DNA from: an uncultured Pelagibacteraceae bacterium
Lineage (GTDB): Bacteria; Pseudomonadota; Alphaproteobacteria; Pelagibacterales; Pelagibacteraceae
Direction: 5' to 3'
NCBI GenBank assembly: GCA_902581775.1
Contig: CACHPJ010000005.1
Span: 1 to 64,000 of the forward strand
DNA length: 64,000 bases
Below the pieces are notes generated by a model. It made no database searches and was not told the DNA's origin. It saw only the letters and a list, made by a program, of their open reading frames with translations. Shown one piece after another: positions 1-64,000 of this stretch (the stretch's first letter is position 1; each line of letters starts with the position of its first letter). The translations under genes and the position numbers were made by a program.

Positions 1-1
1 A

Positions 2-364
2 AATAAAATCGCTTTGGGATTAGACGCAAAGGATGGAAATCTCTCGGTGTCAGGCTGGAAAGAAAATCTAAATATTAAAACTTTAGACTTTCTTAAAGAA
101 GTCAACAGCTATGGAGTGAGCCGAATTATTTACACAGATATTAATAGAGATGGAATGAAGACTAGCCCTAACTTAGATGAGACTTTAAAAATTGCAGAAT
201 TTTCCAATTGTCCTGTAGTTATTTCAGGAGGAGTATCTTCTATAAATGATATTAAAAAAGCAAAAGATTTAAATAATAAAAAGATTGAAGGTATTATTGT
301 TGGAAAAGCTATTTATGATGGCGATATTAAACTTGATGAGTTAGCAAAGGAGATTGATGCTTAA
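2..364 (+). CDS. hisA: HisA C-terminal part (phosphoribosylformimino-AICAR ribotide isomerase), 5' truncated by window edge
   Basis: Frame open from base 2 ([12 protein letters not shown]...); [15 protein letters not shown] and VVISGGVSS motifs; directly upstream of hisF. Confidence 0.9.
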
Positions 365-1115
365 AAATAGAATTATACCTTGTCTTGATGTTAAAAACGG
401 AAGAGTCGTCAAAGGGATTAACTTTGTTGAACTAAAAGATGCTGGAGATCCAGTTGAACAAGCTAAGATTTATAGTAATGGTGGCGCAGACGAAATTTGT
501 TTTTTAGATATCACTGCATCTAATGAAAATAGAGATACGATTATCGACATTGTAAGAAAAACCGCCAAGGAATGCTTTGTTCCTTTAACTGTTGGAGGTG
601 GTATTAGAACTATTCAAAATATAACTGATTTACTTCTAGCTGGAGCAGATAAGGTTTCTATAAATACAGCAGCAGTAAAAGATGTTAATTTTGTAAAAGA
701 AGCCTCAAAAAAATTTGGATCCCAATGCATTGTTGTTGCGATTGATGCCAAAAAAATCTCAGAAAATAAATGGGAAGTTTTTACACACGGTGGAAGAAAT
801 AAAACAGGTATTGATGTTGTGGAGTTTGCTAAACAAGTAGAGACAAATGGAGCTGGTGAAATTTTATTAACCTCAATGGATAAAGATGGGACTAAATCTG
901 GATATGATGTTGATTTATTAAAAGCAATCACAAAAAGTACAAATATTCCTGTTATAGCTTCTGGTGGAGTTGGTACATTAGATCACTTATATGATGGTAT
1001 AGTTAAAGGTGGGGCAAGTGCAGTTTTAGCAGCTTCTATTTTTCACTATGGTGAGTATAAAATTAAAGAGGCTAAAGAATATTTGAATTCTAAAAATGTA
1101 TCTGTAAGGTTATAG
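357..1115 (+). CDS. hisF: Imidazole glycerol phosphate synthase cyclase subunit HisF
   Basis: [39 protein letters not shown] at 357 preferred over TTG at 354. Confidence 0.97.
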
Positions 1116-1116
1116 A

Positions 1117-1389
1117 ATGTTTGAAAACTTAGAACAATTAATAAAAACGATTAGAGAGAGAAAAAATTCATCTCCTGATAAATCTTATACAAATAAACTT
1201 CTTAATGATAAAAAGTTAAGTGTTTCGAAAGTAAAAGAAGAAATTGGTGAATTAATCGACTCTGTTGAGAAAAATTCAAATAAAATACACGAAGCTGCCG
1301 ATGTAATTTATCATTTGATGGTTTATCTAGAAGCTAATAATATAAAGATCGAAGACGTAATGAGTGAACTTAAGAAAAGACAAAAATGA
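1117..1389 (+). CDS. hisE: Phosphoribosyl-ATP pyrophosphatase HisE
   Basis: KVKEEIGELIDSV...EAADVIYHLMVYLE MazG-like signature; follows hisF. Confidence 0.93.
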   Translation: MFENLEQLIKTIRERKNSSPDKSYTNKLLNDKKLSVSKVKEEIGELIDSVEKNSNKIHEAADVIYHLMVYLEANNIKIEDVMSELKKRQK

Positions 1390-1742
1390 GTTACAATAAA
1401 AACAATATATTTGCAAAAATTCTTAGAGGAGAAATTCCTTGTAAGAAAGTTTATGAAAACGATCATGTCTTAGCTTTTCACGATATTAATCCTCAAAAAA
1501 AAATACATGTTTTAGTTATTCCTAAAGGTGATTACGTAGATCTTGATGATTTTAATAACAAAGCTTCAGAAAAGGAGATTGTAGAACTTAATAAAGCGGT
1601 TACTCATGTCGCCAATTTAATAGGAGCAAAAGACAAAGGTTATCGTACTTTAACTAATATTGGTAGTGATGGAGGACAAGAAGTTCCCCATTTACATTAT
1701 CATATTTTTGCGGGAGAAAAGATCGGAAAGATGGTGAGCTGA
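1386..1742 (+). CDS. HIT family hydrolase (HinT-like)
   Basis: IFAKILRGEIPCKKVYE..., terminal GGQEVPHLHYHIFAG HIT motif. Confidence 0.95.
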   Translation: MSYNKNNIFAKILRGEIPCKKVYENDHVLAFHDINPQKKIHVLVIPKGDYVDLDDFNNKASEKEIVELNKAVTHVANLIGAKDKGYRTLTNIGSDGGQEVPHLHYHIFAGEKIGKMVS

Positions 1743-2248
1743 TGGTTTCAAAAGTTAAAAGATATTTTTTAGAAATAAGGGACTTTTCAAATACAGTTGA
1801 TTTAAATCTTCCAAAAAATTTTAAAGTTATTTTGGACGATAAAAACAATTTTCATCTAAATAAATTTTTTTATAAACAAATAGGAGTAGACCATTACTGG
1901 AGAGACAGATTGTTATGGTCTGATAGCGAATGGGTAAAATATGTAACTAACAAAAATTTAGAGACACATGTCCTTAAAAAAGGTGAGGATTTTGTTGGAT
2001 ATTATGAACAAGAATATCACCCTGGTTCGAACGAAGTAGAATTAATTAATTTGGGAGTATTAAAAGAATTCAGAGGTTTAAAACTTGGATCTATACTTGT
2101 AAGCCATGCTATAGCCAGCGCTTCCAGAAAAAATCCTGAAAGAATGTGGGTTCATACTTGTAGCCTAGATCACAAGCTAGCTTTACAAAATTATAAATCA
2201 AAAGGTTTTGAAATTTTTAAAGAAGAAGAAATAGATTTTGTAGCTTAA
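1742..2248 (+). CDS. GNAT-family acetyltransferase
   Basis: INLGVLKEFRGLKLGSILVSHAI...ALQNYKSKGFEIFKEE GNAT-like motif A/B. Confidence 0.75.
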   Translation: MVSKVKRYFLEIRDFSNTVDLNLPKNFKVILDDKNNFHLNKFFYKQIGVDHYWRDRLLWSDSEWVKYVTNKNLETHVLKKGEDFVGYYEQEYHPGSNEVELINLGVLKEFRGLKLGSILVSHAIASASRKNPERMWVHTCSLDHKLALQNYKSKGFEIFKEEEIDFVA

Positions 2249-2814
2249 TTGATTTCAGGGATTTTAAAAGTTCCTTTTTTAAAAACATCGTTTTTTGCAA
2301 TAATATTTAAATAGAAATTTATGTTATTGTTATATTGATCAATAATTTGCCAACCTTTAAGATCTAAAGTCGCCCTATCAAATAAAACTATTATCTCATT
2401 ATCACCTAGATAAACAAGTTTAATAACCTTATCATTTAATTTTAATTTTCCAGATCGTACGATTTCTAAAAGTTTATCTTTATATAAAATATTTAAAAAT
2501 GGAGATTTTGAAATAGGATAATGGTAAGTTTTATTATATCTTTTTTGAGTTATGGCTAGTTTTTTATTATTTATAACTAATTCTTTATTTTTATCATCGA
2601 AATAATTACATTTTAATTTTCCAGGAAACTCTAAAAGACAACTACCTTTTTCAGTTTTCTCATTTATTAATTGATTAAAAGTAAATTCTAAAGAATTTAA
2701 ATTACTCAATTTGGAAATTATTTTATCTTTATCATTTGCAGAGAGATTTGTTGGTGACAAAAGAATAAATGAGATTAAGAATATTTTTTTAAAGAACTTC
2801 ACGTTTACCAACAT
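2245..2814 (-). CDS. lolA: Outer membrane lipoprotein carrier LolA-like
   Basis: Signal peptide, LolA-like FTFNQ...KGSCLLEFPGKLKCNY; adjacent to ftsK as in many alphaproteobacteria. Confidence 0.8.
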   Translation of the reverse strand: MLVNVKFFKKIFLISFILLSPTNLSANDKDKIISKLSNLNSLEFTFNQLINEKTEKGSCLLEFPGKLKCNYFDDKNKELVINNKKLAITQKRYNKTYHYPISKSPFLNILYKDKLLEIVRSGKLKLNDKVIKLVYLGDNEIIVLFDRATLDLKGWQIIDQYNNNINFYLNIIAKNDVFKKGTFKIPEIN

Positions 2815-4894
2815 GATTTGCTTTACTCACTATGCCTTTTTCCTCCATTTTATCAACGATTCTAGCGGCCCTATTATAGCCAATTTGAAGTTTTCTTTGT
2901 AAGAAACTCGTTGAGGCTTTGCCTTCACCTTTAATAATATCTACAGCCTGTTTATATAGTTCATCTTCTTCATCTTCACCTCCCTGTTCCTCTACTGATG
3001 TATCTTTTATATTTGTTGTTATTTCATCGATATAGTCAGGCTCGCCTTGCGCTCGCAGTATGCTTGTTATCTTCTCAATTTCTTTGTCAGATACATAAGG
3101 ACCATGTATTCGAATAACTCTATTAGCAGAAGACATAAATAACATATCTCCTTTCCCAAGAAGTTGTTCTGCCCCTTGTTCACCTAAAATGGTTCTACTA
3201 TCAATTTTAGAGCTTACTTGAAAAGATATTCTTGTAGGAAAATTTGCTTTTATAGTTCCCGTTATTACATCTACGCTGGGTCTTTGAGTAGCCATTATAA
3301 TATGTATTCCAGCTGCTCTTGCCATTTGTGAAAGTTTTTGAATATAATTTTCGATTTCTTTTCCAGCCACAAGCATCAAATCTGACATTTCATCAACTAT
3401 TAAAACAATGTAAGGCATTTTAAGTTTATGTTTAGAATTATACCCATCGATATTTCTAACACCGACTTTACTCATTAATTTATATCTATTATTCATTTCT
3501 TTAACCGCCCATCCGAGCGCTGATGTAGCCTTTTTTGCGTCAGTAATGACCGGTGTAAGTAAATGAGGTATACCCTCATAAGCAGTTAACTCTAACATTT
3601 TAGGATCAATCAAAATTAATTTACATAGATTAGGATCTAGTTTGTAAAGCAAGGAAACAATAATAGTGTTTATGCATACAGATTTCCCGGAACCTGTAGT
3701 ACCCGCTATTAAAAGATGAGGCATAGATGTTAAATCACCGACTATAGGAACGCCCGAAATCCCTTTTCCTAAGGCTATCGGAAGCTTTATATCTTTTCTG
3801 GAAAATCGCTCATTAGAAATAATTTCTCTTAAAAAAACTCCCTCACGATTATCGTTAGGTATTTCAATCCCAACTGTGTTTTTTCCAGGTATAACAGAAA
3901 CTCTAGTCGATGTTGAACTTGTATTTCTTGCTAAGTCATCTGATAGATTTATGATTTTTGATACTTTTACTCCGGGAGCAGGCTCAAATTCATAAAGACT
4001 AACAACTGGACCGTTGTTAATTTTTTTTATTTTTCCGTCTATTCCAAAGTCTAATAAGATTTTTTCCATAAATTCAGAATTTGGTTTGTTTCTATTCGAT
4101 TCTGATTTTCCAAGTTTTGATGAATTCTTCTCCAGCAAATCAATTGTTGGTAATTTAAAAATTATCTTATCTTTATTTTCTGCTTTATTTACTTCCATAA
4201 CTTTTTCTTTTGAAAAAGAAAAGGATTGTTGAGGAATACTCAAATTTTTTTGAGATCTATCATCGTTTATATTTTCTGCTATATTAAAAGTTTTAGAGTT
4301 TACATCCCCACTCTCTTTATTGGAATTTGAAAAAAATTTAAAAATTGTTTTAGAAAAAGAAATAATATTTATTCCTGAAGCTAATACAAAAAAAATTATA
4401 GTTAAAAATAAAAAAATAAAATTAGAATATTCATACTCAGCGAGAGGTAAGTATTGGATTATAAGTTTATAAATTTTTTCACCTACAAATCCTGAATTAC
4501 CATTATCTACTAACCAAAAAGAATTATTGAAACTAATATATACAAATGTACATCCCGACAGTAAGTATAAAGTTAAAAAAGATAATTTAGATATAATTTT
4601 TTCAAGCCTCTTATTTATTATTAATTTTGCACCCCATGAAAATAATGTTAGTAAAAGTAGAAAAGAGATGACCCCAAAACTTTGAAGTAAAAAGTCAGAT
4701 ATGGTACTTCCGTAAAGGCCAAAAAAATTCTCAATGTAAGAGTTTTCGCCGTAGACAAAAGTAGGATCTCCTGGAGAGTATGTGACAAAAGAAATTGTAA
4801 GTACGATTCCTAATGAAATAAGCAATAAACCAACAAACTCAAAGGTTCGTTTTTTCAAAAAATTTGTTACACTATTCAAAAAGTTAGTATTCAT
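2789..4894 (-). CDS. ftsK: DNA translocase FtsK
   Basis: N-terminal TM segments, LLIAGTTGSGKSVCIN Walker A, C-terminal gamma winged helix (KLQIGYNRAARIVDKMEEKGIV). Confidence 0.97.
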   Translation of the reverse strand: MNTNFLNSVTNFLKKRTFEFVGLLLISLGIVLTISFVTYSPGDPTFVYGENSYIENFFGLYGSTISDFLLQSFGVISFLLLLTLFSWGAKLIINKRLEKIISKLSFLTLYLLSGCTFVYISFNNSFWLVDNGNSGFVGEKIYKLIIQYLPLAEYEYSNFIFLFLTIIFFVLASGINIISFSKTIFKFFSNSNKESGDVNSKTFNIAENINDDRSQKNLSIPQQSFSFSKEKVMEVNKAENKDKIIFKLPTIDLLEKNSSKLGKSESNRNKPNSEFMEKILLDFGIDGKIKKINNGPVVSLYEFEPAPGVKVSKIINLSDDLARNTSSTSTRVSVIPGKNTVGIEIPNDNREGVFLREIISNERFSRKDIKLPIALGKGISGVPIVGDLTSMPHLLIAGTTGSGKSVCINTIIVSLLYKLDPNLCKLILIDPKMLELTAYEGIPHLLTPVITDAKKATSALGWAVKEMNNRYKLMSKVGVRNIDGYNSKHKLKMPYIVLIVDEMSDLMLVAGKEIENYIQKLSQMARAAGIHIIMATQRPSVDVITGTIKANFPTRISFQVSSKIDSRTILGEQGAEQLLGKGDMLFMSSANRVIRIHGPYVSDKEIEKITSILRAQGEPDYIDEITTNIKDTSVEEQGGEDEEDELYKQAVDIIKGEGKASTSFLQRKLQIGYNRAARIVDKMEEKGIVSKANHVGKREVL

Positions 4895-4927
4895 ATCGAA
4901 TCGTATTACTTACTTTTTATCATTATT

Positions 4928-6058
4928 ATGAAAAAACATAAAATATGCATTGTAGGCAGCGGTTTGACTGGTCTGATATCTGCACTTGTTTTAAGTAAAA
5001 AAGGAATAGATGTAGATTTAATAGCCGAAGAGGATAAGTCAAAACCTAAAGATTTAAGGGTAACCGCAATATCAGAGAAAAATTTGGAATTTTTGAAATT
5101 TTCTTTAAAAAATATCAATTCAAAATTATTTTATCCAGTGAAAAAGATTAATCTTTTTTTTGAAAGCAATAATCAGATAAAAAATTTTTTAAACTTTGAT
5201 GAAAATAAAAACTTGATGTTTTTTTTTGAGAACAAAATAGCCAAAGAGCATTTGATAAAACTAATTAAAAAAAGCAAAATTAAGGTTCAAAAAAAAACAA
5301 TAAAATCAGTAGATTTTCAACAAAATAGAGTTTTTACTAAAACATCCTCAAAAAAATATGATTTAATAATTTTATGTTTAGGATCAAATTCTTTAATTTA
5401 TCAAAATATAATTGGAAACAGAGAAATAAAAAAAAGCTATAAAGAGCATTCGATCACTTGTTCCGTAAGACATAAAATAAAAAACTTAGGAGCCAAGCAA
5501 TTTTTTCTGAAAGAAGGACCACTTGCAATCCTGCCTTATAAAGATAATAAATTTTCTATTGTTTGGAGTATTGATAGTAGTTTTTTTATTAAAAATGAGA
5601 AAAATTTTGTTTCATATTTAAAGTCTAAACTATCAATTTTACTAAAAACCAAAAAAATAAATTTAGGAAATATTCAAAACTATCCATTGAAATTATTATT
5701 AAAAAGGAACTATTATAAAAGAAATGTCTTAATTTTAGGAGATGGATTGCATGTAGTCCATCCCTTAGCTGGACAGGGTTTTAATTTAATTTTAAGAGAT
5801 ATTAAAAAATTAGCAGAACTTATTTCTTCTAATCTTAGATTGGGGCTTCCTATTAAAGACTCTAATATTCCAAAAGACTTTTTAGAAAATAGAAAGCCAG
5901 AAAATTTATTAATTGGTCTTGGTATAGATACAACTAGAAAATTCTTTAAAAACAATAAATACTTAGATCCAATTAAAGAAAATATTTTAAACAACTTTTC
6001 AAAATATAAAATTTTGAAAAAAATTACAAAAAGAGTAGCAAACCTTGGTTTAAATTAA
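4928..6058 (+). CDS. UbiH/COQ6-family FAD-dependent monooxygenase (ubiquinone hydroxylase family)
   Basis: CIVGSGLTGLISALVL dinucleotide fold; LILGDGLHVVHPLAGQGFNL motif. Confidence 0.88.
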   Translation: MKKHKICIVGSGLTGLISALVLSKKGIDVDLIAEEDKSKPKDLRVTAISEKNLEFLKFSLKNINSKLFYPVKKINLFFESNNQIKNFLNFDENKNLMFFFENKIAKEHLIKLIKKSKIKVQKKTIKSVDFQQNRVFTKTSSKKYDLIILCLGSNSLIYQNIIGNREIKKSYKEHSITCSVRHKIKNLGAKQFFLKEGPLAILPYKDNKFSIVWSIDSSFFIKNEKNFVSYLKSKLSILLKTKKINLGNIQNYPLKLLLKRNYYKRNVLILGDGLHVVHPLAGQGFNLILRDIKKLAELISSNLRLGLPIKDSNIPKDFLENRKPENLLIGLGIDTTRKFFKNNKYLDPIKENILNNFSKYKILKKITKRVANLGLN

Positions 6059-7386
6059 TGAATATTTTTGCTTTGTCATCTGGTAGAGGTCCTTGTGGTA
6101 TAGCTATTATTCGATTGTCAGGACCAGACACACTTAGTGTTTGTAAATTAATTTCTATAGGGAACAAAATTAAAGAAAATGAGGTAAATCTTTGTAAATT
6201 TGTTGATCCGGATAAAGGTGTAATTATCGATCCAGAAGCCTTATTATTATGGTTTCCTAAACCCAACAGTTTCACAGGCGATGATTTAGCCGAATTTCAC
6301 ATACATGGAAGTAATGCAATTATAAGCTATTTTCTTAAAGTTCTTTCTAGTCAAAAAAACTGTAGATTGGCTGAGCCTGGTGAATTTACTAAATTAGCTT
6401 TTCAAAACAATAAAATCGATTTAGTTAAAGCAGAAAGTATTGGAGATCTTATACACTCTGAAACTGAACTTCAAAGACAACAAGCAGTCAATCTAGTCAA
6501 CGGCCATGCATCAAAATATTATGACGAACTCAGATCCAAATTGATAAAATCTTTATCATTCATAGAGGCAAAAATAGATTTTGCTGAAGAAGATCTTCCA
6601 GAAAAAGTTTTAAAAGAAGCTCATAAATCAATTAAAGTTGTACATAAAGATATTAAAAAAATTATCAATGATAATAAGATTGGTGAAAAAATAAGGAATG
6701 GATTTAGAGTCTCGATTATTGGAGAAACTAATGTTGGTAAATCATCTTTATTAAATCTATTATCAAAACGAGATGCTGCAATAGTATCTGACGAAGCTGG
6801 AACGACTCGTGATGTTATAGAAATTTACCTCAATATAGATGGATACCCTGTAATACTTGCGGATACAGCAGGAATTAGAGAAGCTAAAAATGATGTAGAA
6901 AAGAAGGGAATATCACTTGCAATTAATAAGTATAAAGAAGCTGATTTAAATATTGTAGTAATTGATAACACCTCTTCTAAAATAAGTAAAAAAATATTAT
7001 CTTTAATAAATCAAGACACAATCGTATTATTAAATAAATCAGATATAAGTGAAAAACCAAACCACAAATTTAATAATGACACCGTTTTTGCTTCGATTAA
7101 GTGTAATAAAAATATTGATCAACTAACTCAAAAAATAAAAGATAAATTAAGTAAGAAATATTCATCTAATAATGGTGTCTTAATTACTAGAGAAAGACAT
7201 AGAGTAAAGTTAAATGAGTGTTTAAAAGAAATTGATAAATTTCTAGAAAAAGATCAAGACAAAGATCTGGAGCTGGCAGCAGAAGACCTAAGAATGGCCA
7301 CGAGACATCTTGGTGGAATTATTGGCAAAGTGGATGTAGAAGAAATTCTCGGTTCAATATTTAAAGACTTCTGTATTGGTAAATAA
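6058..7386 (+). CDS. mnmE: tRNA modification GTPase MnmE
   Basis: GEPTNVGKSSLL-type G1 (GETNVGKSS), ADTAGIRE, NKSD, terminal FCIGK. Confidence 0.97.
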   Translation: MNIFALSSGRGPCGIAIIRLSGPDTLSVCKLISIGNKIKENEVNLCKFVDPDKGVIIDPEALLLWFPKPNSFTGDDLAEFHIHGSNAIISYFLKVLSSQKNCRLAEPGEFTKLAFQNNKIDLVKAESIGDLIHSETELQRQQAVNLVNGHASKYYDELRSKLIKSLSFIEAKIDFAEEDLPEKVLKEAHKSIKVVHKDIKKIINDNKIGEKIRNGFRVSIIGETNVGKSSLLNLLSKRDAAIVSDEAGTTRDVIEIYLNIDGYPVILADTAGIREAKNDVEKKGISLAINKYKEADLNIVVIDNTSSKISKKILSLINQDTIVLLNKSDISEKPNHKFNNDTVFASIKCNKNIDQLTQKIKDKLSKKYSSNNGVLITRERHRVKLNECLKEIDKFLEKDQDKDLELAAEDLRMATRHLGGIIGKVDVEEILGSIFKDFCIGK

Positions 7387-7428
7387 AATACTACTTGTAA
7401 TCCTAGTTCAGACAGTTACATTCTAATC

Positions 7429-9297
7429 ATGGTTAAAGTAGACTATGATGTAGTTGTAATAGGCGGTGGGCATGCTGGATGTGAGGCATCAGCAGCGTCG
7501 GCTAGAATGGGCGTAAACACTGCTCTTTTTACTCATAAAATTGAGACTATTGGAGAGATGTCGTGTAACCCGGCTATAGGAGGTTTAGGCAAAGGTCACC
7601 TAGTTAGGGAAATAGACTCCTTAGATGGGATAATGGGTATTGTTACTGATAAATCAGGAATCCAATTTCGTTTATTAAACAGAAGTAGAGGTCCAGCAGT
7701 TAGAGGACCAAGGACACAATCAGATAGAGCTCTTTACAAGGAGCATATGAAAAAAACATTATTAAATTATAAAAATTTAACTGTAATAGCTGATCCAGTC
7801 ATAAAATTCATATTTAAAGACAATCGTATTATCGGATTCATATGTCAAAGTGGAAAAGAAATAAGATGTAAAGAATTAATATTGACAACCGGCACATTTT
7901 TAAACGGATTAATACACATCGGACAAACACAAATACCTGCTGGACGTTACGATGAAAAGCCATCTACAGGATTAAGCGAACAGCTGTCTAAATTTAAGAT
8001 GAAAATTGGTAGACTTAAAACAGGTACACCTCCTAGACTAGATGGCTCGACAATAAACTACGATGATTTAGAAATGCAGCCTGCTGATGATGATCCTTAT
8101 TTTTTTTCATTTTTAACTACAAAACTTGAAAATAAACAAATCCTATGTGGCATGACACATACCAACGATGAGGTGCATAAAATCATAGGTGACAATATTA
8201 CCAAAAGCGCTATGTATTCTGGAAGCATCAAAGGAGTTGGTCCTAGATACTGTCCCTCTATAGAGGACAAGATTGTAAAATTTAAAGAAAAAAAAAGTCA
8301 TCAAATCTTTCTAGAACCTGAAGGATTAAAGGACAACACTGTTTACCCAAATGGTATTTCAACTTCACTTCCTGAGGACATTCAGCTTAAAATTTTGGCT
8401 AAAATAAAGGGTTTAGAGGCCGTTAAGATGAAAAGGGCAGGATATGCAATTGAGTACGATTATGTAGATCCGAGAGAGTTAAAAGCAACTCTAGAAACCA
8501 AAAAAATTAAGTCACTATTTCTTGCAGGTCAGATTAATGGAACAACAGGTTATGAGGAAGCTGCTGCCCAAGGACTTATAGCAGGAGTGAACGCCGCGTT
8601 AAAAATTTTAAATAAAGATGAGTTTATCCTCGATAGATCTGAGTCCTACATTGGAGTAATGATAGATGATTTAATTACTAAGGGAGTATCTGAGCCTTAC
8701 AGGATGTTTACCTCCAGAGCGGAATATCGATTATCACTTAGAGCAGACAATGCTGACCAACGATTAACGCCTATAGGCATTAAAAAAAATATTGTTGGGT
8801 CCGTAAGAAAAAAAATATTTTTTGATAAACAAAAAAAATTAGTCCAAATCATTGATGAGTTAAAATCTAAAACTATAACTCCAAATGCCGCCGAAAATTT
8901 TTCGATAAAAATTTCTAAAGATGGAGTTAGAAGATCGGCATTTAACATTTTAGGTCAGAGAAATATTTCTATGAAGCAAATCAGGTTAATTTGGCCGCAA
9001 ATAACCCAAAATGGACAGTCTATAGATAAGCAGGTTGAAATCGATGCTCACTATGCAGGGTATCTAAAAAGACAGTCTCATGACATCAATGCTTTTAAAA
9101 AAGATGAAAAAATTCTGATACCAAACGATGTAGATTACGATAGCTTAAGTGGTTTATCGAATGAAATTAAGTCTAAGCTAAAAGAAATTAAGCCTAAAAC
9201 ACTCGGACAGGCATTAAGGATAGATGGTGTGACCCCAGCGGCAGCTATTTTGCTTCTAGGATATATTAAAAGGACAAGATTCAAGGTTTCAGCTTGA
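7429..9297 (+). CDS. mnmG: tRNA uridine 5-carboxymethylaminomethyl modification enzyme MnmG
   Basis: [36 protein letters not shown]. Confidence 0.98.
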
Positions 9298-9914
9298 TAT
9301 CAGAACAATATGCAAAAAAAGCCCTAAAAAATGAGCTTAAATTTACTGATAATGACCTTGAAAAACTTAGTATCTATTATAAAGAGGTCATCAAATTCAA
9401 TAAATCTTATAATTTAATTGGAAAATCTACCGAAAATAGTTTCTGGAGTAGACATATTCTCGATTCAGCCCAACTTATAAAATTTTTCAAATTTTCTAAG
9501 AATTCTTCAATTTCTGACCTAGGTACAGGAGCTGGTTTTCCTGGAATTGTAATTTCTTTGGCTAACAAAAACTCGGATTTTCACGTGAAATTGTATGAGA
9601 AGTCTCCAATTAAAGTAGAATTTCTTAATTCTATAATAAAAAAATTAAATATTGAAAGATGTAATGTTATTCAGGGCAATGTGATGGAAAAGAAAATAGA
9701 ATCAGAGATAATAGTCTGTAGAGCATTTAAAAAATTAGACGAAATAATAAAATTTTCACGTGAAAAATGTCAAAAGCCTCATAAATTGCTAATTTTAAAG
9801 GGAAAAAGTGCACAGGCTGAGGTAAATAACGCTTTAACCAAATTTGCTTTCAAGTATAAGCTATATAGTAGCATCACAGACAAAAAGTCGAAAATACTTG
9901 TCATTGATGTCTAA
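9294..9914 (+). CDS. rsmG: 16S rRNA (guanine527-N7)-methyltransferase RsmG
   Basis: [15 protein letters not shown] motif; position after mnmG. Confidence 0.95.
9579..9590. promoter_or_regulatory. parS-like site 1 (TTTCACGTGAAA) within rsmG
   Basis: Perfect 12-bp palindrome identical to the core of the parS consensus TGTTTCACGTGAAACA; near parAB. Confidence 0.8.
9753..9766. promoter_or_regulatory. parS-like site 2 (TTTTCACGTGAAAA) within rsmG
   Basis: Perfect 14-bp palindrome containing the parS core; ~175 bp from site 1. Confidence 0.8.
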
Positions 9915-10719
9915 TATTGTGACTAAAAATATTATATCAGTTATAAATCAAAAAGGTGGGGTAGGAAAAACTACTACCGTAATAAACTTAGCTGCTGCTC
10001 TAGCCCAAAAGGGTAAAAATATTCTGGTGATAGATTTAGACCCCCAAGGTAACGCAACAACAGGCCTAGGGAAGTCAAATTTAGATGAAAATAATAATAT
10101 TTATAATCTTTTAATAGGAAAAGTTAATTTACGAGATTCCATTAAATCTTCAGTCATCAAAGGTTTAGATTTAATCCCTTCTAACGTTAATTTATCAGGC
10201 CTAGAAGTTGAAACTGCAAACGATGCTAATAGAGCCTACATTTTAAAAGAAATTTTAAATGGAGAGCAAGGTAACTACTTAGAAAAGTACGATGTTATTT
10301 TTATAGACTGTCCTCCCTCCCTAAGTTTACTTACGATTATGTCTTTGGTTTCAGCTAATGAACTTTTAGTTCCTCTTCAAACAGAATTTTTCGCTTTAGA
10401 GGGAATTACACAATTGGTTAAAACAATTGAGAGAATAAAAGTAAACTTGAATCCTCAATTAAAAGTTAGAGGAATATTGTTAACTATGTTTGATAGAAGA
10501 AATAAACTTTCTAGCCAAGTTGATAAGGAGGCTAGAAATTTTTTTAAGGAAAAAGTTTACCATACAGTGATACCTAGAAATGTAAGATTGTCAGAAGCCC
10601 CGTCACATGGAATGCCTTGCGTGATTTATGATGAGAAGTGCCCAGGCAGCAAATCTTATTTTGCTTTGGCTGAAGAATTTTTAAATCAAATACCGGATAA
10701 AATCGGGAGCGCGGCATGA
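9907..10719 (+). CDS. parA: Chromosome partitioning ATPase ParA
   Basis: INQKGGVGKTTTVINLAAAL deviant Walker A; ATG at 9907 overlapping rsmG end (track start 9844 is an over-extension). Confidence 0.96.
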   Translation: MSNIVTKNIISVINQKGGVGKTTTVINLAAALAQKGKNILVIDLDPQGNATTGLGKSNLDENNNIYNLLIGKVNLRDSIKSSVIKGLDLIPSNVNLSGLEVETANDANRAYILKEILNGEQGNYLEKYDVIFIDCPPSLSLLTIMSLVSANELLVPLQTEFFALEGITQLVKTIERIKVNLNPQLKVRGILLTMFDRRNKLSSQVDKEARNFFKEKVYHTVIPRNVRLSEAPSHGMPCVIYDEKCPGSKSYFALAEEFLNQIPDKIGSAA

Positions 10720-11570
10720 CTAGTAAACGTGGTTTAGGAAGAGGATTGTCAGCCTTATTTGGAGAAGCAAAAAAGGTTGACGTAAACTCAGAAAATTCTT
10801 CTAACCAAAAATACTTACCAATAAGTGATTTAAATCGAAATAAATTTCAACCAAGAACGAATTTTGACGAATCTAAACTTGAAGAGCTAGCAAAATCTAT
10901 TAAACAAAGTGGAGTTATACAACCAATAGCTGTACGCGATGACAGTGGTGATCCAGGAAAATTTGAAATTATAGCTGGAGAAAGAAGATGGCTCGCTGCG
11001 CAGAAGGCAGGTTTACATAAAGTGCCAGTAGTTATTTTAAATTTGAGTGATAATCAAACCTTAGAAGTAGCTATAGTTGAGAATATCCAAAGAGAAAATC
11101 TAAATGTTGTTGAAGAGGCAAAAGCTTACAGCAGATTGACCAAAGAGTTTGGATACGATCAAGATCGTATAGCAAACATGATGTCCAAAAGCAGAAGCCA
11201 TATCAGTAATACCTTAAGATTACTAACTTTGCCCAAAGATGTAATAACCATGATTGAGGAGGGTATGATTTCCGCAGGGCAGGCAAGACCTTTGATAGGT
11301 CTACCAGATGCATCAAGTGTTGCGGAGGAAATTTTAAAAAAGAGGATGAGCGCGCGAACAGTAGAGAGTTTAGTAAAACAAAATAAATTAAATAGAAGGC
11401 CACATTCGGATAAGGACTCAAATATTTTAAATGAACAAAATGAGATCCAAAAAAAATTAGGATTAAATGTTACAATCTCAAATAAAAAAAATAATTCTGG
11501 AAAAATAGTTATAGAGTATAAAAATCTTGATCAGTTCGAGACTATTTCTAATATTCTTAAGCGTGGTTAG
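10716..11570 (+). CDS. parB: Chromosome partitioning protein ParB
   Basis: RGLGRGLSALFG, GVIQPIAVR, GERRWLAAQKAG, VENIQRENLN. Confidence 0.97.
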   Translation: MTSKRGLGRGLSALFGEAKKVDVNSENSSNQKYLPISDLNRNKFQPRTNFDESKLEELAKSIKQSGVIQPIAVRDDSGDPGKFEIIAGERRWLAAQKAGLHKVPVVILNLSDNQTLEVAIVENIQRENLNVVEEAKAYSRLTKEFGYDQDRIANMMSKSRSHISNTLRLLTLPKDVITMIEEGMISAGQARPLIGLPDASSVAEEILKKRMSARTVESLVKQNKLNRRPHSDKDSNILNEQNEIQKKLGLNVTISNKKNNSGKIVIEYKNLDQFETISNILKRG

Positions 11571-12561
11571 AAATCTTAGTTCCAATTGTAATTATGAGCT
11601 TTTTAACCAGTATGTCATTTTTAATGTATGAATTTTTTTTCATCATTAATTCTGTATCACTCACATCCTCCATTATTTCTTTTAAAACGTTTAAATTAAC
11701 TTTGTTTGCTTGAGAAACATACTGAGGTTTATCTTTCCAAAATATTTTAGGTTTAAGAGACTCTACAGAATTTTCAATGTTTTTAATTTCTTTATTTGCT
11801 TCTAAAATTTCTGACAATTTATTTATTCTTTGGTATAATTGATTAATATAATAGTGATTGTTCTCATTCAAAAATTGAGTTTCAGATATTAATCTGTCTA
11901 TTTTGCTTAAATTACCAATGAAAATGGCGTCTCTTAGCTCTTCAAAAACACTATCGAATTTAATATTTAATAACTGTTTTAAGTCCTCTGCTTCAATTTT
12001 TTTATTTTTAAAATAAACTAATATCTTATCGATTTCATTGTCAACAACTTCTCTTTTGTTAGAAGAATTATTAATTATTAAATTTATAATTTCAGGGGTA
12101 AGACCATTTAAATTTTTTAACTTATTTCTAATGTGGTAATTAAGAGTTTGGCTATTATCTATATAGCATGGTGTTACTGATAGTTTTTCATCTATTTCAA
12201 AAAGATTTCTAAGTCTAGACTTTTTATCAAGGTTAGAACAAAATATATTTATTCTGCAATCATAAATGTCTTGAGTAAGAATTTTTTCGATTATCTTAAA
12301 AATTTTTTCAGATGCCTCTTGAATGAAAAAAATTTTTTTCGAGTTAAAAAGTGATGGGTTATTCAATTCTATAAATAGTTTTGACTCATCTTTTATTATT
12401 TCTTCTTGAAATAAATTAATTATTTCTGCTTCTTTTTTACTCTTTTTAATAAGATCTCTGAAGTTTTTTTTTAAACCTTCGTTTTCACCATAAAAAAGAG
12501 ATATTTTATAGTTACTTAAATCATTTACTGATTTTTCTAAAATGTAGCTTTTTAAAATCAC
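11557..12561 (-). CDS. holA: DNA polymerase III delta subunit HolA
   Basis: ISLFYGENEGLKKNFRDLI N-terminal pattern; next to LptE-like/LeuS as in alphaproteobacteria. Confidence 0.88.
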   Translation of the reverse strand: MILKSYILEKSVNDLSNYKISLFYGENEGLKKNFRDLIKKSKKEAEIINLFQEEIIKDESKLFIELNNPSLFNSKKIFFIQEASEKIFKIIEKILTQDIYDCRINIFCSNLDKKSRLRNLFEIDEKLSVTPCYIDNSQTLNYHIRNKLKNLNGLTPEIINLIINNSSNKREVVDNEIDKILVYFKNKKIEAEDLKQLLNIKFDSVFEELRDAIFIGNLSKIDRLISETQFLNENNHYYINQLYQRINKLSEILEANKEIKNIENSVESLKPKIFWKDKPQYVSQANKVNLNVLKEIMEDVSDTELMMKKNSYIKNDILVKKLIITIGTKISNHA

Positions 12562-13028
12562 TTAGAATTATTATATATGATTATAAAATTAAGTATATCT
12601 GACTCTATAAGCTCAGCAAGATTCTCTGTGCTCACTTTTTCGTTCCTTTTTGTATCTGAATGATTTTTTTCCACATTATAATCAACAGTTTGAGAAAAAC
12701 TTTTATTAATTTCTTTTGAATTTGATAAATCGTCCAGTTTCACATTAACGGATAATTTCAAACTGTACTTAGTAATTTTATTCGAAATATTTTTTTCTTT
12801 AACTGACTTATATTTCTCAAATTTTAGGTCGATACCATAATTATTTATCGCTTGTTTTGAGGAATTAATTAAAAGAAACTTTTTAACTTTATAGGCTATT
12901 CTGTCTTCTCCTGTTGTGGAAATCTCTTCTATTTTAAATGTTTTTGAAGTTTCTAAATTAAGATTTTTATAACCGCACCCGGTAAGTAAAATTAAAATTA
13001 CAAAACCTATCCAAAAATTCTTTTTCAT
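12558..13028 (-). CDS. lptE: LptE-like LPS-assembly lipoprotein
   Basis: Lipobox (LLTGCGYKNL), between leuS and holA. Confidence 0.75.
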   Translation of the reverse strand: MKKNFWIGFVILILLTGCGYKNLNLETSKTFKIEEISTTGEDRIAYKVKKFLLINSSKQAINNYGIDLKFEKYKSVKEKNISNKITKYSLKLSVNVKLDDLSNSKEINKSFSQTVDYNVEKNHSDTKRNEKVSTENLAELIESDILNFIIIYNNSK

Positions 13029-13031
13029 AAA

Positions 13032-15551
13032 TTATTTTATTAAAAAATTAATAACTCTATTTTTAACAAATATTACTTTTATAATTTTTTTATTTCTTAT
13101 GTTTTTCGTTACTTTAACGTTTTTTTGTCCTATTTCTATTGCTTCCTTTTCTTCTAAATCACTGTTCATTTCCACAACATCTTTAGTTTTACCATTTATC
13201 TGAAGAGCAACCTTTACTTTATTTTTAAATTTAAATTTTTTGTCAATCTCTGGCCATTCAGAAAAATCTTTAATATTCATGCTTTCTAAGCATTCAGATG
13301 ATAAATGTGGAACAAAAGGTAAAAGAATTCTCATAAAATTTACAAAGTGTTTTTTTAACTTTTTATTACTTATTTTTTTTTCTAAACAGCCATTAAGCAG
13401 TCGATATATTTCATAAACATTTGCTATCACAACATTAAGATGAAAATTTTCTATTAAATTTTCTATTTTAAAAATGTAATTATTAAACTCACTCTCAATT
13501 TCTTCTTCTTGCTCAGTAGATATTTTCTTTTCTTTTCTATTTAAGATTGTTTCTTTAAGATTCCATATTTTTTGAAGAAATTTATTGGATGCATTCACAC
13601 CCTGATTTGACCATTGAACATCTTTTTCGGGAGGGCTATCTGATAAAATAAACCATCTTATAGAGTCTGCTCCATAAATCTTTATCATACTTTCCGGATC
13701 AATAACATTTTTTTTAGATTTTGACATCGCCTCAGATGGGCCAACTTTTACTTTAGAATTGTCTTTGATATTAATATGTCCGTCACCTTTTTTTTCAACC
13801 TCCTCAGGGCTTAGCCATTTTCCATTTTTATCTTTATAAGTTTCATGACACACCATACCCTGGGTGAACAAACCATTAAAAGGTTCAGCAACTTTGATTT
13901 TTTTGTTGCATAACTTTACTGCTCTCATAAAAAAACGTGAGTACAATAAATGCAAAATAGCATGTTCTACGCCACCTATATATTGATTGACCGGCAACCA
14001 TTTATTAAGTTTTTCTATGTCAAAAGGACCATCTTTATAATTTGGTGAACAGAATCGCATATAATACCAAGATGAGTCTACAAAAGTATCTAAAGTATCC
14101 GTTTCTCTTAAAGCTTTTTTTCCAGTTGTTTTGTCTATAGTATTTTTCCAATCCGGATGTTTTTCCAAAGGATTTCCTTCAATCTTAAAGTTTATATTTT
14201 TAGGCAATTTTACTGGTAGCTCAGATTTTTCGACCGGTTTAACAGTTCCATCTTCTAAATAAATCATTGGTATCGGGCAGCCCCAATACCTCTGCCGAGA
14301 CACACCCCAGTCTTTAAGTCTAAAATTAATTTTTTTTTCTCCTATCCCTAGAGCCTGTATTTTTTCAATGATTTTATTTTTAGCATCTTTTGTACTTAAA
14401 CCATTTAAAAAATTTGAATTTATAATTTTTCCATCTTCAGTATAAGCAGTTTTATTTATTGGTTTGTTATTCCCATCTTCTACCACTTTAATTACTTCAA
14501 TTTGATATTTATTAGCAAAATCTAAATCTCTTTGGTCATGAGCTGGGCAGCCGAAAATAGCACCAAGTCCATAATCCATCAAAACAAAGTTAGCAAAAAA
14601 AACTGGAATTGACTTACCTTTAATAAAAGGATGTTGAGCTTTTAAGTTAGTTTTGAAACCAAGCTTATCAGCTTCAGCTAATGCTTCTTCTGTTGTTCCT
14701 GTTTTAAGACATTTTTCTTTAAATCCTAAAAATTCTTTATTATCTTGAAATTTTTTTGAAAGAGGATGATCAACCGATAAAGCTAAAAAAGTAGCACCAA
14801 AAATTGTGTCTGGTCGAGTTGTAAAAACTGTTATTTTTTCTTTTTTTGAATTAGAGATATCAAAATTTAATTCACAACCAATGGATTTACCAATCCAATT
14901 TTTTTGCATAAGTTTTACTTTACTCGGCCAATTTTCTAATTTATCTAAATCATTTAAAAGTTCTTCTGAAAATTTTGATATATTAAAAAACCATTGGTAT
15001 AGTTTTTTTCTTTCTACAACAGCATTTGATCTCCAGCCTCGTCCATTAATCACTTGTTCGTTGGCTAAAACAGTTTTTTCTTTTGGATCCCAATTCACAT
15101 AAGTTTCTTTTCTTGATACTAATCCAGCTTTATAAAAATCAATAAATAATTCTTGTTGATGTTTGTAATAATCTTCATCACAGGTCGCTACTTCTAAATC
15201 CCAATCAATTGACAATCCTAACATCTTCAACTGTCTTTTCATTTCTTGTATATTTTTTTTTGTCCAAGTGTCTGGGTCCATATTATTTTCTTTGGCAGCA
15301 TTTTCGGCGGGTAAGCCAAAAGCATCCCAACCCATAGGATGTAAAACATTAAAATTTTTCATGAATTTGTAACGCGCTATTACGTCTCCAATTGTATAAT
15401 TTCTTACATGCCCCATGTGTATTTTTCCTGAGGGATACGGGAACATTTCAAGACAATAAAAATCTTTATTAAATTTTGGATTAAATAATTTCTTATTTGT
15501 CCATTTCTTCTGCCATTTTTCTTCTAATAAATGAAAATTTACCCTTTCCAT
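13032..15551 (-). CDS. leuS: Leucyl-tRNA synthetase
   Basis: [39 protein letters not shown] (KMSKS equivalent). Confidence 0.98.
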
Positions 15552-15557
15552 TTTAAA

Positions 15558-16091
15558 TTATTTTTTTTTCTTTTCTTTATCTTGCTTCTGAATAAGAGCA
15601 GCTTTCCTAAGAATGGAAACTTTTAATTCTTCTTTAATTTTTGAGTCTATTTTATTAATTCTACAATTAACTTGAGTTTTACATATTTTTTGATGAACTG
15701 TAACATCTATACTATTTGCGCTAACTTCATTGTTTAAAAATCTAACCGTAACTTTAATAGAGTCATTTTGAGCTGTTTCCCCAAAATACCAATCTGAAAT
15801 TATCATTCCACCAGCATAGTCCACAGTTGAAAGCGGAATAAAATCTAAAACTTCAAGAGAAGCTCTCCAAAGAGGATTAGAAGTAGAAAACTGAAAAGTT
15901 GTATTTTTGTTTCCTCCAGCTAAGCCTTTTAACGAAATACCTCTACCTTCTTCTACATTTTTCTTTGCCTTCGCAACTGCCCCTGTCGGCATTTGTCTTT
16001 GATCGACTTTTTTATACATTCCACATGAAGTGAAAAAAAGCGTTAAACTAATTAAGGCCAAAAAAATAATAAATTGTTTGTTATCAGGCAT
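15558..16091 (-). CDS. DUF3576-type lipoprotein
   Basis: Lipobox FFTSCGMYKK; LWRASLEVLDFIPLSTVDYAGGMIISDWY pattern; upstream of leuS. Confidence 0.75.
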   Translation of the reverse strand: MPDNKQFIIFLALISLTLFFTSCGMYKKVDQRQMPTGAVAKAKKNVEEGRGISLKGLAGGNKNTTFQFSTSNPLWRASLEVLDFIPLSTVDYAGGMIISDWYFGETAQNDSIKVTVRFLNNEVSANSIDVTVHQKICKTQVNCRINKIDSKIKEELKVSILRKAALIQKQDKEKKKK

Positions 16092-16278
16092 GAATTTAAT
16101 GTATTATCACTTAAATACTTTTACGCCAAATAAAGCTAACTACTTAGAGTAGAAAAATAAATAATTGGCTAAAAATAGGGTTTTTTTGTGTGATAAAATT
16201 ACAACACATGGTTAAAAAAGTAAGCATTTATTAGTTTTTCAGTGAATTTTACCCATTCAATAAATTATAAATGACCTA

Positions 16279-16294
16279 GTTAAATATATTTAAC
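16279..16294. promoter_or_regulatory. Perfect 16-bp palindrome GTTAAATATATTTAAC in the porin upstream region
   Basis: Read directly; lies just upstream of AAAGGAT (likely RBS) and ATG at 16315. Confidence 0.6.
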
Positions 16295-16314
16295 AATAAC
16301 AATAAAGGATAAAT

Positions 16315-17418
16315 ATGAAAAACATAATCAAACTAACATTTGTAATGTTATCATCTTTTGCTTTAATCGGTTCTGCAAATGCAGGAGACTTGACTGTTGG
16401 AGGTACTGCGAAAGCTACTTACAGTATTCAAAGTTCTGATTCTACTACTGGTAAAAACAACGCTGGTAAGAACATCGGTATAGCGAATGAATTAACATTT
16501 ACAGCTACAGGTGAGTTGGATAACGGTTTTACTTGGAAATACCAAATAGAACACGATGATACAGCAGCGGGAACGTTCGTTGCTACAGACGACTCACGTT
16601 TAGAGATTACTACTGGATATGGTACAGTCGGATTGTACAATACAGAAGGTAGCTTATCTACTAAATACGGTTCATCACAAGGTGCTTACGCTCCTGCATC
16701 AGACTATGGTCTAGGTGGAAACATTCAGTACGGTGGAAACATTGACGGTTTTAACAACATTCAATATCACACACCAGCTGACTTACTTCCATACAGCACT
16801 ACGTTTAAAGTTGCAGTAGCTCCAAGTGCTACAGGTGCAAAATCAAGCTCAAACTCAGGCGGTGACGAGAATACAGCTGCTAATGGTACAAAAGTAACTC
16901 AATACCAAATTAAAACTGCTCCAATCGACGGATTAGGAATTGGTGCATCTTACCTAGAAAGAAGTGGTGAGAGTGGTATTCAAGGTTATGAGCAAGGTGG
17001 TGCATACGTAACTTACAAAGTAGGAAACTTCGGTGTAGGATACGGTCAACACAGAATCTCTAATAACGTTTCATCTGTAAACGATGGTGTTGCAAAAGCT
17101 ACTGAAATGACTACAGCAGCTGTGTTAAACACAATCAGAAGATATGACAACGAAAATATCTCTGTATCATTTGCAGTTAACGATTCATTGACACTTTCTG
17201 CTGAAAGAGAAACATCAGAAGCGTACAAGAGAACTGTTGCAGCTGGAACAGCGGCTGACACTAATAACAACGTAGAAATGGAAATCCAATCAATTCAAGC
17301 AGCTTACACAATGGGTGGTATGACTTTATCACTTGCTATGAAAGACTGTGAAAATTGTAACTACGGTTTAGACGTTGGCGATAAAGAAACAATCGCTGCA
17401 GTAGTAATGGCGTTCTAA
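16315..17418 (+). CDS. Outer membrane porin-like beta-barrel protein
   Basis: Signal peptide ...SANAGDLTVGGTAKATYS; ELDNGFTWKYQIEHDD...TTGYGTVGLYN; terminal F; codon usage richer in C-ending codons than neighbours. Confidence 0.88.
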   Translation: MKNIIKLTFVMLSSFALIGSANAGDLTVGGTAKATYSIQSSDSTTGKNNAGKNIGIANELTFTATGELDNGFTWKYQIEHDDTAAGTFVATDDSRLEITTGYGTVGLYNTEGSLSTKYGSSQGAYAPASDYGLGGNIQYGGNIDGFNNIQYHTPADLLPYSTTFKVAVAPSATGAKSSSNSGGDENTAANGTKVTQYQIKTAPIDGLGIGASYLERSGESGIQGYEQGGAYVTYKVGNFGVGYGQHRISNNVSSVNDGVAKATEMTTAAVLNTIRRYDNENISVSFAVNDSLTLSAERETSEAYKRTVAAGTAADTNNNVEMEIQSIQAAYTMGGMTLSLAMKDCENCNYGLDVGDKETIAAVVMAF

Positions 17419-17436
17419 AGTTGTTTAGTAACTAAT

Positions 17437-18003
17437 TTAAAAAAGCCGGCTAATTATAGCCGGCTTTTTTTTTACCTCAGACATAATCATAAAAGATCTA
17501 GAATTAACTGTTTTTAGTTTATTGATATTATTTAGTCTAATTCCGCCCAATGGAACTAAATTTATATCTAGAAAACGAGAAATTAAGTTAAAGCGCGAGA
17601 CACCTAAATAGCCTTTTTTTTCTTTATAATCAGTCCTGAGTAGTCTTGAAAGAATAATCTCGTTGCAGCCCTGTTTTTGTTTTTCGAAGATTTCTTTAAA
17701 ATTATGTGCTGATCCAATTATTCTGAAGTTACGCCTACTTTTCTGGTATCTTTTTTTGTTATAAGATGAAAGATATAAGCCATCAGCCATACAATTATTA
17801 GCCAACTTCAAGTTATTACTTACATAAAACAAAATATGTTTTTCCTTACATTTTCTTCTTAATAATTTTAATGTTTTAACTTTATCCTTTTTTATATTAC
17901 CATTGTATATTACAGAAAATTTGTTTTTAATTTTGATTAAATTTAAATCAAAGTCTAGGTAATCATTAAGATATAAAAAGTATTTTTTTTTTGAGATAAA
18001 CAT
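17437..18003 (-). CDS. ThiE/TenI-like (thiamine-phosphate synthase family) protein, divergent
   Basis: DGLYLSS, IGSAHN, VPLGGI pattern compatible with the ThiE barrel; short and diverged. Confidence 0.65.
   Translation of the reverse strand: MFISKKKYFLYLNDYLDFDLNLIKIKNKFSVIYNGNIKKDKVKTLKLLRRKCKEKHILFYVSNNLKLANNCMADGLYLSSYNKKRYQKSRRNFRIIGSAHNFKEIFEKQKQGCNEIILSRLLRTDYKEKKGYLGVSRFNLISRFLDINLVPLGGIRLNNINKLKTVNSRSFMIMSEVKKKPAIISRLF
17439..17473 (+). terminator. Rho-independent terminator of the porin gene (likely bidirectional)
   Basis: AAAAAAGCCGGCTAATTATAGCCGGCTTTTTTTTT: GC-rich stem, loop AATTAT, flanking A and T tracts. Confidence 0.92.
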
Positions 18004-18005
18004 TT

Positions 18006-18641
18006 ATGAGTATAATAGTAGAAAGATTTGATAAAATAAAATCTAATATTGATGAAAAAGTAACCATTATTGCAATTAGCAAAACGTTTCCTATGAGTCA
18101 CATTAAGCCATTAATAGACTATGGACATAGAGATTTTGGCGAAAACAAGGTTCAAGAAGCTGAGATAAAATGGAAAGAAATAAAAAAAAAACAAAATAAT
18201 TTGAAATTGCACATGGTTGGAAAACTCCAATCCAATAAAGCCAAAAAAGCAGTGGAAATTTTCGATTACATCCATTCTCTAGATAGCAAGAAGTTAGCTG
18301 ATCAATTATGTAAATTTGAAACTCAAATGAATAAAAAATTGAAATATTTTATTCAAGTCAACATTGGTAAAGAAAAACAAAAGTCTGGTATAGATCCTAT
18401 TGAATTAGACGCTTTTTTTTCTTATTGCGTTAACGAAAAAAAATTGAATATCATTGGTTTAATGGCAATTCCTCCTAATGATGGAAAGGAGGACACTTAT
18501 TTTAAATATTTATACGAAACTAATGCAAGTCTAGGATTAAAAGATTTAAGTATGGGTATGTCGGCTGACTATAAAATTGCATTAAAATACAATACAACTT
18601 TTATAAGAATTGGTTCACTTATTTTTGGGGAAAGATCTTGA
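18006..18641 (+). CDS. yggS: YggS-family PLP homeostasis protein
   Basis: AISKTFP...DFGENKVQEAEIKW, LHMVGKLQSNKAKKAV, LSMGMSADYKIAL...IRIGSLIFG. Confidence 0.95.
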   Translation: MSIIVERFDKIKSNIDEKVTIIAISKTFPMSHIKPLIDYGHRDFGENKVQEAEIKWKEIKKKQNNLKLHMVGKLQSNKAKKAVEIFDYIHSLDSKKLADQLCKFETQMNKKLKYFIQVNIGKEKQKSGIDPIELDAFFSYCVNEKKLNIIGLMAIPPNDGKEDTYFKYLYETNASLGLKDLSMGMSADYKIALKYNTTFIRIGSLIFGERS

Positions 18642-19127
18642 GATAGTTAATTTACTCTTTGAATTAATTTTTCCTACAATTCTTTTCATATGTACTAGTT
18701 TAAGGGCTATACAACCTTTTGTTGGAGTAAAGTTTTTTGTAGCTAAATGAATAAATATTGCACTACCCTTGAATCTCTTAATCGGATGTGTGTTATAATC
18801 TGTTACCAAAATTAAATCATAGATTTTTTTTTTTAAGTAGAGTTTCTCAGCACTAAAAGGAAACGGAAATTTTATAAGTTTGTTATAAAATTTAGATTTT
18901 GGGTCATCACACCATCCCATGTTTTTTCTAATAGTTTTTTTTTTAATTTTTGACTTGAGTTCCCCAATTCTATCTTTGCGATAAAGTATATATTTAATCT
19001 TTAATGTCCCAGCAGGAGTTTTATTATCGCCCTCCACTTTATTTATTGAAATTCCTCTTTTACCTATGGCGCATTTTACACTATAGTGAGAGTAGTAAAT
19101 TTTTTTATTTATTAACTTTATATGCAT
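18615..19127 (-). CDS. L,D-transpeptidase (YkuD-like) family protein
   Basis: KRGISINKVEGDNKTPAG, IFIHLATKNFTPTKGCIAL (HxnG/SxGC motif); ATG at 19127 preferred over TTG at 19133. Confidence 0.85.
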   Translation of the reverse strand: MHIKLINKKIYYSHYSVKCAIGKRGISINKVEGDNKTPAGTLKIKYILYRKDRIGELKSKIKKKTIRKNMGWCDDPKSKFYNKLIKFPFPFSAEKLYLKKKIYDLILVTDYNTHPIKRFKGSAIFIHLATKNFTPTKGCIALKLVHMKRIVGKINSKSKLTISRSFPKNK

Positions 19128-19763
19128 GCTCAAACTTTCAAAACTGAAGTTCTATTATTAACTTCTAAGCAATTTAGCAATTCTATAGATGAACTTAAAG
19201 ATAAATTAGATTTTAAAATCATCTTATCAGATGATTTTTTAACAGACTTAAAAAAAGATAAATTTGGGGTTATTTTGATTGATGATGAAATTTTAAATCA
19301 TAAAGGTCTACTTCCAAAATTAAATAATCTTAAAAATACAGCTAAAATTGGGATATTTGACAAAAATAATTTTAAAGAATTAATGCTCGATGAGATATTA
19401 ACAAAGCCAATTAAAGTTAACGAATTAAATAAGAAAGTCATAAATTTAATTGCAGGTAAGAAATATCTTGAGAATTCATCATTAAGAATAAAAAACTATA
19501 TCTTAGACAAAAATGAGAAAAAATTTAAAAATGACGATAAGTTTATCACTGTTACAGAAAAGGAAATTCAATTAATAGAACTTTTATTTTCTGAAAAATT
19601 ACCAGTTTCAAGGTCGAAAATTTTAGAAACTATTTGGCATTATTCGGCCGAAGCAGATACACACACAGTTGAAACACACATATATAGACTTAGAAAAAAA
19701 ATTTTAGAAAAATTTAATGATAACAATTTAATAAATAATTCAAAAAAAGGTTATTCTATTTGA
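19122..19763 (+). CDS. OmpR-like orphan response regulator with winged-helix output domain
   Basis: ILIDDE...TKPIKVNEL receiver-like; ADTHTVETHIYRLRKKI wHTH signature. Confidence 0.85.
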   Translation: MHAQTFKTEVLLLTSKQFSNSIDELKDKLDFKIILSDDFLTDLKKDKFGVILIDDEILNHKGLLPKLNNLKNTAKIGIFDKNNFKELMLDEILTKPIKVNELNKKVINLIAGKKYLENSSLRIKNYILDKNEKKFKNDDKFITVTEKEIQLIELLFSEKLPVSRSKILETIWHYSAEADTHTVETHIYRLRKKILEKFNDNNLINNSKKGYSI

Positions 19764-19888
19764 AAAAAAGAAATAAGTTTGCCAAAGACTTAATGACCTC
19801 TAAATATAGGCCTAGAGTTATTAAAGCAAAGAAGGGCAAGGGAAGCTTTAAAAGAATTAAAAAAAATAAATATTCCGACTCAAATTAG
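19760..19888 (+). CDS. ArfA-like alternative ribosome-rescue factor, small ORF absent from ORF track
   Basis: Translation (TTG start) MKKRNKFAKDLMTSKYRPRVIKAKKGKGSFKRIKKNKYSDSN; resembles E. coli ArfA ...[22 protein letters not shown]; fills the gap between flanking genes. Confidence 0.7.
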   Translation: MKKRNKFAKDLMTSKYRPRVIKAKKGKGSFKRIKKNKYSDSN

Positions 19889-20815
19889 TTAAAATCTAGC
19901 ACCAATCTGCTGAATAATTTTTGCAGATAATTCTGTTCCTTTTTCCAAACTTTCTTTTAATGATAAGTCGTTTACGTACCCATGTAGAAATCCTGCTGCG
20001 AATAGATCACCTGCTCCAGTTAAGTCTTTTATTTTTAAATTTTTTTTAGCTTTGCATTCAATTACATTGTTATCTTGTATTGCCATTGAACCTTTTTCTC
20101 CACGAGTAATAATTATTAGTCTTTTAATTTCTTTAGTAAAATTTATTACATCGTCAAAATTTTTTGCTCCGATTAAAGCTATAATTTCTTGTTCATTTGC
20201 AAAAGTAATATTTAATTTATTTTTCACTAAATCTAAAAAATAATCTTTGTGTCTATCTACACAAAATAAATCAGAAAGAGACATGGCGGATTTTTTTGAA
20301 TTATTAATTGCTTTATTAAAAGCTTTTTGTGGATCTCCAACATCCCAAAGGTAACCTTCTAAAAAAGTAATTTCACTCTCTTTTATTATTTTATCATCAA
20401 TATCATTCTCATTTATTTTTCCTGCAGTCCCTAAAAAAGTACACATTGTCCTTTCGGAGTCGGGAGTTATTAATATTAAACATGTACCAGTAGGCATTTT
20501 CTCTGATTTGATATTATAATGAAATTTAACATTTTCTTTTGTCAATCCCTCTGAATATTTTCTACCAAGCTTATCATCATTCACTTTTCCAATAAAACCA
20601 ACTTTGTTGCCAAGCTGAGATAAACCCACCACTGAGTTTGCTATAGAACCTCCAGAAATAGTTTTTTCGATTCTTAATTTTATTAAAAGTTTTTTAAACT
20701 CATCTTCATCAACTAACTTCATAGTACTTTTAGTAAGATTATTTTCTGATAAAAAACTTTCCTCTACCTTACAAATCACATCAACAATTGCATTTCCTAT
20801 ACCTAAAACCTTCAT
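19889..20815 (-). CDS. PfkB-family carbohydrate/adenosine kinase
   Basis: GGSIANSVVGLSQLG; DLTGAGDLFAAGFLHGY. Confidence 0.92.
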   Translation of the reverse strand: MKVLGIGNAIVDVICKVEESFLSENNLTKSTMKLVDEDEFKKLLIKLRIEKTISGGSIANSVVGLSQLGNKVGFIGKVNDDKLGRKYSEGLTKENVKFHYNIKSEKMPTGTCLILITPDSERTMCTFLGTAGKINENDIDDKIIKESEITFLEGYLWDVGDPQKAFNKAINNSKKSAMSLSDLFCVDRHKDYFLDLVKNKLNITFANEQEIIALIGAKNFDDVINFTKEIKRLIIITRGEKGSMAIQDNNVIECKAKKNLKIKDLTGAGDLFAAGFLHGYVNDLSLKESLEKGTELSAKIIQQIGARF

Positions 20816-20816
20816 A

Positions 20817-21470
20817 TTAAGCCTTTTTTGTTATAATTTTTTTTTTTCTATTTGGGTAGCAGCTTTTACAAATTTTGCAAGCAATACCAAAACATTCTCT
20901 AGCTTTACAATATTCTCTTCCATACCAAATAATCTGGAGATGTAATTTATTCCAATTTTTCTTTGCAAATATTGCTTTCAAATCTTTTTCAGTTTGAACC
21001 ACGTTCTTTCCATTAGTTAGTCCCCATCGCTGAGCCAGGCGGTGAATGTGAGTATCGACCGGAAACGCTGGGTAGCCGAAACCTTGGGACATAACTACAC
21101 TAGCAGTTTTATGTCCAACACCAGGAAGGCGTTCTAGCTCATCATAAGTATTTGGAACTTTACCGTTATATTTTTCTATCAAAGTTTTTGAAAGATAATA
21201 AATACTTTTAGCTTTTACTCTGAAAATACCAATTCTTTTAATCAAATTTTCAATTTTTTTTCTTCCTAATTTTACAAAATGTTCTGGACGGTAATACATG
21301 GGATAAATTTTTTTAGTTACGTTATTAACATTAACATCTGTACACTGGGCAGAAAGCAATACCGAAACTAACAAGGTAAAAGTGTTTTTGTAATTTAAAG
21401 GTATCGGAACCTTTGGATAAGTTTTGTTTAATATTCTTTGAATTATTTTAGATTTGTCTTTATTGTTCAC
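20817..21470 (-). CDS. nth: Endonuclease III
   Basis: LLSAQCTDVNVN, LPGVGHKTASVV, VDTHIHR, 4Fe-4S Cys pattern CKARECFGIACKIC. Confidence 0.96.
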   Translation of the reverse strand: MNNKDKSKIIQRILNKTYPKVPIPLNYKNTFTLLVSVLLSAQCTDVNVNNVTKKIYPMYYRPEHFVKLGRKKIENLIKRIGIFRVKAKSIYYLSKTLIEKYNGKVPNTYDELERLPGVGHKTASVVMSQGFGYPAFPVDTHIHRLAQRWGLTNGKNVVQTEKDLKAIFAKKNWNKLHLQIIWYGREYCKARECFGIACKICKSCYPNRKKKIITKKA

Positions 21471-22243
21471 TTGAAGTTTAGTAGATCTCTCATTGAATAA
21501 AGACCAGATTTTTTACTCATCAACCATTTCGACGCTGTCAATGCTCCTTGAGAATATAACTCTCTATCAAAAGACTCATGGTTTAATGTTACAATTTCTT
21601 TACCGCTAGAAAACTTGACCTCGTGTTCACCTATAATTTTTCCTTTTCTAATAGAATTAAAATTTATTCTTTTACCATAAGGAAAGATTTTTTTATTAAA
21701 ATATTTTTTACCAATCATACTATAAAAATTTTTATTTTTACCGTCAGAAATGCCTTTACCTAACATTAATGCAGTTCCAGAAGGAAAGTCCTTTTTATTT
21801 TTATGGTGAACTTCATAAATTTTTGTAAGAAATTTATTACCTAATGATCTAGATGCAATTTCTGTAAGATGAATTAATAAATTAACTCCTAAACTCATAT
21901 TGCCGGCTTTGAGAATTGGTATTTTTTTTGAATAGTTTTTAATTAGGTTTTCTTCTTTTTTTGAAAATCCTGTAGTTCCAATCACAACTCTTTTTTTTAA
22001 CCTTGAAGCGATTTTTAAAACTTCAAGAGTGCACCGGGGTATAGTAAAATCGATAATTATATTGGCTTTCTTAAATGCAGCAATTGTATTTGTTTGTGGT
22101 TTAAGTCCAGCTATTTTTTTAGAGATTTTTTTACTTTCAGTTAAAGAAATCAATTTAAAATTGTTATCGTTTTTTACAGATTTTATGAGCTGTTGCCCCA
22201 TTCTGCCCATACATCCTGTTATTGATAAGTTAATTTTTTTCAT
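21467..22243 (-). CDS. dapB: 4-hydroxy-tetrahydrodipicolinate reductase
   Basis: ITGCMGRMGQQLI, EVHHKNKKDFPSGTAL; start at MKKINLS. Confidence 0.96.
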   Translation of the reverse strand: MKKINLSITGCMGRMGQQLIKSVKNDNNFKLISLTESKKISKKIAGLKPQTNTIAAFKKANIIIDFTIPRCTLEVLKIASRLKKRVVIGTTGFSKKEENLIKNYSKKIPILKAGNMSLGVNLLIHLTEIASRSLGNKFLTKIYEVHHKNKKDFPSGTALMLGKGISDGKNKNFYSMIGKKYFNKKIFPYGKRINFNSIRKGKIIGEHEVKFSSGKEIVTLNHESFDRELYSQGALTASKWLMSKKSGLYSMRDLLNFK

Positions 22244-22245
22244 AA

Positions 22246-22410
22246 TCAAATTAAATAAATAACTACAATAATACCTGAGACAATTATAGCCCAAATAGAT
22301 AAATTTTTTAAGAATTGTTTAATTTTATTGTTAGTGGATAAAAACGCAGGCAAAATTAATATTAAAACTGCAATTAAAAAAATTGCTGACATTATTTGAT
22401 CTAACTGCAT
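22246..22410 (-). CDS. Small single-/double-TM protein (54 aa), not in ORF track
   Basis: MQLDQIMSAIFLIAVLILILPAFLSTNNKIKQFLKNLSIWAIIVSGIIVVIYLI*; exactly fills dnaJ-dapB gap. Confidence 0.7.
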   Translation of the reverse strand: MQLDQIMSAIFLIAVLILILPAFLSTNNKIKQFLKNLSIWAIIVSGIIVVIYLI

Positions 22411-22415
22411 TTAAT

Positions 22416-23540
22416 CTATGACTTCTTCCAAAATTTTTTGGCTCTATCTATAAAGCTTTTAATAACCGGACTAGTTTTACTTTCTTCAATTTTTTTGAAT
22501 TCCTCCAGTAGTTCTTTTTGTCTTTTTGTTAAAGACACAGGAACTTCAGTAATAACTCTAATATATAAATCTCCAAATATACTTCTTCTTAAAATAGGCA
22601 TACCTTTACCTTTTAGTCTAAACTGTTTTCCATTTTGGGCTCCCGGAGGTATTTTAATCTTTGACCTGCCTCCATCTATAGAAGGCACTTCTACTGTGGT
22701 ACCTAATGCTGCATCGGAAAAAGTGATGGGAAGATCAAAGAACAAATTTTCCTCAGATCTCTTAAAAATACTATGATTGTTTATAGTTACAAATAGATAC
22801 AAATCTCCCGTTGATCCCCCTTTACTACCTGCTTCTCCTTTTCCGGTAAGTCTGATTCTAGTTCCATCATCAACACCTTTGGGAATTTTTACTGTTAAAT
22901 TTTCACTTTCTTGTATTTTTCCATTACCACTGCAACTTTCACAAGGTTTTCCTATAGTCTCACCGTAACCGCTACATTGCGGACAGGTTTGTTGAATTGT
23001 AAAAAAACCTTGACTGGTTCTAACTTTACCTTTTCCACTACAATAGTTACAGCTGATAGGCTTTGAACCTTTAGCCGCTCCACTACCCGAACAATCATTA
23101 CATTTTTTGTATGTTGTGTATTTGATATTTTTTTCTATACCCTTATAAGCATCTTCAAGATTGATACTTAAATCATATCTTAGATCATTTCCTCTAAAAT
23201 TAGATCTTCTAGCAGATCTCCCTCCCCCCATGAAATCATCGCCGAAGAAATCCTCAAAAATATCTGAAAAGGATGAACTGAAATCAAAATTACCGAAGCC
23301 TTGTCCTCCGCCAGAATCAAATGCTGCATGGCCAAACTGATCGTAATTTGTTTTTCTTTTCTCATCAGAAAGAACATGATACGCTTCACTTGACTCTTTA
23401 AACTTCTCCTCAGCGGTTTTGTCGCCTTTATTTTTATCAGGATGGTATTTTAAAGCTTGTTTTCTGTATGCTTTTTTTATTTCGTCTTTAGAAGCCGATT
23501 TAGATACACCTAAGATGTCATAATAATCTCTTTTAGCCAC
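22416..23540 (-). CDS. dnaJ: Chaperone DnaJ
   Basis: J domain [12 protein letters not shown] region, four CxxCxGxG zinc repeats. Confidence 0.98.
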
Positions 23541-23563
23541 AAGAAATTGCTCCTTTTTTTATC

Positions 23564-25489
23564 TTAGGCGCTTTTTTCTTTATCGTCTTTTACGTCTTCA
23601 AAATCTGCATCGACAACATTTTCTTTTTCTTTAGAACTAGTTTTTTCGTCTGGTTTAGCTTCCTTTTTTCCAGCGTCATTTTTTTGTTGGCTTTTATAAA
23701 CAGCTTCACCCAATTTCATTGAAACTTGAACTAAATTTTGAGTTTTTTTCTTAATATCTTCTGAGTCTGTTCCTTTCAAACTTTCCTTTAATTCCGATAC
23801 AGCAGTTTCAATAGATTTTTTCTCCTCTGCTGAGACTTTGTCCCCATGTTCTTTAAGACTTTTCTCAGTTGAAAAAATTAAACTATCTGCCTGATTTCTA
23901 GAATCTACAGCCTCTCTTTTCTTTTTATCTGCTTCTTTATTAGCCTCAGCATCTTTCACCATTTTTTTGATCTCTTCCTCAGATAATCCACCAGAAGCTT
24001 GAATTTGAATTTTTTGCTCTTTTCCAGTGCCTTTATCTTTTGCTGAAACACTCACTATACCATTTGCATCTATATCGAATGTCACTTCAATTTGTGGAGT
24101 TCCTCTAGCAGCAGGAGGTATACCGACTAATTCAAAGTTTCCTAAAAGTTTATTATCTGCAGCCATCTCCCTCTCACCCTGAAGCACTCTTATTGATACC
24201 GCTGGTTGGTTATCTTCAGCAGTAGAGAATACTTGACTTTTTTTTGTTGGAATTGTTGTATTTTTGTCTATTAGTTTTGTAGAAACTCCTCCTAATGTCT
24301 CAATTCCTAGAGAAAGTGGAGTAACGTCCAACAAAAGAACATCTTTGACATCACCCTGTAAAACACCAGCTTGTATCGCAGCTCCCATTGCCACTACTTC
24401 GTCTGGATTAACACTTTTATTAGGTTCTTTACCAAAAAAGTTTTTTACGGTGTCAATAATCTTTGGCATTCTTGTCATACCACCAACTAAGACAATTTCG
24501 TTAATTTCTGCTGCGGAAAAACCAGAGTCTTTTAATGCCATTTTACATGGCTCTAAAGTTTTTTCAATCAAACCCTGAACCAAAGCTTCTAACTTTGCTC
24601 TAGTAAATTTTAAATTTAAATGTTTTGGACCAGATTTATCTGCGGTTATGAAAGGCAAGTTTATTTCAGTCTGCGCGGAAGAAGATAACTCAATCTTTGC
24701 TTTTTCAGCAGCTTCTTTTAATCTTTGTAATGCTAGTTTATCACTTTTTAAATCAATTCCATTGTCTTTTTTGAATTCATTAGCTAGATACTCTACAATT
24801 GCATCATCAAAATCTTCACCACCTAAAAAAGTATCTCCATTGGTTGATTTTACTTCGAAAACACCGTCTCCAATCTCTAATATTGAAACATCAAAAGTAC
24901 CTCCGCCAAGATCATAAACTGCAATTTTTTTTCCACCTTTTTTATCTAAACCGTAAGCTAATGACGCTGCTGTTGGTTCATTAATAATCCTTAAAACTTC
25001 TAATCCAGCAATTTTACCAGCATCTTTAGTAGCTTGTCTTTGAGAGTCGTTAAAATATGCAGGCACTGTAATAACTGCTTTTGTAACTTCTTGTCCCAAG
25101 TATTTCTCAGCAGTCTCTTTCATTTTTTGTAGAATAAAAGCTGATATTTGTGAAGGAGAATATTTTTTCGATTTTCCTTCCACCCAAGCGTCTCCATTGT
25201 CAGCTTTTACAATATTATAAGGAACTCTTTTAATATCTTTTTGAACTGATGGGCCGTCAAATTTTCTTCCAATTAATCTTTTTACTGCAAAAATTGTATC
25301 ATTAGGATTTGTTACCGCTTGTCTTTTAGCTGGTTGACCAACAAGTCTTTCATCTTTATCTAAAAAAGCCACTACTGATGGAGTGGTTCTTGCACCTTCA
25401 GTATTCTCCAATACTTTAGCTTGCTTACCATCCATTATGGCTACACAAGAGTTTGTTGTTCCTAAATCTATTCCTATTACTCTACTCAT
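23564..25489 (-). CDS. dnaK: Chaperone DnaK
   Basis: [32 protein letters not shown]. Confidence 0.99.
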
Positions 25490-25540
25490 TTTTAATTTCC
25501 TCCATTACGCTATATGGGTGTTTTTTTTTCATCTACAAGG

Positions 25541-26122
25541 CTATTTTTTCTCACTTTTTACGCTTTTTTCATTCTTTTCTTTGTTTTTTAACTTTGAAAC
25601 ACCAACAAATGATGGCCTCAACAATCTGTCCCCAAACATGTATCCTGGTTGAATTTCTTGAACTACAGTTCCAGGCTCAGTTTTGTCATCCTCAACTTCA
25701 AGCATAGCCTGATGAAAATTAGGATCAAACTTTTGGTTAATTGAGATCAGCTTAGTAATTTTATTTTTTTCAAAAATTGAAATTAAGTCTTTTTCTATGA
25801 TTTCAATATTTTTGAGAAACTTATCAAAATCTTTATTTTTTGAAAGATCTTGATCATCTTTTATTGACTTTTTTGCTCTATCTAAATTATCTAATATTGA
25901 TAAAGTTTCTTTAGCAAAATTAAATCCTCCGAAATCAAAAGCATCTTTTATTTCTTTTTCAAATCTTTTTCTTTGATTTTCGATTTCAGCAAGAGATCTT
26001 AATAATTTTTCCTCAGTTTCTTTTAATTTATCTTCGACTGAGATATTCTTACTCTCTAAATTTTTTTCATCTTGATTTTTTTCTTCAGTTTCTTTCTTCT
26101 CTTTTTCAATTTCTTGGCTCAT
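25541..26122 (-). CDS. grpE: Nucleotide exchange factor GrpE
   Basis: RSLAEIENQRKRFEKE; FDPNFHQAMLEVE; PGYMFGDRLLRPSFVGVS. Confidence 0.95.
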   Translation of the reverse strand: MSQEIEKEKKETEEKNQDEKNLESKNISVEDKLKETEEKLLRSLAEIENQRKRFEKEIKDAFDFGGFNFAKETLSILDNLDRAKKSIKDDQDLSKNKDFDKFLKNIEIIEKDLISIFEKNKITKLISINQKFDPNFHQAMLEVEDDKTEPGTVVQEIQPGYMFGDRLLRPSFVGVSKLKNKEKNEKSVKSEKK

Positions 26123-26166
26123 AATATTGCTATATAGTGGTTAAAAGTATAATTACTAGACAATAA

Positions 26167-26787
26167 ATGAAAAAATTAAAAAAAATATTAATAGGCACTC
26201 ATAATCAAGGAAAATTCAGAGAAATAAGCAATTTATTATCAAAAAGAATTAAAAAAATTTCTCCTATCAGTCTTAAAATTTTAAGCCCTAAAGAAACAGG
26301 AAAATCTTTTCTAGCCAACTCTCAACTAAAAGCAAATTATTTCTATAAAAAATCTAAAATTGTATCTATTTCGGACGACTCAGGTTTGTCAATCGATTGC
26401 TTAAACGGGAAGCCAGGTATTTTTTCAGCCAGGTGGGCAAAAAAATATGGAAATTTTCATAAAGCAATGAAGAAAATATTGTACTTAGTAAATAAAAAAA
26501 ACAGTAAGAAAAAAAATAAAAATTTTAAAGCGAAATTTATATGTTGCTTATCTTTGAAAATTCCAAATAAAAAAATATTTTCTGTGACAGGTACAGTTAA
26601 AGGAAAAATTTCAAGTAAAATTATCGGAAACAAAGGATTTGGGTATGATCCTATTTTTATACCTAATAAATATATTGTTACTTATGGACAAATGAACAGA
26701 AAGAAGAAAATGTTAATAGATCATAGATTTTTAGCTTTTAAAAAGTTAAAAAAAAATTTAATATTTAAAAAATTTTTTATCCTTTAA
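26167..26787 (+). CDS. rdgB: XTP/dITP diphosphatase
   Basis: IGTHNQGKFREI; SDDSGLSIDCLNGKPGIFSARWA; GFGYDPIF. Confidence 0.93.
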   Translation: MKKLKKILIGTHNQGKFREISNLLSKRIKKISPISLKILSPKETGKSFLANSQLKANYFYKKSKIVSISDDSGLSIDCLNGKPGIFSARWAKKYGNFHKAMKKILYLVNKKNSKKKNKNFKAKFICCLSLKIPNKKIFSVTGTVKGKISSKIIGNKGFGYDPIFIPNKYIVTYGQMNRKKKMLIDHRFLAFKKLKKNLIFKKFFIL

Positions 26788-27909
26788 TCTATATATTTTA
26801 AGTTCTTGAGAAACCCGTCCATCTTTAAAACTAAATATTCCAATTTTTCCTTTTATTTTATCTTTAATTAAAAAATCATTTACTGAAGTTATTTTTTTAT
26901 TTTTTTTCCAAACATAATATATTAATCCTATAGCATCATAAGACAAAATTGTAATTTCGTCTGGCTGAGAATTAAATGTTTTTGTGTAAATTTTATTATA
27001 TTTTTGAAATTCTTTTAAATCTACCGAAGGATAATAAAGATTATTGATTGTATTTTCATAAAAAATACTTTCATCAAACCATTGATTTATAGTCGTGAAC
27101 AATACATCCTTATCATTCACATCTGAAAAAACTAATGAAGTAAGAAGACTTTTCAAGCTACTTCCAAAATCTATTACTATAACCGAGTCAAAATTTACAT
27201 TTCCAATTGTGTATAATTGTTCAAGATAACTTAATTCCCTTTTTGATTGTTCATCATCTTTGTCTTCTAACATTTTTTTTCTAAGTTCTAAATTTCTCTT
27301 TCTTTGATTATAATTAGTTAGTTTTTGTATTTCGCCAGTTAGAACTTTTGGATCAGAACTATATTTAAAAATTTTATAATCTTTTAATTTCAAATTTTTA
27401 AGTTTTTCTTCAACAAACTCAGAATAATCATTTTTAGGAAATAATATTAAAGTCTTTTTCTTTTTTTCTTTTTTAATGAAATCTTCCAAAACGTTTAATT
27501 GAGACTCTAAACTTATTCCAATACTGATTATATTATTTTGTATTTCCGGATATTTGTTTGAGAGAGAGATAAAAGTAACATTTTTAAACTTACCTAATTC
27601 ATTAAAGTAGTTTGATTGAATTGGTCCAATTATTATCTTAATGTCTTCACTGATAATTTCTTTAATTGATTCATTCAGCTTTTTTACATCATCCGATCCT
27701 GAATCACGTGGAACAATAATTATGTTTTTATCACCAATTTCATTTAGAGCAAGTTGAGCTGACAAAAGCAGTGAATTTCCCAGATTTTTATACTCTCCAG
27801 AAAAAGGTGCGAGCAACCCTATCTTTAATTTTTCACTTTCTTCACCTAGTGTATTGGTGTTAAAAAATAATATTAACCAAGATAAAAAAATTATAAAATT
27901 TTTATTCAT
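26758..27909 (-). CDS. Penicillin-binding protein activator-like / periplasmic ligand-binding fold protein
   Basis: Signal peptide; KIGLLAPFSGEYKNLGNSLLLSAQLAL; divergent from rsmI as LpoA-like genes are. Confidence 0.75.
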   Translation of the reverse strand: MNKNFIIFLSWLILFFNTNTLGEESEKLKIGLLAPFSGEYKNLGNSLLLSAQLALNEIGDKNIIIVPRDSGSDDVKKLNESIKEIISEDIKIIIGPIQSNYFNELGKFKNVTFISLSNKYPEIQNNIISIGISLESQLNVLEDFIKKEKKKKTLILFPKNDYSEFVEEKLKNLKLKDYKIFKYSSDPKVLTGEIQKLTNYNQRKRNLELRKKMLEDKDDEQSKRELSYLEQLYTIGNVNFDSVIVIDFGSSLKSLLTSLVFSDVNDKDVLFTTINQWFDESIFYENTINNLYYPSVDLKEFQKYNKIYTKTFNSQPDEITILSYDAIGLIYYVWKKNKKITSVNDFLIKDKIKGKIGIFSFKDGRVSQELKIYRLKDKKFFKY

Positions 27910-27913
27910 TAAA

Positions 27914-28738
27914 ATGAAAAATTATAAACCAGGTCTATACATAGTTTCAACACCAATAGGTAATCTTGATGATATAACATTAAGGTCTTTAAATGTATTA
28001 AAAAATTCCGACATAATTTTGTGTGAAGATACAAGGCGAACTTTAAAAATATGCAATCATTTTAAAATACGAAAAAGACTGGTCTCTTACCACAAATTTA
28101 ATGAAAGGAAAGAACTTGGTAAAATATTAGAATTTTTAAAAACAGGCATGAAAATAGCTTTAGTCTCTGATGCCGGCACACCATTAATATCTGACCCAGG
28201 CAATTTATTAATTAACGAATGTATAAAGGAAAATATTCAAATAATACCAATACCTGGGGCTTCATCGATTACAGCTGCATTCAGCGTTTCTGGATTTGAA
28301 GATAAATTTTTATTTTATGGATTTTTACCTAAAACAGAATTTCAACTTAAAAAAGCAATATTAACTTTAAAAGATTTAAATTACTCACTAATATTTTTTC
28401 TTCCAGGTTTAAAAATAGATTTCTATTTAAAAGTTTTTAAAGATTATCTTCCTAATCGTAATATTTTAATAGCAAGAGAGATTACTAAAATTCATGAGAC
28501 TTTTTATAGAGGAGAAGTAAATAGCATTGAGTATTTTAAAAAAACCTTAAAAGGCGAAATAACGGTTGTAATATCAAAAAAAAATAATAAAGATCAAATA
28601 ACTGATTCTCAAATTAAAGATATGGCAAAAATTTTAATAAAAAAAAATAGTTTGAAAGATGTAGTAAATAAAATCTATCTAAAAGAAGGGGTGGCAAAAA
28701 AAAGAATTTATAACATTTGTCTTCAAATAAAAAAATGA
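27914..28738 (+). CDS. rsmI: 16S rRNA (cytidine1402-2'-O)-methyltransferase
   Basis: LYIVSTPIGNLDDITLRSL; LVSDAGTPLISDPG; ATG at 27914. Confidence 0.96.
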   Translation: MKNYKPGLYIVSTPIGNLDDITLRSLNVLKNSDIILCEDTRRTLKICNHFKIRKRLVSYHKFNERKELGKILEFLKTGMKIALVSDAGTPLISDPGNLLINECIKENIQIIPIPGASSITAAFSVSGFEDKFLFYGFLPKTEFQLKKAILTLKDLNYSLIFFLPGLKIDFYLKVFKDYLPNRNILIAREITKIHETFYRGEVNSIEYFKKTLKGEITVVISKKNNKDQITDSQIKDMAKILIKKNSLKDVVNKIYLKEGVAKKRIYNICLQIKK

Positions 28739-29318
28739 AATTTTTTTCTACTATATTAGTCATTGTTTTAACTTTAACTTCGTGTGCATCAAAAAATGTT
28801 GGCACGTTTGGCAAAGGGGTAAGTATTAGCTTTGATCCAAGAACAGTAGGAATGCAAATTGATGATACAATTATGCAAAAAAGTCTGGTAGGCAGATTAA
28901 CTTTTGCTGAAAAAAAATATTTCTTGTCTATACAAGTAGAAGTCCTAGATGGAAGAATATTCTTAACTGGAAAAGTAGATGAACCTGAGGAAAAAATCAA
29001 AATTACCAAATTTGCTTGGGAGACTAAAGGTGTAAGATCTGTAAACAATGCCATAGAAATAAAAGGTAACTCATCTTTTAAATCTACTGCTCAAGATGTT
29101 TTAATTACCTCACAATTAAGAACAGCGATGATATTTAGCAAAATAATTAAATCTTCAAATTATAGTTTGGAAACAATAAATAAAAAAATTTACATATTTG
29201 GAATAGCTATGGACGAAAAAGAAAAAGAAGAAGTTGTAAAAGAAGCGAATAAAATCTACAATGTTGAAAATGTTCTACCTACTATTTACCTGGTTTCTGA
29301 ATTAAGTAGAAATAAAAA

Positions 29319-29322
<4 letters not shown>
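28735..29322 (+). CDS. BON-domain lipoprotein (DolP/YraP-like)
   Basis: Lipobox LTLTSCASKN; VEVLDGRIFLTGKVDEPEEKIKI and second BON repeat; ATG overlaps rsmI stop. Confidence 0.85.
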
Positions 29323-31604
<2,282 letters not shown>

Positions 31605-31662
31605 TAGTTTTTTTAGTATGTAATATAAATAAGAATAAATCACTGATAATTTTGGCTTTATT

Positions 31663-33195
31663 ATGAATTTACTATCATCGACTACAGTTTTTAGTTTTTT
31701 TACACTTATTAGTAGGATTTTAGGATATTTAAGAGATATTTTAATAGCCATTTTTATGGGAGCTACAGTATATGCCGACGCTTTTTTTGTGGCATTTAGA
31801 CTGCCCAATACTTTCAGAAGACTGTTTGCAGAAGGAACATTCAATGCTGCTTTCATTCCAAGTTTTTCATCAGAAAAAGTCAAAGGCACTAAATATGCTA
31901 AAAAATTTGCTGATGATGTTTTAGTATTAATTTCTTTAATACTATTATTTATTGTTTTAATTGCTGAAATTTTTATGCCTGTTTTAGTTTACCTTATTGC
32001 CCCAGGATTTGTGGAAAATGATTTTAAATTTAATCTTGCTATAGAATTAACTAGAGTAACTTTCCCTTTTTTATTTTTAGTAAGCATATCATCTTTTTTT
32101 TCAGGAATTTTAAATTCAAATAATAAGTTTGCAGCTGCAGCTGCAGCACCAATAATATTAAATATAGTGATGATAATTGCAATAATATTTTCGTATTTTT
32201 ATGATAGCAATTATTCTAAAAACTTATCTTACAGCGTAACACTAGCTGGGATAATTCAGTTATTTTTTCTAATTTTTTTCACAAAAAAATATTACAAACC
32301 ATCAATTAAATTAAAAATTAAAATTAATAAGAATGTAAAATTTTTTTTCAAAAAATTATTACCCAGTATTTTTTCATCTGGGATTAATCAAATAAATATT
32401 CTAATTGGAACTATTATTGCTTCGTTTCAAGTTGGGGCAGTTTCTTATTTATATTACGCAGATAGAATTTATCAAATTAACTTAGCAATAGCCGGTATAG
32501 CTGTAAGCACAATCTCTTTACCAATTTTATCTTCAGCTCTAAAGGCTGGTAATGAAAAAAAAGTAAATAAAATTCAAAATAAATCTCTGGAACTTTCACT
32601 TCTTTTGTCTGCGCCAGCATGTGCGGGTTTAATTATTGCCTCTGAGGAAATTGTAAATGCATTATTTGGTTATGGATCTTTTAAAGCAGAAGACGTCAAG
32701 TTGACATCTAAAGCGTTAATGTATTTTGGTTTTGGAATACCGGCTTTTGCTATTATTAAAATATTTGCAAATCTTTTTTTTGCTAGACATAATACTGAAA
32801 CACCTTTTCATGTTTCTTTAGTTGTAGTATTAATAAATGTTTTTATTAGCTTAATTTTTTTTAAAAGTATCGGTTTTATAATAATTCCTATAGCGACATC
32901 AATATCTGCTTGGGTTGGAGCTACAATCTATGTATTTTTATTAATAGGTAGGAAATATTTAATATTTAAAAAAGATAATATTATTAATGCTTTAAAAATA
33001 ATTTTATCCACTATTTTGATGTCAGTTGCTTTACTTTTAGTGTTAGAACATTTTAATTCACAATTGATATATTCAAATTCCTTTAAGTTCATTTATGTAT
33101 TATTTATTGTATTATCACTAGCAATGTTTTATTTATTATTGTGCAATCTAATGGGAATACTAAAAAATAAAAAAGATAATAATTACCAAGTATGA
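31663..33195 (+). CDS. murJ: Lipid II flippase MurJ
   Basis: [17 protein letters not shown]...[23 protein letters not shown]. Confidence 0.96.
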
Positions 33196-34196
33196 GTAAT
33201 AAAATGACAGCTTTTTCTGGTGTTCAACCAACTGGAAATCTTCATCTAGGTAATTATCTTGGTGCTTTGAAACATTTTGTTTCTTTGCAAAAAAAAATGG
33301 AATGCATATATTGCATTGTTGATTTACACGCTATAACTACATTTCAAAAACCTGAAGCTTTAAAATCAAATATTTTAGAAACAACGGCTGGATTTATTGC
33401 CTCCGGCTTAGATCACGAAAAAAGTATAATATTTAACCAATCTTCAGTTAGTGGGCATGCAGAGCTTGCTTGGATATTAAATTGTGTCTCAAGAGTTGGC
33501 TGGCTAAATAGAATGACTCAATTTAAAGATAAGGCTGGCTCAGACAAAGAAAAAGCTAGTGTCGGTCTTTATATTTACCCTAATTTAATGGCCGCTGATA
33601 TCCTGCTCTATAAAGCTACACATGTTCCAGTGGGGGCAGATCAAAAACAACATATAGAACTTTCTAGAGATATAGCACTAAAATTTAATAATGATTTTAA
33701 TGCTAAAAATTTTTTCCCTTTACCGGAACCATTAATACCAAAAAAAATTTCTAGAATTATGAGTTTAAGGGATGGATTAAAAAAAATGAGTAAATCTGAA
33801 GAGTCTGATTATTCTAGAATAAATCTAAAAGATGAAGCTGACGAAATTGTAAAAAAAATAAAAAAAGCAAAAACAGATTCAAAACCGATTCCGTCAGACG
33901 AAAAAGAACTTATGAAAAGACCAGAAGCATTAAATTTATTAACCATCTATTCAGATCTTACGAATAAATCAATCAATGATGTTCTTAAAGATATGGCAGG
34001 AAAAGATTTTTCTCATCTTAAAACTAATTTATCAGAAATGCTTGTAGAGAAAATTTGCCCAATAGGTAAAGAGATAAAAAAGATGCTTGGAGATAGTATT
34101 TTTTTAAAAGAAATTTTGAAAAAAGGTCGAGAAAAAGCCAATATTAGAGCTGAGGAAAACTTAAAAAAGATACGTGATATAGTGGGTCTAATATAA
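33192..34196 (+). CDS. trpS: Tryptophanyl-tRNA synthetase
   Basis: [22 protein letters not shown] at [11 protein letters not shown]. Confidence 0.97.
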
Positions 34197-34209
34197 TATA
34201 ATTATAATT

Positions 34210-34752
34210 ATGATAACCACTGAAATTACACCTAACCCAAATTCTTTAAAATTTTTGTCTGAAGAAATTATCTCAGAAGTCGGTGCAGAAGAGTTTCAAA
34301 AAAAAGACATCTCAAACATAAATAACTCTTTTATAAAAGATTTGTTAAACTTTGATGGTGTTGAACTTGTTTTATTGTCAAAAAATTTTTTGTCGGTAAA
34401 AAAAAATGATACTGTATCTTGGGACGCTTTAAAACCAACAGTAATTTCACATATAAATGATCATTTTGAGAAAAACAAAGGGCCAATCTTAGTTGATAAA
34501 GTTGAAGACGAAAAAAAGGACACTGATGAAACTGTTAAAAAGATTAAAGAAATTTTGGACACAAAAATTAGGCCCGCTGTAGCAAGAGACGGCGGGGACA
34601 TTAAGTTTAAATCTTTTGAAAATGGTATCGTCATAGTTGAACTTCAAGGAAGCTGCTCTGGTTGCCCAAGCTCATTAATGACCCTTAAACAGGGTGTACA
34701 GAACTTATTATGTCACTATGTTAAAGAAGTTAAATCTGTTAAAGCTTTATAG
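34210..34752 (+). CDS. NifU-like Fe-S scaffold (NFU1 family)
   Basis: TPNPNSLKFL N-domain; RPAVARDGGDIKF...GSCSGCPSS. Confidence 0.95.
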   Translation: MITTEITPNPNSLKFLSEEIISEVGAEEFQKKDISNINNSFIKDLLNFDGVELVLLSKNFLSVKKNDTVSWDALKPTVISHINDHFEKNKGPILVDKVEDEKKDTDETVKKIKEILDTKIRPAVARDGGDIKFKSFENGIVIVELQGSCSGCPSSLMTLKQGVQNLLCHYVKEVKSVKAL

Positions 34753-34754
34753 GA

Positions 34755-36212
34755 ATGAAAAAAAATACATCATATAGAGAAAAGTTAATTGAGTTAGCTA
34801 ACATTTATAAAGTTACAGATATAATCAATTATATAAAAAATAAGAAATATTTAACTACGGCTCAAATAGAGCATATCTTAAAAAAAAATAATGTTCCAAT
34901 ACCAACTGAGATAAATAAAAGCATTATAGAAATCCAAACAAAAAAAATTAAAAAACCCATTAGTTCTTTAAGCAGATCAGTTTCAGATTATTTTAATTCT
35001 TTGATAAAAGTTTTTTTGAAATCAATCAGAGGTATAGGACATCTATTTTTATCTATATTTAATTCAATATTTAAATTGATTTCATATATAAATAAAACAA
35101 CTGTTAAAATTTTAAATAGTGCTCATAATTTTCAAGTTCATGAGAAAAAAGCAAATAAGATACTTACAACTTTTATCGCCTCAGCTTTTGTTGTTTTAAT
35201 AATTATAAGTGGATTTTATATTAAAGATATTATTTTAGAATTTAATAAAATAGACAGTGACAAAATAGTAAAAAAAGAAACACAAGATAAAAAGATCATA
35301 ACTGAAAAAAAACAACCAGAGAAAAAACCTCAAATTACAAAAAAAGAGAATGAACAAAAATTGGTTAAAAAACCCCAGCAGAAAGAGAAAATAAAGAAAA
35401 ATAGTGGCTCATCAAAAGAATTTGTATTACCAAATTTAAATTTAAAGACAGATACAATTTTAAGCTTATTTAAAGATGTTGACTATGATTTAAAAACTGT
35501 GAGATACCAAAAAAAGGTTAAGCCTATTTATTTTACGCAATTTCCCAAGGATTTAGATGAAATTAAAGATACAAAACTTAAAAAAGAAACCTTTATTCAA
35601 ATAGTTTTACCGCTGATTGTAGCTGAAAATGAAAAAATTTATGATGACAGAGTTAAACTTAAAAAAATTACCTCGAAAAAAATGACATCTGATAAAGAAA
35701 AACTTTGGCTTAGACAAAAACTTAGAGAGTACAAAGTTAAAAGCTCAAACATGAAAGAATTGGAAAAGCGAATGGACATAATTCCAGTTTCTATAGCTAT
35801 AGCACAGGCAGCTAAAGAAAGTGGATGGGGAACATCAAGATTCGCCTTAGAAGGCAATGCAATTTTTGGTCAGTGGACTTGGACTGGGCAAGGTATAGAA
35901 CCTCTATCAAAAGGAAAAAATGAAGGCCATAAAATTTTAAGATTCCCGATTTTAAGAGCTTCGGTAAAAGCTTATAAAAATAATCTAAATACTCACAAAG
36001 GCTACACGGATTTTAGAGAAAAAAGATATAGTCTAAGAAAGAAGAAAAGAAAAATAAAAGGTTTAGACTTGACCATCACTCTTGACAAATATGCTCAAAC
36101 TGGAAAAGAATACACGGAAATTTTGGAACAAATAATAAAACAAAACAACTTAACGGATTTCGAAACTGTGCAATTAACTAATTCAATTATCAAGAAAGAA
36201 CTTAACCTCTAA
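34755..36212 (+). CDS. Glucosaminidase-domain (Bax-like) protein with TM anchor
   Basis: IPVSIAIAQAAKESGWGTSRFALEGNAIFGQWTW...GYTDFREKR. Confidence 0.88.
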   Translation: MKKNTSYREKLIELANIYKVTDIINYIKNKKYLTTAQIEHILKKNNVPIPTEINKSIIEIQTKKIKKPISSLSRSVSDYFNSLIKVFLKSIRGIGHLFLSIFNSIFKLISYINKTTVKILNSAHNFQVHEKKANKILTTFIASAFVVLIIISGFYIKDIILEFNKIDSDKIVKKETQDKKIITEKKQPEKKPQITKKENEQKLVKKPQQKEKIKKNSGSSKEFVLPNLNLKTDTILSLFKDVDYDLKTVRYQKKVKPIYFTQFPKDLDEIKDTKLKKETFIQIVLPLIVAENEKIYDDRVKLKKITSKKMTSDKEKLWLRQKLREYKVKSSNMKELEKRMDIIPVSIAIAQAAKESGWGTSRFALEGNAIFGQWTWTGQGIEPLSKGKNEGHKILRFPILRASVKAYKNNLNTHKGYTDFREKRYSLRKKKRKIKGLDLTITLDKYAQTGKEYTEILEQIIKQNNLTDFETVQLTNSIIKKELNL

Positions 36213-37258
36213 TTAATTTCAGCTACAACAAACTGTAAACCAAGCCACCTATAATATCCGTTCTTTTCTCTTAAGGAGCAATTAATTCTTCCCCTTTCGG
36301 TGACAAATTTTCCTCGTAATTTGATTTCTAACTTGTTTTCTTCAATAAAATTGATAATTGAATTTCTCCACTCATTTTCTTCATTTGAAAAACAGTTAAT
36401 TGACTTAAGGTTATTAATATTTTTATCAAATTCAATTAAAACTTTTGGCGGATTATTTTTATCACTTATATATCTTTCTTCTGGTTTAATAGATTTATAT
36501 TTAAACGGCAAAGTCTTTAAGATTGTTTTAAATCTATCTAGCTTTCCATATTTTTCATTAATTGGATAACGTGGTAGTTCTAACATATTTTTGGATTTAA
36601 AAATTACTCCTGAATGTTGTCCAAAAGCATATTTAAAATCTAATTCATTTACTATTTTTTTAAAATTATTGCTGTATTCTCCAAAAGGATAAGAAAAAAA
36701 AGGAGAATTAGATCCTAGCTCTGATTTAAAAATTGAAATTGATTTGGACAAATCCTCTTTGATTGAATCATATTTATCATCTACTAAATATTCATGAGAG
36801 TGACTATGATTACCTATAAAACCTATTTCACTTTCATGAATCTCCTTTATCTCGCTCCAAGTCATATACCCATTCTTTCCTACCTCTCTTGTGCTTACAA
36901 AAAGAATAAAGGGAATTCTGTTTTTTTGTAAAAAGGGCCAAGCCTTTTCATAAAAAGATTCAAAACCATCATCTATTGTTATCAAAGCTTTTTTTTGATT
37001 AAAATTTTTCAAACTTTCTTCAAAATTATTAGGATTAACAAAAGTAATTTTTTCACTTCTAATCATATTCATTTGTTTTATAAAATCTTCCATTCTTATA
37101 TTAGTTGAGGGATATTTATTTTCATCAAATCTGTGATACATTAATGTTATAAGACCATAATCATCAATATTTTTAGCTTGAGAATTTGAATTGTATGATG
37201 AATTAAAAATATTTATAAACAATATTATGATAAGAAATTTTTTAATTTTAAGCTGCAT
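36209..37258 (-). CDS. Polysaccharide deacetylase family protein
   Basis: ALITIDDGFESFYEKAWPFL; IGNHSHSHEYL; FSYPFGEYS. Confidence 0.9.
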   Translation of the reverse strand: MQLKIKKFLIIILFINIFNSSYNSNSQAKNIDDYGLITLMYHRFDENKYPSTNIRMEDFIKQMNMIRSEKITFVNPNNFEESLKNFNQKKALITIDDGFESFYEKAWPFLQKNRIPFILFVSTREVGKNGYMTWSEIKEIHESEIGFIGNHSHSHEYLVDDKYDSIKEDLSKSISIFKSELGSNSPFFSYPFGEYSNNFKKIVNELDFKYAFGQHSGVIFKSKNMLELPRYPINEKYGKLDRFKTILKTLPFKYKSIKPEERYISDKNNPPKVLIEFDKNINNLKSINCFSNEENEWRNSIINFIEENKLEIKLRGKFVTERGRINCSLREKNGYYRWLGLQFVVAEIN

Positions 37259-37610
37259 AGGCAAAAAAGATATAATAGGTTTAAAAATTGACAATAGTTT
37301 TACAATCCATAAAATTAAAGAGTCTATTCATAATAGCGATTTATTATCCAAAATTATATTAGATTTTTTAAAAAAAAATAACACAATTGTTGATAATCAA
37401 TTTTCTATAATAATTAATCAAGGACCTGGAAGTTTTTCTTCAATCCGGACTTCGCTAACTGTGGCAAAAGGTATAAAAATCTCAACTGGGGCAAATATTT
37501 ATGGTTATAAGCAAAATCAATTACCTGACTTTAAGCTTGAAACTATTGAAAAATTAATAAAACAAAATAAACTAGAAAATAAATTGATTAAACCAGTGTA
37601 TTTAAGTTAA
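37227..37610 (+). CDS. tsaB: Shortened TsaB-like protein (t6A biosynthesis)
   Basis: IINQGPGSFSSIRTSLTVAKGIK; C-terminal KPVYLS; only ~128 aa. Confidence 0.75.
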   Translation: MIRNFLILSCIGKKDIIGLKIDNSFTIHKIKESIHNSDLLSKIILDFLKKNNTIVDNQFSIIINQGPGSFSSIRTSLTVAKGIKISTGANIYGYKQNQLPDFKLETIEKLIKQNKLENKLIKPVYLS

Positions 37611-37624
37611 GTTAAAATAATTAT

Positions 37625-38044
37625 ATGAGTATTATTGAAAATAAATGTAAGGAAAAAGGGGTCAGACTAACCGATCAAAGAAAAGTTATTGCAAAAGTTT
37701 TATCAGAGTCCAAAGAGATTTATGGTTCAAAAGACCATCCAGATGTCGATGAATTACATAAAAGAGTTTCAGTTATTGATGATAAAATAAGTATAGCCAC
37801 AGTATACCGTACAGTTAAATTATTTGAGGAAGCAGGTATATTGATTAAGCACGATTTTAAAGCCGGCAAGGCAAGATACGAAATTAATGATAACCATAAT
37901 CATTTAATCGATATAAACAGTGGAGAGATCGTTGAATTTGTAGACAAAGATATTGAAGAACTTCAAACTAAAATAGCACAAAAGTTAGGCTATAAACTAG
38001 TAGATCACAAACTAGAACTTTACGGATCTAAAATTAAAAAATAA
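37625..38044 (+). CDS. Fur-family transcriptional regulator (Fur/Mur)
   Basis: GVRLTDQRKVIAKVL; ISIATVYRTVKLFEEAGI. Confidence 0.93.
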   Translation: MSIIENKCKEKGVRLTDQRKVIAKVLSESKEIYGSKDHPDVDELHKRVSVIDDKISIATVYRTVKLFEEAGILIKHDFKAGKARYEINDNHNHLIDINSGEIVEFVDKDIEELQTKIAQKLGYKLVDHKLELYGSKIKK

Positions 38045-38045
38045 T

Positions 38046-39377
38046 TTGACAAAAAAAATCTTTATAAAAACCTTTGGATGCCAAATGAATGAATACGATA
38101 GTAGTCGTATTTTAGATCTATTAAAAAAAAGTGATTATGAAAAAACTGAAAATTCAGAAAATGTAGATTGTTATTTAATAAACACGTGCCATATCAGGGA
38201 AAAAGCTACCGAAAAAGTTTTTCATGACGTGGGAAGAATAAAAAAAAATTACCGTAATAAAAAAAAACCAATTGTTTTAATAGCTGGTTGTGTTGCTCAA
38301 GCAGAAGGAGAGATTATACTGAAAAATGATAAATATATTGATGCAGTAATTGGCCCTCAATCTTATCAAGAACTACCGAAAATTATTAAAGGGATAGAAG
38401 AAAAGAGAAGCAGATCTAATTTTACCGAATTTGAGACAATTGAAAAATTTGATCAACTTAATTTGATAAAGAATTCTAACACTAAAATATCATCTTTTTT
38501 AACTATTCAAGAGGGCTGTGATAAATTCTGTAAATTTTGTGTTGTGCCTTATACACGTGGTCCAGAATATTCAAGATCATTTAAAGAGTTAATAGAGGAG
38601 TCAAAACAATTAATCCAAAATGGAGCAAAGGAAATCACTTTACTAGGACAAAACGTTAACGCATATAATTCTAGTAACAAAAAATTATCTGATCTTATTA
38701 TTCAGCTTGAAAATTTAAAAGGTTTGGAAAGAATTAGGTATACCACTTCTCATCCTAATGATATGACAGATGATTTAATAGATGTTCACGGCACTTCAAA
38801 AAAATTAATGCCCCACTTACATTTACCCTTACAATCAGGATCTTCAAAAATTTTAAAAAGTATGAACCGCAATCATTCAATAGATCATTATCTTAAAATA
38901 ATCCAAAAATTGAAAAAAAGAAAACCAAACATAAAATTTTCAAGTGATTTTATAATAGCTTACCCAGGTGAAACCGAAGAAGATTTTAATGATACTTTAA
39001 AAGTTTTAAAAAGCGTTGGTTTTATTAATACCTACTCATTTGTTTTTAGTGCTAGGCCAGGAACACCAGCCGATTTATTAAGTTTGATTGAAGATAATAT
39101 ATCAAAAAAAAGACTTCAACTGTTTCAAGAAATAGCAGAAAAAATCAAAATAGACTATAGACAAACTTTAATAGAAAAAAAAGTTAAAGTACTATTTGAA
39201 AATCGAATTTCTGAAAATAAATATTTTGGAAGAGATGAATATCTTAATTCAGTTATTGTTCAAAGCGTAAATAATTTAGTTGGAAGAAATATTGAAATTA
39301 AGATTAAAAGATGTAATCATCAAACTCTTTTTGGTGATATAATAGAAAATCCTAGTGAAAAAAATTTTGCAGCATAA
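38046..39377 (+). CDS. miaB: tRNA-2-methylthio-N6-dimethylallyladenosine synthase, TTG start
   Basis: IKTFGCQMNEYDS; EGCDKFCKFCVVPYTRG radical SAM. Confidence 0.96.
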   Translation: MTKKIFIKTFGCQMNEYDSSRILDLLKKSDYEKTENSENVDCYLINTCHIREKATEKVFHDVGRIKKNYRNKKKPIVLIAGCVAQAEGEIILKNDKYIDAVIGPQSYQELPKIIKGIEEKRSRSNFTEFETIEKFDQLNLIKNSNTKISSFLTIQEGCDKFCKFCVVPYTRGPEYSRSFKELIEESKQLIQNGAKEITLLGQNVNAYNSSNKKLSDLIIQLENLKGLERIRYTTSHPNDMTDDLIDVHGTSKKLMPHLHLPLQSGSSKILKSMNRNHSIDHYLKIIQKLKKRKPNIKFSSDFIIAYPGETEEDFNDTLKVLKSVGFINTYSFVFSARPGTPADLLSLIEDNISKKRLQLFQEIAEKIKIDYRQTLIEKKVKVLFENRISENKYFGRDEYLNSVIVQSVNNLVGRNIEIKIKRCNHQTLFGDIIENPSEKNFAA

Positions 39378-40375
39378 TGTCCCAAATTTCTAAAGTAGAT
39401 CAGAACTTAATTATAAAAAAGATAGATAAAGAAACAATTAATATTCAAGTTCTTGATAATGAGATGTTAGCTTCGATTGTTGGTGAATTTAATAAAAATC
39501 TAACAAAGTTAGAAACTTTGACAAACTCAAAAATTTTTTTCAGGGGTAATTCTATAACTATTAAGGGTGAAGATGATTCGACATTAAGAGCTTCCGAAGC
39601 CATTAAATTCTTAGGAAGTAAATATATTTTAACTAATCTTATCGATAATAATGATATAATACATTCTGTGAAAATGGAAAAAAATTCAAATAACGGCAAC
39701 ATTCATTCTTTAGGAGAACTCATCAAAACTCCCAAACAATCAGTTATTGCTCGATCAGTAAAACAAGACGAATACATAAAGGCACTTAAGAACAATCAAA
39801 TTATTATGGCACTCGGGCCAGCAGGAACTGGAAAAAGTTTCCTAGCAGTTTCTGTAGCCATAACAATGTTAATGGAAAAAAAAGTGGATAGGGTCATATT
39901 GTCGAGGCCAGCAGTTGAGGCAGGAGAAAAATTAGGTTTTTTACCTGGTGACATGAAAGAAAAAGTTGATCCTTATTTAAGACCTTTATACGACGCGTTG
40001 TACGATCTTTTTGGATTTGAAAAAATACAAAAAAAAATTGAAACTGGAGAAATTGAAATTGCTCCATTAGCTTTTATGCGAGGAAGGACTCTTAAAAATT
40101 CATTCGCAATTTTAGATGAAGCACAAAATGCTACTTCCACACAAATAAAAATGTTTCTTACTAGAATAGGTGAAAATTCAAAACTTGTTGTAAACGGTGA
40201 CCCGTCGCAAATAGATCTTATTAATAAATCTTATTCAGGTTTAATTAAGTCAAAAAAAATTCTTGAAAAAATTAAAGAAATCAAAATCATAGAATTTGAT
40301 CATAAAGATGTGGTGAGACATCCACTAGTTTCCAAAATTATTCAAGCCTATCAAAAAGTTGATGATAAAAGTTAA
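39377..40375 (+). CDS. ybeZ: PhoH-like protein
   Basis: MALGPAGTGKSFLAV; SRPAVEAGEKLGFLPGDMKEKVDPYLRPLYDAL. Confidence 0.95.
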   Translation: MSQISKVDQNLIIKKIDKETINIQVLDNEMLASIVGEFNKNLTKLETLTNSKIFFRGNSITIKGEDDSTLRASEAIKFLGSKYILTNLIDNNDIIHSVKMEKNSNNGNIHSLGELIKTPKQSVIARSVKQDEYIKALKNNQIIMALGPAGTGKSFLAVSVAITMLMEKKVDRVILSRPAVEAGEKLGFLPGDMKEKVDPYLRPLYDALYDLFGFEKIQKKIETGEIEIAPLAFMRGRTLKNSFAILDEAQNATSTQIKMFLTRIGENSKLVVNGDPSQIDLINKSYSGLIKSKKILEKIKEIKIIEFDHKDVVRHPLVSKIIQAYQKVDDKS

Positions 40376-40829
40376 TGTTTTTGCAGATAATAAGAATCGG
40401 AAACATAAAATTAAAAACCCTAGTCTATATATAAAAAAAAAAGTACAAAGACTTAAAAAATACTACTTTTTCAAAAATAAAAATATTGAATTTTCTATCT
40501 TATTAACTGGTAATGAAGTAATCAAAAAACTAAATAAAAGATTTAGAAATAAAAATAAAATAACGGATGTGTTATCTTTTCCTTTTTTTGAACAGAATAC
40601 TTTGAAAAAAATGATAAGAGCAAGAAATAATATTTATTTAGGAGATGTAGTTATTAATTTAAATAAAATTAATAGCAGCCCGACAAATGATATTTTATTG
40701 GAATTTAACAAAATATGGATTCATGGAATGTTACACTTATTTGGATATAAACATAATACAAATATAGACTTTAAAAAAATGAATAACTTAGAAAAGAGAA
40801 TAATTAATTACCTAGAAAATGAATTTTGA
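40359..40829 (+). CDS. ybeY: Endoribonuclease YbeY
   Basis: KITDVLSFPF...GDVVINL...IHGMLHLFGYKH. Confidence 0.94.
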   Translation: MMIKVNVFADNKNRKHKIKNPSLYIKKKVQRLKKYYFFKNKNIEFSILLTGNEVIKKLNKRFRNKNKITDVLSFPFFEQNTLKKMIRARNNIYLGDVVINLNKINSSPTNDILLEFNKIWIHGMLHLFGYKHNTNIDFKKMNNLEKRIINYLENEF

Positions 40830-42384
40830 AAAAATTATTAATAACAAAATATTTGTTATTTTTATAATTCCTTTTTTTTTAGGATTATTAAGTGTTTTTA
40901 GTTTTCAGCCATTTAATTTTACTTTAATTAATTTTTTAATTTTTCCAATATTATTCTTTATATTAACTTATGTAAATAAACGCTCTAAAAATATTTATCG
41001 AAAGAAACCATTTTTAAAAAATCTATTTTTTGTAGGCCATTCATTTGGTTTTGGTTTTTTTATCACAAGTACATATTGGATTTCAAACTCTTTAACTTTT
41101 GATGAAAGTTTTAAATTTTTAATTCCTTTTGCAATTTTTTTACTACCCATTCTATTGGGACTTTTTTTTGGTTTTTGTACTTTAATTATTGGCCCATATT
41201 TAAAAAGTAATTTAAATTCTTTAGTGTTATTTGTTATTGCCTTTTCTTTAATAGATTATTTAAGAGGAAAAATGTTTACTGGTTTCCCTTGGAACTTATG
41301 GGCGTATAGTTGGTCATGGTTTGAGGAAGTTTTACAAGTTCTGAATCCAATAGGTCTTTATGCCTTTAATCTACTTTCAATAAGCGTTTTCTCTCTTCCT
41401 GCAATATTTTTTTTTACCAGAAAAAAAAGTCATTACGCAATTTTTATTGCAAGCCTAACAATTTTTTTTTCAAACTATATATATGGCTCATTTCAGATTA
41501 ATAATAATGATAAAACTAACTCATTAAGTATCTCTAACTCAAGCTACCAAACAGTAAAAATAATATCTCCAAATTTTGAACTAAAATATGATCTTAAAAG
41601 TGATGAAATTATAAAAAACATAGATAGATTAATTAAAATTAGCTCCCCTGAGGAAGACAAAAAAACAATCTTTATATGGCCTGAGGGAGTATTTTCAGGT
41701 TACAATTTCGAAGAAATTAAGAGTCTAAAATATGATTTTAGTAAAAACTTTTCCAAAAATCATCTAATAATTCTGGGTATCAATACCAATAAAAAAGACT
41801 CAGATAATTATTTCAATAGCTTTATAATGGTAAACAATAAATTTGAAATCTTATATAAGTATAATAAAAGAAAACTTGTTCCTTTTGGTGAATTTTTACC
41901 GTTTGAAGAAAAACTTAAAAAGCTTGGATTTAAAAATATAACAAGAGGTTACAATTCCTTTTCTCCTGGTCAAAAAATAGAACTTCTAATAGTTGATAAT
42001 TTAAAAATTCTACCTTTAATTTGCTATGAAATAATATTTCCGGAATTAATACAGGAAATAAAAAAAACGAATTTAATAGTGAATTTATCAGAAGATGCAT
42101 GGTTTGGTAAATCTATTGGACCGCACCAACATTTTTCAAAAGCAATTTTTAGAGCTATCGAAAACAATAGCTATCTTGCAAGGTCTACCAACAAAGGTAT
42201 TTCAGCATTTATCAACAATAAAGGGCAAATAATAAAATTTTTAAATCCCAACGAGTCGGGAAATATAGAATTAAAAGTGCCAATTGTTCACAGTGAACAC
42301 AAAAATAAAAATGATTTGATATTTTTTATACTTTTATTTACATATATGTCATTCTTCTTTTTGTTAAAAAATTATGAAAAATAA
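40819..42384 (+). CDS. lnt: Apolipoprotein N-acyltransferase
   Basis: [15 protein letters not shown]; nitrilase domain [18 protein letters not shown]. Confidence 0.94.
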
Positions 42385-43537
42385 AAATAAATACTTATTT
42401 ACAAGCGAGTCAGTCTCTGAGGGTCATCCGGATAAAGTTTGCGACAGAATATCTGATATGGTGGTTGATAGTTATTTAAGCGAAGATCCATTTGCTAGAG
42501 TCGCGTGTGAGACTTTAACGACTACAAACAAAGTTGTTCTTGCTGGAGAAATAAGAGGTCCTAAAATTGATAACGAAAAGTTAATTCAAAAAGTAAGAGA
42601 ATGTATAAAAGACATCGGATATGACCAATCTGGATTTAGCTGGAAATCCGCAAAAATAGATAGTTACTTGCATGAGCAATCCGCTGATATAGCCATGGGC
42701 GTTGACTCAAAAGGAAATAAAGACGAAGGCGCTGGAGATCAAGGAATAATGTTTGGTTTTGCTTGTACGGAGACAAAAGATCTTATGCCGGCGCCGATAT
42801 ATTATTCACATAAAATTCTTCGATTAATGGCTGAGGATAGAAAAAAAGGGCAGCTGAGAGGAATTGAACCTGACTCTAAGAGTCAAGTTTCTATGATGTA
42901 TGAGGGCAGTGAGCCGATAAAAGTAACTTCAGTCGTAATTTCTTCTCAACATTCGAAAGACTTAAATCAGAAACAAGTTAAAGATTTAATTTTGCCATAC
43001 ATAAAAAAAGCAATACCAGAAAATTTAGTTAAAGATTTAAAAGAAAATGATATTTATATTAATCCTACTGGACAATTTATTATTGGAGGACCTGACGGCG
43101 ACTCAGGCCTTACAGGAAGAAAAATTATTGTAGATACCTACGGTGGTGCGGCACCACATGGAGGAGGAGCTTTTTCAGGAAAAGATCCAACAAAAGTAGA
43201 TAGGTCTGCTGCATATGTTGCAAGATATTTGGCTAAAAATATAGTTGCAGCGGGTGTTTCGGAAAAATGTCTTATCCAACTTGCTTATGCAATAGGAGTT
43301 TCAAAACCTTTATCGATATATATAAAACTATCTGAGGGAGATGAAAGCAAAATTAAAGATATCGAAAAACTAGTTGAGAAGAATTTTGATCTATCACCTA
43401 GAGGTATTAGGGAATTGTTGGGACTTAACAAACCTATATACGAAGTTACTTCAGCTTATGGTCATTTTGGCAGAATTCCTCAAAATAATGGCCAATTTTC
43501 TTGGGAAAAAACAGATAAAATAAAGATTTTTAAATAG
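42374..43537 (+). CDS. metK: S-adenosylmethionine synthetase
   Basis: [49 protein letters not shown]. Confidence 0.98.
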
Positions 43538-43592
43538 ATAACTTGAAAATAATCTAAAATATATTAAAAGAACACTATAGTTCTGGAGAGTT

Positions 43593-43620
43593 AAAAATGG
43601 GCACTTGCCCATTTTTTTTT
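43593..43620 (+). terminator. Intrinsic terminator/attenuator-like hairpin between metK and nusA
   Basis: AAAAATGGGCACTTGCCCATTTTTTTTT: stem ATGGGC/GCCCAT, loop ACTT, T tract. Confidence 0.88.
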
Positions 43621-43640
43621 GGAACACAGGAAAAAACAAA

Positions 43641-45191
43641 ATGTTAAATAGAGGTTTAGATAAGTTAGAATTGCTAAGAATTGTCGACGCAGTTGCAAAC
43701 GAAAAATCTATAGACAAAGAGCTGGTAATAGAGTCAATGGAAAGCGCAATCCAAAAAGCTGCATTAACTAAATTTGGAAACGATAATAACATTGAGGTAA
43801 AAATAAGTAGAGATACTGGTGAAATTAAAATTGAAAAAGTAATAGAAGTAGTTGAAAAAGTTGAAGATCCCAGTAAGGAAATTTCGCTCGAGTTAGCTAT
43901 AAAAACTTCAAAAAAAAATAAAGATTTAAAAATTGGGGATAAAATCTCAGAAGAATTACCGCAAATAGATTTTGGAAGGATAGCAGCACAAAGCGCTAAA
44001 CAAGTAATCAGCTTCAAAGTAAGAGAAGCAGAAAAGAATCGTCAATACGAAGAATTTATTGACAAACAAGGTCAGGTTTTAAGTGGAATAATCAAAAGAC
44101 TTGAATATGGTAACGTAATTGTTGATTTAGGAAAAGCAGAGGGAGTTATTAAGAAAGATGAATTAATTCCTAGAGAAATCCTTAAAAATGGAGACAGAGT
44201 CAAAGCTTACTGTTACGAAGTAAAGAAAGAAATAAAAGGTCATCAAATATTTTTATCGAGAGCTCACCCTCAATTTTTAGCTAAATTATTCTTTCAGGAA
44301 GTGCCAGAAATTTATGAAGGAGTAATTGAAATTAAGGCTGTTGCAAGAGACCCAGGAAGTAGAGCAAAAATATGTGTTAATTCAAAAGATAGTTCGATTG
44401 ACCCAGTAGGTGCTTGTGTTGGAATGAGAGGTAGTAGAGTTCAAAGTATAGTCAACGAGCTTCATGGTGAAAAAATTGATATAATTAAATGGACTGAAGA
44501 TTTACCAACTCTAATTTCAGAATCACTTTCGCCTGCGGAAATTCAGAAAGTTTTAATCGACCAAGAAAATAAAAGAATAGATGTAATATTGTCAGAAGAT
44601 AATTTAAGTAAAGCAATAGGTAGGCGTGGACAAAACGTAAGATTAGCATCTAAATTAACCAATTTTGAAATTGATATACTAACAGACAAAGAGGATTCAG
44701 ATAGACGTCAAACAGAATTCAAAGAGCGAACTGAAACTTTAATTAAAAGTTTGGAAGTAGATGAAACTTTAGGACAACTTCTTGTATCAGAAGGATTTCA
44801 AGGCATCGAGGAAATATCTCAAGCAAAAGCAGAAGATATTTCCAAAATTGAAGGTATAGATGACAGTACTGCTGAGGAATTAATAAGTAGGTCTAAAGAA
44901 AACCTGGTCAAACAAAAAGATGAAATATCAAAAAAATTAAAAGAATTAGGAGTTGAAGAAAAGCTAATCAATTTGAAGGGATTAACACAAGGTATGCTTG
45001 TTTTATTGGGTCAAAGAAATATCAAAAAATTAAGTGATTTTGCAGACTTATCTTCAGATGAATTAATTGGGGGATACGATGAAGTTAAAGGCAAGAAAAT
45101 TAGAATTGAAGGGTATCTCGAGGAATTTTCTTTGTCTAGAGAAGAGGCTGACCAACTAATAATGTCTGCGAGAGATATCGTATTTAAATAA
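43641..45191 (+). CDS. nusA: Transcription termination/antitermination factor NusA
   Basis: MLNRGLDKLELLRIVDAVANEKSIDKELVIESMESAIQKAA; S1 and KH domains; ATG 20 bp after terminator-like hairpin. Confidence 0.97.
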   Translation: MLNRGLDKLELLRIVDAVANEKSIDKELVIESMESAIQKAALTKFGNDNNIEVKISRDTGEIKIEKVIEVVEKVEDPSKEISLELAIKTSKKNKDLKIGDKISEELPQIDFGRIAAQSAKQVISFKVREAEKNRQYEEFIDKQGQVLSGIIKRLEYGNVIVDLGKAEGVIKKDELIPREILKNGDRVKAYCYEVKKEIKGHQIFLSRAHPQFLAKLFFQEVPEIYEGVIEIKAVARDPGSRAKICVNSKDSSIDPVGACVGMRGSRVQSIVNELHGEKIDIIKWTEDLPTLISESLSPAEIQKVLIDQENKRIDVILSEDNLSKAIGRRGQNVRLASKLTNFEIDILTDKEDSDRRQTEFKERTETLIKSLEVDETLGQLLVSEGFQGIEEISQAKAEDISKIEGIDDSTAEELISRSKENLVKQKDEISKKLKELGVEEKLINLKGLTQGMLVLLGQRNIKKLSDFADLSSDELIGGYDEVKGKKIRIEGYLEEFSLSREEADQLIMSARDIVFK

Positions 45192-45193
45192 TT

Positions 45194-47380
45194 ATGGATG
45201 ATAAAAAAAATAAGAAAAAAACTTTAACAATTTCTACTAGTTTTAATAAAAAGATAGATATCTCTGCAGTAGGCAAAGGTGCAAAAAAATCCTTTTCAAT
45301 ATCAAAAAAAAAACCTTTTAGGCCACAAAAAAATTATCAAAATCCAAATACCGGAAGTGTCGGCAATAAACCAAATTTCTTAAAAAAAAATTTAAATAGG
45401 AAATTTATTGAACAACAAGCAACTAAAGCTTTTATTAAAAAAGACGATAAATCTTCTAATAAAGGAAAGATTAAATTAAAAAGTTCAATTGATAGAAGAA
45501 ATTTAAAATTAACTGTATCTAGAGCACTGAATGTTGAAGAAATAGAAATCAAGCAAAGAAGTTTAGCTTCTGTAAAAAGAGCCAGATTAAAAGAAAAAAA
45601 GAACTTACCTACAGAAGAAAAAAGGGAATTTAAGAAAATCATTCGTGACGTTAAAATTCCTGAACAGATATCTATTCAAGAACTCTCTAATCGTATGGCT
45701 GAAAGATCAAGCGATATAATCAAGTTTCTTCTTAATATGAAAGTTTTAGCAACCATCAATCACATAATCGACAAAGATACAGCTGAATATATAGTTAAAG
45801 AATTTGGACATAAACCTATCGTCGAGGAGGTACCAAAAATTGAGATTAACAAAAATATCAAACAAACTAAAATTTCAGCAAAAAATCGGGCGCCAGTTGT
45901 AACTATAATGGGTCACGTTGATCACGGTAAAACTTCTTTGCTAGATGCTTTAAGAGATACAAATGTTGTGTCAGGTGAATTTGGAGGGATAACTCAACAT
46001 ATAGGTGCCTATCAAGTAAAAACTAATAGTAAAGATCTTATCACGTTTATAGATACACCTGGTCACGCTGCTTTTACTGAAATGAGAGCAAGAGGATCCA
46101 AGGTTACTGATATAGTCGTCCTCGTAGTTGCTGCCGATGATGGTATCAAACCGCAAACTGTAGAAGCAATACAACACGCAAAAGCCGCTAAAGTGCCAAT
46201 TATAGTCGCGGTTAACAAATGTGACTTGCCAAATAAAAATATCAGTAAAATCAAAAATGATTTGATGCAATATGAATTAATCGCAGAGGATTTAAGTGGT
46301 GATACTTTATTTGTTGAAGTGTCTGCAGTTAAAAAAGATAATTTAGAAAAACTTAAAGAGAGCATTTTACTTCAATCAGAAATTTTAGATTTAAAAGCTT
46401 CATTTGACGGTCCGGCTACAGGAGTAGTTTTAGAGTCAAAAATTGATAAAGGAAAAGGACCAGTATCAACTATATTGATTTCAAATGGTCTTTTAAAAAA
46501 AGGTGACTATTTTGTTTGTGGGAACACCTGGGGAAAAATTAGAGCCATGATAAATCATGAAGGAAAAATAATCGAAAAAGCACTACCTTCGATGCCAGTT
46601 GAGATACTAGGTATGAACGATTCTGCTTTTGCAGGAGCTGAATTTTTTGTGACAGAAAACGAGGATAAAGCCAAAGAAATTATAGAATTCAAAAAAAGTG
46701 AACAAGGTTCATCTAATAAATTAATTACTAAAGACAAAAAGACATTATTTGAAGATGAAAATGAAAAAGAAGTTTTAAATATAATAATAAAATCAGATGT
46801 TCAAGGATCGAGTGAAGCGTTAAAAACTGCAATTAACAAAATCAATCATGAGGAAGTAAAGTCAAAAATTATCTTGTCAGATATTGGAATGATAAATGAA
46901 ACAGATGTTTCTTTGGCTAAAGCATCAAATGCTCTTTTAATTGGTTTCAATGTCAAACCTAATAGAGAGGCAAAAAAAATTGCAGAAGAACAGAAAGTAG
47001 ATATAAAATATTTTAATATTATTTATGAAGCTTTAGAATATGTAGAAAATAATTTGTCAGGACTTTTAGAACCTGACGTAAAAGAAATTGTCAGTGGATC
47101 TGCGGAAATACAGAAAGTATTTAGTGTTTCTAAAGCTGGAAAAATAGCTGGTTCTAAAGTTTTAAATGGAGAAATTAAAAATAAATCTAAAGCAAGATTA
47201 ATTAGGGACGGGTCTGTGGTTTATACTGGGGAAATTTCAAGCATTTTTAGGGAAAAAAATCAGGTAAAAGAGGTAAAATCTGGATTTGAATGCGGAATAG
47301 CTTTAAAAGACTTTATGGATTTTAAAGAAAAAGATATTATAGAATCCTATATCTCTGAAAAAATTGAGAGAAAAATTTGA
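45194..47380 (+). CDS. infB: Translation initiation factor IF-2
   Basis: RAPVVTIMGHVDHGKTSLLDALR; FIDTPGHAAFTEMRARG. Confidence 0.98.
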   Translation: MDDKKNKKKTLTISTSFNKKIDISAVGKGAKKSFSISKKKPFRPQKNYQNPNTGSVGNKPNFLKKNLNRKFIEQQATKAFIKKDDKSSNKGKIKLKSSIDRRNLKLTVSRALNVEEIEIKQRSLASVKRARLKEKKNLPTEEKREFKKIIRDVKIPEQISIQELSNRMAERSSDIIKFLLNMKVLATINHIIDKDTAEYIVKEFGHKPIVEEVPKIEINKNIKQTKISAKNRAPVVTIMGHVDHGKTSLLDALRDTNVVSGEFGGITQHIGAYQVKTNSKDLITFIDTPGHAAFTEMRARGSKVTDIVVLVVAADDGIKPQTVEAIQHAKAAKVPIIVAVNKCDLPNKNISKIKNDLMQYELIAEDLSGDTLFVEVSAVKKDNLEKLKESILLQSEILDLKASFDGPATGVVLESKIDKGKGPVSTILISNGLLKKGDYFVCGNTWGKIRAMINHEGKIIEKALPSMPVEILGMNDSAFAGAEFFVTENEDKAKEIIEFKKSEQGSSNKLITKDKKTLFEDENEKEVLNIIIKSDVQGSSEALKTAINKINHEEVKSKIILSDIGMINETDVSLAKASNALLIGFNVKPNREAKKIAEEQKVDIKYFNIIYEALEYVENNLSGLLEPDVKEIVSGSAEIQKVFSVSKAGKIAGSKVLNGEIKNKSKARLIRDGSVVYTGEISSIFREKNQVKEVKSGFECGIALKDFMDFKEKDIIESYISEKIERKI

Positions 47381-47778
47381 TGAAAAACAAAAGTCGATAT
47401 CCTGAGTTTAGCCAAAGACAGTTAAGAGTCGGAGAGCTTGTAAAGCAAAAATTAGGAGAAATTTTTATTAGAAATGAAGCAAAAATTCCCTCTATTAAAA
47501 CAGAGATAATAACTGTTACAGAGGTAAGAATGACCCCTGATCTAAAGACAGCCAGAGCTTATGTAATACCCCTTGGTGGAATTGACGCCGAAGAGACTGT
47601 AAGTATCTTGACTGAATACGCTCATCTTGTTAGAAAAGCACTGTCAAATAAACTTGATATCAAGTTTCTTCCTAAGATTGCATTTGTCGAAGATAAATCC
47701 TTTGAGTATGCTGAAAAGATAGAAAGATTGATCAAAAAAAATAGAGACGATGAAACAGAAAAAAAAAGATATAATTAA
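47377..47778 (+). CDS. rbfA: Ribosome-binding factor A
   Basis: SQRQLRVGELVKQKLGEIF; VTEVRMTPDLKTARAYV. Confidence 0.95.
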   Translation: MMKNKSRYPEFSQRQLRVGELVKQKLGEIFIRNEAKIPSIKTEIITVTEVRMTPDLKTARAYVIPLGGIDAEETVSILTEYAHLVRKALSNKLDIKFLPKIAFVEDKSFEYAEKIERLIKKNRDDETEKKRYN

Positions 47779-48010
47779 AAGTTTGGCAATTAATGATAAA
47801 GACGTTGGCTCGGCTGAAATTCAGATAGGTCTATTAAGTCAAAAAATCCAGAAATTAGCAGAACATTTTAAAAAATTTAAGAAAGATAAGCACTCGACTA
47901 TAGGTTTAAACAAGTCAGTTAACAGAAGAAAAAGACTTTTAAATTATTTAAAAAAAAATAATTCAGAATCTTACAATAAAGTAATCAAACAATTAAATTT
48001 AAGGAAATAA
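47750..48010 (+). CDS. rpsO: 30S ribosomal protein S15
   Basis: [16 protein letters not shown]...[15 protein letters not shown]...[10 protein letters not shown]; overlaps rbfA by 29 nt. Confidence 0.95.
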
Positions 48011-50082
48011 TGTTTAAAATTCATAAAGAAGAAATCAAGGTTAATGGAAAAAAATTAATTTTAGAAACAGGAAGAGTCGCAAGACAAGCTGATGGAGCTA
48101 TTATTGCAACTTGTGGCGAAACTGTTGTAATTGCAACTGCAGTAGGTGCAAAAAAATTAAAAGATGGGCAGGACTATTTTCCATTATCTGTAAATTATCA
48201 GGAAAAATATTATGCAGCTGGAAAAATTCCAGGAGGCTATTTTAAAAGAGAAGCAAGACCTACTGAAGCTGAAACTTTAATTTCTAGACTTATTGATAGA
48301 CCCATAAGACCATTATTCCCCTCTAGTTTTATGAACGAGGTGCAATTGTTGCCTACTGTTTTATCTTATGATGGAGAAAATCAACCAGATATTTTATCTA
48401 TAATTGCTTCATCAGCTGCTCTTGCGATATCAGGACTTCCCTTTCAAGGTCCTATCGCTGCTAGCAGAGTTGGATATAAAGATGAAAAGTTTTTATTAAA
48501 CCCATCTATCGAAGAACTAAAAGATTCCAAATTAGATTTAGTTGTTGCTGGAACTAAAGATGCAGTTTTAATGGTGGAGTCAGAAACGTCAGGATTAACG
48601 GAAAAAGTAATGTTAGATGCAGTAAAGTTTGGACATGAAAATTTTATACCAGTAATTGAAGCAATAGAAAAATTAGCTAAAAAAGCTAGCAAACCAAAAT
48701 GGGAAGTAGAAGAAGTAGATCATTCAGATGTTAAAAAGAAAATTACTGATAAATTTGAAAAAAATCTTAGAACTGCATTTAAAGAAACAGATAAAAAGAA
48801 AAGATCAACTGCTATATCTGAAATAGAGTCCCAAGTAAAAGAAATGTTTGCTGAAGATGAAACTGTGACTGAAAATCAATCTATGGCACAATTAAAGTCT
48901 CTAGAAAAAGATATTGTTAGAACAGCGATATTAAAAGACAAAAAAAGAATCGATGGACGTGGACTATCAGATGTAAGACAAATCCAATGCGAAGTTGGAG
49001 TGCTTCCTAGAACCCATGGTTCTGCTTTATTTACAAGAGGAGAAACTCAGGCATTAGTTGTTACAACGCTAGGAATGACTGATGATGAACAAAGATTAGA
49101 AAGCCTAGAAGGAATGAAAAGATCAAGTTTCATGTTACATTATAATTTTCCTCCTTTCTCAGTAGGTGAATGCGGTAGAATTGGAACTGGTCGGAGAGAA
49201 ATTGGGCATGGTAAACTGGCATGGAGAGCGATTAATTCATCATTACCGCTTAAAGAAAATTTTCCTTACACTTTAAGAGTTGTTTCAGAAATAACGGAGT
49301 CCAACGGCTCTTCTTCAATGGCAACAGTCTGTGGAACCTCTTTGTCATTAATGGATGCCGGTGTGCCTATAAAAGAACCTGTTGCTGGTATAGCTATGGG
49401 GTTAATAAAAGAAGGAGATAAATTTTCAGTTCTGTCAGATATTTTAGGAGATGAAGATCATTTAGGAGACATGGATTTTAAAGTAGCTGGAACTAAAGAT
49501 GGCATAACTTCTCTTCAAATGGATATCAAAATTACTGGCATCACATTTGAAATCATGGAAAAAGCTTTAGATCAAGCCAAAGTTGGAAGAAAACATATTT
49601 TAGGCGAAATGAATAAAGCTCTTAAGTCCTCTAGAAAAGAATTTTCAAAACACACTCCTAAAATGGAGACTATTAAAGTTGATAAAAAAGATATTGCAAC
49701 AGTTATAGGTAAAGGAGGAGCGACAATTAGAGAAATAGTTGAGACATCAGGAGCAAAAGTAGATGTCAAAGATACTGGAGAGGTAACAGTCGCTGCGCCA
49801 GATGAAGCTTCAAGAAATAAAGCTTTAGAGTTCATTAAAAGTTTAGTTGCTAAACCTGAGATGGGAAAAATTTACAAAGGTAAAGTAGTTAAGATTATGG
49901 AATTTGGGGCTTTTGTTAACTTTTTAGGAAAACAAGATGGTTTAGTACACATTTCAGAACTAGCCGCTAAAAGAGTCGCCAAAGTAGGAGACGTTGTAAA
50001 AGAAGGTGATGAAGTTTCTGTGAAAGTTGTAGGTTTTGACAGGGGTAAAGTTAAACTATCAATCAAACAAGCTGTAGCTTAA
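48010..50082 (+). CDS. pnp: Polyribonucleotide nucleotidyltransferase
   Basis: [22 protein letters not shown] and S1 domains C-terminal. Confidence 0.98.
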
Positions 50083-50087
50083 AAAAG

Positions 50088-50603
50088 TTAAATTTTATAT
50101 TCAAAATTTTGGCTTTCCTCATTTACCTGAAGCTCAGTTGCTCCGTTTCTTAAGTGAAATTTTCTAGCTAAATCAGTTAGCGGTGATAATGTCACCAATC
50201 TATTTAAATGATTTGATTTCTTAATTTTTTTGAAAACTTCCCTAACTATCAGTTTTCCTCCCCCTCTTTTTTTTGACCATACAGTGTATGCTACTGCAAT
50301 TTTTCCTACATTTTTGTCTCTTAGTGTAGATTGCAAATGTGCATCTTTGGTCATTAAATCCAATTCTTCCACATTCTTTGGAATTTCATTTGTGTAGCCA
50401 AAACACATAATTGCGCAAATTTCTTTTTTGTATTTTACACCAAATATTTTTCGACCATAACTTGTTCTAAATTTAATATCTAATTCAGGTCTAACAGGAT
50501 CCTCATTGATATTACATGATTTAAGCTCAATAAGCTCAGCTCCCTTAATCCAATCAAAAAAGTTTTCAATTTTATCTTTTACTGCTTGATTTAATTTAAT
50601 CAT
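50088..50603 (-). CDS. Uncharacterised protein with GNAT-like C-terminal half
   Basis: GKIAVAYTVWSKKRGGGKLIVREVFKKI...LARKFHLRNGATEL; no family I can name firmly. Confidence 0.55.
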   Translation of the reverse strand: MIKLNQAVKDKIENFFDWIKGAELIELKSCNINEDPVRPELDIKFRTSYGRKIFGVKYKKEICAIMCFGYTNEIPKNVEELDLMTKDAHLQSTLRDKNVGKIAVAYTVWSKKRGGGKLIVREVFKKIKKSNHLNRLVTLSPLTDLARKFHLRNGATELQVNEESQNFEYKI

Positions 50604-50670
50604 AAATTTTATATTTTTTAATTTTTTTTAGGTTTAATAAGGATTGTTATATTTGAAGTTTAGCCATGCA

Positions 50671-50692
50671 AAAATTTCAATTATGAAATATT
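50671..50692 (-). terminator. Weak intrinsic terminator of fabI overlapping its stop codon
   Basis: ATTTCA-ATTA-TGAAAT stem with T tract on the minus strand; fabI stop lies in the loop. Confidence 0.5.
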
Positions 50693-51466
50693 TTTTGGGT
50701 CTGGCATTCCAACTTTATTATAACCTGCGTCGACATAATGAATTTCCCCAGTTACACCTGAGGCTAATCCACTTAGCAAGTATAAAGCTGAATTTCCAAC
50801 ATCGTGAATATCTACATTTCTTTTCAAAAAAGAGTGATCTTCATTCCATTTATATAAGAATTTTGCATCGCCAATTGCTGAAGCAGCTAAAGTTTTAATT
50901 GGTCCAGCACTTATTGCATTCACTCTAATTTTTTTTTTGCCTAAATCTCTTGCTAAATATTTGACGCTGGCTTCAAGTGCTGATTTACAAACGCCCATAA
51001 CATTATAATTAGGAATAGCTTTAGTCGATTCGTAAGTAAGAGTTAACAAGCTTCCATTTTCTTTCATTATTTTAGAAGCTTCTTTAGCTACTTCAGTAAA
51101 TGAAAAACATGAAATGAGCATGCTTCTTAAAAAATTTTCTCTAGTAGTATTTAAATATTCTCCAGATAACTCGGACTTATCAGAGAAAGCAACAGCATGG
51201 ACCACAAAATCAATTTGACCCCAATGAGATTTTATATCTGCAAAAAGCTTAATAACTTCGTCTTTTTTTTCTACGTCACAACTAAAAGTAAGTTTTGAAT
51301 TTAATTTTTCTGCTAAAGGTATCACTCTTTTCTTTAGTGCATCACCCAGATACGTAAATGCTAGATCAGCCCCAGCCTGGGCAAGTTTTTGTGAAATTCC
51401 CCAAGCAATTGACCTTTCGTTGGCCACGCCCATTATCAATCCTTTTTTTCCTTGCATCAGATCCAT
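50681..51466 (-). CDS. fabI: Enoyl-[ACP] reductase (NADH) FabI
   Basis: GLIMGVANERSIAWGISQKLAQAGADLAFTY. Confidence 0.97.
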   Translation of the reverse strand: MDLMQGKKGLIMGVANERSIAWGISQKLAQAGADLAFTYLGDALKKRVIPLAEKLNSKLTFSCDVEKKDEVIKLFADIKSHWGQIDFVVHAVAFSDKSELSGEYLNTTRENFLRSMLISCFSFTEVAKEASKIMKENGSLLTLTYESTKAIPNYNVMGVCKSALEASVKYLARDLGKKKIRVNAISAGPIKTLAASAIGDAKFLYKWNEDHSFLKRNVDIHDVGNSALYLLSGLASGVTGEIHYVDAGYNKVGMPDPKNIS

Positions 51467-51469
51467 AAA

Positions 51470-52681
51470 TTAAATTTTTTCAAATACTAATGTTGCGTTA
51501 GTGCCCCCAAAACCAAAGCTATTTGACATGATTGAGCTAAGTTCAATATTTTTCTCAACCTTAGTTACAATAGCGTATTTTTTTGCTTCATCGTCCATAT
51601 CGCTAATATTAGCGGAAGCTGCAATAAATTTATTTTTCATCATTATTAAGCAATATATTGCTTCATGAACAGAGGTGGCTCCTAATGAGTGGCCTGCTAA
51701 AGATTTTGTAGAACTTATTTTTGGTTTATATTCTTTAAAAACTTCACCGACAGCTTTTAGTTCTGTAATGTCACCCACTGGAGTTGATGTTCCATGTGTA
51801 TTAATATAATCAATTTTATTTTTAGAGGTATTTAAAGCCATTTTCATACATCTAATTGCTCCCTCACCCGAAGGAGCGACCATATCATAACCGTCTGAAG
51901 TTGCTCCGTAACCAGTTAATTCAGAATAAATTTTTGCCCCTCTAGCTTTTGCATGCTCATATTCTTCTAGCACAAGCACACCACCTCCTCCCGAAATTAC
52001 AAAACCATCTCTCGTTTTATCATATGGCCTTGAAGCTTTTTCAGGAGTTGCATTATATTTAGATGATAATGCAGTCATAGCATCAAACATTGCTGTCATC
52101 GCAAAATGAACTTCATCACTGCCACCAGCAAAAATAATTTTTTGTTTTCCTAATTGAATTAGTTCCATAGCATTTCCTATGCAGTGGCCGCTGGTAGCGC
52201 ATGCTGAGCTAATAGTATAATTTACCCCTTTTATCTTGAATGGAACAGCTAATGTAGCAGAAGCTGTACTAGACATTGTCCTAGGAACTACAAAGGGCCC
52301 CATTCTCTTTGGACTTTTTTCTCTTGTTTTATCTGCTGCTAAAATTACGTTTTCAATTGATGGCCCCCCAGAACCCATAATCATTCCTGTAGAGGTATTG
52401 CTAACATCTTTCTCTTCTAAACCAGAGTCTACAACTGCTTCTTTCATTGCAACGTAATTGTATGCAGATCCAGGACCCATAAATCTAATAAATTTTCTGT
52501 CCACGTATTCTTCAAGCTTAATTTTAGGTTTACCATGAACATTGCTCTTTAAATTATATTCTTTATACTCCTCCGAAAACGTAATGCCCGACTTACCGTT
52601 TAATAAAGACTTGTAAACTTCATCTTGATTATTACCCAAACAAGATACAATTCCTAAGCCAGTAACTACAACTCTTTTCAT
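51470..52681 (-). CDS. fabB: 3-oxoacyl-[ACP] synthase I FabB
   Basis: [38 protein letters not shown]. Confidence 0.96.
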
Positions 52682-53184
52682 GATTTAAATAATCCTACTT
52701 TTAAATTTTCTGCAGTATAAATTTTTTTTCCGTCGGCGTCGAGAGTTCCATCAGCTAACCCTACTACTGCACCCTCTTTTTTAAGAATTCTTTTTATATC
52801 TATAGTATAAGTCGCCATTTTTACGTTTTTAAGAACCTCACCAGTAAATTTTACAGTACTTACTCCCAGAGCCCTTCCTTTTCCTGGTTCTCCCTTCCAT
52901 CCTAAAAAAAAACCAACTAATTGCCACATTGCGTCTAGACCTAAACATCCTGGCATGACTGGGTCTTCTTTAAAGTGACAATTAAAAAACCACATATCTT
53001 CCTTTATGTCTAATTCAGCATTAATAAATCCTTTTTTATACTTACCTGTATTTTCATCAATTTTTGTTATTCTGTCAAACATCAACATCGGAGGAAGTGG
53101 TAATTTGGCATTTCCTTTTCCGAAAAGCAATCCGTTACCACAGTCTATTAATTCTTCATAAGTGTAATTTTTTTTTTGTTTCAT
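52678..53184 (-). CDS. fabA: 3-hydroxydecanoyl-[ACP] dehydratase FabA
   Basis: [35 protein letters not shown] at 53184 likely. Confidence 0.96.
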
Positions 53185-53217
53185 CTTGAGAGTTAACAAT
53201 TACTTGTTTTTTTGTTA

Positions 53218-53256
53218 TTATTCTATATATAAATATTATATTATTTGATAGAATAA
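53218..53256. promoter_or_regulatory. Inverted repeat TTATTCTAT-N21-ATAGAATAA in the fabA/irr divergent promoter region
   Basis: Exact 9-bp arms read from sequence. Confidence 0.6.
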
Positions 53257-53264
53257 ATTAAACA

Positions 53265-53678
53265 ATGATTAGCAAAAATAAGACATTTATAGAAAAACTA
53301 AGATCCTCGGGCTTAAGACCAACAAGACAAAGAGTAGAAATAAGTAAATTCTTGTTTAATAGAAAAAAAACTTTTCATTTTTCTGTTGATGACTTAAACA
53401 AATTGCTTAATTCTAGAAAAAAGAAAAAAATTTCAATAGCGACCCTATACAATACTGTCCATGCACTTAAAAGTGCTGGACACCTGAAAGAATTCTCGCT
53501 TGAAAACAATATATCCTACTATGACACCAATACTACTTCTCATCATCACTTCTATTTTAATGGAAAATTAACTGATATAAAAAATAAAGAAATCCATTTT
53601 AAAAAAATTCCAACCCCTCCAATAGGAAAAAAAATTAAAAACGTTGAAGTTGTAATTAAGCTAGAAAATATTAATTAG
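53265..53678 (+). CDS. irr: Irr-like Fur-family iron/heme-responsive regulator
   Basis: SSGLRPTRQRVEISKFLF; ISIATLYNTVHALKSAGHLKEF; TSHHHFYFNGKL; divergent from fabA as in alphaproteobacteria. Confidence 0.85.
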   Translation: MISKNKTFIEKLRSSGLRPTRQRVEISKFLFNRKKTFHFSVDDLNKLLNSRKKKKISIATLYNTVHALKSAGHLKEFSLENNISYYDTNTTSHHHFYFNGKLTDIKNKEIHFKKIPTPPIGKKIKNVEVVIKLENIN

Positions 53679-53702
53679 TCGCAATTTTTAATCAAAATAG
53701 TA

Positions 53703-53730
53703 TTGACAGTTACTTTAGAATAATTATAAA
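53703..53730 (+). promoter_or_regulatory. Candidate katG promoter (TTGACA-16-TATAAA) overlapping an Irr-box-like palindrome TTTAGAA-TAA-TTATAAA (53714-53730)
   Basis: Hexamers and imperfect palindrome read directly upstream of katG ATG. Confidence 0.6.
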
Positions 53731-53743
53731 CTAATTATAGTAA

Positions 53744-55927
<2,184 letters not shown>

Positions 55928-55928
55928 A

Positions 55929-56180
55929 ATGACGGAATTAACATCTGGAATTTTTAATTCAGCAAAAGACATATACAATAATAACAAGGGTTCAATTTTA
56001 AGAACAATAGTTTATACGATTGGTCACTTTGTAATAGCTATTACAGTTCTAATGTTAATAGCAGATGTATCTTTTATGATAGCTTTGACCGACGCTATAG
56101 TTGAACCATTAGCTAATGCTGTATGGTATTTTATGTTAGATAAATTTTGGGCTTCAAAAATTCAAAAAAATAAAAAATAA
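55929..56180 (+). CDS. DUF2061-like membrane protein
   Basis: SILRTIVYTIGHFVIAITVLMLI...LTDAIVEPLANAVWYFMLDKFW. Confidence 0.75.
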   Translation: MTELTSGIFNSAKDIYNNNKGSILRTIVYTIGHFVIAITVLMLIADVSFMIALTDAIVEPLANAVWYFMLDKFWASKIQKNKK

Positions 56181-56192
56181 TTTTCTCGATTA

Positions 56193-56633
56193 TTAAAGTC
56201 GACCCCAAAGACTCTCGTCTTTAATCCAACCTTTAAATTTATCAACACTCACTTTACACCAATTTTTTTTACATTTTTTTATTAAAACTAACCTACCTTT
56301 TTTTAATTTTACAACTGGTTTTGAAAAAATTGTTGGGCTACTAAATACTAGTAAATCATCATCGACAGTTATAGCCGCTTTTTTTTTAGTTAATTGAGAG
56401 ACATGAATCCAACCATTATTATTTTCATGATCTCTGATTTTTCTAAAATTTTCAGATGTGTCTTGAACTAAAACAGGTAAATATTTTTTTTTATAAAAAA
56501 TTTTTACAGGATATTCAAAGGAAGGCCCTTGTCGTAAGTTGACTTTATCGTTCCTTAAAGTTAAGAAATACTCCTCTTGAGCAAATAAAGTATTTGATAT
56601 TAAAAAAAAAATAAACGAAAATAATTTTAACAT
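56193..56633 (-). CDS. Secreted bacterial SH3-domain protein
   Basis: Signal peptide; DKVNLRQGPSFEYPVKIFYKKKYLPV; KKNWCKVSVDKFKGWIKDESLWG. Confidence 0.85.
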   Translation of the reverse strand: MLKLFSFIFFLISNTLFAQEEYFLTLRNDKVNLRQGPSFEYPVKIFYKKKYLPVLVQDTSENFRKIRDHENNNGWIHVSQLTKKKAAITVDDDLLVFSSPTIFSKPVVKLKKGRLVLIKKCKKNWCKVSVDKFKGWIKDESLWGRL

Positions 56634-57370
56634 TTATTTACACAGCTTGGATTTTTGTTAAGTTTTACTTTTCGAAAAGTTGTTTTCAAAGAGTCAAAAA
56701 TTAAAATACTTTTAGATAAATCTGATTTTATATTAAGGATAGATTTTAAAACTTCATTAGCTTGAAGGGTTCCCATCACTCCTGCTAAAGGTGAAATTAT
56801 ACCGTCTGTTTCACAATTATTTTCAAATTTTGGATATTCTGGCATAAAACATCTGAAACATGGGGTTTTTTTCTGGAAATCAAATTTAAATAAATGACCG
56901 TGAAACTTGTTAATAGCTGCTGATATTAGAATTTTTTTGAATTTTAAACTATAATCATTAATTAAGTATCTGCTCTTAAAATTATCTGTTCCATCACAAA
57001 TAATATCGTAATCTTTAATAATACTTTTAATATTTCCAACATCCACTTTTCTTTTATAAACTTTAATATTTATATTTTTATCAATTCTTTTTAATCTTTT
57101 TTCAGCTTGGAAAACTTTATATTTTCCTAAGTCAGCCTCAGTAAAAAGTATTTGTCTGTTAAGGTTTGACAACTCAATTTTATCATTATCAACAATTCCA
57201 AAATTTTTTACACCAGAATTTGCTAAATAAAGTAATAATGGACAACCTAATCCTCCAACTCCAATTATTAAAATTTTGGATGAAGCTATTTTTTTTTGTC
57301 CATTTACACCTATATCCTTTAAGATTATTTGTTTAAAATATCTTTTTAAATCGGAATTACTTAATTTCAT
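56627..57370 (-). CDS. MoeB/ThiF-family E1-like adenylyltransferase
   Basis: ILIIGVGGLGCPLLLYLANSGV; CRCFMP-type Cys cluster; CETDGIISPLAGVMGTLQANEVLK. Confidence 0.9.
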   Translation of the reverse strand: MKLSNSDLKRYFKQIILKDIGVNGQKKIASSKILIIGVGGLGCPLLLYLANSGVKNFGIVDNDKIELSNLNRQILFTEADLGKYKVFQAEKRLKRIDKNINIKVYKRKVDVGNIKSIIKDYDIICDGTDNFKSRYLINDYSLKFKKILISAAINKFHGHLFKFDFQKKTPCFRCFMPEYPKFENNCETDGIISPLAGVMGTLQANEVLKSILNIKSDLSKSILIFDSLKTTFRKVKLNKNPSCVNKC

Positions 57371-57421
57371 TTAGTTATTAATAGTGATTATTAAGATTTT
57401 TTTCCAGCTAAAATTTTTTTG

Positions 57422-58636
57422 TTAATTAACATTTTTATTTTTTGTTAATTTATTAATTATTTTATTTATAATTTTATTTGCTATAAAACTTTTCTTATTT
57501 TTTTTAATTTTTGTTATGGAGCCATTTTTTTCTAAAATAATTACTTTATTATAGTCACTATTGAAACCAACATTTTTTTCTGAAACATTGTTTGCTACCA
57601 AAATATCGCACTGCTTTTTTTTTAATTTGTTTTCAGAATTTTTAAGTAAATTTTCTGTCTCTGCGGCAAAACCCACAACAATCTGAGGCCGTTGACGATT
57701 ATTCTTACTAATATACTCTAAAATATCGATATTTTTTAATAATTTGAATGATTTAAAATTATCTTTTTTAATTTTACTTTTACTTGGTGAATTAATTCTA
57801 AAGTCTGATACAGCGGCCGCACAAATAGCTATATCTACCGGCAATAATTTTTTTGTAGTTTCAAACATTTCTTTTGCTGTTAACACATTTATTGTTTTAA
57901 CATCTTTTAATTTACTTAATGATGTGGGCCCCGAAACTAGCGTAGTATTAACTCCTATTCTTGAGAGCGCTTTAGCTATTTCATACCCTTGTTTCCCACT
58001 TGACTCATTTGAAATAAATCTAACTGGATCTACATACTCGCGAGTAGGCCCTGTTGTTACTAATGCTTTTAGTTTTTTATTTTTTAAAATATCTTTATTT
58101 AAAAAATATTTTTTTATTTCTGAAAATATTTGTCTAGGACTACTCATTTTTCCTTGACCATATTCACCACAAGCCATTTCACCATTAGTGGGGCCAATGA
58201 ATTCATAGCCGTAGTCAGATAGTATTTGATAATTTTTCTGAGTTGCAGGATGTAACCACATTCTTACGTTCATCGCCGGAACTAAAAATATATTTTTATT
58301 TGAGGCCAAAATCATAGTAGTAGCTAAATCTTCAGCTTTACCTAAGCTTAATTTACTCATAAAGTTTGCTGTCGTGGGAATTACAAGTATTAAATCTGCC
58401 CATCTAGAAAGTGAAATGTGATCTATTTCTGACTCACTATTAACGTCGAAAATATTCTCAAAAGGTTTGCTGTTTGTTAATGAGGTTAAAGATAGAGGAG
58501 TTACAAATTCTTTTCCACTTTTTGTTAAGACTGTTTTAATTTCGCAGTCATTCCTTTTTAAAAGCCTTATTAAATCTAAGGCTTTATATGCTGAGATTCC
58601 ACCACCAATGACTATTAATATTTTCTTATTTTTCAC
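57422..58636 (-). CDS. coaBC: Bifunctional CoaBC
   Basis: IGGGISAYKALDLIRLLKR; PAMNVRMW; TTGPTREYVDPVRFISNESSGKQGYEIA. Confidence 0.96.
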   Translation of the reverse strand: MKNKKILIVIGGGISAYKALDLIRLLKRNDCEIKTVLTKSGKEFVTPLSLTSLTNSKPFENIFDVNSESEIDHISLSRWADLILVIPTTANFMSKLSLGKAEDLATTMILASNKNIFLVPAMNVRMWLHPATQKNYQILSDYGYEFIGPTNGEMACGEYGQGKMSSPRQIFSEIKKYFLNKDILKNKKLKALVTTGPTREYVDPVRFISNESSGKQGYEIAKALSRIGVNTTLVSGPTSLSKLKDVKTINVLTAKEMFETTKKLLPVDIAICAAAVSDFRINSPSKSKIKKDNFKSFKLLKNIDILEYISKNNRQRPQIVVGFAAETENLLKNSENKLKKKQCDILVANNVSEKNVGFNSDYNKVIILEKNGSITKIKKNKKSFIANKIINKIINKLTKNKNVN

Positions 58637-58643
58637 AAGTATA

Positions 58644-60206
58644 TTAAAATACTAATAAAGCAAAAATTACAACTCCTAAAATCAGTATAATAAAATTATT
58701 TCTAAATCCCCTTAGTTTCAATTGTTCTAGTTCATAAGGATTATTTTCTCCAGATTTTAAGTTAAGCTTACCTTCAGCAATTAACTGCAACGCGTAATTG
58801 GCTTTATCCATAAAATTAGGAAAGTCAGGAATTCTCTTTAAAATTTCAGTTGAAGTGTCAATTGCTTTGTCTATGCTTGCTTTAGGGCTTTTAACTCCTT
58901 CTATCCATTCTTGAAGAATGGGTTTTGAAACTTGCCAAATATTAGTTTCAGGGTAAAGTTTTCTTGCCACACCTTCAACAACAACCATAGTTTTTTGAAG
59001 CAATAAAAGCGGAGTTTGAGTAGGCATATTAAATTTTTCTGTAATTTCAAAGAGTTGTGCCAATAAATTACCACCAGATATATCTTTTATAGATTGACCA
59101 AATATAGGCTCACCTACAGACCTCAATGCTTGAGCGAACTCATCTTTTGAGGCGCTCCTAGGGACTAATCCCGCCTCGAAATGAACTTCAGCTACTTTTT
59201 TATAATCTCTTTGAATAAATCCATAAAGTATTTCTGCTAAATACTTTCTATTATTTTTATCTAATCTACCCATTATTCCAAAATCAACAGGAATAACATT
59301 TCCCTTTGAGTCAACAAATAAATTTCCTTGGTGCATATCGCCGTGAAAAAAACCATCTCTTACCGCTTGTTTTAAAAAAAATTTAATTAAATTTTCAGCT
59401 AATTTTTTTAAGTCCAAACCTTTTTCCTTAAGTAAAGAAAACTCTCGAATTGATACACCGTTTACTTTTTCTAAAGTAAGAATTTTTTTTGATGTAAAAT
59501 TCCAATATATTTTTGGGACATTAAAACCAATATCGTTTTTCGTATTTTCATAAAGTTCATTTGCAGCAGCGGCTTCAAATCTTAAATCCATTTCTATATT
59601 AGTAATTTCTTTTAGAAGCAAAACTACTTCAATAAGCTTTAATCTTTTTAATTTTGGTTGAAGATTTTCTAAAATGTATGCTAAAATTAATAAAGCTTCT
59701 AACTCCTCATTAAAAATCTTTTCTATGTTAGGCCTAAGAATTTTAATCGCCACCTCCTCTTCTTTTCCTTCAATTTTAATTTTAGCAATATGGACTTGTG
59801 CTATTGAAGCTGCAGCTATAGGTTCACTTAAAGAAATTATATTTTTATAATATTTTTCACCTAATTCTTTTTTAATTATTTTTTTTGCCTCAGAAGTTTG
59901 AAAAGCAGGAAGTTTGTCCTGCAATTTTGATAAATCTTCGGCTAATTCTTCTCCAATAATATCAGGTCTCGTAGCAAGAAATTGTCCAAGTTTAATAAAA
60001 GTTGTGCCCATTCCCTCTAAAGCATTACAGAGTTTTTGTCCCGGTTTTTTGGAAATATTTTCTTTCTTTGTTGAACCAAATGATAAAATTTTAAAAAGTA
60101 ATTTTATAATAAATGGCAAATTATAAATTTCATCTATAGTATTGATTGAACCTGAGACTGCTAATTTTCTTCCAATCTTATATAGGTGAAATAATTTAAT
60201 AAACAT
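58644..60206 (-). CDS. ubiB: UbiB-family kinase-like protein
   Basis: FIKLGQFLATRPD; AAASIAQVHIAK; GDMHQGNLFVD. Confidence 0.95.
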   Translation of the reverse strand: MFIKLFHLYKIGRKLAVSGSINTIDEIYNLPFIIKLLFKILSFGSTKKENISKKPGQKLCNALEGMGTTFIKLGQFLATRPDIIGEELAEDLSKLQDKLPAFQTSEAKKIIKKELGEKYYKNIISLSEPIAAASIAQVHIAKIKIEGKEEEVAIKILRPNIEKIFNEELEALLILAYILENLQPKLKRLKLIEVVLLLKEITNIEMDLRFEAAAANELYENTKNDIGFNVPKIYWNFTSKKILTLEKVNGVSIREFSLLKEKGLDLKKLAENLIKFFLKQAVRDGFFHGDMHQGNLFVDSKGNVIPVDFGIMGRLDKNNRKYLAEILYGFIQRDYKKVAEVHFEAGLVPRSASKDEFAQALRSVGEPIFGQSIKDISGGNLLAQLFEITEKFNMPTQTPLLLLQKTMVVVEGVARKLYPETNIWQVSKPILQEWIEGVKSPKASIDKAIDTSTEILKRIPDFPNFMDKANYALQLIAEGKLNLKSGENNPYELEQLKLRGFRNNFIILILGVVIFALLVF

Positions 60207-60911
60207 TTAAATCTTCCAACCAGAATGAATTGCAGAAATTCCACTCGACAAATTTCGAAATTCTACATTTTCAAATCCTGCCTTCTCAATCATGTTTTTA
60301 AACTCCATCTGATTTGGAAATTTTTTAATACTTTCTACAAGATATTTATAAGGATTGGAACTGCCTACAATATATTTTCCTATAAAAGGAATTCCTTTTG
60401 AGTACTGCTTGTAAATATACTGTAAAAGTTCATTTTCAATTTTAGAAAACTCAAGACACATAAAACGTCCTCCAGACTTTAAAACACGGTTTGCCTCATT
60501 TAAACTTTTATTTATATTTGTTACATTACGAATACCAAAACTAATCGTATAATAATCAAAAGAATTATCTTTAAAAGGAAGTTTTTCCGCAGAAGATTTG
60601 AACCATTTAATATTTTTTATATATTTTAATTTTTTTTCTCCCACATCCATCATATTTAAATTTGGTTCAACACAAATAATTTTATTTTTCTTGTTTGTTT
60701 TCTGATTAAATAATTTTGCAATATCTCCAGTTCCAGAAGCTACATCAATTAAGCTGCTTCCTTCTCGTGGTTTCATCCACTTAATTAAGTTTTGCTTCCA
60801 CGTTCTGTGAATACCAATTGACATTATATCGTTCATAAAATCATATTTTTGATAAACTTCTGAAAAAACAGAGTTGACTAACTTTGATTTATTTTGAGAA
60901 TGTATACTCAT
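60207..60911 (-). CDS. ubiE: Ubiquinone/menaquinone methyltransferase UbiE
   Basis: YDFMNDIMSIGIHRTWK; LIDVASGTGDIA; SFGIRNVTN. Confidence 0.96.
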   Translation of the reverse strand: MSIHSQNKSKLVNSVFSEVYQKYDFMNDIMSIGIHRTWKQNLIKWMKPREGSSLIDVASGTGDIAKLFNQKTNKKNKIICVEPNLNMMDVGEKKLKYIKNIKWFKSSAEKLPFKDNSFDYYTISFGIRNVTNINKSLNEANRVLKSGGRFMCLEFSKIENELLQYIYKQYSKGIPFIGKYIVGSSNPYKYLVESIKKFPNQMEFKNMIEKAGFENVEFRNLSSGISAIHSGWKI

Positions 60912-60922
60912 CAGTAAATTAT

Positions 60923-61786
60923 ATGCCAGAATTACCAGAAGTTGAAGTCGTTAAAAGGTCTCTTGAAAATAAGATACCTAATTACATCATACGAAAAGTT
61001 GCAATAAAAACACCTAAACTTAGATATAGGTTAAAAAAAAAAGAATTTAAGAAGTTGATAGGTAAAAAAATTCTATCTATTCAAAGAAGATCGAAATATT
61101 TAATTTTTAATTTTCACGATAATTGCATGATTGTTCACTTAGGAATGACAGGAAAGTTTTTCATAGAAAATAACAGTTCTATTAAGTTCAAAACTAGTTT
61201 TTATTATAATATTAAGAAAAACGATCTTAAGCACAATAGAGTGATCTTTTATTTAAATAAAAAAACTAAATTAATTTATAATGATGTTAGAAAATTTGGA
61301 TTTTTAAAAATATTTGATATCCGTAAAAAAGATTATATCACCCACTTTACTAATTTAGGTCCTGAACCACTATCAAAAAAATTTGAATTTTCATATTTTA
61401 AATTGCATATAAGTAATAAAACAAAAAATGTAAAAAATTTATTGATGGATCAGCGTTTTGTTGCTGGCTTAGGCAATATCTATGTTAATGAGGTTTTATT
61501 TTTGGCTAAGGTTAATCCATATAAAAAGAGTTTAAATTTGAATAATTTTGAAATTCAAAGATTGATAAAAAATATTAAACTTGTCCTTCAGAAAGCTATA
61601 ATTGAAGGTGGATCATCAATTAAAAACTTTAAAAGTGTCGATGGTGAAGAGGGTGCATTCCAACAAAAGTTTAAAGTATATTCCCAAGAAGGTAAAAATT
61701 GTCCAGCTTCTAGTTGCAATGATGTAATTAGAAGATCAATTATATCAAATCGCTCAACCTTTTATTGTAAAACTTGTCAAAAATAA
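60923..61786 (+). CDS. mutM: Formamidopyrimidine-DNA glycosylase
   Basis: MPELPEVEVVKRSLE; zinc finger CPASSCN...TFYCKTCQK. Confidence 0.97.
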   Translation: MPELPEVEVVKRSLENKIPNYIIRKVAIKTPKLRYRLKKKEFKKLIGKKILSIQRRSKYLIFNFHDNCMIVHLGMTGKFFIENNSSIKFKTSFYYNIKKNDLKHNRVIFYLNKKTKLIYNDVRKFGFLKIFDIRKKDYITHFTNLGPEPLSKKFEFSYFKLHISNKTKNVKNLLMDQRFVAGLGNIYVNEVLFLAKVNPYKKSLNLNNFEIQRLIKNIKLVLQKAIIEGGSSIKNFKSVDGEEGAFQQKFKVYSQEGKNCPASSCNDVIRRSIISNRSTFYCKTCQK

Positions 61787-61828
61787 TAAGTTGACCGTGA
61801 AATAACAGAGATATATACAACAGTAACT

Positions 61829-62080
61829 ATGCCAAACACAAAATCAGCTGTTAGAAGGGTTAGAAGAGTAAAAATTCAATCTACAGTAAATAGATTAAGA
61901 AAAAGTAAGTATAGATCAGCAATTAAAAAGATAGAAAATCTTATAAATTCTAACAAAATGGCTGATGCAAAAAAATTTTTTCCTAAATTTCAGTCGATTC
62001 TCATGCAGGTTGCTAAATCCGGAGTTATAAAAAAAAAAACTGCATCTAGAAAGATTTCTAAAATTTCAAAAAAAATTTAA
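61829..62080 (+). CDS. rpsT: 30S ribosomal protein S20
   Basis: MPNTKSAVRRVRRVKIQSTVNRLRKSKYRSAIKK; S20 pattern. Confidence 0.93.
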   Translation: MPNTKSAVRRVRRVKIQSTVNRLRKSKYRSAIKKIENLINSNKMADAKKFFPKFQSILMQVAKSGVIKKKTASRKISKISKKI

Positions 62081-62283
62081 GTTGGATTTAAAACAATCTT
62101 AAGTTGTCATCAAATTTATAAATCAAATCAATATATATAAGCCAGAACTAAATGTAGAAAGATTATTGCAAGAGTTGCAAACTAAGATTTTTTTTTTTAT
62201 ACAATTCATTTTCTCTTAATACGATAAACGCACAACCAAAGTTCATTTATTTTTCAAATTTTTAAAAAACTTCTTGAATAAGA

Positions 62284-62299
62284 TTATTTTTAAAAATAA
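62284..62299. repeat. Perfect 16-bp AT palindrome TTATTTTTAAAAATAA upstream of dnaA
   Basis: Read directly, 27 bp before dnaA ATG. Confidence 0.6.
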
Positions 62300-62326
62300 G
62301 AATAAATTTCTTAAAAAATTAAAAAC

Positions 62327-63727
62327 ATGGAAAAAAATTCTACAAAATCAAATAATATTTTTGTTTCTGAGGAAGAAAAAATTATAAATTGGTCCGATGT
62401 TCAGTTGGCTTTTGAGAAAAACTTTGGTAGCGAAGTTTACAAGAGTTGGCTTAGTAATATCGTATTACTTAAAGAATATAATGACCACTTAGTTTTAAGC
62501 GTACCTACAAGATTTATAAGAGATTGGGTAGTTTCCAGGTATTTGGATAAGATAATTGAACAAGTTCAAAAATTTAAAAAGAGTCTAAATCGAATTGAAT
62601 TCAAGATCTCAGAAGAGGGAAAAATTCAGTCTTTAGGATTTAAAAGTAATGATTTTGGTTTTGGTAAAATAACTGAAATCAAAGATTCTATTTTAAATTA
62701 CAACAGGTTAAATCCAAATTTAAACTTTAATAATTTTGTGAAAGGGTCTAGTAACGAATTAGCCTTTACCTCTGCAAAAAAAGCTTGTGAACAAATTTCA
62801 AGATACAATCCTTTATATATCTACGGAGGCGTTGGTTTAGGTAAGACCCACTTATTAAATGCAATAGGATTAGAACTACAGGATTCTCATAATGTAATGT
62901 TTATTTCTGCTGAAAGATTTATGTATCACTTTATAAAATCAATTAAGAAAAATGATATGGTAAATTTTAAAGACTTTTTTAGAAAGTCCTCAGTATTTAT
63001 TATAGATGATATACAGTTTATTAGAGGCAAAGAAGGCCTCCAGGAGGAGTTTTTTCACACATTTAATAGTTTGATGGATAAAAGCTCTCAAATCATAATA
63101 TCAGCTGATAGACCACCCACAAAATTAGACAGAGTTCAAGATAGAATTAAGTCTCGATTATCGGGTGGTTTAATAGTTGATATCGAAACACCTAATTTGG
63201 AATTAAAAATTGAAATTATTAAAAAAAGAATTGAAAATATAGAGTCACAATTTAAAGAAAACTGTAAAATTAGCGATGAAGTTATCAATTTTATTGCCAA
63301 TGAGAGCAAAACTAATATTAGAGAACTAATCGGTATTCTTAATCGTTTAGTTGCCTTTAGTAGAATGAACAAAAAAGAATTAAATATTAGTGATTGTAAA
63401 AATATACTCAAAGATGTTTTTAATCAGACAAGAATTATAACAGTTGATAAAATTCAGAATATTGTATCAGGATACTTTAATATTACTTTAGGAGATATGC
63501 TCTCACAACGTAGATCAAGACCTTTAGCTAGGCCGAGACAGGTAGCAATGTTTTTAGCTAAGACAATGACGACAAGATCTTTACCTGAAATAGGAAGAAG
63601 ATTTGCTAACAGAGATCATACCACAGTAATTCATGCGGTAAAAACTATAACGAGACTATCAGAAACTGACGATGAAATGAAAAAAAACGTGCTACAAATA
63701 AAGGAATTATTATTAGAAGACAACTAA
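62327..63727 (+). CDS. dnaA: Chromosomal replication initiator DnaA
   Basis: NPLYIYGGVGLGKTHLLNAIG; RDHTTVIHAVKTI domain IV signature. Confidence 0.98.
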   Translation: MEKNSTKSNNIFVSEEEKIINWSDVQLAFEKNFGSEVYKSWLSNIVLLKEYNDHLVLSVPTRFIRDWVVSRYLDKIIEQVQKFKKSLNRIEFKISEEGKIQSLGFKSNDFGFGKITEIKDSILNYNRLNPNLNFNNFVKGSSNELAFTSAKKACEQISRYNPLYIYGGVGLGKTHLLNAIGLELQDSHNVMFISAERFMYHFIKSIKKNDMVNFKDFFRKSSVFIIDDIQFIRGKEGLQEEFFHTFNSLMDKSSQIIISADRPPTKLDRVQDRIKSRLSGGLIVDIETPNLELKIEIIKKRIENIESQFKENCKISDEVINFIANESKTNIRELIGILNRLVAFSRMNKKELNISDCKNILKDVFNQTRIITVDKIQNIVSGYFNITLGDMLSQRRSRPLARPRQVAMFLAKTMTTRSLPEIGRRFANRDHTTVIHAVKTITRLSETDDEMKKNVLQIKELLLEDN

Positions 63728-63728
63728 A

Positions 63729-64000
63729 ATGCAATTTTCTATAAAAAGAGACTTATTATTAAAATCTTTAAATTTAGCCCAAGGAGTGATAGAAAAAAAA
63801 AATACACTACCTATTTTGTCAAATGTTTTATTAGAGGCAAAAGAAGGGAAATTAATAATAGTAGCTACGGATCTAGATTTAGTCTTTTACGATGAAATTA
63901 TAGATGTTAAAATCAATAGAGAAGGAAGCACCACTACTTCAGCATATATTCTTTTTGATATATTAAGGAAAATTAAACAAAATTCTGACGTAGTTTTTGA
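63729..64000 (+). CDS. dnaN: DNA polymerase III beta clamp, 3' truncated by window edge
   Basis: MQFSIKRDLLLKSLNLAQGVIEKKNTLPILSNVLLEAKEGKLIIVATDLD; follows dnaA. Confidence 0.95.
   Translation, partial: MQFSIKRDLLLKSLNLAQGVIEKKNTLPILSNVLLEAKEGKLIIVATDLDLVFYDEIIDVKINREGSTTTSAYILFDILRKIKQNSDVVF

Follow-up and report, generated by a model that had tools for sequence, protein, structure and literature searches.

Genes and promoter of the irr–katG locus

The window, by which we mean the whole 64-kb stretch of DNA analysed (64,000 nucleotides), belongs to an AT-rich genome of 890 kb that is 77% complete and whose nearest relatives in the named collection are Pelagibacteraceae (SAR11). Three genes on the minus strand, which we take from sequence recognition to be fabI, fabB and fabA, are followed on the plus strand by irr (53265–53678) and katG (53756–55927), the latter two separated by a gap of 77 bp. 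The irr product is a Fur-superfamily regulator of 137 amino acids that contains no cysteine and is assigned to the Irr (IrrA) lineage by Pfam FUR and NCBIfam IrrA, while katG encodes a catalase-peroxidase of 723 amino acids, SAR11 lineage A, which scores above cut-off with NCBIfam PRK15061 and TIGR00198 and with which solved KatG homologues align over the full length. Lineage A retains the distal Arg-Trp-His and has, at about residues 100–125 (window 54055–54130), an 18-letter stretch of its own where other KatG proteins have a glycine-rich loop. A second Fur-family gene in the window (37625–38044; Pfam FUR, 120 bits) probably encodes a Fur/Mur-type regulator.

Irr scores 63.6 bits against Pfam FUR (cut-off 23.1) and 127.2 bits against NCBIfam IrrA, under the curated cut-off of 150, which is a score threshold and not a biological feature; the Irr models are its best NCBIfam matches by far, and the next non-Irr model, PerRB, reaches 49.6 bits. 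An AlphaFold model (pLDDT 78, weaker in the C-terminal half) finds its nearest solved structures in PerR and also in Fur. Residues H38, D87, H93, H95 and D104, invariant in SAR11 Irr, align with all five metal ligands of B. subtilis PerR (H37, D85, H91, H93 and D104), but these ligands are common to canonical Irr as well and are thus not diagnostic for PerR. The HxH heme-binding motif is present as H93-H94-H95, with both ends invariant in 12 SAR11 Irr proteins. With no cysteine at all, the window Irr has neither the structural Zn-Cys4 site of PerR nor a cysteine-containing heme regulatory motif of the B. japonicum type, and heme-triggered degradation of the Bradyrhizobium type via that motif is therefore excluded; the motif is also absent from Brucella Irr, so it is not required of an Irr protein. 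The window Irr is 70–76% identical to the Irr of genus g2 and at most about 60% identical to that of its own genus, g1, whereas the window KatG is slightly nearer g1 (92–94% identity to g1 copies vs 91% to the g2 copy); an exchange of irr between the genera is possible.

The katG promoter hexamers read in the window are TTGACA (53703–53708, plus strand) and TATAAA (53725–53730, plus strand), separated by a 16-nt spacer, and most relatives have a TTGAC or TTG-type hexamer 15–17 nt before TATAAA. Overlapping the -10 lies the predicted Irr operator TTTAGAATAATTATAAA (53714–53730, plus strand), a 7-3-7 inverted repeat, TTTAGAA-TAA-TTATAAA, which differs from the Irr box TTTAGAANNNTTCTAAA at one position, in the right half. 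The consensus reportedly goes back to Rodionov et al. 2006. Conserved outer positions (A at 53712, T at 53732 and A at 53733, judged from 81 distinct aligned sites) extend the operator to TAC-TTTAGAATAATTATAAA-CTA (53711–53733, plus strand). A promoter scan favours TTGACA-N18-TAAACT, with TAAACT (53727–53732) as an alternative -10; the exact -10 is ambiguous between the two hexamers, both of which are inside the operator. Promoter and palindrome lie exactly where a sequence-only reading had placed them and have the sequences it gave, and its count of one mismatch to the Irr box is borne out.

No other place in the window comes within one mismatch of TTTAGAANNNTTCTAAA. Including this site, there are five such places in the whole 890-kb genome, and the other four fall within coding ORFs; a further intergenic site at this threshold was sought in this 77%-complete genome and none was found. 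When the 77-bp gap was dinucleotide-shuffled 20,000 times, 0.095% of the shuffles came within one mismatch, and the frequency of such matches in shuffled windows corresponds to 3.5e-4 per gap. At three mismatches, the window contains 45 matches vs 43 expected, so the Irr motif is unfit for loose use in this genome. A position weight matrix built from the irr promoters of relatives alone, with no katG site and with neither the window nor g2 included, also gives the katG site the highest score in the window, 21.8 bits vs 14.6 for the next place. That second-best place (12561) was discarded because two overlapping genes meet there.

Conservation of the operator and its dependence on irr

The family sample comprised 197 genomes, 169 of which have a Fur-family match, some to a more distant paralogue alone; irr is present in most. 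Among 90 irr loci read from this sample, the gap after irr holds a perfect TTTAGAAYNATTATAAA in 73 and a one-mismatch version in 6 more (79/90). Lack of conservation in relatives with katG at this position was what the sequence-only reading had named as speaking against it; across the named SAR11 irr loci, a set that overlaps with the 90, the operator (at most one mismatch) is found between irr and the next gene in 75 of 80. It is there whichever gene follows, in 40/40 loci with katG of lineage A, 23/26 with lineage C, 3/4 with lineage B and 9/10 with a rubrerythrin gene (rbr), all of these being counts of loci related by descent and so not independent. In the 81 distinct sites aligned, the core positions carry 1.5–2.0 bits (0.28 at the centre) and most flanking positions less than 1 bit, and the outer T and A beside the core are nearly invariant, like the core itself. 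The operator lies at varying distances from irr and from the start codon in different loci, which makes it an island and not a piece of a uniformly conserved gap. Comparison at this level establishes that the operator exists and that it is conserved.

Such conservation bears on the notion that the site is a lookalike, an AT-rich core promoter kept for its -10 and not an operator at all. The genome is indeed AT-rich, the right half of the repeat contains the -10, and Irr-like matches at three mismatches occur at the chance level given above. What this notion leaves unaccounted for is that conservation covers the two half-sites as well as the outer A/T, although no sigma factor needs the left half, that irr and unrelated enzymes share this sequence, and that the katG promoters of genomes lacking irr manage without it. 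We consider it very improbable.

The recurrence at irr is widespread: 52 of the 66 loci read outside genus g2 carry the same operator just 5′ of irr, which would mean autoregulation in these relatives. In g2 this upstream operator is missing, and the window has a weak operator-like remnant alone, with three mismatches (53211–53227, minus strand), near the position at which many relatives have a perfect operator; autoregulation of irr may have been lost in the window's branch.

The SAR11 operator is asymmetric, with a left half TTTAGAAT and a right half ATTATAAA, and this form is near-fixed in SAR11. The asymmetry is also present 5′ of irr, where it has no obvious -10 role. An asymmetric operator is unexpected for a homodimer, and this counts against reading the site as an Irr operator. 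Two operators occur in 15 loci (for example L040, L054, L078, L086, L092 and L094); the upstream copy, in many cases inverted or symmetric, directly precedes the -35. In 14 of the 15 the centres are 30–32 bp apart, a distance of three helical turns that points to cooperative binding on a single face of the DNA.

When katG occurs in genomes without a detected irr, the operator (at most one mismatch) is nearly always absent, being found in 1 of 15 readable promoters. This lone exception lies at a contig edge, and its irr may be off the contig. One further katG promoter of this group holds a two-mismatch version in the operator's place. Fisher's test of 75/80 vs 1/13 gives 2e-10, a value that is indicative only in view of shared ancestry and the use of 13 of the 15 promoters. 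The comparison establishes in this way that the operator depends on irr. In three g2 loci without irr (L306, L307 and L308), a katG of lineage C appears directly beside the end of fabA, with irr and operator both gone, which appears to be a joint loss of regulator and operator.

The same dependence helps to decide which protein binds. A different Fur-family member, be it the Fur/Mur-like product of 37625–38044 or a PerR-type protein, could occupy the operator in place of Irr: the right half is Per/Fur-like and the site also differs at one position from the Bacillus Per box TTATAATnATTATAA, PerR classically targets katG and rbr, the window contains a second Fur-family gene, and PerR structures are the solved folds closest to the Irr model. 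The PerR/Per box regulon of Firmicutes is similar in that a Fur-family protein presides over catalase and rubrerythrin-type genes and the five metal ligands align, but SAR11 Irr, without cysteine, has no Zn-Cys4 site, and its ancestry and the neighbouring boxes are those of Irr. Moreover, SAR11 genomes without irr, among them G009, G022, G012 and G040, have katG without the operator although the family-wide search still finds one weaker Fur-family match in each, many relatives carry the operator in front of irr as well, and in the outgroups it takes the form of a symmetric Irr box adjoining irr. Binding by another Fur-family protein is accordingly judged unlikely.

A search for a genome-wide Irr regulon was negative: at one to two mismatches, matches equal reversed-pattern controls, and the close ones that were read are coding sequence. 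Across 18 genomes, the motif is about as common away from the irr locus as the control pattern (103 matches, forward plus reverse, vs 98 in the control). Enrichment at other Irr targets of this genome, which had been proposed as a check on the site, was not found, and the site is essentially private to its locus. Irr here looks like a local and not a global iron regulator.

Ancestry of the operator and exchange of the adjacent enzyme

In a class-wide alphaproteobacterial sample, rubrerythrin is the next gene after irr in 28 of 30 loci, and 14 of the 28 irr–rbr gaps contain an Irr box with at most two mismatches, three of them perfect, against 0.05% in shuffles. irr–rubrerythrin synteny with an intergenic Irr box is a membership feature of the Irr lineage, and SAR11 irr is found in the same slot. 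Two outgroup loci (L189 and L190) already have the asymmetric form TTTAGAAGAATTATAAA. The combination of irr, Irr box and rubrerythrin is the apparent ancestral state, and sequence comparison shows the Irr-box ancestry of the SAR11 operator, which is most simply a descendant of the canonical Irr box.

In SAR11, the gene after irr is either a rubrerythrin (Pfam PF02915) or one of three katG lineages. The two are mutually exclusive in the 29 genomes searched genome-wide, 17 of which have rbr without katG and 12 katG without rbr; the rbr search included rbr-positive genomes as a control. Mapped on the Irr tree, the slot enzyme changes 10–11 times, and supported branches alone force three or four changes per state, on what is a quick tree, built from few columns and weak at many forks. 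Rubrerythrin was likewise reported from only 4 of 28 SAR11 members in a survey of bacteria from the South Pacific Gyre (PMC11366302). An enzyme swap is well established by these comparisons, and the locus looks like an old regulator-plus-operator slot for peroxide defence in which the enzyme was swapped and the switch kept.

The same type of locus occurs in a cultured strain. In genome G026, which we take to be Ca. Pelagibacter ubique HTCC1062, operators lie 5′ of irr (389146) and of rbr (389657; SAR11_0399). HTCC1062 differs from the window in that rubrerythrin fills the slot, an extra inverted operator-like copy precedes the -35, and the autoregulatory operator has been kept.

A proposed peroxide- or heme-relieved switch

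The sequence-only reading had suggested heme/iron control of katG by its Irr-like neighbour. Comparison strongly supports control by the neighbour, because the operator is conserved together with irr, is duplicated at the irr promoter in many relatives, is nearly always absent without irr and descends from the Irr box; heme or iron as the signal is a weaker proposition, taken up below. We infer that Irr binds the site and represses katG. A dimer of the Fur-family Irr would bind the 17–23 bp inverted repeat over the katG -10, the position of a repressor since the operator covers this element, and the bound protein would block RNA polymerase. A signal derived from peroxide and/or heme would loosen binding and switch katG on. 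In the course of SAR11 evolution, regulator and operator kept their place as the enzyme in the slot switched again and again between rubrerythrin and the three katG lineages. We give a probability of roughly 0.8 to this reading as a whole: an operator of the adjacent Irr that represses katG over the -10 and is relieved by peroxide and/or heme, an old pair with an exchanged enzyme.

In rhizobia, apo-Irr represses bfr and mbfA when heme is scarce, and the SAR11 protein could follow this ordinary heme/iron-limitation logic, binding the operator and repressing katG at low heme with no role for peroxide. KatG needs heme, so that coupling its synthesis to heme supply would be sensible, and the HxH motif is conserved in the window Irr. 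Published Irr proteins sense heme; they bind DNA without it and, with heme, lose binding or are degraded (PMC7762939). On the other hand, rbr in the same slot needs no heme, and all targets are peroxide-defence enzymes. In P. ubique HTCC1062 under iron limitation, moreover, rbr mRNA rises 1.57-fold while Irr abundance is unchanged (PMC2864753); the rise has the wrong direction for simple apo-Irr repression of rbr, does not fit it, and thus favours relief by peroxide and/or heme. A purely heme- and iron-based logic is a serious possibility, albeit one that we think rather doubtful, and peroxide- or heme-relieved repression is the most likely signal logic.

The closest parallels are found in the Irr box/ICE regulon, with mbfA and ccpA of R. 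sphaeroides and blr7895 and bfr of B. japonicum as examples, where a Fur-family Irr is likewise combined with a TTTAGAA-type inverted repeat and the box lies across the start region of a gene for peroxide or iron defence. The R. sphaeroides Irr binds at both mbfA and ccpA, loss of irr raises peroxide resistance there, mbfA is strongly induced by H2O2, and at mbfA an Irr box that holds the transcript 5′ end goes with repression (PMC3413700). The ICE form is symmetric (TTTAGAA-N3-TTCTAAA) whereas the SAR11 operator, like that of the outgroup loci L189 and L190, is not; in addition, the SAR11 regulon appears confined to one locus, katG adjoins irr, and the heme regulatory motif is missing. Going further, SAR11 Irr might be what is left of a global iron regulator, cut down to a dedicated one-locus peroxide switch with PerR-like instead of heme/iron logic, usually autoregulated, with an asymmetric operator and an exchangeable slot, a proposal that we put forward tentatively and rate a little short of even.

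Irr operators as such are already known, and literature searches found nothing on katG being controlled by Irr in SAR11; what is new is the setting, an unusual single-locus circuit in which the enzyme has been swapped. SAR11 bacteria, which rank with the most abundant cells of the ocean, have few transcription factors, and their responses to peroxide and iron are poorly understood. For the clade, and for a cultured strain within it, the locus offers a concrete prediction of a complete circuit comprising regulator, operator, target and autoregulation. As regulator and operator hold their place while the enzyme alternates between a diiron protein and a heme enzyme, regulation here would outlive the regulated gene.
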